Shown in pieces: positions 1 to 34,475 of a stretch of DNA of 34,475 nt. The position numbers and the translations under genes are program-made. This DNA is from Alphaproteobacteria bacterium. Lineage in GTDB: Bacteria; Pseudomonadota; Alphaproteobacteria; UBA9219. Every line of letters starts with the position of its first letter. Position 1 is the first letter of the stretch. The notes below the pieces were generated by a model that saw nothing but the letters and a program-made list of their open reading frames with translations, did not search any database and was not told where the DNA came from. The DNA lies in assembly GCA_031291395.1 (NCBI GenBank), contig JARLJD010000178.1:1-34475 (forward strand), read 5' to 3'.

Positions 1-132
1 CCTCCATGGTTTGCGAAAAATCTTTGCTACGGCCAATCTTGACCGGCTATTCGCTTTTCTCCACCAGCTTTTTTCTCCACGCTTGCCTTTGAAACCCCTG
101 CTAAATATGGGGCTTTAAATGCGAGTCGAGTA

Positions 133-525
133 CTATGATTCCCTGTTAACTTTTTCACACTCTTCGCTAACGGCGGTTTTTGCCAAACCAAGATCCAGAC
201 AGAAAAACTCCTGCATCGTTTTTTGGGTGTTAGCCCTGTAGTTTTTCAAGCGTTCAAAAACTCTTTTTTCTGCCAAGCCGCAATCAACAGCCCCTTTCTG
301 AAAGCGGCATTTGAATTCCCCCGGCGTGCCGGTGTTCGCGTCGCGGTTTAAATCATCGGCGCGTTTTTCACCCGAATGACGCGTGCAGCCGATTTTCAGA
401 TAATTCCACGCCAACCCTCTATTTGTAAGAATATAAACGACGCCGGGAACGCCGTCATTTTGGTCGTAATTGGCAATTTTCTTCTTAGAAAATTTTTTCA
501 ACGAATGCTTCTCTGGAATAGCCAT
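133..525 (-). CDS. GIY-YIG-like (T5orf172/MUG113) nuclease-fold protein
   Basis: The product is a 130-aa protein. The block V-Y-I-L-T-N (about residues 30-35) followed by L-K-I-G (about 43-46), then an R-A-D-D-L-N helix and later C-G-L-A-E-K-R-V-F-E-R-L, is the layout of the T5orf172/MUG113 branch of the GIY-YIG nuclease superfamily. Members include phage and mobile-element genes and short standalone host genes, mostly of unknown biological role; nuclease activity here is inferred only from the fold. The gene starts 12 bp after the ispG stop on the same strand, so it is probably read through from the rodZ-ispG transcript. Its ribosome binding site is weak. In many proteobacteria hisS occupies this place, so this looks like a local insertion. 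No membrane segment or signal peptide is visible. Confidence 0.6.
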   Translation of the reverse strand: MAIPEKHSLKKFSKKKIANYDQNDGVPGVVYILTNRGLAWNYLKIGCTRHSGEKRADDLNRDANTGTPGEFKCRFQKGAVDCGLAEKRVFERLKNYRANTQKTMQEFFCLDLGLAKTAVSEECEKVNRES

Positions 526-537
526 TAACGTCTCACA

Positions 538-1656
538 TTACTTTGCCGCAATCTCTGCCGCCTTTTTCTCCACCAACTCCGCCAAATGCTCGACAATATC
601 ATCCCCGCTATAACGATGATCGGCTTGCCCTGCGATATAAACCTGATGCGTGCCTTTGCCGCCGCCGGTAAAACCGATGTCGGTCATCATCGCTTCGCCC
701 GGGCCGTTGACGACGCAGCCGATGACCGAGACTGTCATCGGCGTTGTGATGTGCGATAGACGCGCTTCCAAAGCCTCGACCGTTTTGATGACGTTGTAGT
801 TCTGCCGCGCGCAAGAGGGGCAAGAGATGATCGTGACGCCGCGGCTGCGCAGCCCAAGCGATTTCAGGATTTCAAAGCCGACGCGCACTTCCTCCGCCGG
901 ATCCGCGGACAGCGAGACGCGCAGCGTGTCGCCGATGCCCGCTTGCAGCAAAAGCCCCAGCCCGAGCGAACTTTTCACCGTTCCGGCGCGCAAGCCGCCC
1001 GCTTCGGTGATCCCGATATGCAACGGATAATCGCAAGCCGCCGCTAAAGCTTTGTAAGCCGCGACCCCCAAAAAAACGTCCGAGGCTTTGACGCTGATCT
1101 TGAAATTGGTGAAGTCGTGGTCTTCCAGAATTTTGGCGTGGCGCAATGCGGACTCCACCATAGCCTCGGGGCACGGCTCGCCGTATTTTTCCAGAAGTTC
1201 CTGTTCCAGCGATCCGGCGTTCACGCCGATGCGCATCGCGCAGCCGTGATCCTTGGCGGCCTGAACCACTTCGCGCACGCGCGCGTTCGACCCGATATTG
1301 CCCGGATTGATGCGCAGGCACGCCGCGCCCGCCTCGGCCGCCTCGATGCCGCGCTTGTAGTGAAAGTGGATGTCGGCGACGACGGGGACATTCACGGCTT
1401 TGACAATTTCTTTCAAAGCCGCTGTGGATTCTTCATCGGGGCAGGAAACGCGCACGATGTCGGCGCCTGCGTCGGTCATCGTGCGGATTTGCGCGATCGT
1501 CGCCGCCGCGTCTTTGGTCAGCGTGTTGGTCATCGACTGTACGCTGATAGGCGCGTCACCACCGACCAACACATTACCGACGTTAATTTGGCGGCTTTTG
1601 CGGCGAACGATCTGCCGCCACGGCCGATGCGCCTGCGCGTCATGATTTCCGGACAT
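538..1656 (-). CDS. ispG: 4-hydroxy-3-methylbut-2-en-1-yl diphosphate synthase (flavodoxin)
   Basis: IspG (GcpE) makes HMBPP from MEcPP in the non-mevalonate isoprenoid pathway, using a [4Fe-4S] cluster. The 372-aa length matches the short bacterial form. The N-terminal TIM barrel opens with V-Q-S-M-T-N-T (about 39-45) and contains D-I-H-F (95-98) and L-R-I-N-P-G-N (114-120). The C-terminal cluster domain has C279-P-S-C282 and C314 in the motif G-C-V-V-N-G-P-G-E, with E321 after it, so all three cluster ligands are present. The start is well fixed: an AAAGGAGGG ribosome binding site lies just upstream of the ATG. The gene follows the rodZ-like gene by 21 bp on the same strand, the order seen around E. 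coli rodZ (yfgA)-ispG. It supplies C5 precursors, including those for hopanoids, if this organism makes them (see hpnN). Confidence 0.97.
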
Positions 1657-1677
1657 TCGGGTTCCCTCCTTTAAAAT

Positions 1678-2982
1678 TTAGTGATCCGCGGCCAGATGAC
1701 TGGGATCCAGCGAAATATTGCGCACGAGATGCGGCGCGCCGCTGGCGACTTTTGGCAAATCCTTGCCGTCCAAAGACAAAACGATTCCGTTGCCGTTTCC
1801 GGTGGTTAGGGACAGGCCGGGTTGACTCGGAACTTTATAGCTGTCGCCGGGCTTCAAGACATGATCAAAAAGCGTTTTGCCGGAATCGTCGGTGACCATC
1901 ACCCAACTATTTTGCGTAGCCCTGATGACGATGCGCGCGGCGGCGTCCGGATCGCCGTAAACATGATTGGTCTGCGCTTTTTCGGTTTCGGCCTCTTTCT
2001 CAGCTTTCTTTTCAGCCTTGGCCGCTTCTTTGGCTGCTTCTCTGGCTTCGGCTTTGCTTTCTTTCGCGCTTTTGCCAAGATCGTTGTCTTTGGCGGCGGG
2101 AAGCTCTCCCGAGACGACAATCCCGGGCGCAGCCGGAGGAATGGCCGGAGTTGAAGCCGTGGGTGCTGGGGGAGAAGAAGCCGGTTTTGGCTCTGCCGCC
2201 GTTGGCGTAGGCGCTGGAATCGTTGCCGCCGGAGCAGCTGGCACGCTGGCCACCGGCGCTGTCAGTCCCGCCGCGGCATTGGCGTCGGCGGCAGGAAGGG
2301 GCTGAACAGCCACGGGCAGAGGTGGCGGAACATTAACAACGGCGCGGTTGGCGGAAGAGAATCCATACCAAAGCGCATAAATCAGCAAAACAACGACCGT
2401 CGCCCCAACCATAATAATACCGGAAGGCGCCCTGCCTTCGGAAACGGGGGTTGGCATCGAAAGAACCGGCTTTTTGCGCCGACCCGCCATTTCATAGCGA
2501 TAGCGATCCACGGCTTCCTTGCCGTCCACGCCCAAAAAATTGGCATAGGTTCTGAGAAAACCGATTACATAAGCGTCCGCCGGAATTTCGTCATAGCGGC
2601 TGTTTTCCATCGCGATCAGGAAAGCGGGCTTGATCCGCAGATATTCGGCGATCAGATAAAGATCGTCGCCCCTTTTCAGCCTTTCCGTGCGTAAAATATC
2701 CCCAATGCGGTCGGATCTTTGGTTTTGCTTTTGTTTGGCTTCCGGCCTTTGCGCGGGTTTTGGTTCGGGTTCCTGTATCACCACAACGGGTTCGTGCAGC
2801 GGGGCGGACTCCGGCTCCGGTTCGGGTAAAACCGCGACAGGTTCCGGATGCGGCTCTGGCTCTGGCAGAATCAAAGCAGGTTCCTGAGGTTTGGGCATAG
2901 CCACGATCCGCGCAGCCATAGGCGATTCTTCCTTGGCGGGTGCGGACTTAGGAGAAGGGGGCTTGCGCTTATTCTTTGACAT
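1678..2982 (-). CDS. rodZ: RodZ-like membrane-anchored helix-turn-helix protein
   Basis: This 434-aa protein has the RodZ architecture. A cytoplasmic HTH_25 domain (about 91-165, I-G-D-I-L-R-T-E-R through G-F-L-R-T-Y-A-N-F-L) is followed by one membrane helix (about 188-208), a low-complexity Ala/Pro region, a charged Lys/Glu/Ala stretch that could form a coiled coil, and a DUF4115 C-terminal domain (about 348-425). RodZ links MreB to the elongasome and shapes rod cells. The first 85 residues are an unusual extension with repeated Pro-Glu dipeptides. The ATG at 2982 has no clear ribosome binding site; the Met at residue 22 has AAGGA 11 bp upstream and could be the true start. Adjacency to ispG supports the assignment. 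The MreB link is known from the family, not shown here. Confidence 0.82.
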   Translation of the reverse strand: MSKNKRKPPSPKSAPAKEESPMAARIVAMPKPQEPALILPEPEPHPEPVAVLPEPEPESAPLHEPVVVIQEPEPKPAQRPEAKQKQNQRSDRIGDILRTERLKRGDDLYLIAEYLRIKPAFLIAMENSRYDEIPADAYVIGFLRTYANFLGVDGKEAVDRYRYEMAGRRKKPVLSMPTPVSEGRAPSGIIMVGATVVVLLIYALWYGFSSANRAVVNVPPPLPVAVQPLPAADANAAAGLTAPVASVPAAPAATIPAPTPTAAEPKPASSPPAPTASTPAIPPAAPGIVVSGELPAAKDNDLGKSAKESKAEAREAAKEAAKAEKKAEKEAETEKAQTNHVYGDPDAAARIVIRATQNSWVMVTDDSGKTLFDHVLKPGDSYKVPSQPGLSLTTGNGNGIVLSLDGKDLPKVASGAPHLVRNISLDPSHLAADH

Positions 2983-3048
2983 GACCGGACATTAGAAGAA
3001 GTGGGTTAAAAAGGCAAATAGACAGGAATAGAGTGACGATTTTTGTGA

Positions 3049-3085
3049 CCCCAAGAGGTGTACGACACCCTCTCCACTTTTGGGG
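3049..3085. repeat. Imperfect hairpin upstream of the rodZ-like gene
   Basis: In the 267-bp gap between the rodZ-like start and the end of the lipoprotein gene, CCCCAA (3049-3054) pairs with TTGGGG (3080-3085), and an inner GAGGTGT pairs with ACACCCTC with one bulge. Neither side has the T-run of an intrinsic terminator. It may end the upstream lipoprotein transcript or be a small repeat. The remainder of the gap shows no convincing gene. Confidence 0.4.
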
Positions 3086-3249
3086 CTGAGGCTGTTTTTA
3101 TTGAGTCAAAACAGTAAAAGGTATGAAAATGGGCCCCGAGACGAAAGAAAAGGGATAAGTCCTGAACCTTTATGATGCAATACCAAATGAGTGTCCTTTG
3201 CTAACAAGATCGGTGCATCCTCTCCTCATCAGGGGTTGCGAATTGCGCC

Positions 3250-3669
3250 CTATTCGACGCATGCCCTGACCGCATAGCCGCACTGGTCGTCGGTATTATA
3301 GAAATTGGTGGCATACGGCCCCAGATAATGGACGACTTTGACTACGTCGTCTTTCATCACGACATTAACGGTGCAGAAATTTCTGCTGTGAGATCCGATC
3401 GTGTGCGTATAGCCGGTCGGCTTAATCGTATCGCCGACATAACTACTTTGGCTGTCGGTCGAGAGATAAGACCAGACTTCCGTTTCGCCCTCTTTGGCTT
3501 TTTTCTTTGGCGGCCCCATACAGGCCAAAACATCCTCGCGCGCCATGCCGATCATGCGTGTTTTGGCCGCAGCCGCATCGTCATCGCGCTGCAGGCTGCC
3601 TATACAGCCAGAGAGCAAAGCGACAAAAGCAAGCCAGACAACAGGGCGGGAAACGCGGGAAATCAACAT
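3250..3669 (-). CDS. Lipoprotein with a BamE/SmpA-like segment
   Basis: The protein of 139 aa begins with a lipoprotein signal peptide. A hydrophobic stretch ends in L-L-S-G-C, with Cys22 the likely lipidated residue, and Asp residues downstream (R-D-D-D). The mature part has M-A-R-E-D-V-L-A-C-M-G-P-P followed by a Trp-Ser-Tyr strand, which resembles the SmpA/BamE fold that starts 'G-M-t-x-x-D-V-l-x-l-l-G-x-P'. Three further cysteines lie near the C terminus (F-C-T-V, D-Q-C-G, R-A-C-V), so a disulfide is possible. Fold similarity is inferred from this one motif; it is not the housekeeping bamE. It starts 54 bp after the DUF6456-like gene on the same strand and lacks an obvious ribosome binding site, so it may be co-transcribed. 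Confidence 0.62.
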   Translation of the reverse strand: MLISRVSRPVVWLAFVALLSGCIGSLQRDDDAAAAKTRMIGMAREDVLACMGPPKKKAKEGETEVWSYLSTDSQSSYVGDTIKPTGYTHTIGSHSRNFCTVNVVMKDDVVKVVHYLGPYATNFYNTDDQCGYAVRACVE

Positions 3670-3723
3670 GCCGCATTGTTGCCGAATTGCGAGGAGCGTG
3701 TAAAGAGGCTAGGCAATGTTTTT

Positions 3724-4236
3724 TCACTTTCCCCCCATCTTGTACCACGCGACCAATTTCTCCAACCCATCCTGCAAAGCGGGCAAATCGCGAGGCAAGG
3801 GCGCTTCATCGTGGCAGACGGTGGCGATGACGGCGTGGCTATAGGGCTGGCCCAATTCGCACACGGCCTTTTTCCAGCGGCGATAGGCGGCCTCCTGCGC
3901 ATCGGTGCGTTCAGGCGCGGCATAGAAAAAATCGCGCGCGCGCGCTGCGCCGGAATAACTGCCGGTCACATGCGCGGCTATCGCGGCAGCGTGATAATCG
4001 GCTTTCAGGCGCAATCCGGCCTCGACCTGAAGCTGACTCAACAAGCGCTTCATCGCCAGCACGTCGAGGATATGTTCCTCGGTCGCGCGCGCGGCGAGGA
4101 CGCCCGCGCTGTCGGTCAGTTCAAGTGCGCGGCCCGAATGCTGCCAGCGTTCGGGTGTGCCATGATCGCCACCGCTGGAAATTTTGCGGAATCTTTTGTC
4201 GCTTGAAACGGGGGCGCGTCGGGAACGGGATGCCAT
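3724..4236 (-). CDS. DUF6456-like protein
   Basis: A 170-aa soluble protein with no signal peptide or membrane helix. From residue 50 on it is mostly helical, with E-A-G-L-R-L-K-A-D-Y about midway, then R-W-K-K-A-V-C-E-L-G, V-I-A-T-V-C-H-D and a closing L-E-K-L-V-A-W-Y. This order resembles the DUF6456 domain common in alphaproteobacteria, where 'a-G-x-R-l-x-x-D-y' is followed by a helix holding a Cys and a final 'L-d-x-L-a-r-h-Y'. The family's function is unknown to me. The N terminus (about 1-20) is basic and probably disordered. The start is supported by TTGGAGGACTT immediately upstream of the ATG. Assignment is by recall of motif order, so treat the family name as tentative; the gene itself is secure. 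Confidence 0.6.
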   Translation of the reverse strand: MASRSRRAPVSSDKRFRKISSGGDHGTPERWQHSGRALELTDSAGVLAARATEEHILDVLAMKRLLSQLQVEAGLRLKADYHAAAIAAHVTGSYSGAARARDFFYAAPERTDAQEAAYRRWKKAVCELGQPYSHAVIATVCHDEAPLPRDLPALQDGLEKLVAWYKMGGK

Positions 4237-4560
4237 AAGTCCTCCAATAAAAGGGAATAGAGAACGCAGGATTTATCACAATACCTCGTGGATGTCAATG
4301 ATATTTCCCATTTATGGGATTCTTGCCCCAGCGCTGGGGCTTCGCCTGCGAACGAATCAATGCCGTTTTTTTAGGCGATCCGGATAAAAACATGTTTTCA
4401 TTCATTCCTTCCGTGAAATATGCCTGATTTTTGTTTTCGGGGCGGATTATAAGATTTTTCCTTCTTTTCTCCTCTCTTTTCTCCGTTCCCAAACTCCATT
4501 CCTGTGCTAAAAAGGGGAAGCGATTGAAGCTTCAACCCTTTATTCAAGGTTCGTGTTTCC
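4237..4560. other. Intergenic region with a 16-bp palindrome
   Basis: This 324-bp divergent gap must hold promoters for the minus-strand DUF6456-like gene and for glyS. The only clear structure is a perfect palindrome, GCCCCAGCGCTGGGGC (4325-4340). I see no convincing sigma-70 promoter with correct spacing, no T-box (expected only in Firmicutes) and no gene. Confidence 0.4.
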
Positions 4561-6120
4561 ATGTCCCAGCCAGAATCCTCCCTTATGAATCGTCTCGTTT
4601 CTCTTTCCAAGCGGCGCGGATTTATTTTTCCGGCTTCAGAGATTTACGGGGGCTTGAACGGTTTTTGGGATTTCGGGCCTTTGGGCGTACAGTTGAAAAA
4701 CAATCTGCGCGACGCGTGGTGGCGCGCCATGGTCGAATGCCCGCCGATGGGGCTGGACGGCAAGCCGCTTTCGATCGTCGGCATCGACACCTCGATTATC
4801 CAGCATCCGAAAACGTGGGAAGCTTCGGGGCACGTCGCAGGGTTTTCCGATCTTATGGTCGATTGTCGCGAGACGAAGGCGCGGTATCGCGCAGATCATA
4901 TATTGGTTGCTGAGGTTCGAGTTCGTGTCAAAAATAACGAACAGGATTCCACACTGACTGAATGGTTAAGCACGTTAGACGATGAGGATGCATGGGAAAC
5001 AATCTGCAAGAAAGCTAAGAAGCTTTTTTTGAAAGCAGGCGTTGTTGAAAAAGACATTCAAGTTGCCGATAGGTCTACTTGGAAGCCATTAACGGATATG
5101 CCTTCTGGGATGGGACAGGCAGAAGTGTATGGTCCAGATGCCAAAAATAAAGGCACGCTGACCGAACCTCGCGCCTTCAACCTGATGTTCCATTCCTACG
5201 TCGGTGTTTTCCAAAGCGAAGACTCCAAAGTCTACCTCCGCCCCGAAACCGCCCAAGGCATCTTCCTGCAATACAAGAACGTCCTCGACACCTCGCGCGT
5301 CAAGCCGCCGTTTGGCGTGGCGCAGGTCGGAAAATCCTTCCGCAACGAAGTCACGCCGCGCAATTTCATCTTCCGCTCGCGCGAGTTCGAGCAGATGGAG
5401 ATGGAATTTTTTGTGCCTCCCGAAGACGGCATGAAGTGGTATGAATTCTGGGTCGCCGAACGTATGCGCTGGTGGGAGGAGCAGGGCGTCAAAAAGGAAC
5501 ATTTGTTCCGCCACGAAATTCCCGACAATGAACGCGCGTTCTATTCGGCGGCGACGTCGGATATCGAATATCTCTGGCCGTTCACCGCGCCGAATTTCGG
5601 CGAGCTGGAAGGCGTCGCGTACCGCACCGATTACGACCTGACGCAGCATCAGAAATTCAGCAAGGTCAATCTGGAATATGTCGATCAGGAAAACAGCCGC
5701 CGTTATACGCCCCATGTTATCGAACCGGCCAGCGGGTTGACGCGCGGCGTTTTGCTGTTGCTGGCCGAGTCTTATCAATACGACGAAAGCCGCGCCTCGC
5801 CCGAATGGCTGAAACTGAAGCCGAGCCTCGCGCCGATCAAGGCGGGCGTGTTCCCGCTGGTCAACAAGGACGGGATGCCGGAAGTCGCCGAAAAACTTTA
5901 TCTGGAACTGCGCCAGAATTTCACCTGCCAATACGACGCCAAGCAAAGCATCGGCAAACGCTACGCCCGTATGGACGAAGCCGGAACGCCGTTCTGCATC
6001 ACGGTGGACGGCGATACGCTAAAAGACCAAAACGTGACGATTCGCAACCGCGATACGGCCCAGCAAGAGAGGGTTGCGCTCGATCATGTGAAGGCGTATT
6101 TGGCGGGGAAGTTGGTTTAA
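4561..6120 (+). CDS. glyS: Glycine--tRNA ligase, single-chain (alpha2) type
   Basis: The enzyme charges tRNA-Gly with glycine. It is the class II alpha2 type, not the GlyQ/GlyS tetramer. Visible motifs include G-L-N-G-F-W-D-F-G-P-L-G near residue 31, R-P-E-T-A-Q-G-I-F (about 228), motif 2 F-R-N-E-V-T-P-R-N-F (about 260), motif 3 G-L-T-R-G-V-L-L (about 393) and an anticodon-binding C-terminal domain ending in the V-T-I-R-N-R-D-T block. The length of 519 aa exceeds the usual 450-460 of bacterial homologs. The surplus falls in about residues 113-200 (4900-5160), where the typical Cys-x-x-Cys zinc element is absent and GC drops to about 44% against 60% on both sides by hand count. The frame is intact and all catalytic motifs remain, so the enzyme is probably active. 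The matching tRNA-Gly(TCC) lies at 32.1 kb. Confidence 0.95.
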   Translation: MSQPESSLMNRLVSLSKRRGFIFPASEIYGGLNGFWDFGPLGVQLKNNLRDAWWRAMVECPPMGLDGKPLSIVGIDTSIIQHPKTWEASGHVAGFSDLMVDCRETKARYRADHILVAEVRVRVKNNEQDSTLTEWLSTLDDEDAWETICKKAKKLFLKAGVVEKDIQVADRSTWKPLTDMPSGMGQAEVYGPDAKNKGTLTEPRAFNLMFHSYVGVFQSEDSKVYLRPETAQGIFLQYKNVLDTSRVKPPFGVAQVGKSFRNEVTPRNFIFRSREFEQMEMEFFVPPEDGMKWYEFWVAERMRWWEEQGVKKEHLFRHEIPDNERAFYSAATSDIEYLWPFTAPNFGELEGVAYRTDYDLTQHQKFSKVNLEYVDQENSRRYTPHVIEPASGLTRGVLLLLAESYQYDESRASPEWLKLKPSLAPIKAGVFPLVNKDGMPEVAEKLYLELRQNFTCQYDAKQSIGKRYARMDEAGTPFCITVDGDTLKDQNVTIRNRDTAQQERVALDHVKAYLAGKLV

Positions 6121-6171
6121 ACCAGAGGGAATCAATTCAACGGTTAAGACAAGCTGTGGAGCAAAAGCGGG

Positions 6172-6290
6172 AGGATTCCCTCTCCCCCTCTTGGGGGGAG
6201 AGGGTTAGGGTGAGGGGGGACTTTGGAATTATATCCTAACCGCCCCCTTCACCCCGACCCTCTCTCCCCAAGAGGAGGGAGAGGGAGTTC
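6172..6290. repeat. Inverted pair of G/C-skewed REP-like repeats
   Basis: Two copies of a C-rich/G-rich sequence face each other: one runs about 6172-6220 (CCCTCTCCCCCTCTTGGGG, then a G-rich tail), the other about 6243-6290 in reverse orientation. Each copy is itself partly self-complementary around CCTCTTGGGG, so the pair could form a large hairpin. It sits after glyS and before ppdK and may stop or attenuate transcription. Related but shorter hairpins lie at 9650-9682 and 31899-31925. The type resembles the GGGAGAGGGTTAGGGTGAGGG intergenic repeats found in many bacterial genomes. Confidence 0.72.
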
Positions 6291-6374
6291 CCCTCATGGG
6301 GGCAGGCTCTAACCCTCCCCTAATCCTACCGTTTTCGTTCAACGATTGGTTCACACTTTAAAAAGGAACGCATC

Positions 6375-9071
6375 ATGACCACGCAAAAATGGGTTTACGC
6401 TTTCGGTAACGGCAAGGCTGACGGAAAAGCCGATATGCGTAATTTGCTGGGCGGCAAAGGCGCAGGCCTCGCCGAAATGTCCAATCTTGGCCTGCCGGTT
6501 CCTCCGGGCTTTACGATCACGACGGATGTATGTACGCATTATTACGCGCATGCGCGCAGCTATCCCGATGATCTGAAAGCGCAAGTGAACGCGGCTTTGG
6601 CGCAGGTCGAACAAATTGTCGGCGTGAAATTCGGTGACGCCAGCAACCCGCTTTTGGTTTCCGTGCGTTCGGGCGCGCGCGCGTCGATGCCGGGCATGAT
6701 GGACACGGTTTTGAATCTCGGCCTCAACAAGCAAACCGTCGAAGGATTAAAAAATCAGAGCGGCAATCCGCGTTTCGCCTACGACAGCTACCGCCGCTTT
6801 ATCCAGATGTACAGCAACGTCGTGCTTGGACTTGAGCATCATTTGTTCGAGGAAGTGATCGACGACGTTAAACGCGCGAAAAATTACAGGCTCGACACGG
6901 AATTGACGGCCCAGGATTGGCAGGTCGTGATCGACTCTTATCTTTCCATCGTCGAAAAACATTTGGGCAAGCCATTCCCGCAGGACGTTCAGGAACAATT
7001 GTGGGGCGCGATAGGCGCGGTCTTCGGTTCGTGGATGAATCCGCGCGCGATGACCTACCGCAAGCTGAACGACCTTCCGCATGATTGGGGCACGGCGGTT
7101 AATGTGCAGGCAATGGTCTTCGGCAATCGCGGCGATGATTGCTGCACGGGCGTGGCCTTTACCCGCAATCCCTCCACCGGCGAAAACGCGTTTTACGGCG
7201 AATATCTCGTCAACGCGCAGGGCGAAGACGTCGTCGCGGGCATTCGTACGCCGCAGCATCTGACGATCAAAGGCAAGCAGGAACAAAACTCCACGCTTCC
7301 GGCAATGGAAGAAGTTATGCCGCAGGTCTTCGCGCAACTGAACGACGTGCGTTTAAAGCTGGAAAAACATTATCGCGATATGCAGGACATCGAATTCACG
7401 GTGCAGCAGGGCAAGCTTTACATGCTGCAAACGCGGTCGGGCAAGCGCACGGCAGCGGCCGCGATCAAAATCGCGGTCGATATGGTAAGCGAAGGCGTGA
7501 TCGACAAGGCCGAGGCGATCAAGCGCATCGAACCGAAATCGCTGGATCAGTTGTTGCATCCGACGCTCGATCCTAAAGCGAAGAAACAGATTATCGCTAA
7601 AGGATTGCCGGCATCGCCCGGCGCGGCTTCGGGCAAGGTCGTGTTCAGCGCCGACGAAGCCGAAGCCCTCACCAATAAAGGCCAGAAAGTCATTCTCTGC
7701 CGCATTGAAACCAGCCCCGAAGACATTCACGGCATGCATGCCGCCAAAGGCATCGTCACTAGCCGCGGCGGGATGACCAGCCACGCGGCAGTTGTCGCGC
7801 GCGGGATGGGGCGCGCGTGCGTCGCGGGCGCGGGCGATATTCATATGGATTACGCGAAGCAACACATGACGGTTAAGGACGTCATCGTCAAAGCGGGCGA
7901 CATCATCACGATCGACGGCTCGACCGGCGAAGTGATGCTGGGCGAAATTCCGACGGTGCAGCCTGAATTGTCGGGCAATTTTGCCACGCTGATGGGCTGG
8001 GCCGACGACATGCGCCGTTTGAAAGTTCGCGCTAACGCGGAAACCCCGCTCGACGCGCGCACGGCGCGCAAGTTCGGTGCGGAAGGCATCGGTCTGTGCC
8101 GCACGGAACACATGTTCTTCGACACCGACCGCATCACTTCGATGCGCGAGATGATTATTGCGGACGACGAGCAGGGGCGTCGGGCGGCTCTGGCCAAGCT
8201 GGAGCCGATGCAGAAGAAAGACTTCATTGATCTGTTCACAATTATGGAAGGGCTGCCGGTCACGATCCGTCTGCTCGATCCGCCTTTGCACGAATTCCTG
8301 CCGCATGAAGACGCCGAAATCGCCGCCGTCGCCGCCGCAGCGGGTGTTTCGACCGACAAGGTCAAAAAGCGCATGCGCCAGTTGCATGAGGCGAACCCGA
8401 TGCTGGGGCATCGCGGCTGCCGCCTCGGCATTTCCTTCCCTGAAATTTACGAGATGCAGGTGCATGCGATTTTCACCGCGACAGTTGACTTGGCCAAGCA
8501 GGGCAAGGCGCCGATTCCCGAAGTCATGATCCCTCTGATCGCTACGAAAAAGGAATTCGATATTTTGAAAGCGATGACGGATCGAGTCGCAAAAGAGGTT
8601 ATGGAGCAATCCGGAGTCAAATTCTCCTATCTTGTTGGCACGATGATCGAATTACCGCGCGCAGCTTTGCGTGCGGGCGAGATCGCCGAGTCCGCCGAAT
8701 TCTTCAGCTTCGGCACGAACGACCTGACGCAAACGACGTTCGGTCTCAGCCGCGACGACGCCGCCAGTTTCCTGCCCGATTATTACGCCGCGAATGTCTT
8801 CGAGCAGGATCCGTTTGCGACGCTCGATCAGGAAGGTGTGGGCGAACTGGTCGAAATCGCGTGCGAGCGGGGACGCAAAACCCGCAAGGACATCAAGCTT
8901 GGCATCTGCGGCGAACATGGCGGTGATTCGGAATCGGTGAAATTCTGCCACCGCACAGGGCTGAACTACGTTTCCTGCTCGCCATACCGTTTGCCAATCG
9001 CCCGCCTGGCGGCGGCGCAGGCGGCGATTGAAGATGAAAGCGACGTGGCGGCGCGGAAAAACGCCGCGTAA
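6375..9071 (+). CDS. ppdK: Pyruvate, phosphate dikinase
   Basis: PPDK interconverts pyruvate + ATP + Pi and PEP + AMP + PPi in the cytosol. The 898-aa chain has the full three-part layout: an N-terminal ATP-grasp domain (G-G-K-G-A-G-L-A-E-M near residue 28), a swivelling phosphohistidine domain with G-G-M-T-S-H-A-A and catalytic His470, and a C-terminal PEP/pyruvate TIM barrel with R-L-L-D-P-P-L-H-E-F-L and G-I-C-G-E-H-G-G, whose Cys845 is the expected proton donor. Length matches bacterial PPDK (about 880-900), and this separates it from PEP synthase. AAAGGA 7 bp before the ATG supports the start. It can feed gluconeogenesis or spare ATP in glycolysis. No dedicated regulator (PDRP family) is visible nearby; the downstream gene 9099-9632 is unrelated to that family. 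Confidence 0.97.
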   Translation: MTTQKWVYAFGNGKADGKADMRNLLGGKGAGLAEMSNLGLPVPPGFTITTDVCTHYYAHARSYPDDLKAQVNAALAQVEQIVGVKFGDASNPLLVSVRSGARASMPGMMDTVLNLGLNKQTVEGLKNQSGNPRFAYDSYRRFIQMYSNVVLGLEHHLFEEVIDDVKRAKNYRLDTELTAQDWQVVIDSYLSIVEKHLGKPFPQDVQEQLWGAIGAVFGSWMNPRAMTYRKLNDLPHDWGTAVNVQAMVFGNRGDDCCTGVAFTRNPSTGENAFYGEYLVNAQGEDVVAGIRTPQHLTIKGKQEQNSTLPAMEEVMPQVFAQLNDVRLKLEKHYRDMQDIEFTVQQGKLYMLQTRSGKRTAAAAIKIAVDMVSEGVIDKAEAIKRIEPKSLDQLLHPTLDPKAKKQIIAKGLPASPGAASGKVVFSADEAEALTNKGQKVILCRIETSPEDIHGMHAAKGIVTSRGGMTSHAAVVARGMGRACVAGAGDIHMDYAKQHMTVKDVIVKAGDIITIDGSTGEVMLGEIPTVQPELSGNFATLMGWADDMRRLKVRANAETPLDARTARKFGAEGIGLCRTEHMFFDTDRITSMREMIIADDEQGRRAALAKLEPMQKKDFIDLFTIMEGLPVTIRLLDPPLHEFLPHEDAEIAAVAAAAGVSTDKVKKRMRQLHEANPMLGHRGCRLGISFPEIYEMQVHAIFTATVDLAKQGKAPIPEVMIPLIATKKEFDILKAMTDRVAKEVMEQSGVKFSYLVGTMIELPRAALRAGEIAESAEFFSFGTNDLTQTTFGLSRDDAASFLPDYYAANVFEQDPFATLDQEGVGELVEIACERGRKTRKDIKLGICGEHGGDSESVKFCHRTGLNYVSCSPYRLPIARLAAAQAAIEDESDVAARKNAA

Positions 9072-9098
9072 TCTTTGATTGCCCAAGGGTGCCGTGAG

Positions 9099-9632
9099 AT
9101 GAGCTTCCGCTTCAATTCATTGGCAACTTTGGGCGATCCCCCCGTTAATCATCTGACGTCGAGCTATTATGTTGCGGAGAAAAGAAATCTCGCGCGGCAG
9201 ATCTTTGGCTTTGAAAGTTTCGAAGCGGCAGTCGAGGCTGTCCGAACGGGCGCGGCGGACGTTGCGTTAGTCGCAGGAGCTTATCCGAAAATTCGTGCGA
9301 TCATTATGGATGAGGGATTGATCTGCATAGACGCATTCGTGGAGCAAATTCCGCCGTTGGTTGTTTGTGGGCTTCAGTCTTGTCGCCCGACAGAAGTGCA
9401 TACAGTTTATTTGCATCCAGCAACGGCATCGCTTTTGCCAGAAATTAACGCTCGCTTTGCGCAAGTGATTGAAACCCGAGCAACCTCCGCCGCTGCGGTC
9501 AAGGCTAAAGGCGATCAGCAAAGCGTTGCGATTTGTAACAAGTTGGCCGCCGATTATTACGGACTCACCATACATCAGGAACTACGACCCAGCCTTAATA
9601 TGCCGTTTGCGCTTTTTCGGTCTATGAGTTAG
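9099..9632 (+). CDS. Prephenate dehydratase-like domain protein, catalytic motif altered
   Basis: A single-domain protein of about 177 aa. It follows the order of the prephenate dehydratase (PDT) fold: F-E-S-F-E-A-A-V-E-A-V-R-T-G-A-A-D-V (about 40-57), a V-Y-L-H-P-A-T-A segment like the family's 'v-y-S-H-p-q-a', and V-A-I-C-N-K-L-A-A-D-Y-Y-G-L near the C terminus, like 'A-A-I-A-S-e-l-A-A-x-l-Y-G-L'. The catalytic T-R-F motif that should come next is replaced by M-P-F, and the usual G-P-x-G-T-F-S opening is missing. There is no ACT regulatory domain. It is therefore probably not a working dehydratase; prephenate decarboxylases of the BacA type also depart from T-R-F, so another prephenate-related role is possible. 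It lies 27 bp after ppdK and may be co-transcribed. The ATG at 9099 is preferred to a TTG at 9075. Confidence 0.5.
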   Translation: MSFRFNSLATLGDPPVNHLTSSYYVAEKRNLARQIFGFESFEAAVEAVRTGAADVALVAGAYPKIRAIIMDEGLICIDAFVEQIPPLVVCGLQSCRPTEVHTVYLHPATASLLPEINARFAQVIETRATSAAAVKAKGDQQSVAICNKLAADYYGLTIHQELRPSLNMPFALFRSMS

Positions 9633-9649
9633 CTGATGCGCGGATAACC

Positions 9650-9682
9650 CCTCCCCACCCGCAAGGGCGGGCAGAGAGGAGG
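9650..9682. repeat. GC-rich nested hairpin between convergent genes
   Basis: CCTCC (9650-9654) pairs with GGAGG (9678-9682) around an inner CCCGC/GCGGG stem (9658-9662 with 9667-9671). It sits between the convergent PDT-like gene and mlaA and could serve as a shared end of transcription, though there is no T-run. It resembles the G/C-skewed repeats at 6172-6290. Confidence 0.45.
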
Positions 9683-9738
9683 AATTATCGCCGATTCTCG
9701 TTCAGAGAACGCGGGGGGTGACTATGAGAGGGACGATC

Positions 9739-10506
9739 CTACTCATAATCCTCAAACACCGGCAAAGCATTTGGGTTTTGAATCCCCAGTTGCTTATCGC
9801 GATACTGCTTATAGACGCTGCGCATTTCGGCGTAGAAATCGAGCGAACCGGATCGCAGGGCGTCATAGTCGTCAAGCGTTTCTTCGCGGCGCGTCAGGCC
9901 GTCGGCGGCAAAGTCGGAATAGACGACTTCGTTCTTCACGGCGCGTCCGCCGTCCGCCGCGATCCATTGCCACGGCGACATGACGGTATCTACGCCAAGG
10001 CCAAGCGCATCGCGGAAATTCGACGGGCCGAACAGAGGCAGAACCAGATACGGCCCGCCTTGGATTCCCCATACCGACAAAGTCTGGCCGAAATCGCCCT
10101 GCTGCTGGTACAAATCCCAACCGTTGGCGACTTCGAAAATGCCACCGACGCCCAGCGTCGTATTGATCAGGAAACGCTGCGCTGTAATACCGGCGCGCGA
10201 GGTTTCGCCCTGCATCAGGTTGTTGGCGAAGATCACCGGCTCTTTCATGTTCGACACGACATTGGCGACGCGCGCGCGCATATAATCGGGGATGGAAAAG
10301 CGGTACAATTCCGTCAACGGCCGTATCAGAAGCCGGTCGAGAAAATCGTTCACGTCGAACGTGACGCGGTTCATCGGCTCCAAAGGATCGTCGGTCGCTT
10401 GCGCTTCGGCTTGGGCTTCGGGCGATTTGGGAACATCCGCGCAAGAAACCAGCGAAATGGGCAAGGCCACAAGAGCGAGGACAAGGAGAAAGCGACGTGG
10501 GTGCAT
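9739..10506 (-). CDS. mlaA: MlaA (VacJ) family phospholipid-transport lipoprotein
   Basis: MlaA sits in the outer membrane and removes mislocalised phospholipids from its outer leaflet. Read from the ATG at 10506 the protein is 255 aa with a clean lipoprotein signal, M-H-P-R-R then a hydrophobic run ending L-V-S-C22. The mature part has the family hallmark D-P-L-E-P-M-N-R-V-T-F-D-V-N-D, then N-N-L-M-Q-G, F-L-I-N-T-T-L-G-V-G-G, G-G-P-Y-L-V-L-P-L-F-G-P-S-N-F-R-D and a terminal Y-D-A-L-R-S-G-S-L-D-F-Y. An upstream ATG at 10542 would overlap the hpnN stop; neither start has a strong ribosome binding site, and coupling to hpnN translation is likely. Pairing with hpnN suggests a shared outer-membrane lipid transport role. 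An MlaC-family gene lies 13 kb away at 23424. Confidence 0.93.
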   Translation of the reverse strand: MHPRRFLLVLALVALPISLVSCADVPKSPEAQAEAQATDDPLEPMNRVTFDVNDFLDRLLIRPLTELYRFSIPDYMRARVANVVSNMKEPVIFANNLMQGETSRAGITAQRFLINTTLGVGGIFEVANGWDLYQQQGDFGQTLSVWGIQGGPYLVLPLFGPSNFRDALGLGVDTVMSPWQWIAADGGRAVKNEVVYSDFAADGLTRREETLDDYDALRSGSLDFYAEMRSVYKQYRDKQLGIQNPNALPVFEDYE

Positions 10507-10528
10507 AGCCAAACTCGGAAAAAGGGAA

Positions 10529-13138
10529 TCAATGAGGTTCATGAAGGGTAGCTTTTTTCTTGAATCCATACAACATCGGAAGCACCAGAAAAGTGCATAG
10601 GAGGGAATATAACAGGGCAATCGTTAATAATTCACCCATGCTGCGCGTGCCCGGGTGTGAGGAAAAGCACAAAGACGCAAAAGCGGCTAACACCGTGGCA
10701 GCGCTGAATAAAACGGCTCTTGACATACTCGATTGAAGAAAATCGCGGCGATTATTTTTTGCATAAAATACAAAATAAACCGCATAGGAGGTGCCGAGGC
10801 TGAGCAGCAACGGCAGCGCAATGATATTGGCGTAATTCAGCGGCATATTCAGCGCCGCTATCGTTCCCAACGTCAAAATGCCCGCGATCAGCAAAGGCGT
10901 CATCATCTTTGCGACATCGCGCGCGCGCCGTAAAACCACCAGAGACAAAAGCGCGATCGCCGCAAAGCCGTAAATTCCGGCGTGAATAAAAGCCGAGGCG
11001 ACAGTGCGCCCCGATTCCAGAATCGAAACCGGCGTGCCGGAGATATCCGGCGCGATTGTCCGCACGGCTTTGACGAAACGATCCAGCATTTTGGGATCGC
11101 GGGGATTGTCATTGACGCCGCGCTTGGGGAAAATTTCAACGAGCCATTTCCCGTCCTTTGCCACCCAATCGCGTTTCAATTCCGGCGGGATGTCGTCCAA
11201 GGTCACCGGCTTGGCTTGCATGACGCCGCGAATTTCCTCCAGTTTGGCTTGCAGCGGCGCAATGACGTTAGCTTGCGCGCGTTCCAGCGCCGCATGCGAG
11301 CCTTCGCTTGCGAGTTTATCCAGCGCGTCAGCCAAAGCCAGCGCCTCAGGCATTTTATCCCCCGCCTGATGCAGCAAAGCCGCCGTTTTGCGCAGGGCGT
11401 CGAGATTATCTTCGTCGCTGGCCGCAGGCTGCCTCGGCAGGGCGAAGGTCGGCGCGAGCAAGGCGGCAGTGTCGGCGATCATCGCCAGCTTTTTATCCTG
11501 ATCTTCCGGAATAAAGCTGTCGAGCGTCATGACGTGATCGACCTCGGGCAGTTGGGACAGCTTGTCGGCAAGTTGTTGCGCGGCTTGCGGCGAGGGTTGC
11601 AGAATTTGCGCAGCATAGGCGTCGGAATCGGGATCCTGCATCGCCTCGAACATCGTCTGAACGGATTCGGCGTTCGGGTTTTTCAAATCCAGCGGATCAA
11701 AATCGAAGCGCAGATGCATCGCGGAAATCAATCCCGCCGCCGTCACGGCGAGAATAACGGGAATAAGAATCTTGCGCCGCGTCAACAGGAAATTGTTCAA
11801 AGGAGCAAGCGCGGCGTAACCGACGCCCTCGGCCTCTGCCGGAGGCTTGGTCAAAGTCATCAGCGCGGGCAACAACGTGATATTCAAAACAAACGCGATG
11901 ATCATGCTCGATCCCGCGATGATCCCAAGTTCCGATACGCCCCGATAATCCGTCGGAATGAAGGAAAGGAATCCCAGCGCCGTCGACGCCGCCGCCATAG
12001 CCAGCGGCGCCGCGATGACCGCAGCGGTATGGCGCAGTGCCTTAGCGTGATCCGGTTCCAAATGATGCTGATCGCGGTAACGCACGCCGAACTGAATGCC
12101 GAAATCGACGGCGATGCCGATAAACATGACGGCGAAAGCGACCGAGATCAGATTAAGCGACCCCACGGCAAAAGTCGCGAAGGCCGTCGAGGTCACCAGT
12201 CCCGCGCCCAAAGTCAGCGCGATCGGCAGAACGATGCGCCACGTCCGCATCGCCAGAAACAGCAAGCCGAGAACCAGAAGGGCAGACAGAACAGTCGCCA
12301 ACCCGGTGCCCTCAGCCACGCTGGCGAATTCCTGATCATTCAGGGGGACGGGGCCTGTCAAGCGGAAGCGTACGCCGTTTGCAGGGGTCAAACCCAATTC
12401 AGCCGCCGTTTGGCGCACGATTTTCTCCGCGGCCTCGCCGGGTTGCAATGCCGCGTAATCCAAAACAGGCTTGGTTATAATATATTTACGCAATTCTCTT
12501 GATGTATTGGGTGAGGTTGCGGGCGCCGGCATCATCTTCTGCCAATCGAGGGGATGTTCTTTCCCTTCCGCCGCCGCCTGAAACGCCGCTGTGATTTCCT
12601 CTAGCGGTTGTTTGATTTGCGCAGGATTTGTCGCCCCCGCTTGCACACCTTGCATCATCATTCCCAGCGTACCCATTAACCCCCGCAGGGAAGGATCGCT
12701 GATAACAGTGCCCAGCATCGGTTGCGCTTGCGCAATTTGGTCGAGCGTGTCGCCCAACTCTTTCGTGGAAAGATAAAGCAGCCCGTTCGCGCGGAAGAAG
12801 GGCAGGGCGTCGGGGCGCGAAACAAAAGTAAATTTGTCCGGCATCGCAGCCAGTTTGTTCGCCAAAGCGTCAGCCGCCGCTTCGGCCTTATCGCCCGTTG
12901 CGCCGTCAATCACGATAACCAGATTGTCGACCTTCTGCGGAAAAGCTGCCTCCAGCCCTTTCTCCCGCTTGCGCCACCCCAGATTTTCGGACAGCAACTG
13001 GTTAATATCGGTGTTGATCGAAATGTTTCGCGCGACATAAACCCCCAAAGCCAGACTAAGCAGCAAAGCCCCCACGACAAGGCTTTTCGCAAACCTGCGG
13101 CTGAAATCGACAACAGAGACGAGAAGGGGGGCAAGCAT
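10529..13138 (-). CDS. hpnN: HpnN-like RND/MMPL hopanoid transporter
   Basis: The 869-aa integral membrane protein has the RND/MMPL duplication. Each half has one N-terminal helix, a large periplasmic loop and a bundle of about five helices (starting near residues 277 and 732). The opening R-R-F-A-K-S-L-V-V-G and the N-I-S-I-N-T-D-I-N-Q-L-L-S segment, plus the first bundle with V-M-F-I-G-I-A-V-D-F-G-I-Q-F-G, match the hopanoid-associated subfamily HpnN, which moves hopanoids to the outer membrane. No squalene-hopene cyclase gene is in the window, so hopanoid synthesis is not shown here and another lipid substrate is possible. The mlaA gene follows directly. The start ATG at 13138 lacks a strong ribosome binding site. 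A 61-residue stretch of alanine-rich periplasmic helix is typical of the family. Confidence 0.85.
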   Translation of the reverse strand: MLAPLLVSVVDFSRRFAKSLVVGALLLSLALGVYVARNISINTDINQLLSENLGWRKREKGLEAAFPQKVDNLVIVIDGATGDKAEAAADALANKLAAMPDKFTFVSRPDALPFFRANGLLYLSTKELGDTLDQIAQAQPMLGTVISDPSLRGLMGTLGMMMQGVQAGATNPAQIKQPLEEITAAFQAAAEGKEHPLDWQKMMPAPATSPNTSRELRKYIITKPVLDYAALQPGEAAEKIVRQTAAELGLTPANGVRFRLTGPVPLNDQEFASVAEGTGLATVLSALLVLGLLFLAMRTWRIVLPIALTLGAGLVTSTAFATFAVGSLNLISVAFAVMFIGIAVDFGIQFGVRYRDQHHLEPDHAKALRHTAAVIAAPLAMAAASTALGFLSFIPTDYRGVSELGIIAGSSMIIAFVLNITLLPALMTLTKPPAEAEGVGYAALAPLNNFLLTRRKILIPVILAVTAAGLISAMHLRFDFDPLDLKNPNAESVQTMFEAMQDPDSDAYAAQILQPSPQAAQQLADKLSQLPEVDHVMTLDSFIPEDQDKKLAMIADTAALLAPTFALPRQPAASDEDNLDALRKTAALLHQAGDKMPEALALADALDKLASEGSHAALERAQANVIAPLQAKLEEIRGVMQAKPVTLDDIPPELKRDWVAKDGKWLVEIFPKRGVNDNPRDPKMLDRFVKAVRTIAPDISGTPVSILESGRTVASAFIHAGIYGFAAIALLSLVVLRRARDVAKMMTPLLIAGILTLGTIAALNMPLNYANIIALPLLLSLGTSYAVYFVFYAKNNRRDFLQSSMSRAVLFSAATVLAAFASLCFSSHPGTRSMGELLTIALLYSLLCTFLVLPMLYGFKKKATLHEPH

Positions 13139-13205
13139 GGGAATTTCCCGAGGCTAAGAAGTAAGAAGAAATTATGGCAATTCCAGTAAAACCAGTCTCA
13201 AAAAA

Positions 13206-13310
13206 ACTGGCGTCATCCCCGCGAAGGCGGGGATCCATCTTGGCAACAAGAAAGAAAGCAAGTCAGTAAGAAAGATAGATCCGGCCTTCGCGGGGGTGAC
13301 GCCGGTTTCT
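13206..13310. repeat. Inverted pair of CGTCATCCCCGCGAAGGCGGGG-type repeats
   Basis: A copy at 13206-13240 (core GTCATCCCCGCGAAGG) is matched by a nearly identical copy in reverse orientation at 13274-13310, about 33 bp apart. Each core carries its own CCCCGC/GCGGGG dyad. This is the widespread proteobacterial intergenic 'CCCGCGAAxGCGGG' repeat type. It lies between hpnN and tRNA-Pro, and the inverted pair could fold into one long stem. Confidence 0.8.
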
Positions 13311-13376
13311 CGGCGAAAATATTAGTAAAACTATAAGATTGCCGAAACAAGCTTTTTTGACTATCCCTATGCCTGT

Positions 13377-13453
<77 letters not shown>

Positions 13454-13505
13454 TTTCACAGTTTCATGCCGTCCCGCAAGGTTCCCCAAAAAACAGGGAA
13501 GAACC

Positions 13506-13529
13506 CCTGAAAAGCATTATCAGGTTTTT
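13506..13529 (+). terminator. Weak possible terminator after tRNA-Pro
   Basis: CCTGA (13506-13510) pairs with TCAGG (13520-13524), followed at once by TTTTT (13525-13529) on the plus strand. The 5-bp stem is short, so confidence is low, but orientation and position fit the end of the tRNA-Pro transcript. Confidence 0.35.
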
Positions 13530-13546
13530 CCTCGGTTGTTGGGCGT

Positions 13547-14179
13547 CTAGAATTTGTAGTTCAACCCAACGCGCAGGATATTGTTGCTTGACCCGCCTGT
13601 GACGTTTGTGGCGCCGATGGTTTCACTGTTTTTGGGGACATCGACGTAAAGATATTCGATTCTACCGAACCAATGGTTGGAAACGCGGGCGTCGAGGCCG
13701 CCGCCGATTGTGACGCCGGGATCGACGGTATCGTTTGATCCCACGCCGGATATTTTTGACTCGATATCGGTCAATCCCAAACCCGCGGTTGCGTAGGGAA
13801 GCAAGCGGCCCATATCGAAACCGGCGCGACCGCGGATCGTCGACATCCAGTTTTCGTGAAATCTTACGTCGCCTGAATCCGATCGGTTGTTTAATCCCGC
13901 AAAGTCGGCTTCGCCGCCAAACACAAGCCTGCCAAGCTGCCAATTATTGCCGATGTCGCCACCGCCCATAAACGAACTATCGGATCCGGAAGGACCTGTA
14001 ACACCTGCATCGTTGCGAAAATCGCTCCACGCGCCGCCGAGAAAGCCCCCGACATAGAAGCCCCTCCAATCGCCGGAGGAGTATGGCGGGTCGGCGGCCA
14101 AAGCCGGAGCGGCGGCGAGGAGGCCGCAAAGGGCTAGGCTGAGCCATACGGATTGTTTGAGAGAGACCGTTTTTTTCAT
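13547..14179 (-). CDS. Outer-membrane beta-barrel protein (porin-family OMP)
   Basis: A 210-aa exported protein. The signal peptide M-K-K-T then hydrophobic residues ends A-P-A-L-A before A-D-P-P-Y. The mature chain starts W-R-G-F-Y-V-G-G-F-L-G-G-A-W-S, the typical first strand of the OmpA-like/'porin family' eight-stranded barrel of alphaproteobacteria (Omp25/Omp31, opacity type). It continues with alternating strands, for example G-G-E-A-D-F-A-G, R-G-R-A-G-F-D, L-L-P-Y-A-T-A-G-L-G, and ends R-V-G-L-N-Y-K-F, with a terminal aromatic residue as needed for BAM insertion. The start at 14179 has GGAGGTACGCT directly upstream. There is no periplasmic domain. It follows an OmpA C-terminal fragment (14206-14343), which may be a remnant of a related gene. 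Confidence 0.88.
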   Translation of the reverse strand: MKKTVSLKQSVWLSLALCGLLAAAPALAADPPYSSGDWRGFYVGGFLGGAWSDFRNDAGVTGPSGSDSSFMGGGDIGNNWQLGRLVFGGEADFAGLNNRSDSGDVRFHENWMSTIRGRAGFDMGRLLPYATAGLGLTDIESKISGVGSNDTVDPGVTIGGGLDARVSNHWFGRIEYLYVDVPKNSETIGATNVTGGSSNNILRVGLNYKF

Positions 14180-14205
14180 AGCGTACCTCCTGATGCATGC
14201 TTCAC

Positions 14206-14343
14206 CTATTGCCCGACCGATCCCGGCGTTTCGACGCGATAGACGATGTCGACCTGCACTTTGCGATCCGGCTGCAAGCATTGAATCAATTCAGGGCGAG
14301 GCAAATTGTTGGGGCTGTCCGCCCGCGGCCTTCCCTTATTGTT
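14206..14343 (-). pseudogene. OmpA C-terminal remnant
   Basis: In the gap between the OMP gene and the CarboxypepD_reg-like gene, the minus strand carries a 45-codon open stretch with no usable start, ending in TAG at 14208-14206. It translates to S-P-N-N-L-P-R-P-E-L-I-Q-C-L-Q-P-D-R-K-V-Q-V and a short tail. The core L-I-x-C-L-x-P-D-R-x-V-x-V is the end of the OmpA peptidoglycan-binding domain (E. coli OmpA has A-L-I-D-C-L-A-P-D-R-R-V-E-I-E-V). The rest of that domain is gone, and the fragment begins inside the stop region of the upstream gene. I read it as the tail of a deleted OmpA-family gene. The stretch is short, so chance resemblance remains possible. Confidence 0.6.
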
Positions 14344-14851
14344 CTACGACCGTGTAACGCAGCACGTAAGAGGCTAGATGTCTGTTCTCGACTTTAACAT
14401 GTTGGGTCAGCGTCGCTCCATTTTCGGCAGTCGCCTCGACAGTGTAGGGGCCGGGCGGCATTTTGACGAGCAGAACGGGGCCTTCTGTTGTCGTATCAAG
14501 CACATCATGGCCTTTGCCGTCCTTGATGTCGACGCCGACATTGGCGAGATAAGCCCCTCCCTCCGCGACAAAAAGCATTTTGAGGTTATAGGCGTTCTCT
14601 TCCGCATTGATCGCGTTCATGTCGGCTTCCCCAACGCCGCCGGAAATATATTGCACGTCTCCATTGTCGGAAGGCTTGGCCGTGGCCTGCATTTCGTCAT
14701 CTTGCAAATCTTTGGAATAAGACGCGTCGTCGGACGGATGGACGAAAGGCTGGCCGGGCGCTGCCGTTTCGCCGGAAGGGTCAGCCGCCGACACCGTTGC
14801 CGCCGCCATGACGCCAAGCGCAGCGATGAATAAAAGAGATGCCGTTTTCAT
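14336..14851 (-). CDS. Exported protein with a carboxypeptidase-regulatory-like (Ig-fold) domain
   Basis: A 171-aa secreted protein. The signal peptide M-K-T-A-S-L-L-F through A-T-V-S-A ends before A-D-P-S-G. An acidic low-complexity linker (about 25-60) is followed by I-S-G-G-V-G-E and a domain (about 85-165) with N-V-G-V-D-I-K-D-G-K-G, P-V-L-L-V-K-M-P-P-G-P-Y-T-V-E-A and a closing Y-V-L-R-Y. This resembles the CarboxypepD_reg-like seven-stranded fold with its 'p-p-G-x-Y-x-v-x-a' signature. The function is unknown; such proteins are usually periplasmic or surface. The ATG at 14851, with GGAGGG 8 bp upstream, is preferred over the TTG just before it. It is read in the same direction as the OmpA stub and the OMP gene, and may once have been part of an ompA operon. 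Confidence 0.65.
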   Translation of the reverse strand: MKTASLLFIAALGVMAAATVSAADPSGETAAPGQPFVHPSDDASYSKDLQDDEMQATAKPSDNGDVQYISGGVGEADMNAINAEENAYNLKMLFVAEGGAYLANVGVDIKDGKGHDVLDTTTEGPVLLVKMPPGPYTVEATAENGATLTQHVKVENRHLASYVLRYTVVEQ

Positions 14852-15094
14852 CAAGAGTTCCCTCCCCTCGATTGAATAAACGCTCTTGGATTCCAGTTTA
14901 TGACGCGGATAGGTATAAAATGTCCCTTATCTATTGCGTTGTTCTGTATAAAATTTACATAAAGTGAAGACCGTTTAAGAGCGCCGGTCGAATTCTTCTC
15001 TATTTCATCACAGGCAAAACGATTAGAATGGTGTCGCTTAAGAAGCGCAGGAATGAGAACTGTCATGCATCCCCTGACAAGGAGGCAACCAACC

Positions 15095-15853
15095 GTGGTT
15101 CATACGATCATCATTCCCAAACCGGCTGCCCTTTCCCGCCAAGACATCAGCGCTTCCGACAGCGAACGCGAACGGCTTCATCGGCAAATGTTGTCTTCGG
15201 TTTCGCATGATCTGAAAACGCCGCTGGCCTCCATCATCGGCGCGCTTGAAGTTCTCGATCGCATGAAAGACAAACTGTCCGACGATAAGAAACTTGATCT
15301 TAGCTATATTGCCCTGCGGGAAGCTTATCGGCTCGATAATTACATCACCAATATTCTCGACATGGCCAAGCTTGAGAATAACATGGTCAAGGCCAAACGC
15401 GAAAAAGCGGAAGCCGGGGACATTATACGCCATTGTCTCAAGAAAATGAATAATCAATTGCGCGACAGCAAAGTAAATCTCAAGACATCGGCTCAGATTG
15501 ACGTTCTGACGGATCCCGTTCTTTTGTGCCGCGCCATCTGTCTTGTGCTTGATAATGCGGTTCACTATGGCGGCGCGCCGCCAGCTATTGATATTGACTA
15601 TGGAAAGGACGAAAGGGATTCGTGTTTTATCGGCGTTCGCGATCACGGCGGCGGCATAGCCGCGGCGCGCATGGAAATCATATTTTCGAAATACACGCGA
15701 TTTGGAAAAGAAGATCAGCAAAACGCGGGAACCGGTTTGGGGCTTCCTATCGGCAGGGCTATTATGAATCTTCTTGGCGGCGATATTACGGCAGCTAATC
15801 ATCCTGACGGCGGCGCTCTTTTTACGCTGCGCTTTCCTTTACAAGGATTTTGA
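15095..15853 (+). CDS. Soluble KdpD-type histidine kinase
   Basis: A 252-aa histidine kinase core without any membrane helix or sensor domain. The H box reads S-S-V-S-H38-D-L-K-T-P-L, typical of KdpD. The N box is [11 protein letters not shown]1 is D-H-G-G-G-I and G2 is G-T-G-L-G-L-P-I. Complete catalytic boxes indicate an active enzyme that would need a partner to sense anything. The start is chosen as GTG at 15095 because AAGGAGG lies 9 bp upstream; ATGs at 15053 and 15065 have no better site. It resembles the last third of KdpD, but no kdpFABC or sensor-domain gene is present. Its likely partner is the KdpE-type regulator at 16373-17089, separated by two small genes on the other strand. 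Confidence 0.85.
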
Positions 15854-16027
15854 GCCGGGCGGTTTGCGATCTGCGACCATGCCGTAGATTAGGCTGGTAA
15901 TGAACAAGATCACAAAAATAACGGAAAGGAATTTAGCAATTTCCGCAAAAGCGCCTGCCAGCCCGCCAAAGCCTAGCATCGCCGCGATCACGGCGATCAA
16001 AAAAAACGTTATGCTCCAGTTCAACAT
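15839..16027 (-). CDS. DUF1328 (UPF0391) small membrane protein
   Basis: A 62-aa two-helix membrane protein with [26 protein letters not shown] and a second hydrophobic helix. This is the whole length of the DUF1328 family (E. coli YtjA). Its function is unknown; homologs are often expressed under stress or in stationary phase. The stop overlaps the convergent kinase end by 15 bp. The gene lies directly after the glycine-zipper lipoprotein and probably shares its transcript. Confidence 0.85.
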
Positions 16028-16036
16028 GGCGCACAC

Positions 16037-16270
16037 TTATCTGTTATCGAGATTAATCTGGTTCGGGCTTGTCAGAACTCCGGTTGCTGCGCCTGCCGCG
16101 CCGCCGAGAACGGCGCCCGCGACAGGGTTGGCGCCGAGTATCACCGCGCCAACCGCGCCAGTGCCAGCGCCAATGCCGCCGCCCGAAAGCGCTCTCTGGC
16201 CGGGATCGGTTCCGCATGCGGAAAGCAAACACATCGCCGCAAGCAGGAAAATGCTCGCTGAAGATTTCAT
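16037..16270 (-). CDS. Glycine-zipper lipoprotein
   Basis: A 77-aa lipoprotein. The signal M-K-S-S-A-S-I-F-L-L-A-A-M-C-L-L-S-A-C ends at Cys19. The remainder is almost only Gly and Ala in G-x-x-x-G steps (G-G-G-I-G-A-G-T-G-A-V-G, then A-V-L-G-G-A-A-G-A-A-T-G), the pattern of the glycine-zipper 'osmotically inducible lipoprotein' families. The helix should insert in or lie on the outer membrane. AAGGAGGGTGTC before the ATG supports the start. DUF1328 follows 9 bp later on the same strand. Confidence 0.8.
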   Translation of the reverse strand: MKSSASIFLLAAMCLLSACGTDPGQRALSGGGIGAGTGAVGAVILGANPVAGAVLGGAAGAATGVLTSPNQINLDNR

Positions 16271-16372
16271 GACACCCTCCTTGCTCATTAAGGGATTGTA
16301 ACGCGACGATGCTAAAATTTCGGCACTGCTGAGGACCGATATTTATAAAAAATCCCTCAAGAGGAAAGGATA

Positions 16373-17089
16373 TCAAGCCGCTTCTGACGCCTCGGATGGC
16401 AGAATTTCCATACGATAGCCAACGCCGGGCTGCGTGATGATCATTTGCGGATTCGCAGGGTCTGTTTCCAGCTTCTCGCGCACCAACCCAACGTAAACAC
16501 GCAAATATTGCGTATTTTCCCCATGCGCAGGCCCCCAAATCTCATTGAGTATCTGTTTATGGGTGAGCATGCACCCGCGATTGGTCATAAAATAACGCAG
16601 CAATTCATATTCTTTGGGGGTTAAATCTATTTTGTCTCCTTTCAGAAAGACTTCGTGGCGGATCAGATCCATGCGAACCGCGCCATTCACCAGCTCAGGT
16701 TCGCCGCTTTCCCGAACAATGGCTTTGCGTAAATTCGCCTTGATCCGCGCAAGCAACACACCGGCGTTAAAAGGCTTAATAACGTAATCGTCCGCGCCGA
16801 CATCGAGAGCCGCAACGATTTCTTCATCAACCGCGCGCACGGAAAGCACCACGATGGGAATCTGCGACCATTCTCGAATGGCGGCGATGACTTCCTTGCC
16901 GTCCATATCCGGCAAGCCAAGATCGAGCAGGACCAGATCCGGCTTGACCGAGGCGCTCATGCGCACCGCTTGCTTGCCGGATTCACTTTCTTCCACGATA
17001 AAATCCGCTGCCGTCAGAAAAATGTTCAACATTTTCCTGATCTGCGCCTCGTCGTCGACGACAAGGATCTTGTCTTTCTTTTCATGCAT
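16373..17089 (-). CDS. KdpE-type OmpR-family response regulator
   Basis: A 238-aa regulator. The receiver domain has the acidic pair D-D-E (12-14), phosphoacceptor Asp56 in L-L-D-L-G-L-P-D-M-D-G, and Lys105 in V-I-K-P-F. The C-terminal winged helix (about 135-230) contains L-T-P-K-E-Y-E-L-L-R-Y, then the recognition helix with R-V-Y-V-G-L-V-R-E-K-L and the wing P-G-V-G-Y-R-M. Both domains match KdpE of the potassium-transport system, but kdpFABC is absent, so the target regulon is unknown. Start 17089 is supported by GAGGTCGCC-ATG. The likely kinase is the orphan KdpD-type protein at 15095-15853. An AT-rich inverted repeat (17186-17221) lies upstream, between this gene and the DUF883 gene, and could be an operator. 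Confidence 0.88.
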   Translation of the reverse strand: MHEKKDKILVVDDEAQIRKMLNIFLTAADFIVEESESGKQAVRMSASVKPDLVLLDLGLPDMDGKEVIAAIREWSQIPIVVLSVRAVDEEIVAALDVGADDYVIKPFNAGVLLARIKANLRKAIVRESGEPELVNGAVRMDLIRHEVFLKGDKIDLTPKEYELLRYFMTNRGCMLTHKQILNEIWGPAHGENTQYLRVYVGLVREKLETDPANPQMIITQPGVGYRMEILPSEASEAA

Positions 17090-17185
17090 GGCGACCTCAA
17101 GGTTAGGGAACACCAAAGCGCCTTTCAGTATAAATGATATCAGCCCCATAAGTAAGAGCGGCGGAAACGGTAACTTCTGCGTAAA

Positions 17186-17221
17186 AAAACATAAACAATT
17201 TTAATGTTGTTTTTATGTTTT
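17186..17221. repeat. AT-rich inverted repeat between divergent genes
   Basis: AAAACATAAACAA (17186-17198) is matched by TTGTTTTTATGTTTT (17207-17221) in inverted orientation, with a 2-nt bulge. The dyad lies in the divergent promoter region between the KdpE-type gene and the DUF883 operon. It is a candidate regulator-binding site. Confidence 0.45.
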
Positions 17222-17342
17222 CAGGCTCTTCCCGCATCGCTTTCTTATGAAAGAAACGGCCATTCTAGCTTTGTTAATTGTCTGCGCAGAGACTGCAGGG
17301 CGTGGCTGTACAGACCAAGGCTTCTTAAAGAAGGAGGCGGAC

Positions 17343-17642
17343 ATGCATACAACCACAGCAGCCACAGATGGCGAAGTGAGCCGTGTCGCAAATGATTTGA
17401 GGGAAAGCGCACATCGCATCAAGGATGACGTTGGCGATGCCGCAAGCGCCGTGAAAGAAGACCTGCAGGATTTGGCGAAGAAGGCAGGTCGCCACATTCG
17501 CGATATGGCTGATACCGCAGGGCATAGCGCCACAGACGTTGCGGGAATTGCTTGCGAGAAAGTTCGCGACAAACCGCTCCAGTCTCTTGGTATCGTTGCC
17601 GGCCTGGGGTTTATTGCAGGTTTGCTTTTTCGGCGCCGTTAA
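17343..17642 (+). CDS. DUF883 (YqjD/ElaB-like) membrane-anchored protein
   Basis: A 99-aa protein. The helical, charged body (E-V-S-R-V-A-N-D-L-R-E-S-A-H-R-I-K-D-D-V-G-D-A, repeated heptads to about residue 75) is followed by one C-terminal helix, L-G-I-V-A-G-L-G-F-I-A-G-L-L-F-R-R-R. The ending G-x-x-A-G-x-L-x-x-R-R is the DUF883 hallmark. E. coli YqjD and ElaB of this family tether ribosomes to the inner membrane in stationary phase. AAGGAGGCGGAC before the ATG sets the start. The next gene is YqjE-like, as in the E. coli yqjCDEK cluster, so this is likely one operon. Confidence 0.85.
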   Translation: MHTTTAATDGEVSRVANDLRESAHRIKDDVGDAASAVKEDLQDLAKKAGRHIRDMADTAGHSATDVAGIACEKVRDKPLQSLGIVAGLGFIAGLLFRRR

Positions 17643-17673
17643 ACCGTCTACTAACCGATCATCCGGGGATACA

Positions 17674-18075
17674 ATGCCGGTCATGGATAAATTTCTGGGT
17701 CTGGCAACAGTCGGCAGCGCGGTTGCCAACGCGGCGTTGTTGCATCGTCTTGTATCCAATTTAACGAATATTCTGGCGCTGACGCTGGTTGGCGCGTTTA
17801 TGGGCGGCGTTCTCTTGAGCGGCGGGTTTTTTGCAATCTATTTTGGGCTTGTTCATTATGGTTTTGCTCCCTATGTCGCGACAATGACGGTCGCCGCGCT
17901 CATCGTTATGACAATGGCTGTCATTTTCTTTCTGATTGCGTTTCGTATGCGGCAACTGCGCGAATTATCCCGTTACAGCCTACGTCGAGATTTGCCCGGA
18001 CTGTCCCAAATCGCCAAAATTGCGGAGGCGTTTATGGAAGGATTGTCAACGCCGAAGAGCAAGCCCGACGACTAG
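17674..18075 (+). CDS. YqjE-like (Phage_holin_3_6) inner membrane protein
   Basis: A 133-aa protein with two strong membrane helices (about residues 30-55 and 65-92) joined by a short loop, and a charged C-terminal tail. It lies 31 bp after the DUF883 gene. This arrangement and the hydrophobic core (L-A-L-T-L-V-G-A-F-M-G-G-V-L-L-S-G-G-F-F, then V-A-A-L-I-V-M-T-M-A-V-I-F-F-L) fit the YqjE/Phage_holin_3_6 family, the usual partner of YqjD. The name holin comes from sequence similarity and does not imply lysis. The ATG at 17674 and the one at 17683 are both possible starts. Confidence 0.62.
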   Translation: MPVMDKFLGLATVGSAVANAALLHRLVSNLTNILALTLVGAFMGGVLLSGGFFAIYFGLVHYGFAPYVATMTVAALIVMTMAVIFFLIAFRMRQLRELSRYSLRRDLPGLSQIAKIAEAFMEGLSTPKSKPDD

Positions 18076-18123
18076 TGGTTCAAATCCGTAAGGACCGCTT
18101 CAACAACAAAGAGGAGGCAGCCA

Positions 18124-18279
18124 ATGACACGCATTAAAATCGTTCCGGAAGTTCTCGTCCTTGTCTTTCTGGCTCTTGCGGCGTGCAGTTCCAGCAGCGG
18201 GGATGGTTCGCCGCCGCCAAACAAAACCACCGTGGTTGTGCCGCCGGGCAGCAGCGCGACAACCACCTACTCTCCATAA
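18124..18279 (+). CDS. Small lipoprotein, 51 aa
   Basis: A short gene with GAGGAGGCAGCC just before the ATG. The protein begins M-T-R-I-K-I-V-P-E-V, a hydrophobic run and the lipobox L-A-A-C21, then a Ser/Pro/Thr-rich mature part of about 30 residues (S-S-S-S-G-D-G-S-P-P-P-N-K-T-T). No conserved domain is recognised. It may be the last gene of the DUF883 operon (48 bp after the YqjE-like gene). Its stop lies inside the end of the convergent DUF2459 gene, with a 13-bp overlap. The strong ribosome binding site and clean lipobox make it likely real. Confidence 0.7.
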   Translation: MTRIKIVPEVLVLVFLALAACSSSSGDGSPPPNKTTVVVPPGSSATTTYSP

Positions 18280-18917
18280 GCAAACCTGCACTGGCTTTCG
18301 GCAGCGTCAGCTGCGCGGCTCATCACTTGGCCTGAGAAGACGACGCCCGAGCCGGATACCGGCAACCCCGCTTCGTGCAGCGCGTCGGCGGCCCATGTAT
18401 TGCAAGTATGGAACAGGTTGTATTCGCTTCGCGCCGCATAGAACAGCCCGTCGGGGTTTGTGCTGGGCGCGACCACCTGCGGCCTTCCCGACGCGTCCGT
18501 GGCTAGATCATTCCCTATATATGTTGAAAGGGCGTGGCCGCCGCCTGCTGGCAGGACAAGGGTTATCGTGTCTTCGGGGGGATATGCCTCAGGCGGCATG
18601 ACATTAAGCGCCACTACCTGAATGACCGCAGGGCCGGGAATGGGGCCGAGAAGATACTCGCTCAACGTATGAGGCGGCGCGGTGAAAAATGTTTGTTTGC
18701 CATAGCTGAACATAATTACGCGGGCGGCGGGAAATATTTTCCGGTAAAATGCCAGACCGTCGCTCAGTTCCCTTGTCGGTATGCCAATTTCGGCATGCCA
18801 CGCGTCTCCGACGACGTACACGACATCGCCTGCGGCAGGCCGAGGGCAGGGCGAAGCGACAGTGCTGCACGCCGAAACGGCAAAGACGACGAACAGAAGA
18901 GCCGATCGCCGCGCCAT
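18267..18917 (-). CDS. DUF2459 family lipoprotein
   Basis: A 216-aa protein. From the ATG at 18917 it starts with a lipoprotein signal, M-A-R-R-S-A-L-L-F-V-V-F-A-V-S-A-C17. The body follows the DUF2459 (TIGR02117) order: V-Y-V-V-G-D-A-W-H-A-E-I-G-I-P-T near the start, R-V-I-M-F-S-Y-G-K-Q-T-F-F and P-A-V-I-Q-V-V-A-L in the middle, and Y-N-L-F-H-T-C-N-T-W-A-A-D-A-L toward the end. The Trp-His and Cys-Asn-Thr-Trp residues recall the Cys/His pair of NlpC/P60-like or related peptidases, but no activity is known for the family. Upstream in-frame ATGs at 18950 and 19004 are possible; none has a clear ribosome binding site. Confidence 0.72.
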   Translation of the reverse strand: MARRSALLFVVFAVSACSTVASPCPRPAAGDVVYVVGDAWHAEIGIPTRELSDGLAFYRKIFPAARVIMFSYGKQTFFTAPPHTLSEYLLGPIPGPAVIQVVALNVMPPEAYPPEDTITLVLPAGGGHALSTYIGNDLATDASGRPQVVAPSTNPDGLFYAARSEYNLFHTCNTWAADALHEAGLPVSGSGVVFSGQVMSRAADAAESQCRFAYGE

Positions 18918-19095
18918 TTTGCGTAAGGAAGATAACGGGCAAGCGTTCATGTATGTGGCCATTGTTCCGGCGAAGAAAAGACGCAGCGTCCGCATTGCGG
19001 GCAAGCAGCAAAGACAAGAAGCGGCAGAACCGACCTATCTAAAATACCCTAATAATGTTATTCTGTCTTGCGGGCAGACAAGCTAAAGAGGCGCC

Positions 19096-20922
19096 ATGTT
19101 TTCTTCGCTTCACCCCACGAAGAAATATTTCCTCGTCATGTTTGTGATTTCCTGTCTGCTGCTCGAAGCGTTTACGCTCGTCATTTATTTCCAGTCGAAA
19201 GCGAACAAAGAATCCAACGAGCTGGTTATTCACAGCTACGAAGAACTGGTCGCCGGCAGGCCTGTCCTGATTAATGCAGTTGATTTGGCCGATCTGGAAC
19301 AGGATTACGCCTTAACTGGCGATCAAACTTATTTGGAGATTTACAAAACTACGCTTTCCGATCTAAGCCGCAATCTGAACGCCCTTGCGATAACGGCCGC
19401 CGATAATCCGCAACAACAAGCCGATGCCGCCTTGCTGCGCAAGAAGATCGAACAATTGCAGCAGATAAGTCAGGCGCATCTCAACGCTTTGCAAAAAGAA
19501 CGGGGAAACGTCGATTGGCTGGGAACGGATATGGTGGCGACCAAACAGGCGGTTGCCGAGGTGCGCAGCGCCTTTGACGCCTTCAATCAAAATGAATCCC
19601 TGCTCCTTAATAAACGCGCGCAGGCCGAGAGCATTAAGCAAAACAGTTTTTTATGGACCCTTTTTATGGGAGGCGCCTTGGGGTTGGGCGCGTTGATCGT
19701 CGCCAATATAGCCATATTCTCGCTTATCGCCAGAAATACGCAAACCGAGGAAGAATTGGCGCAAGCCAAAGAGAAAGCCGAGGCCGCGAGCCAATCTAAA
19801 AGCGATTTCCTCGCGACGATGAGCCATGAAATTCGCACGCCGATGAATGTCGTTATTGGCTTGGCGCAGCTCCTGCTTAAAACGCCGCTGAAGGCCAAAC
19901 AGCGTGAGATGGCGGAAACGCTGGAGGCCAATGCCGGCATCCTGTTGCGCCTCGTCAATGATCTTCTGGATATCAGCCGCATTGAAGCCGGGCAGGTTGA
20001 ACTGGAATCGCGGTCGTTTACGTTTGGCGGTATTTTCAGGGCGCTTAACGCCCTGTTTAAAAGAGAGGCGTTGGCCAAGGGACTGACGTTGTCGATCGCA
20101 AATAAAATCGGCAAACAGGCCTTCATCGGCGATCCGATGCGCATTCAGCAGATTTTGGTCAACCTGCTCAGCAACGCGCTCAAATTTACCTCGCGCGGCG
20201 GCATAGAGGTGACGGCCAGATATGAAATGCAAAACGACACTACAGCCAATGTCCATATAGATGTCACCGATACCGGCGTTGGCATTTCTCCCGAAAAACT
20301 TCCCGCTATTTTTGACAAATTCGTACAAGCAGACCAGACGATAGCAAGGCGCTTCGGCGGTTCGGGCTTGGGACTATCCATTAGCCAATCAATAGCTCAG
20401 TTGATGGGTGGCGACATTGCCGTCATCAGCGCCCCGAATAAAGGATCGACCTTTACTGTGTCCCTCCTTCTGCAAGTTGATAAGCAAAAGAAAGCCAAGA
20501 GTCTGGATGCTGCCGAAAACGTTTTGGTCGCAGCCCCGCCCTTTGAGGGGCAGATTCTTATCGTCGAAGATTATCCGCCGAACGTTATGGTTGCGACCAT
20601 GATGCTGGAAAACATCGGCTATAAAGTCGATGTCGCAAGCAGCGGGGTCGAGGCGATACAAAAAATTCAGGCAAGGGGGACACCCTACGCCGCCGTTTTA
20701 ATGGATGTGCAGATGCAGGATATGGATGGCTTTGAAGCAACCCGCCGTATTCGCGCGTTGGAAAAAGAGAAAGGATGCCGTTCTTTCATCATCGCTATGA
20801 CCGCGCATGCGCTCGCTGGAGATCGCGACCGCTGTCTGAAAGCCGGTATGGACGACTATATAAGCAAGCCCATCTCTCCTGATACGCTGGAGGAAAAACT
20901 GCGCGCTTTGGCGAAGGCTTGA
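19096..20922 (+). CDS. Hybrid sensor histidine kinase with CHASE3-like input domain
   Basis: A 608-aa membrane kinase. TM1 (about 13-33) and TM2 (about 187-210) flank a helical periplasmic domain with [18 protein letters not shown] (about 63-80), a CHASE3 feature. The HisKA domain has M-S-H244-E-I-R-T-P-M. HATPase_c shows [16 protein letters not shown] and [11 protein letters not shown]-terminal receiver domain (about 485-605) carries Asp537 in L-M-D-V-Q-M and the K-P-I-S end motif. All catalytic residues are present; a separate phosphotransfer (HPt) protein is expected but not seen here. AAGAGGCGCC before the ATG fits the start. No response regulator adjoins it. Hairpin 20941-20972 lies just after the stop. 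Confidence 0.92.
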
Positions 20923-20940
20923 TAAGCTTTGCAAGAAAAC

Positions 20941-20972
20941 GAGCCACAATCGCCGACGGGCAGTTGTGGCTC
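20941..20972. terminator. Possible bidirectional terminator hairpin
   Basis: GAGCCACAA (20941-20949) pairs perfectly with TTGTGGCTC (20964-20972) around a 14-nt loop. It lies between the convergent hybrid kinase and CsbD-like genes. No T-run follows, so it may be a factor-dependent or processing stem. Confidence 0.5.
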
Positions 20973-20995
20973 GCGCAGTCTTCAAGCTTTCAGGA

Positions 20996-21199
20996 TCAAT
21001 GCGCCGTACTGCACCAAGTTTCAAACTCATCTATTCTCTTCATCGCATCGTCTCTGCTCAAGCCGTGTTTTTGCTCAAGCTTTTCATAGAACGCGTCAGC
21101 GTTTTTTCCATAGAGCTTGACGTCATCGTCGCTCAGCTTCGACCAGACATTCTTGATCTTGGCTTCGACGCATTCGTTTTCTTGCATGCCCATTCCCAT
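20996..21199 (-). CDS. CsbD-like small stress protein
   Basis: A 67-aa hydrophilic protein. The body K-I-K-N-V-W-S-K-L-S-D-D-D-V-K-L-Y-G-K, then K-L-E-Q-K-H-G-L-S-R-D-D-A-M-K-R-I-D-E-F-E, follows the CsbD (UPF0337) pattern 'g-K-w-k-x-l-T-d-d-D-l-x-x-i-x-G-k-x-x-x-l-x-x-k-l-q-x-r-y-G'. CsbD proteins are general-stress induced; their mechanism is unknown. Two Cys residues (near positions 9 and 63) are atypical. The first of three in-frame ATGs (21199) is chosen for its AGAGGG site. Confidence 0.72.
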   Translation of the reverse strand: MGMGMQENECVEAKIKNVWSKLSDDDVKLYGKNADAFYEKLEQKHGLSRDDAMKRIDEFETWCSTAH

Positions 21200-21589
21200 G
21201 TCGCCCTCTCTGGTTGGAGTGAGGAAAAAACTTTGCCGGCACCGCAACGCCGACAAAGAACTTTAGGCGGGCAATATTAACACAAACGCTTGCGCGAGAA
21301 GAATCAAGAAACCGTTTAATTTGAAGCGCTTTTGATCAAGAACCGATAAAAAGGGACAGAGCGCAAAACCATATTTGGAATGGGGCAAAACAGGAAATCG
21401 GATTTTTCTATATTTTTTGGAACGTCCTATGGCTTTCCCCAACCGCTTATAAAAAGGCGGTGTGCGTTCGCAATCGGAATCGTAAAAAGCTCATAAAATC
21501 GTGCGCGTTGAGGCCACCTTGCCGCTGAAATGCCAAATTCTGCGATAAAATGAAGGCAGGAAGGAAACTTACAGCAACAGGAGGACGCC
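21200..21589. other. Divergent intergenic region between CsbD-like and BON genes
   Basis: This 390-bp AT-richer gap must hold promoters for both genes. I looked for the alphaproteobacterial general-stress EcfG promoter (GGAAC-N16/17-CGTT) and found no good match on either strand. A weak stem, ACCGC (21442-21446) with GCGGT (21457-21461), is the only dyad. No gene is convincing. Confidence 0.35.
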
Positions 21590-21949
21590 ATGAAACACAC
21601 ACGCAAACTTGCGGCAGTATCCGCTTTCGTTCTGGCGCTCGCTGCCTCATCGGCGGCTTTCGGCGAAAGCGCCGGAAAATATATGGATGACGCCGCTATC
21701 ACAACCAAGGTCAAAGCCGCGCTTCTTGCCGACCTTCATTTTAAGGCCGCGGACATCAACGTTGATACAAATCAGGGAACCGTCGTGTTGAGCGGAACTG
21801 TGGATACAACGGACGATGAATCCAAAGCCGTAAAAGACGCCAATCAGGTCAGCGGCGTTAAAGCCGTGCAAGATCACCTGACGGCCTCCGCGATGAAGCA
21901 AGAAAGCAAGCCGACGACGGGGACATCAGGGACATCAGGGGCATATTAA
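21590..21949 (+). CDS. Periplasmic BON-domain protein
   Basis: A 119-aa exported protein. The signal peptide M-K-H-T-R-K through A-A-S-S-A-A-F-G ends before E-S-A-G-K-Y. A single BON domain (about 33-102) has D-A-A-I-T-T-K-V-K-A-A-L-L-A-D, I-N-V-D-T-N-Q-G-T-V-V-L-S-G-T-V-D and A-N-Q-V-S-G-V-K-A-V-Q-D-H-L. The short C-terminal tail is Thr/Ser/Gly-rich. BON domains, as in OsmY, are thought to bind phospholipid; OsmY is induced by osmotic stress. ACAGGAGGACGCC before the ATG fixes the start. The next gene is the broken mltG-like gene. Confidence 0.9.
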   Translation: MKHTRKLAAVSAFVLALAASSAAFGESAGKYMDDAAITTKVKAALLADLHFKAADINVDTNQGTVVLSGTVDTTDDESKAVKDANQVSGVKAVQDHLTASAMKQESKPTTGTSGTSGAY

Positions 21950-21985
21950 TATAAGGTGCTTCAACCCTAACCTTGGAGGGGCGTC

Positions 21986-22807
21986 ATGAAAAATGTCTCG
22001 CTCAAAGGGCTTTTGCGTTCGGGGTTTGCCCTTTTCCCTTCGTTCGCTCGCTCCGCTTTGGTTTCGCGAGCGGTTCGCGCGAATTGACTGACGAGATCGG
22101 ACTCGCTTGTCCGGCGTTGTGACAACAAACAACGGGGGCGGAAGGCGTCCCGCGTCATCCGGCTATTCGCAGTCGGTGTCTTAGCGCTTGGGTTTGGCCT
22201 AGGCTATAGCCAACCGGCAAATGAGGCCTTTACCTTGACCGCTCATGCACAGGCCGCTCTTCAAAACGGAGCGGACTTTGGCGGGCGGCCAGCGCCTGCA
22301 TCTTCGCGCGCGCGAAAGCAGAGAGTCCCGCGCGACCGATTGAACAAACTTTGGGTCAAACGCGCGCCGAGACTGCCGTTGAAGACGCCGCAGCAAGCTT
22401 TGGTGATGGCCTCTATCATAGAAAAAGAAGCCGGCAAGAACGCGACAGAACGCGCGCGCATAGCGGGCGTATTCTATAACCGCCTGCGCAAAGGCATGCC
22501 CCTGCAATCGGATCCGACCGTGGTTTATGCCCTTACAAAAGGAGCCTTCCGCCTTAGACGCGGGCTGACACGCAGAGATCTTGCCGTTGCCTCGCCATAC
22601 AACACCTATGTGCATGACGGGCTTCCGCCCAAACCCATCTGCCGCCCGAGCCTTGCCTCTATCAAAGCCGCTCTTCACCCGGAATCAAATAACTATCTGT
22701 ATTTCGTGGCCAACGGCAAAGGCGGCAACGTCTTCGCCAAAACCATGTTCCATCAAGTCAAAAACATCCAACGGCGGAGCCGCTATGATTACGGGAAAAA
22801 AAGCTGA
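21986..22807 (+). pseudogene. mltG: MltG-like endolytic transglycosylase, interrupted and shortened
   Basis: The ATG at 21986 has a strong CTTGGAGGGGCGTC site. Its frame runs 33 codons to a TGA (22085-22087), then stays open to the stop at 22805-22807. After the TGA, R-V-I-R-L-F-A-V-G-V-L-A-L-G-F-G-L-G-Y looks like a membrane helix. The C-terminal part is a clear MltG (YceG) catalytic region: L-P-L-K-T-P-Q-Q-A-L, A-S-I-I-E-K-E-A-G with the catalytic Glu, G-V-F-Y-N-R-L-R-K-G-M-P-L-Q-S-D-P-T-V, S-P-Y-N-T-Y and a closing Y-F-V-A-N-G-K-G-G. The middle LysM-like domain is mostly missing (about 40 residues separate the helix and the catalytic part). MltG cuts glycan strands near lipid II. A TTG at 22235 could start a soluble 190-aa fragment, but it would lack a membrane anchor. 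I call it a decayed extra copy. Confidence 0.68.
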
Positions 22808-22809
22808 TG

Positions 22810-23403
22810 TCACCCAAGATTGTTTTCCGGGGCGATGTTGTCCCGATTCCGCTCGGAATAAATATTCGCTCCGGCAATTAAAGCTGCAGAGCGGCTATCC
22901 TTGAACTGACTGATAAGCATCGGCGCCACCGGTTGGCAAATGGCCATAACCCCCAAAGGGATAGCCATATCTTCCAGGGAAGGCAGCTTCTCAAGAGGCG
23001 GCAGAACGCAGCGATGCATGACGCCGTTCACGCCGTCAAAGGTCGCAAGAGCGGAAGGTTCTTGCGGCTCTGGGATAGAAGACGGAACCAGAGACCCCGC
23101 CGCCGCAGACAAACGCAACAGAATATTCGGCGTTGTGGTTATTGCCGGAATCGAGTGAACGACATTATCAATGCTTTCCCACAAAGCATAAGCCTGCAGG
23201 GGCCAAATCGGTTCGTCCGGCCAGTGTTTGGCAAGCCGAGGAATGACAAAACGTTCGTCGATATCCATGTTGATCGAAAACGGATGCTGTTCTGCCATTA
23301 CGGCAATATAGTCTCTCACTTCATCATCCAGATTTTCCTCCAGAACGAGGAACGGCGGAGCATCTACGGGAAACGTTGGGAGCTGTGCAAACGGTTCGCT
23401 CAT
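22810..23403 (-). CDS. Hypothetical protein, 197 aa
   Basis: I do not recognise a family. The protein starts M-S-E-P-F-A-Q-L-P-T-F with GGAGGGACGCA directly before the ATG, so the gene looks real. It has no signal peptide or membrane helix. The first half is acidic and Pro-rich, including W-P-D-E-P-I-W-P-L-Q-A-Y-A-L-W; the second half has hydrophobic helices (D-M-A-I-P-L-G-V-M-A-I and S-A-A-L-I-A-G-A-N-I-Y). It begins 20 bp after the MlaC-family gene on the same strand and may be co-transcribed. It ends 2 bp from the convergent mltG-like gene. Confidence 0.6.
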   Translation of the reverse strand: MSEPFAQLPTFPVDAPPFLVLEENLDDEVRDYIAVMAEQHPFSINMDIDERFVIPRLAKHWPDEPIWPLQAYALWESIDNVVHSIPAITTTPNILLRLSAAAGSLVPSSIPEPQEPSALATFDGVNGVMHRCVLPPLEKLPSLEDMAIPLGVMAICQPVAPMLISQFKDSRSAALIAGANIYSERNRDNIAPENNLG

Positions 23404-23423
23404 TGCGTCCCTCCTGCCCGCAA

Positions 23424-24119
23424 TCATTGAGGGTTGCTATTTTCAGGCTGCGTTCCCTGACCTTGCAACCTCTGCCGCATGTCGGTCAGAAGCTTATCGA
23501 GTTTGCCGTTATCACGCTCAATGATTGAGGCGTATTCCTGCCGCTGCGTAACGCTTTGGCTGACGCCGTCGACGATGACATCGATAATGGCGAGCTTTCC
23601 GTTGTCTTGCCTGACGCGCCAATCGACGCGCGTCGGTTGCTGGCCGCCGAGATGGACGATCTCGCTGCTGACCATAAAGTCCTTTTCGCTCTCCGACCGA
23701 ACGCTTGTCACGCGAAAGCTCTCGCCGGAATAAAATTTCATCCGGTCGCCGTAAGTCTTGACGACAAGCTTTTCAAACAGCTGCATATATTCCTGCCGTT
23801 GCTCAGGCGTTGCCGCATCCCATGCGCGGCCAACGACAAAATGCCCGATTGTTTTCAGGTCAAAGGCGCTGCGCAGAAGATTGTCGTATTTCTCGGAACG
23901 CTGCGTTTGCGTAAGGCTTTTGTCTTTGATAACGCCGAGGGCATTGTTGCCGAGATCCTGAATGAATTTTCCCGCCGGAGTTCGTTGCGCCTGCTCCGGA
24001 CTGGACGCCGCGTTTGCCGTCGGCGCCGTTGCCTGTGCCCAGCCCGCGACAGGCATAAGGGCGCAGGGGATCAGCTGGAGAGCAAAAACCAGATAAGCCT
24101 CTCGCGAAAGTTTAGACAT
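23424..24119 (-). CDS. MlaC/Ttg2D family phospholipid-binding protein
   Basis: A 231-aa periplasmic protein. The N terminus holds a signal peptide ending G-W-A-Q-A, then a Thr/Ala/Ser-rich linker (to about 48). The Tol_Tol_Ttg2 domain (about 50-215) shows K-Y-D-N-L-L-R-S-A-F-D-L-K-T-I-G-H-F-V-V-G-R-A-W, then E-Q-R-Q-E-Y-M-Q-L-F-E-K-L-V-V-K-T-Y, and V-D-W-R-V-R-Q-D-N-G-K-L-A-I-I-D-V-I-V-D-G-V-S, the MlaC signature. MlaC carries phospholipids between the MlaA complex and the inner membrane; the hopanoid-linked HpnM belongs to the same family. No mlaBDEF genes adjoin it. MlaA and HpnN are 13 kb away, so it may work with them. AAGGGAGGCGGCT before the ATG supports the start. Confidence 0.9.
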   Translation of the reverse strand: MSKLSREAYLVFALQLIPCALMPVAGWAQATAPTANAASSPEQAQRTPAGKFIQDLGNNALGVIKDKSLTQTQRSEKYDNLLRSAFDLKTIGHFVVGRAWDAATPEQRQEYMQLFEKLVVKTYGDRMKFYSGESFRVTSVRSESEKDFMVSSEIVHLGGQQPTRVDWRVRQDNGKLAIIDVIVDGVSQSVTQRQEYASIIERDNGKLDKLLTDMRQRLQGQGTQPENSNPQ

Positions 24120-24403
24120 AGCCGCCTCCCTTGGTTCGAGTGGGAACGCTATAAGCTATAAGTTGATTCATCACGGCCTTCCTGACCATCGTTGCTAACG
24201 CCAACAAGAATAAATAAATGCAGGGTATAATTTAGGCAGCGCCTGTATAAATTTTCTATAATCAAAATTCGGAATCGTAATGTACGTTCCATAAAATCCT
24301 GACCATTTAACGGGAGAAATGAGCGCAGAGATTGCAATGCCATTGTTTCTGGCAGCGCAAAAAAGCTGCGAAATGCCCGAAAAGCTAAACCGGCCTTTCT
24401 CGT

Positions 24404-25048
24404 CTATTTCCCAGCGTTGCTTTCAGGCGCAGCCTCATCGGGGGTTTCTGCGGGCGTCTCTTCATCCTTGCTCGGCAGGGCATCCATGTCTGTCCATGAA
24501 TAGAAAATCAACACGGTCTTTTTTGTGTTATGCGAAAAGCCATAGCGAGGATCCAGCGCCTCGACCAAATTGCCTTGCTGCGCGTCATACGCGGTAAGGG
24601 CAAACTTCGCGACGCCTTTCTGCTCCTCGGATCCATAAAGCGCAATCTGCGGAAAAGTGAAGGGCGTTGTTGAGAAAGGAATGGGTATAGTAAACTCGGG
24701 AACGCCGATCAGAAAAGTTTTGCGATCCGTGGACAAAGCGCCGGATCGCGCCTCGATAACGACCCGCGCCTTCTTCCTGTCGTCGACCAGACGCAACTGT
24801 TGTTTCAAAAGCCCGGTTCGAATAGCGCCCATCGCATATTTGCTGTCCGTTCCCTCAAAATGGCTGCCGTCGACAAAGACGGGGGTGTTGGGAGGTATTT
24901 TCAGAACCAATGAATCTGCGGCGCGTTCAGCCGCCGTCGAAATCAATAATTCTTCCGTTGCCGTACGCGGCGGATTGGATTCAACCGCCGTGGTACACCC
25001 GCCGAGCGTCAAAAGAAGAACGGCCAGAGCGACGCGCCTCTTGAACAT
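24404..25048 (-). CDS. DUF6655-like lipoprotein
   Basis: A 214-aa lipoprotein. The signal M-F-K-R-R-V-A-L-A-V-L-L-L-T-L-G-G-C18 is followed by T-T-A-V-E and the block P-P-R-T-A-T-E-E-L-L-I-S-T-A-A-E-R-A-A-D-S-L, which I recall as the opening of the DUF6655 family. The middle has a strand-rich domain (about 55-165) with P-V-F-V-D-G-S-H-F, R-V-V-I-E-A-R-S-G-A-L-S and P-E-F-T-I-P-I-P. The C terminus is an acidic Glu/Pro tail. Function unknown. AAAAGGAGGCAAGA before the ATG fits the start. The family name is recalled and not verified. Confidence 0.6.
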   Translation of the reverse strand: MFKRRVALAVLLLTLGGCTTAVESNPPRTATEELLISTAAERAADSLVLKIPPNTPVFVDGSHFEGTDSKYAMGAIRTGLLKQQLRLVDDRKKARVVIEARSGALSTDRKTFLIGVPEFTIPIPFSTTPFTFPQIALYGSEEQKGVAKFALTAYDAQQGNLVEALDPRYGFSHNTKKTVLIFYSWTDMDALPSKDEETPAETPDEAAPESNAGK

Positions 25049-25305
25049 TCTTGCCTCCTTTTCATGCCCTCGCAAGCTTGGACAACCGCATATCCTTCAT
25101 AACATTTTCAGAACACGGCGCAAAGCGTGACGTATTCTCCCCTCATTCCGGCGAGGCTTGTGGAAATCAAAATGGCGACGCAACGCGCCTGTGTAAACGT
25201 CCGTGCGAATGCTTGGGTCGCGCAGCTCAAAACAAATCATGTTCGTTTTTGTCTTTATGATCGCATATACTGCAGAAGACCCCTTTGTGTGGAAGGATTT
25301 TCCGT

Positions 25306-25533
25306 TTGTCTGCTCTGCTGACTTTCTTTTTGCGTGCGCTGATATGGGGCTATCGGCATAGCTTGTCTTTGTTTTTCGGACAGCAATGCCGTTTTCTGCC
25401 CACCTGTTCGGAATATGCCGACGAAGCATTGCGTTTGCATGGGCCGATTAAGGGTACAAAACTGGCGATCAAACGCTTCTGCCGCTGTCATCCTTGGGGC
25501 GGGCAAGGGTTTGATCCGGTTCCGCCGCCGTGA
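25306..25533 (+). CDS. yidD: YidD membrane-protein insertion efficiency factor
   Basis: A 75-aa protein with the YidD hallmarks: I-W-G-Y-R-H-S-L-S-L-F-F-G-Q-Q-C-R-F-L-P-T-C-S-E-Y near residues 13-35 (in the family usually 'Y-q-r-x-i-S-p-l-l-g-x-x-C-R-F-x-P-T-C-S-x-Y'), then R-L-H-G-P-I-K-G-T-K-L-A-I-K-R-F-C-R-C-H-P-W and the end G-G-x-G-F-D-P-V-P. YidD helps YidC insert inner-membrane proteins. The start is taken as TTG at 25306, which has GGAAGGA 7 bp upstream; a TTG at 25285 is the alternative. It is followed by lnt on the same strand. The usual neighbour yidC is not in the window. Confidence 0.92.
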   Translation: MSALLTFFLRALIWGYRHSLSLFFGQQCRFLPTCSEYADEALRLHGPIKGTKLAIKRFCRCHPWGGQGFDPVPPP

Positions 25534-25617
25534 TTTCAAGAAGCCTGCTTTTCTGAACAGGTGCTGAACCGATTTTTCAATTTGACGCCGCGCCGCTTGA
25601 ATGCGATTGGTAAGCGC

Positions 25618-27198
25618 ATGAATCCCAATCGTTCTTTCTCCTTATCCTCCCTCATCGTCCGCCTGCAAAGCGCGTCGGGGTGGCGGCGCGTTGATATCGC
25701 TTTTGCTTTGGGCAGCGTCATGATGTTGACGATGCCGCCGTTCAATTTTTTCCCGTTGCTGTGGGTCTGCCTGCCCGGCCTGATTTTCCTGCTGCAGGGA
25801 ACGCAAAACGGGAAACAGGCTTTCGCCGTGGGCTGGAGCTTCGCGTTCGGATTCTTCGTCTTCGGCCTTTACTGGATCGCGGCGTCGATGTTCGTCGATA
25901 TCAAGCATTTCTGGTGGGCGGTGCCGTTTTCTGTCGCCGGATTGCCGGCTTTCTTCGCGCTTTATTACGGAATCGCGGCGATGATCGCGCGCAAGATCGG
26001 CTTATCCGGCGTTCGCGGCGCTCTCAGTTTCGGCTTGCTGTGGTTTCTGGCCGATTATGCGCGCGGGCATATGTTCACGGGTTTCCCGTGGAATCTGCTT
26101 GGCTACGCTTTTTCGGGCGCGTTACCGGTTTTGCAAATCACCAGCCTCGTCGGCATTTACGGGCTGACCCTTCTGACCGCCGTCGCCGCTTGCTTGCCCG
26201 CAAGCCTTATCGACAAAACGACATCATCCCGCGTCGCCACGGCGTTCGGCCTGATCCTTTTCGCGGCGCTGGCGATCGGCGGGGAAATCCGCTTGCAAAC
26301 GACCGCCACAGGCGACGTCCCCGGCGTGCGGTTGCGTCTGGTACAGCCCGACATCAATCAGGCCAGCAAATGGCGCAACAGCGAACGCGCGCGCGACTTC
26401 CAAAGCTTAATTGATCTTTCGGCGGCGAAAGGCGACAAGCCCGTCACGCACGTCATCTGGCCCGAAACCGCATCGACCTATTATCTTGGCGAAGACGCTC
26501 TGCACCGCCAGCAAATCGCCGCCAGCATTCCGGCGGCCTCGACCGTCATCACCGGCGTTATCCGCCGCGAGCTGGATCAAAACGGCGCTACGCGTTTCTA
26601 TAACTCTCTGGTGGCGGTAGACGGTCTGGGGCGTCTGGTCGCGGGGTATGACAAATCGCATCTGGTGCCGTTCGGCGAATATATGCCGTTCAGAAAATTC
26701 CTTCCGCCCGCACTGCATGCGCTGGCCGCCAGCAGTGCGGATTTTACTTCGGGAACAGGAGCCCGCACATTACGCGTGCTCGGCTTGCCGCCCTTCAGCC
26801 CCTTGATCTGCTATGAAGTGATCTTTCCAGGCGAAGTCGTCGATCGCAACGATCGCCCCGATTTTATGCTTAATATAACAAATGACGGTTGGTACGGACG
26901 CACGACCGGCCCTTATCAGCATTTTGCTATCGCGCGCGTGCGCGCCATTGAAGAAGGGCTGCCGCTTGTACGCGTCGCCAACACCGGAATTTCTGGAGTC
27001 GTTGATCCGTTGGGGCGAATCAAAAAGAGATTGGGATTAGACAAACGCGGTTTCATTGACAGCGACCTTCCTTCAGCTTTGCCGCCAACCCTGTTCGGGA
27101 AATATGGCGATGTACCCGCAGGAATTGCGTTTCTTCTTATTTCTGCAACAACTGCGCTAGTTTTTATAAAAAAAAGAAGAAAATTACCCCCTATTTGA
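25618..27198 (+). CDS. lnt: Apolipoprotein N-acyltransferase
   Basis: Lnt adds the third acyl chain to lipoproteins in the inner membrane. The 526-aa form read from ATG 25618 has about seven membrane helices (F-A-L-G-S-V-M-M-L-T-M onward to about residue 220, plus one at the C terminus) and a nitrilase domain. The catalytic triad is visible: Glu283 in W-P-E-T-A-S, Lys346 in D-K-S-H-L-V-P-F-G-E and Cys398 in L-I-C-Y-E-V-I-F-P. N-I-T-N-D-G-W-Y-G and Q-H-F-A-I-A-R-V-R-A-I-E-E-G are also present. A GTG at 25561 would add 19 residues. The XRE regulator that follows is a common alphaproteobacterial neighbour. It serves the many lipoproteins in this window, including MlaA. Confidence 0.96.
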   Translation: MNPNRSFSLSSLIVRLQSASGWRRVDIAFALGSVMMLTMPPFNFFPLLWVCLPGLIFLLQGTQNGKQAFAVGWSFAFGFFVFGLYWIAASMFVDIKHFWWAVPFSVAGLPAFFALYYGIAAMIARKIGLSGVRGALSFGLLWFLADYARGHMFTGFPWNLLGYAFSGALPVLQITSLVGIYGLTLLTAVAACLPASLIDKTTSSRVATAFGLILFAALAIGGEIRLQTTATGDVPGVRLRLVQPDINQASKWRNSERARDFQSLIDLSAAKGDKPVTHVIWPETASTYYLGEDALHRQQIAASIPAASTVITGVIRRELDQNGATRFYNSLVAVDGLGRLVAGYDKSHLVPFGEYMPFRKFLPPALHALAASSADFTSGTGARTLRVLGLPPFSPLICYEVIFPGEVVDRNDRPDFMLNITNDGWYGRTTGPYQHFAIARVRAIEEGLPLVRVANTGISGVVDPLGRIKKRLGLDKRGFIDSDLPSALPPTLFGKYGDVPAGIAFLLISATTALVFIKKRRKLPPI

Positions 27199-27208
27199 GC
27201 ATATGTTC

Positions 27209-27241
27209 TTGATTTGCATTATCAAATATTCTACTTATATT
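27209..27241 (+). promoter_or_regulatory. Candidate promoter and dyad upstream of the XRE gene
   Basis: A TTGAT/ATCAA dyad (27209-27213 with 27221-27225) overlaps a possible -35 TTGCAT (27214-27219). A 16-bp spacer leads to the -10 TATATT (27236-27241). The XRE start is 70 bp further on. The dyad is a fair candidate operator for self-regulation. No experiment or conservation supports it. Confidence 0.35.
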
Positions 27242-27310
27242 AGTACGAGATTGTAAAATGCAACCGCGTACGTTAGTTTGCGCCTGCTTAGTCATACATG
27301 AGTATTACCT

Positions 27311-27787
27311 ATGGACGTCGCCGCTAAAAATAAGATCAAAAAGACCGAGCTTCGCTCCGAGAATCCGGACCCGGTCGACATCCATGTCGGAGCGCGGTTG
27401 CGCATGCGCAGAAATCTTGTCGGCCTCAGTCAGGAGCAGTTGGGTAAGTCGCTTGGCCTGACCTTTCAGCAGATTCAGAAATACGAACGCGGCATCAACC
27501 GCATGGGATCAAGCCGCCTGTTCCAGATTGCGAAGACCTTATCCATACCCGTTTCCTATTTCTTTGAAGACCTGCCTTCGACGCTGGGGGCAACGGCGCA
27601 ACAGGGCTTTGCCGAAAGCGGGCAAGAGCCTTTGGAAGGCGGCAGCGCGTCGGAACACCAAAGCGACTATGACATCCTGCGCCGCCGCGAGACGCTGGAA
27701 TTGATCCGCGCCTATTACCGCATTCAGGACAGCAAACAACGCCGCAAGGTGTATGAGCTGATCCGCTCGATGTCGGATGAGGGATAG
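27311..27787 (+). CDS. XRE-family regulator of the PraR/PhrR type
   Basis: A 158-aa DNA-binding protein. The HTH_XRE domain (about 23-85) reads P-V-D-I-H-V-G-A-R-L-R-M-R-R, then L-S-Q-E-Q-L-G-K-S-L-G-L-T-F-Q-Q-I-Q-K-Y-E-R-G-I-N-R-M and I-P-V-S-Y-F-F-E-D-L. This is the conserved alphaproteobacterial repressor group that includes Sinorhizobium PhrR and rhizobial PraR. The C-terminal part (about 118-158) ends Y-Y-R-I-Q-D-S-K-Q-R-R-K-V-Y-E-L-I-R-S-M, also typical. In many alphaproteobacteria lnt, this gene and metK are neighbours; here an ABC transporter operon on the other strand takes the place of metK. No strong ribosome binding site is seen. It may regulate itself through the dyad at 27209-27225. 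Confidence 0.85.
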   Translation: MDVAAKNKIKKTELRSENPDPVDIHVGARLRMRRNLVGLSQEQLGKSLGLTFQQIQKYERGINRMGSSRLFQIAKTLSIPVSYFFEDLPSTLGATAQQGFAESGQEPLEGGSASEHQSDYDILRRRETLELIRAYYRIQDSKQRRKVYELIRSMSDEG

Positions 27788-27814
27788 CCCCTTCATTTCA
27801 GGTAAGACGCACCA

Positions 27815-28546
27815 CTAACTCGCCGCCGCAATCACCGACAAAAATTGCCCCAGCCGCTCCGTCTGCGGGTTTTTCAGAATATCCGCGCCGCCGCTCTCGA
27901 CGATCTCGCCGCTTGCCATAAATACGACCTGATCGGCGGCATGCCGCGCGAAGCCAAGCAAATGCGTGATGATGAAGATGCCGATATGCTTCCCGCGCAA
28001 AGTTTTCAGATAGGACAGGATTTTGGCGATCTGCTCGACATCCAAGGCCGAGGTAATTTCGTCCAGCAGCAAATACCGCGGCTCCAGCATCAACGCCCGC
28101 GCCAAGGCCACGCGCTGGCGCTGCCCCAGCGAGGCTTCGTTCGGATAATTGTCGATAAATTCCTTCATGTCGAAGGCCTCGATCAACGCGTCAAGTTCGC
28201 CATTCATCGACCCGCTTTTCTGCCGCCGCACCGGCAACAAAATATTTTCCCTAAGCGTCAAATGCGGCCACAGGAAAAGCTGTTGGAAAACCGTGGTCAG
28301 TTTCGGCCAAGGCGGCGTAAAGGGCGCATCTTTCGGCCACGGATAGCGAAACACCTCGTCGTCGACCGCGATCTCCCCGCTTTGCGGCGACTCCAGCAAA
28401 GCCATACAGCGCAGCAACGTCGTCTTGCCGCAACCGCTCGGCCCGATCAGAACCGTGATGCCGTTCGTATCGACTTGAAGGCTGATGTCTTTCAAGATGG
28501 GCTTGCCGGGGGCATAGCAGAAATCAAGATGGCGCGCTTCCAGCAT
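27815..28546 (-). CDS. Polar amino-acid type ABC transporter ATPase
   Basis: A 243-aa importer ATPase. Walker A is G-P-S-G-C-G-K-T-T (35-43), the Q-loop reads V-F-Q-Q-L-F-L-W-P-H-L-T, Walker B is Y-L-L-L-D-E with S-A-L-D after it, and the H-loop is I-I-T-H. The signature is S-L-G-Q-R-Q-R-V-A-L-A-R-A, where the usual L-S-G-G-Q has become S-L-G-Q-R-Q. It belongs to the GlnQ/HisP family by context. It starts 1 bp after the permease stop, so translation is probably coupled. The signature change could lower the ATPase rate; whether it matters is unknown. With the permease and the solute-binding protein (29848-30720) it makes a complete importer apart from a second permease subunit. Confidence 0.9.
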   Translation of the reverse strand: MLEARHLDFCYAPGKPILKDISLQVDTNGITVLIGPSGCGKTTLLRCMALLESPQSGEIAVDDEVFRYPWPKDAPFTPPWPKLTTVFQQLFLWPHLTLRENILLPVRRQKSGSMNGELDALIEAFDMKEFIDNYPNEASLGQRQRVALARALMLEPRYLLLDEITSALDVEQIAKILSYLKTLRGKHIGIFIITHLLGFARHAADQVVFMASGEIVESGGADILKNPQTERLGQFLSVIAAAS

Positions 28547-28547
28547 C

Positions 28548-29213
28548 TCACCGCTCCGACAAATCGCGCGTATAGCGCTTTTTCAAATAGGCCGCCGTCA
28601 GATTGATCGGCAGGCACACGGCGAGGAAGAACATCGCCAGCGCGGTGTATATCTCGACCGGCCGATAGATCGTGCTGTTGATGCGCTGCGCGACGCGGAA
28701 AATTTCCTCGACCGAGATCAAGCTGGCGAACAAAGTCGCATGCAGCATCATAACCTGCTGCGTCATCATCCCGGGCAGCAATTGGCGGAACAAAATCGGC
28801 AGTTGGATCTTCGTGACAATGTCGCGTTGCGACAGCCCGCACACGCGCCCCGCGATGATGAATTGCGAGGGAAAATCGGCCACGGCCTGTCGCACCATTT
28901 CGCCCACGCCGAAAATATTGACCAAAGCGAACGTCAGCGACGCCGTATAAAAAGGATCGATCACGACATCGAACACGGCCTGCGCCGGATAATGCAGCCA
29001 GAACAAAACCACCAAAGTCGGAATGGCCGAAAACGCAAACGACATCGCCCGAATAAACCGCCCCCAGCTCCGCGGCGCATTCGCCCCCACGACGCCCAGC
29101 ATAACGCCGAAAACGATCCCCGATGTCCAGATGACAAGGCACAGCTCCAGTGTAACCCGCAGCCCTTGCAGGAAAGCGACGTGATAGGTGATGAGGATAT
29201 CGAAGACGGACAT
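28548..29213 (-). CDS. Polar amino-acid ABC transporter permease
   Basis: A 221-aa inner membrane protein with about five helices, beginning M-S-V-F-D-I-L-I-T-Y-H-V-A-F-L-Q-G-L-R-V-T-L-E-L-C. The HisM/GlnP family core is present: F-A-L-V-N-I-F-G-V-G-E-M-V-R-Q-A-V, then A-G-R-V-C-G-L-S-Q-R-D-I-V-T-K-I-Q-L-P, the EAA loop that contacts the ATPase. Only one permease gene exists, so a homodimer is likely. The start region is duplicated 632 bp upstream at 29821-29845. The start codon lies 9 bp after the brnA-like stop, so the permease may now depend on transcription from the toxin-antitoxin promoter as well as from the operon promoter. Confidence 0.9.
   Translation of the reverse strand: MSVFDILITYHVAFLQGLRVTLELCLVIWTSGIVFGVMLGVVGANAPRSWGRFIRAMSFAFSAIPTLVVLFWLHYPAQAVFDVVIDPFYTASLTFALVNIFGVGEMVRQAVADFPSQFIIAGRVCGLSQRDIVTKIQLPILFRQLLPGMMTQQVMMLHATLFASLISVEEIFRVAQRINSTIYRPVEIYTALAMFFLAVCLPINLTAAYLKKRYTRDLSER
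29189..29213. repeat. Direct repeat, permease-proximal copy
   Basis: This 25-bp sequence (TGATGAGGATATCGAAGACGG then A-CAT) is the first eight codons of the permease read on the minus strand. It is repeated in the same orientation at 29821-29845 with one mismatch. The two copies bracket the brnTA module. Confidence 0.9.
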
Positions 29214-29222
29214 AAGGGGCTT

Positions 29223-29459
29223 CTAATGGTTCGATTGCCGTTCGACGTACAGATCGACCAACGATCGCAGCATGCGTTGATACGGCACTTTCACTTTTTT
29301 GGCCTCCTCCTTCAAGAAGTCGATGCTCGTTTTGGTATATTCCGATGTGACGCGCACAGTGCGTTCGCGCCGCACCAATTGAGCCGGAGGCGGCAGAAAA
29401 TCTTCGATCACCGTGAGTTTCCCCTTCGGGGCGGCGTCAAGTCCGTCGTTTTTCCTCAT
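29223..29459 (-). CDS. brnA: BrnA-like (CopG/RHH) antitoxin
   Basis: A 78-aa protein with a basic, flexible N terminus, L-P-P-P-A-Q-L-V-R-R in the middle, a short strand R-T-V-R-V-T-S-E-Y and two helices, S-I-D-F-L-K-E-E-A-K-K and P-Y-Q-R-M-L-R-S-L-V-D-L-Y. That is the ribbon-helix-helix layout of BrnA-type antitoxins, which bind BrnT and repress their own operon. The start overlaps the end of brnT by 23 bp, the usual toxin-first order of this family. Its stop lies 9 bp before the permease start. The BrnA name rests on the BrnT partner and the fold. Confidence 0.8.
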   Translation of the reverse strand: MRKNDGLDAAPKGKLTVIEDFLPPPAQLVRRERTVRVTSEYTKTSIDFLKEEAKKVKVPYQRMLRSLVDLYVERQSNH

Positions 29460-29721
29460 AAAGTTTTCTCCCTTTTCTCCATTTGCCCGCGCCGATTATG
29501 CGAATGCGTTTTCCCCGCACAGTAAACCGCACCGTCAAAACGCCTTTCGGGGTTTTCCCAATGCAGAAGAGCCGCTCCTCGTCTTTTGAATGCGCCTCGT
29601 CATAAGCTATGATGCGGTTTTCGTCATAGAACGCTTCCTGTGCTTCCGTAAAGGCAATTCCATATTGCTCCTGATTGATGGCGTCCTTCGCGTCATCCCA
29701 TTCAAAGAGGTATTTGATCAT
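29437..29721 (-). CDS. brnT: BrnT-type toxin (RelE-fold ribonuclease)
   Basis: A 94-aa protein with all BrnT marks: F-E-W-D-D-A-K-D-A-I-N-Q-E-Q-Y-G-I-A-F-T-E-A at the N terminus, the D-E-A-H-S-K-D-E-E-R-L-F-C-I-G segment, then V-R-F-T-V-R-G-K-R-I-R-I-I-G-A-G-K-W-R-K and a C-terminal R-R. In the family BrnT is a RelE-like RNase that cuts mRNA and stops growth. Usual BrnT has 'I-R-I-I-S-A-R-x-A'; here it is I-R-I-I-G-A-G-K-W, so two positions of the conserved block differ. Promoter 29749-29777 lies just upstream. The ribosome binding site (AATAAAAG) is weak, which is common for toxins. Confidence 0.88.
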   Translation of the reverse strand: MIKYLFEWDDAKDAINQEQYGIAFTEAQEAFYDENRIIAYDEAHSKDEERLFCIGKTPKGVLTVRFTVRGKRIRIIGAGKWRKGRKLYEEKRRT

Positions 29722-29748
29722 CTTTTATTCTGCATGATTGTACGCATA

Positions 29749-29777
29749 ATAATACATATGTAAATATGTCGCGTCAA
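29749..29777 (-). promoter_or_regulatory. brnTA promoter with palindromic operator
   Basis: On the minus strand, TTGACG (29777-29772) is followed by a 17-bp spacer and TATTAT (29754-29749). This is close to the sigma-70 ideal. A perfect 10-bp palindrome, TACATATGTA (29753-29762), covers the start of the spacer and is a likely BrnA-binding site. The brnT start lies 28 bp downstream of the -10. Confidence 0.65.
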
Positions 29778-29820
29778 CGGCGCGAATCGGAAAAGTTTCA
29801 TCCTATCCCTCCGGCTGGAA

Positions 29821-29845
29821 TGATGAGGATATCGAAGACGGGCAT
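29821..29845. repeat. Direct repeat, binding-protein-proximal copy
   Basis: The second copy of the 25-bp permease start sequence (one mismatch: G for A before CAT). On the minus strand it starts with ATG 2 bp after the stop of the solute-binding protein gene. The reading frame continues only six codons beyond the repeat before hitting a stop, as expected for a truncated gene start. Confidence 0.9.
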
Positions 29846-29847
29846 TG

Positions 29848-30720
29848 TTACGGTTGTTGCTGCGCATAAGGCTTGGCGACGCGCAGCGACTTAATCTTGG
29901 TTTCGTACTTGTCCAAAGTTTTGTCGACAAAACCGCTGTCGCGCAGATAACCAAGCGTCGTATTCAGCATAGCTTTAAACGCGGGCTCATTGGCGGGGAT
30001 CATCATGCCGATATCCAAAACGCGAACGGGAGCGCCTTCGGCGCGGCGCAACACCCCCGGATTAGACGCGTCATATTCGGCGAAAGAGCCTTGGTCTTCG
30101 ACAACTGCATCGGCCTTTTTCGTCGCTACCATAACATAAAGATCGGTAACGCTTGAAAGCTGCGGGACGGCTGCCGTATGAGCGGCGGGAAAATTCTCGC
30201 TCGCGCCGATAGCCGAAAATTCGCCGTCCATCGTGGCCATAGTCACATCCGGATTGTTGGCGCGCGCATAATTGTTATCAAAACGACTATCGTCTTTGCG
30301 AACGAATAAATAGACGGGTAAATACGTTATCGGCCCGACAAAATCGCCTTCACGAGCGCGCCCGGGCATCTCGCCAGCTATCGAACACATCGCGTCATAG
30401 CGGTTCATATTTAAATCGGAAATCATGTTTCCTGTACCAATTTCGGCAACCCAATCAATTTTCAGATTAAGCTGGCGTCCCATTTCTCCCAAAAGGTCGG
30501 CCATAACGCCGCTCATTTTACCGGTGTTGGGATCTTTCATCAAATAGGGCGGCGAAATGTAATATCCGCAGCGCAAGACGCCGGTGCGCTTGACTTGCTC
30601 TAACCGCGTTTCTTTAACTGGCGTAACTACAGCATCCTTACTCGCCGTCACATGCCTTGCTGTCGCAAACGCGACAGCAAAACTAAGAACGACGATCAGG
30701 GCGATTTGGGAGAGCTTCAT
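29848..30720 (-). CDS. Amino-acid ABC transporter solute-binding protein
   Basis: A 290-aa periplasmic protein of the SBP_bac_3 (HisJ/GlnH) family. The signal peptide is M-K-L-S-Q-I-A-L-I-V-V-L-S-F-A-V-A-F-A-T-A. The ligand-binding folds show V-K-R-T-G-V-L-R-C-G-Y-Y (about 45-56), P-Y-L-M-K-D-P-N-T-G-K-M-S-G, D-L-N-M-N-R-Y-D-A-M-C-S, then V-A-T-K-K-A-D-A-V-V-E-D-Q-G and the C-terminal L-R-D-S-G-F-V-D-K. It pairs with the permease and ATPase downstream to import a polar amino acid, the identity of which the sequence does not reveal. The ATG at 30720 has GGAG 7 bp upstream. The long upstream region (30721-31303) is shared with gcrA. Confidence 0.93.
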   Translation of the reverse strand: MKLSQIALIVVLSFAVAFATARHVTASKDAVVTPVKETRLEQVKRTGVLRCGYYISPPYLMKDPNTGKMSGVMADLLGEMGRQLNLKIDWVAEIGTGNMISDLNMNRYDAMCSIAGEMPGRAREGDFVGPITYLPVYLFVRKDDSRFDNNYARANNPDVTMATMDGEFSAIGASENFPAAHTAAVPQLSSVTDLYVMVATKKADAVVEDQGSFAEYDASNPGVLRRAEGAPVRVLDIGMMIPANEPAFKAMLNTTLGYLRDSGFVDKTLDKYETKIKSLRVAKPYAQQQP

Positions 30721-31303
30721 GTTCAATCTCCGGTTACGATCTTGCCGTTTTTTGACATAAATTAACGAATGAGTATAGAGAAGAATTTTTCTTTCAAAAG
30801 ATTGCCGCGCGATCAGGCACCAGTTGCGCGGTTTGAGCGTTTTAAAAAATGCGCCGTCGATGACGGCTGGGCGTGGAAGGTGGGATGCGTCGCGCAAACA
30901 CGCAACACGATTGCCCAAAACATAAAAACAAACGAATTTTTTAAAATGCGTCATCAAAATCGGAGCCACGATGTGTGCTTTGGAATCAAAACAGCCCAAG
31001 AAAGTTGTGGATAACTTCCCCGCACACCCCGAAATTCTCCCCCTATCCGATTCTCCTTTCCTGTGAATAAGTTAATAAAGTGTAAACGATTCATAAACTT
31101 ATAAACCAACATCTAGTACCTACCCACAATTCATCCACAATATGCAGTGTTTGGTAGAATCGATTCGCTCTCCGTGGTATGACCTTTGCTTGTAAGCCAC
31201 AAAATCTAGTGGTTCACAATCCAGAGTTTCAGGGGCTTGTTTCGGAATCGTACCGATTTTTGGGGCAAGCCTTTCCCGCCAACGAACCACCAGGAGTTGA
31301 ATC
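30721..31303. promoter_or_regulatory. gcrA control region: GANTC cluster, DnaA-like boxes, CtrA-like site
   Basis: The 583-bp gap has no convincing gene. GANTC methylation sites fall at 30983, 31049, 31088, 31157, 31162, 31255 and 31299; that is seven in 321 bp, where about one is expected by chance. A perfect DnaA box (TTATCCACA) lies on the minus strand at 31006-31014, a TTATTCACA at 31062-31070 (minus) and a one-mismatch box at 31131-31139 (plus). TTAA-N7-TAAAC at 31072-31087 differs by one base from the CtrA site. The segment around 31060-31110 is AT-rich. In Caulobacter DnaA activates gcrA and CtrA represses it, which fits; an origin of replication is the alternative. Confidence 0.7.
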
Positions 31304-31840
31304 ATGACTTGGACCGAGCAAAAAATCCAGACGCTCAAGGAAATGTGGGGCAATCACAGCGCCAGCGAGATTGCCGAGCATATCGGTGGTTTGACCCGCA
31401 ACGCCGTCATCGGCAAAGCGCATCGCCTCAAGCTCTCGGTTCAGAAAGCGGTCGGCGACACCCCGGGAACGGGGCTGCAACGCGCGAACGGCATAGGCGC
31501 GATCAAGACGCAACGCAAGCGCGTGATGATGCGCCAGATGCCCGTCGTTCCGACGACAGCCTCCGCAAGCCCCATGCGCGTCATTCCCACCGCCAAGGAT
31601 ATTTTCCGCTCTCTGGAAGGCATAGGAGGGGGCTTGCGCAGCGAAGGCATCGCGGTGACCAAGGCAGGAGAACGTCATTGCCGTTGGCCGGTCGGCGATC
31701 CGCGCTCACCCGATTTCCGCTTCTGCGGTTGCCCCGCGCACGACGGTTTGCCCTACTGCGTCGACCACGCCCGCGTCGCCTACCAGAACGTCAGCAAAAG
31801 GACGAGAGGCGCGTCGGTGAACGAAGAAACGGCGCGGTGA
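31304..31840 (+). CDS. gcrA: GcrA cell-cycle regulator
   Basis: A 178-aa protein. The N-terminal HTH domain (1-45) reads M-T-W-T-E-Q-K-I-Q-T-L-K-E-M-W, then S-A-S-E-I-A-E-H-I-G-G-L-T-R-N-A-V-I-G-K-A-H-R-L, the GcrA signature. The C-terminal part has the conserved R-H-C-R-W-P-V-G-D-P, F-C-G-C-P and Y-C-V-D-H-A-R cluster of Cys/His residues. GcrA binds sigma-70 RNA polymerase and activates promoters carrying methylated GANTC sites; it is specific to alphaproteobacteria. CAGGAG before the ATG supports the start, and a GANTC site touches the start codon. Middle residues about 50-100 form a variable basic linker, as in other GcrA proteins. The region upstream holds seven GANTC sites. Confidence 0.95.
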   Translation: MTWTEQKIQTLKEMWGNHSASEIAEHIGGLTRNAVIGKAHRLKLSVQKAVGDTPGTGLQRANGIGAIKTQRKRVMMRQMPVVPTTASASPMRVIPTAKDIFRSLEGIGGGLRSEGIAVTKAGERHCRWPVGDPRSPDFRFCGCPAHDGLPYCVDHARVAYQNVSKRTRGASVNEETAR

Positions 31841-31898
31841 GCAGAGAGGACGCATTGCGCGATTAGAGATTTATTAATGGAAATCGCGATTCTGAGAG

Positions 31899-31925
31899 TC
31901 TTCTCCCCTCTAGCAGGGGAGAAGA
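31899..31925. repeat. 11-bp-stem hairpin after gcrA
   Basis: TCTTCTCCCCT (31899-31909) pairs perfectly with AGGGGAGAAGA (31915-31925) around CTAGC. It lies 58 bp after the gcrA stop and may end its transcript, though no T-run follows. It is of the same CT/GA-skewed kind as 6172-6290. The rest of the gap to tRNA-Gly shows nothing further. Confidence 0.6.
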
Positions 31926-32093
31926 CGAGGGAACTGGAAGGGCAAAGCGGCGCGGTTGCCCAAAAGACTCGCGATGCAGCGGAAGATCGGCGTGAGCAAC
32001 GAATCAGTTTGCCACTCTGCGGCCACCTGTTGATGATGCCGTCACGGAACGACAGGCAAACGCCGCACAAAATGCGGTTAACCCATTAAAAGT

Positions 32094-32167
<74 letters not shown>

Positions 32168-32196
32168 ATCGGGGCAGTCTTTATACACAACGTCAA

Positions 32197-32287
32197 CTTG
32201 AAAACCCAAAAAAATTCTTTGCCGCGTTTGCTTATCAAGCTTAAGCTCTCGCGGCAAGGCGGAGAAGAATTTTCTCGGGTTTTCAAG
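32197..32287. repeat. Long composite palindrome
   Basis: CTTGAAAACCC (32197-32207) pairs perfectly with GGGTTTTCAAG (32277-32287). Inside it AAATTCTT pairs with AAGAATTT, TGCCGCG pairs with CGCGGCA, and GCTTA pairs with TAAGC at the tip, so nearly the whole 91 nt folds into one stem with an asymmetric 8-9-nt bulge. It sits between tRNA-Gly and the ABC-F gene, both on the minus strand. It could terminate ABC-F transcription or be a palindromic repeat element; it holds no gene. I saw no second copy in the window. Confidence 0.75.
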
Positions 32288-32347
32288 CGGACTGACTATA
32301 TCAACCTGATTTGATTTAGCGAAGGAAAAATTTTTTGCCCCCTCCCT

Positions 32348-34183
32348 TCAAAGCGTCTCGATCATCCGCGCCAGTTCCGCTTCGGCCGCTTCCGTTTCTT
32401 TTTGCAATTGCGCGTGGGCGTCGTTCAGGTGTTTCAGGCGCTTGGGGTCGTTGGGAGCGCTGAAACATTGGGCGATTTCGCCTTCGAGCAGGTGTTTGCG
32501 TTGGGCGAGATCGGCGATGAGACGTTCCAGCCTTTCGGCCTCCTTTTGCGGATCAGCGGCGGACTTATCCGGCGCAGAGGGCTTGGACGCGTCCTGCTTT
32601 TGCTTTTCGCGCTCTACGCGGCGCTGGCGGATCACCAGTTTGCGGTAGGCGACAAGATCGTCGTCATAAGGCGCGCATTTTCCGTCTGCCACCAGCCACA
32701 ACTGATCGGCGACGCATTCCACCAGATGCGGGTCGTGGCTGACGAGGATGACGACGCCGCTGTAATTGTTCAACGCCTGCATCAAGGCCTCGCGCGCGTC
32801 GATGTCGAGATGGTTGGTCGGCTCGTCAAGCAGCATGATGTGCGGCGCGTCGAAGCTCATCAGGCAAAACAGCAATCGGGCTTTCTCACCGCCGGACAAT
32901 TCGCCGACGCGCGTATCGGCCTTATGCTTGTCGAAGCCAAAGCGGCTTAGCATCGCGCGGACTTTGACTTCGGACGGCTCATTCATCGCCGCGCGCAAAG
33001 TTTCAAAAGGCGTCAGCGCGATGTCCAGCTCCTCGGTCTGGAACTGCGCGAAATAGCCGATTTTAAGCTTGGCGGATTTGTGAATTTCTCCGGCCATAGG
33101 CGCAAGGCGGCCAGAGATGATCTTGATCAGCGTCGATTTGCCGTTGCCGTTCGCGCCCAGTAAAGCGATGCGGTCGTTAGGATTGATCGTCAGATTCAGA
33201 CGCCGCAAAACCGGCTTGCCTTCGATATAACCGGCGTCGACGTTTTCCAGACGGATCAGCGGCGGGCGCATCTCGTTAGGTTCAGGAAAGCTGAAAGCGG
33301 TGACGCGCTCTGCGATCACGGCATCGACGATGTCCATGCGTTCGATCGCCTTCAAACGGCTTTGCGCCTGCCGCGCTTTGCTGGCTTTGGCGCGGAAACG
33401 ATCGACGAATTTCATCATCTGCGCTTTTTGCGCGATCTGCTTTTCGTGCAACGCTTGCTGGTTCATCAGCCGTTCGGCGCGGCGGCGCTCAAACGCGTCG
33501 TAATTGCCGGTGTAAAGCACCAGCTTTTTGTTATCCAGATGCAGAATGTGATCGACGGTTTTGTTAAGGATGTCGCGGTCGTGGCTGATGATGACCAACG
33601 TCTCGCGATAACGCATCAGGAAGTTTTCCAGCCACACCATCGATTCAATATCCAAATGATTGGTCGGCTCGTCCAGTAGCAAAACATTAGGCTGCATGAA
33701 AAGCACGGAGGCCAGCGCCACGCGATTGCGCCAACCGCCGGAGAAAGTCGAGATCGGGCTTGACTGCGCCGCTTCGCTGAATCCCAGTCCGGCCAGAATG
33801 GACGCCGCGCGCGCAGGAGCGTCATACGCGCCGATTTCGTTGAGGCGTTCATAGATATAACTGATGTGGTCGAGATCCTCGGTGGTTTCGGCCTCCTTCA
33901 TCAAAGCGGTGCGTTCGGCGTCGGCGGCAAGGACGACATCGAGGATGGGGGTATCGTCTTCCGGCATGTCCTGCCGCACAAAGCCGAGGCTCGCGCCCTT
34001 GATGAACGAAACTTCGCCGCCATCCGCTGCCAGTTCGCCGGTGATGATGCGGAACAACGTCGATTTGCCCGCGCCGTTCGGCCCGACAAGGCCGACGCGC
34101 CGCCCCGACGGAATATTGACCGATACATTGTCCAGCAACGTGCGCGCGCCAATGCGGTAAGAGAGATTTTGAATGGAAAGCAT
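32348..34183 (-). CDS. ABC-F family ATPase (YheS/Uup-like)
   Basis: A 611-aa soluble protein with two ATPase domains. The first has Walker A G-P-N-G-A-G-K-S-T (34-42), signature F-S-G-G-W-R-N-R-V-A-L-A and L-L-L-D-E-P-T-N-H-L-D. A basic helical linker follows (about 240-290, rich in Arg, Gln and Lys). The second has Walker A G-A-N-G-N-G-K-S-T, signature L-S-G-G-E-K-A-R and M-L-L-D-E-P-T-N-H-L-D. The C-terminal coiled coil (about 520-611, Glu/Ala/Leu/Gln-rich) resembles the YheS/Uup extension. ABC-F proteins act at the ribosome and do not transport. The ATG at 34183 is chosen because the first domain begins M-L-S-I-Q-N-L-S-Y; a longer form lacks support. Its ribosome binding site is weak. Confidence 0.92.
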   Translation of the reverse strand: MLSIQNLSYRIGARTLLDNVSVNIPSGRRVGLVGPNGAGKSTLFRIITGELAADGGEVSFIKGASLGFVRQDMPEDDTPILDVVLAADAERTALMKEAETTEDLDHISYIYERLNEIGAYDAPARAASILAGLGFSEAAQSSPISTFSGGWRNRVALASVLFMQPNVLLLDEPTNHLDIESMVWLENFLMRYRETLVIISHDRDILNKTVDHILHLDNKKLVLYTGNYDAFERRRAERLMNQQALHEKQIAQKAQMMKFVDRFRAKASKARQAQSRLKAIERMDIVDAVIAERVTAFSFPEPNEMRPPLIRLENVDAGYIEGKPVLRRLNLTINPNDRIALLGANGNGKSTLIKIISGRLAPMAGEIHKSAKLKIGYFAQFQTEELDIALTPFETLRAAMNEPSEVKVRAMLSRFGFDKHKADTRVGELSGGEKARLLFCLMSFDAPHIMLLDEPTNHLDIDAREALMQALNNYSGVVILVSHDPHLVECVADQLWLVADGKCAPYDDDLVAYRKLVIRQRRVEREKQKQDASKPSAPDKSAADPQKEAERLERLIADLAQRKHLLEGEIAQCFSAPNDPKRLKHLNDAHAQLQKETEAAEAELARMIETL

Positions 34184-34331
34184 AACGGTACAAAGTCTTT
34201 CATATACAAGAAAAACGCCCTCCCCGTTAGGACGCAAGGATGGCATTTCTATAGCGGCAGAGGCCAGCAAGAGCCAGCCTTATGACTGGGCGCGCAGAAC
34301 TTTAGGTTTGTCCAGATTCAGACAATTAGCC

Positions 34332-34401
34332 GGGGCTAGACACCGTTAACAAAGGTTTTACCTTTACGTGATTCGCTGGAGGCCTCACAACGGAGGCTCT
34401 C
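34332..34401. mobile_element. Possible left end of an insertion sequence
   Basis: GGGGCTAGACACCGTTAAC (about 34332-34350) begins a stretch that leads into the partial transposase-like gene at 34402. An AAAGGT/ACCTTT dyad (34351-34356 with 34360-34365) follows. If the gene is a transposase, the terminal inverted repeat should lie near here. The other end is outside the window, so the boundary is a guess. Confidence 0.35.
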
Positions 34402-34475
34402 ATGGATCAACGGCTTTACCCCATCACAGAAGAGTATTTTGCGGCAACGATTTTGCCTTTAATCGAGGGCAGTTA
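34402..34475 (+). CDS. Partial transposase-like gene, cut by the window edge
   Basis: The ATG has CGGAGGCTCTC directly upstream. The 24 visible codons give M-D-Q-R-L-Y-P-I-T-E-E-Y-F-A-A-T-I-L-P-L-I-E-G-S, then the window ends. The pattern 'Y-P-I-T-E-x-x-x-x-x-x-I-L-P-L-I' resembles the N terminus of IS5-family DDE transposases. The product cannot be confirmed without the rest; the gene call itself is supported by the ribosome binding site and the open frame. Confidence 0.45.
   Translation, partial: MDQRLYPITEEYFAATILPLIEGS

Follow-up and report, generated by a model that had tools for sequence, protein, structure and literature searches.

Predicted NrdR boxes in a probable composite gcrA promoter of an uncultured alphaproteobacterium

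The gcrA gene of an uncultured alphaproteobacterium probably stands behind a composite promoter that is controlled by DnaA, by the CcrM/GcrA system and, newly, by NrdR. GcrA is a link between chromosome methylation and the cell cycle. NrdR is a dATP/ATP sensor regarded as an RNR-specific repressor, and its operator normally allows the synthesis of DNA building blocks to be shut off. Two 16-bp palindromes (boxes A and B) flank the gcrA core promoter 62 bp apart, and the sequence evidence that these are NrdR boxes is strong. Because the same boxes stand at gcrA in a broad set of other lineages, gcrA looks like a recurrent and so far unrecognized member of the NrdR regulon in Alphaproteobacteria. 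We lean, with some reserve, toward the view that NrdR directly controls gcrA across much of this class, where it would feed dATP/ATP sensing into the CcrM/GcrA circuit and act as a dNTP checkpoint on S-phase transcription, in competition with DnaA at an overlapping site.

The gcrA locus and its predicted promoter

The window, the whole stretch of 34,475 nucleotides that was analyzed, is one entire contig of a 2.41-Mb MAG. Its gcrA gene (31304 to 31840, forward strand) encodes a cell-cycle transcription regulator of 178 amino acids, and the assignment of the initial annotation is borne out by a match to Pfam PF07750 (E = 3e-35). It is the sole full GcrA of the genome; a weak second GcrA-like N-terminus (L002, G000:C182:8651-8908, E = 2e-5) falls under the Pfam cut-off and is seen in several relatives too. 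The host encodes DnaA, a CcrM-type methylase with a RAMA domain, which gives it both CcrM and GcrA, and NrdR (TIGR00244, E = 5e-49, on contig C4 of its own genome, G000). The nrdR gene is near universal (76 of 79 genomes), and its presence is therefore necessary for membership in the NrdR regulon but uninformative as a discriminating test. The divergent neighbor of gcrA (29848 to 30720, reverse strand) is an SBP_bac_3 solute-binding protein (PF00497, E = 7e-16) and not an nrd gene. Upstream neighbors vary between relatives (HD-like proteins, CTP synthase or an ABC-2 permease, as judged by eye from translations) and none of those read are nrd genes, and we rejected on these grounds the idea that a divergent nrd gene owns one of the boxes.

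In an alignment of 19 gcrA upstream regions from the family, the blocks conserved beyond the number of GANTC sites are DnaA boxes, a TAGAATC/TGGTATG core and the two palindromes. From this core we predict a weak -35 element, TAGAAT (31155 to 31160, forward strand), which lies in the family-conserved TAGAATC and overlaps a GANTC site, and, after a 17-bp spacer, a -10 element, TATGAC (TGGTATGAC, 31178 to 31183, forward strand), whose TGGTAT context recurs in nearly all 19 members. A scan of the gcrA upstream region with the sigma-70 consensus called no promoter, and conservation is the basis for placing both elements. Three DnaA boxes are conserved across the family at about -299, -243 and -174: a perfect one, TTATCCACA (31006 to 31014, reverse strand), and two with one mismatch each, TTATTCACA (31062 to 31070, reverse strand) and TCATCCACA (31131 to 31139, forward strand), the last of which shares CCACA with NrdR box A. 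The alignment also contains a degenerate CtrA-like TTAA-N7-TAAA (31072 to 31086, forward strand), which is weak and confined to the genus. The DnaA and NrdR boxes, both better conserved than the GANTC count, were overlooked in the initial annotation, and a view of this region that considers GANTC only misses these two conserved inputs.

Predicted NrdR boxes at gcrA and their distribution

Box B (CCACAAAATCTAGTGG, 31197 to 31212, unstranded) is predicted to lie at about +7 to +22 from the transcription start site and scores 21.3 bits; box A (CCACAATATGCAGTGT, 31135 to 31150, unstranded) scores 14.7 bits and lies 62 bp upstream of box B. The weight matrix behind these scores was built from 16 boxes at nrd promoters of relatives and holds no gcrA sequence, and both palindromes match the NrdR boxes of the lineage as it describes them. 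They rank first and second in 464 kb of the host's own sequence, with a background maximum of 14.0 bits in the other 429 kb, and in a congener (G003) the gcrA boxes are likewise the best-scoring pair, here among 365 kb. Relative to the predicted promoter and start site, box A lies upstream of the -35 element and box B follows the start of transcription, so that the pair would flank the core promoter. Box A shares bases with a DnaA box, and DnaA may thus account for some of its conservation.

Pattern searches give a similar picture. The motif CACWANATNTWGTG occurs once in the 2.41-Mb genome, at gcrA, and zero to six times in each of eleven relatives, and its reversed control matches zero or one time per genome. 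Outside gcrA, strict palindromes stand upstream of nrdD in three relatives (G009, G016 and G010, identified by Pfam NRDD) and upstream of RNR genes in two more (G001 and G018); some further matches are scattered over unrelated loci, a dispersed element in G018 among them. A dispersed repeat-like element (CCACTATATGTTGTG...GACCAC), which carries NrdR-like palindromes, was seen in G018, G022 and G023 (loci L127, L132, L279 and L280), and one of its copies lies close to a gene resembling dCTP deaminase. A double palindrome with a gap of 18 to 48 bp is found at the gcrA promoter only in 10 of 33 genomes of the order, two g2 genomes having matches elsewhere; the reversed double palindrome matched in 1 of the 33.

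When the nrd matrix is applied more widely, every one of the 28 gcrA upstream regions in the order scores at least 13 bits. Among other alphaproteobacterial families, 33 of 89 regions, spanning 28 families, reach at least 12 bits, and nearly two-thirds have no box at that threshold. Chance would yield 0.4 matches by order-1 shuffles and about 2.5 per equal length of flanking background (3 in 48.3 kb). At Micavibrio-like gcrA loci the matrix found no NrdR box in 58 cases. Four of these Micavibrio-like upstream regions (L217, L233, L241 and L253) hold 8 to 9 GANTC sites per 400 bp and one or two DnaA boxes with no NrdR box, and GANTC clusters at gcrA therefore recur independently of NrdR boxes.

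The matrix carries no information on spacing, and the distance between paired boxes is therefore an independent check. Paired NrdR boxes are expected to lie a whole number of helical turns apart, canonically 31 bp from center to center (PMC12051234), and the RNR promoters of six genomes, the host's own class II RNR gene included, have motif pairs at exactly this distance. Spacing at gcrA is 62 bp in the host's genus (about six helical turns) and often 31 to 32 bp in distant genomes. The longer distance is dominant in the order, where 12 of 28 genomes carry their second box exactly 62 bp away; most relatives in the host's genus have two boxes, and some gcrA upstream regions have one good box. 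At class level, 9 of 19 second-best boxes lie 31 to 32 bp from the best one and two lie at 62 bp. This clustering at 31 to 32 bp has a binomial p of about 6e-10, or about 1e-8 after removal of one same-genus pair. Published tests of the spacer between NrdR boxes stop at 27 bp (PMC12051234), and the spacer here is 46 bp.

GANTC sites and possible methylation control

The initial annotation had proposed that a cluster of seven GANTC sites in the 321 bp upstream of gcrA, set against one expected per 256 bp, places the gene under strong CcrM control and possibly under its own control. The seven sites are there (30983, 31049, 31088, 31157, 31162, 31245 and 31299), two of them abut (31157 and 31162), and the last (31299 to 31303) adjoins the gcrA ATG at 31304, as described. 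We compared them with 464 kb of the same genome, about one-fifth of the total, in which GANTC occurs 2.78 times per kb; by crude ORF-based coding calls, the density is 2.50 per kb for coding and 4.71 per kb for noncoding DNA. By this measure 1.5 sites are expected per 321 bp of noncoding sequence, and the Poisson probability of at least seven is about 0.001. Only three 321-bp stretches in the 464 kb hold seven sites, and the other two, at L070:8843 and G000:C19:84508, are both coding DNA. Noncoding DNA is GANTC-rich in general in CcrM-bearing Alphaproteobacteria (PMC3973325), and for this reason the cluster is less extreme than the figure of one per 256 suggests: the local excess is real, but weaker than implied and chosen post hoc.

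Close relatives do not retain the dense cluster. Counts within 400 bp in eight members of the genus, the host included, are 7, 6, 2, 3, 1, 4, 2 and 7, with one to three sites in G002, G003, G004 and G007; half of what the initial annotation had itself named as speaking against its reading, loss of the sites in close relatives, was thus observed. The ratio of observed to expected GANTC at gcrA is 2.85 in the genus, 1.93 in the family, 1.46 in the order and 1.17 in the class. As the count varies from one to seven within a single genus, the figure of seven carries little and is mostly lineage noise. One congener with a 1.5-Mb genome (G004, locus L033) has a GC-poor gcrA upstream region in which GANTC is nearly absent, the DnaA boxes are degraded and the single NrdR box is weak, yet it has kept nrdR and a CcrM-like gene.

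Two GANTC positions are kept across relatives even as the count fluctuates. The tandem GAATCGATTC (31157 to 31166, forward strand) lies at the predicted -35 element and spacer, its first copy 18 bp upstream of TGGTA; 14 of 19 family members have a GANTC at precisely this distance from TGGTA(T), and nine of the 14 have a second at 13 bp, so that a conserved site at a fixed position lies within or next to the predicted promoter elements. A GATTC at about -217 (31088 to 31092, forward strand) is kept in 6 of 8 genus members. The other four are poorly conserved: an upstream pair without conservation (30983 and 31049, within 30983 to 31053, forward strand) and a pair in the predicted 5' untranslated region (31245 and 31299, within 31245 to 31303, forward strand). 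The gcrA gene of Agrobacterium tumefaciens, which CcrM methylation represses, has six GANTC sites within 250 bp (PMC11514494). The fixed-position GANTC and this precedent together make methylation control of gcrA plausible. Strong CcrM control, as originally proposed, is thus partly supported: it has in its favor the methylase, the fixed -35 site and the Agrobacterium case; the dense cluster itself, not being conserved, counts against it.

Proposed regulation, alternative readings and known systems

We propose the following model for the composite promoter. By analogy with Caulobacter, where DnaA directly activates C. crescentus gcrA (PMC3193534), the three DnaA boxes would let DnaA activate the gene around replication initiation. 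Through the GANTC overlapping the -35 element, promoter activity would respond to CcrM methylation and, by that route, to passage of the replication fork. NrdR loaded with dATP and ATP would bind both boxes, bridge them in helical phase and so kink the core promoter, and it may displace DnaA from the overlapping box (31131 to 31150). A dNTP surplus would then lower gcrA expression. The sign of NrdR regulation at gcrA is uncertain, because the single-box topA of Pseudomonas aeruginosa, a non-RNR target of NrdR, is activated and not repressed (PMC4409342).

It is accordingly conceivable, if improbable, that NrdR binds here as an activator and ties S-phase expression of gcrA to dNTP abundance. 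The topA case would support such a role, as would those gcrA upstream regions that have a single box. NrdR bends the promoter at nrd genes, and there boxes that flank or overlap the core promoter, as they would at gcrA, are the geometry of repression (PMC9110341); this, and the presence of two boxes in most relatives within the genus, argues for repression instead. A reading in which the promoter is controlled by CcrM/GcrA methylation, with transcription repressed by full methylation and restored in the hemimethylated state, and with palindromes that are incidental or bind something else, we regard as rather unlikely. It draws on the seven sites, on the fixed -35 GANTC in 14 of 19 relatives, on the CcrM-like methylase and on the six-site Agrobacterium precedent (PMC11514494). 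It must contend with a count of one to seven in the genus and an enrichment that fades with phylogenetic distance, and it leaves unaccounted for the match to NrdR boxes, the uniqueness of the palindrome in the genome and the class-wide pairing at 31 bp. Methylation control and NrdR control of gcrA are in any case mutually compatible.

Two other readings appear highly improbable. With its AT-rich sequence and three conserved DnaA boxes the region could be oriC, which would explain both the density and the conservation of GANTC, and in the window, a short contig, the skew reaches a local low near 31.8 kb. The DnaA boxes keep a fixed spacing from the gcrA promoter, however, and we rejected an origin here since, in three relatives with longer contigs (G002, G003 and G014), the GC skew has the same sign on both sides of gcrA. 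The palindrome after the start site might instead act in the gcrA leader as a folded RNA hairpin, for example as an sRNA target or for ribosome control; it does fall within the predicted 5' untranslated region, and the gcrA leader of Sinorhizobium meliloti, 122 nt long, contains an sRNA site close to the transcription start site (PMC4414408). A hairpin is disfavored by mismatches in the inner pair 5/12, which is unpaired in 8 of 20 sequences around a near-fixed middle of NATN. The same motif, moreover, lies upstream of nrd genes, and its partner box at gcrA lies upstream of the promoter.

If NrdR does control gcrA, the alphaproteobacterial cell-cycle circuit would read dNTP supply directly, and the reach of NrdR would extend past nrd genes and topA. 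In Caulobacter, raised dNTPs delay S-phase entry through an effector not identified there (PMC12186491), and NrdR acting on gcrA would offer a candidate route for this delay. Deletion of nrdR in Caulobacter, whose effect was interpreted as a prolonged swarmer phase and was synergistic with loss of the dNTPase (PMC12186491), does not agree with a simple scheme in which NrdR represses gcrA in that organism. The Dgt (FssC) pathway of Caulobacter resembles our model in linking dNTP level to cell-cycle progression, and differs in that it was proposed to be CtrA independent, with gcrA unmentioned (PMC12186491).

Our search for literature on NrdR jointly with GcrA or CtrA returned nothing relevant. 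A broad proteobacterial regulon study places NrdR under deoxyribonucleotide biosynthesis and does not name gcrA in its main text, and an earlier listing in a supplement or in RegPrecise is possible (PMC5343134). Measured against known systems, the gcrA promoter shares most with the nrd operators (nrdAB, nrdJ and nrdD): a 16-bp palindrome that would overlap or flank the core promoter, a paired arrangement that may be in helical phase, and an encoded NrdR. It differs from them in that the predicted target is a cell-cycle transcription factor, that the spacing in the genus is 62 and not 31 bp, and that one box overlaps a DnaA box. Like topA of P. aeruginosa, it has an NrdR box at a gene outside nucleotide reduction (PMC4409342); topA has a single box, is activated, belongs to a gammaproteobacterium and is not a cell-cycle regulator. 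The gcrA promoter of A. tumefaciens has a comparable upstream GANTC cluster, methylation dependent there and a candidate for such control here, although the cluster in our genome is not conserved in the genus, and the accessible part of that report does not discuss NrdR or DnaA sites (PMC11514494). The C. crescentus promoter likewise has upstream DnaA boxes (PMC3193534), and differs in that the literature we found reports no NrdR boxes there. What appears to be new here is a known operator at a conserved cell-cycle target, whose spacing in this genus departs from the usual one.
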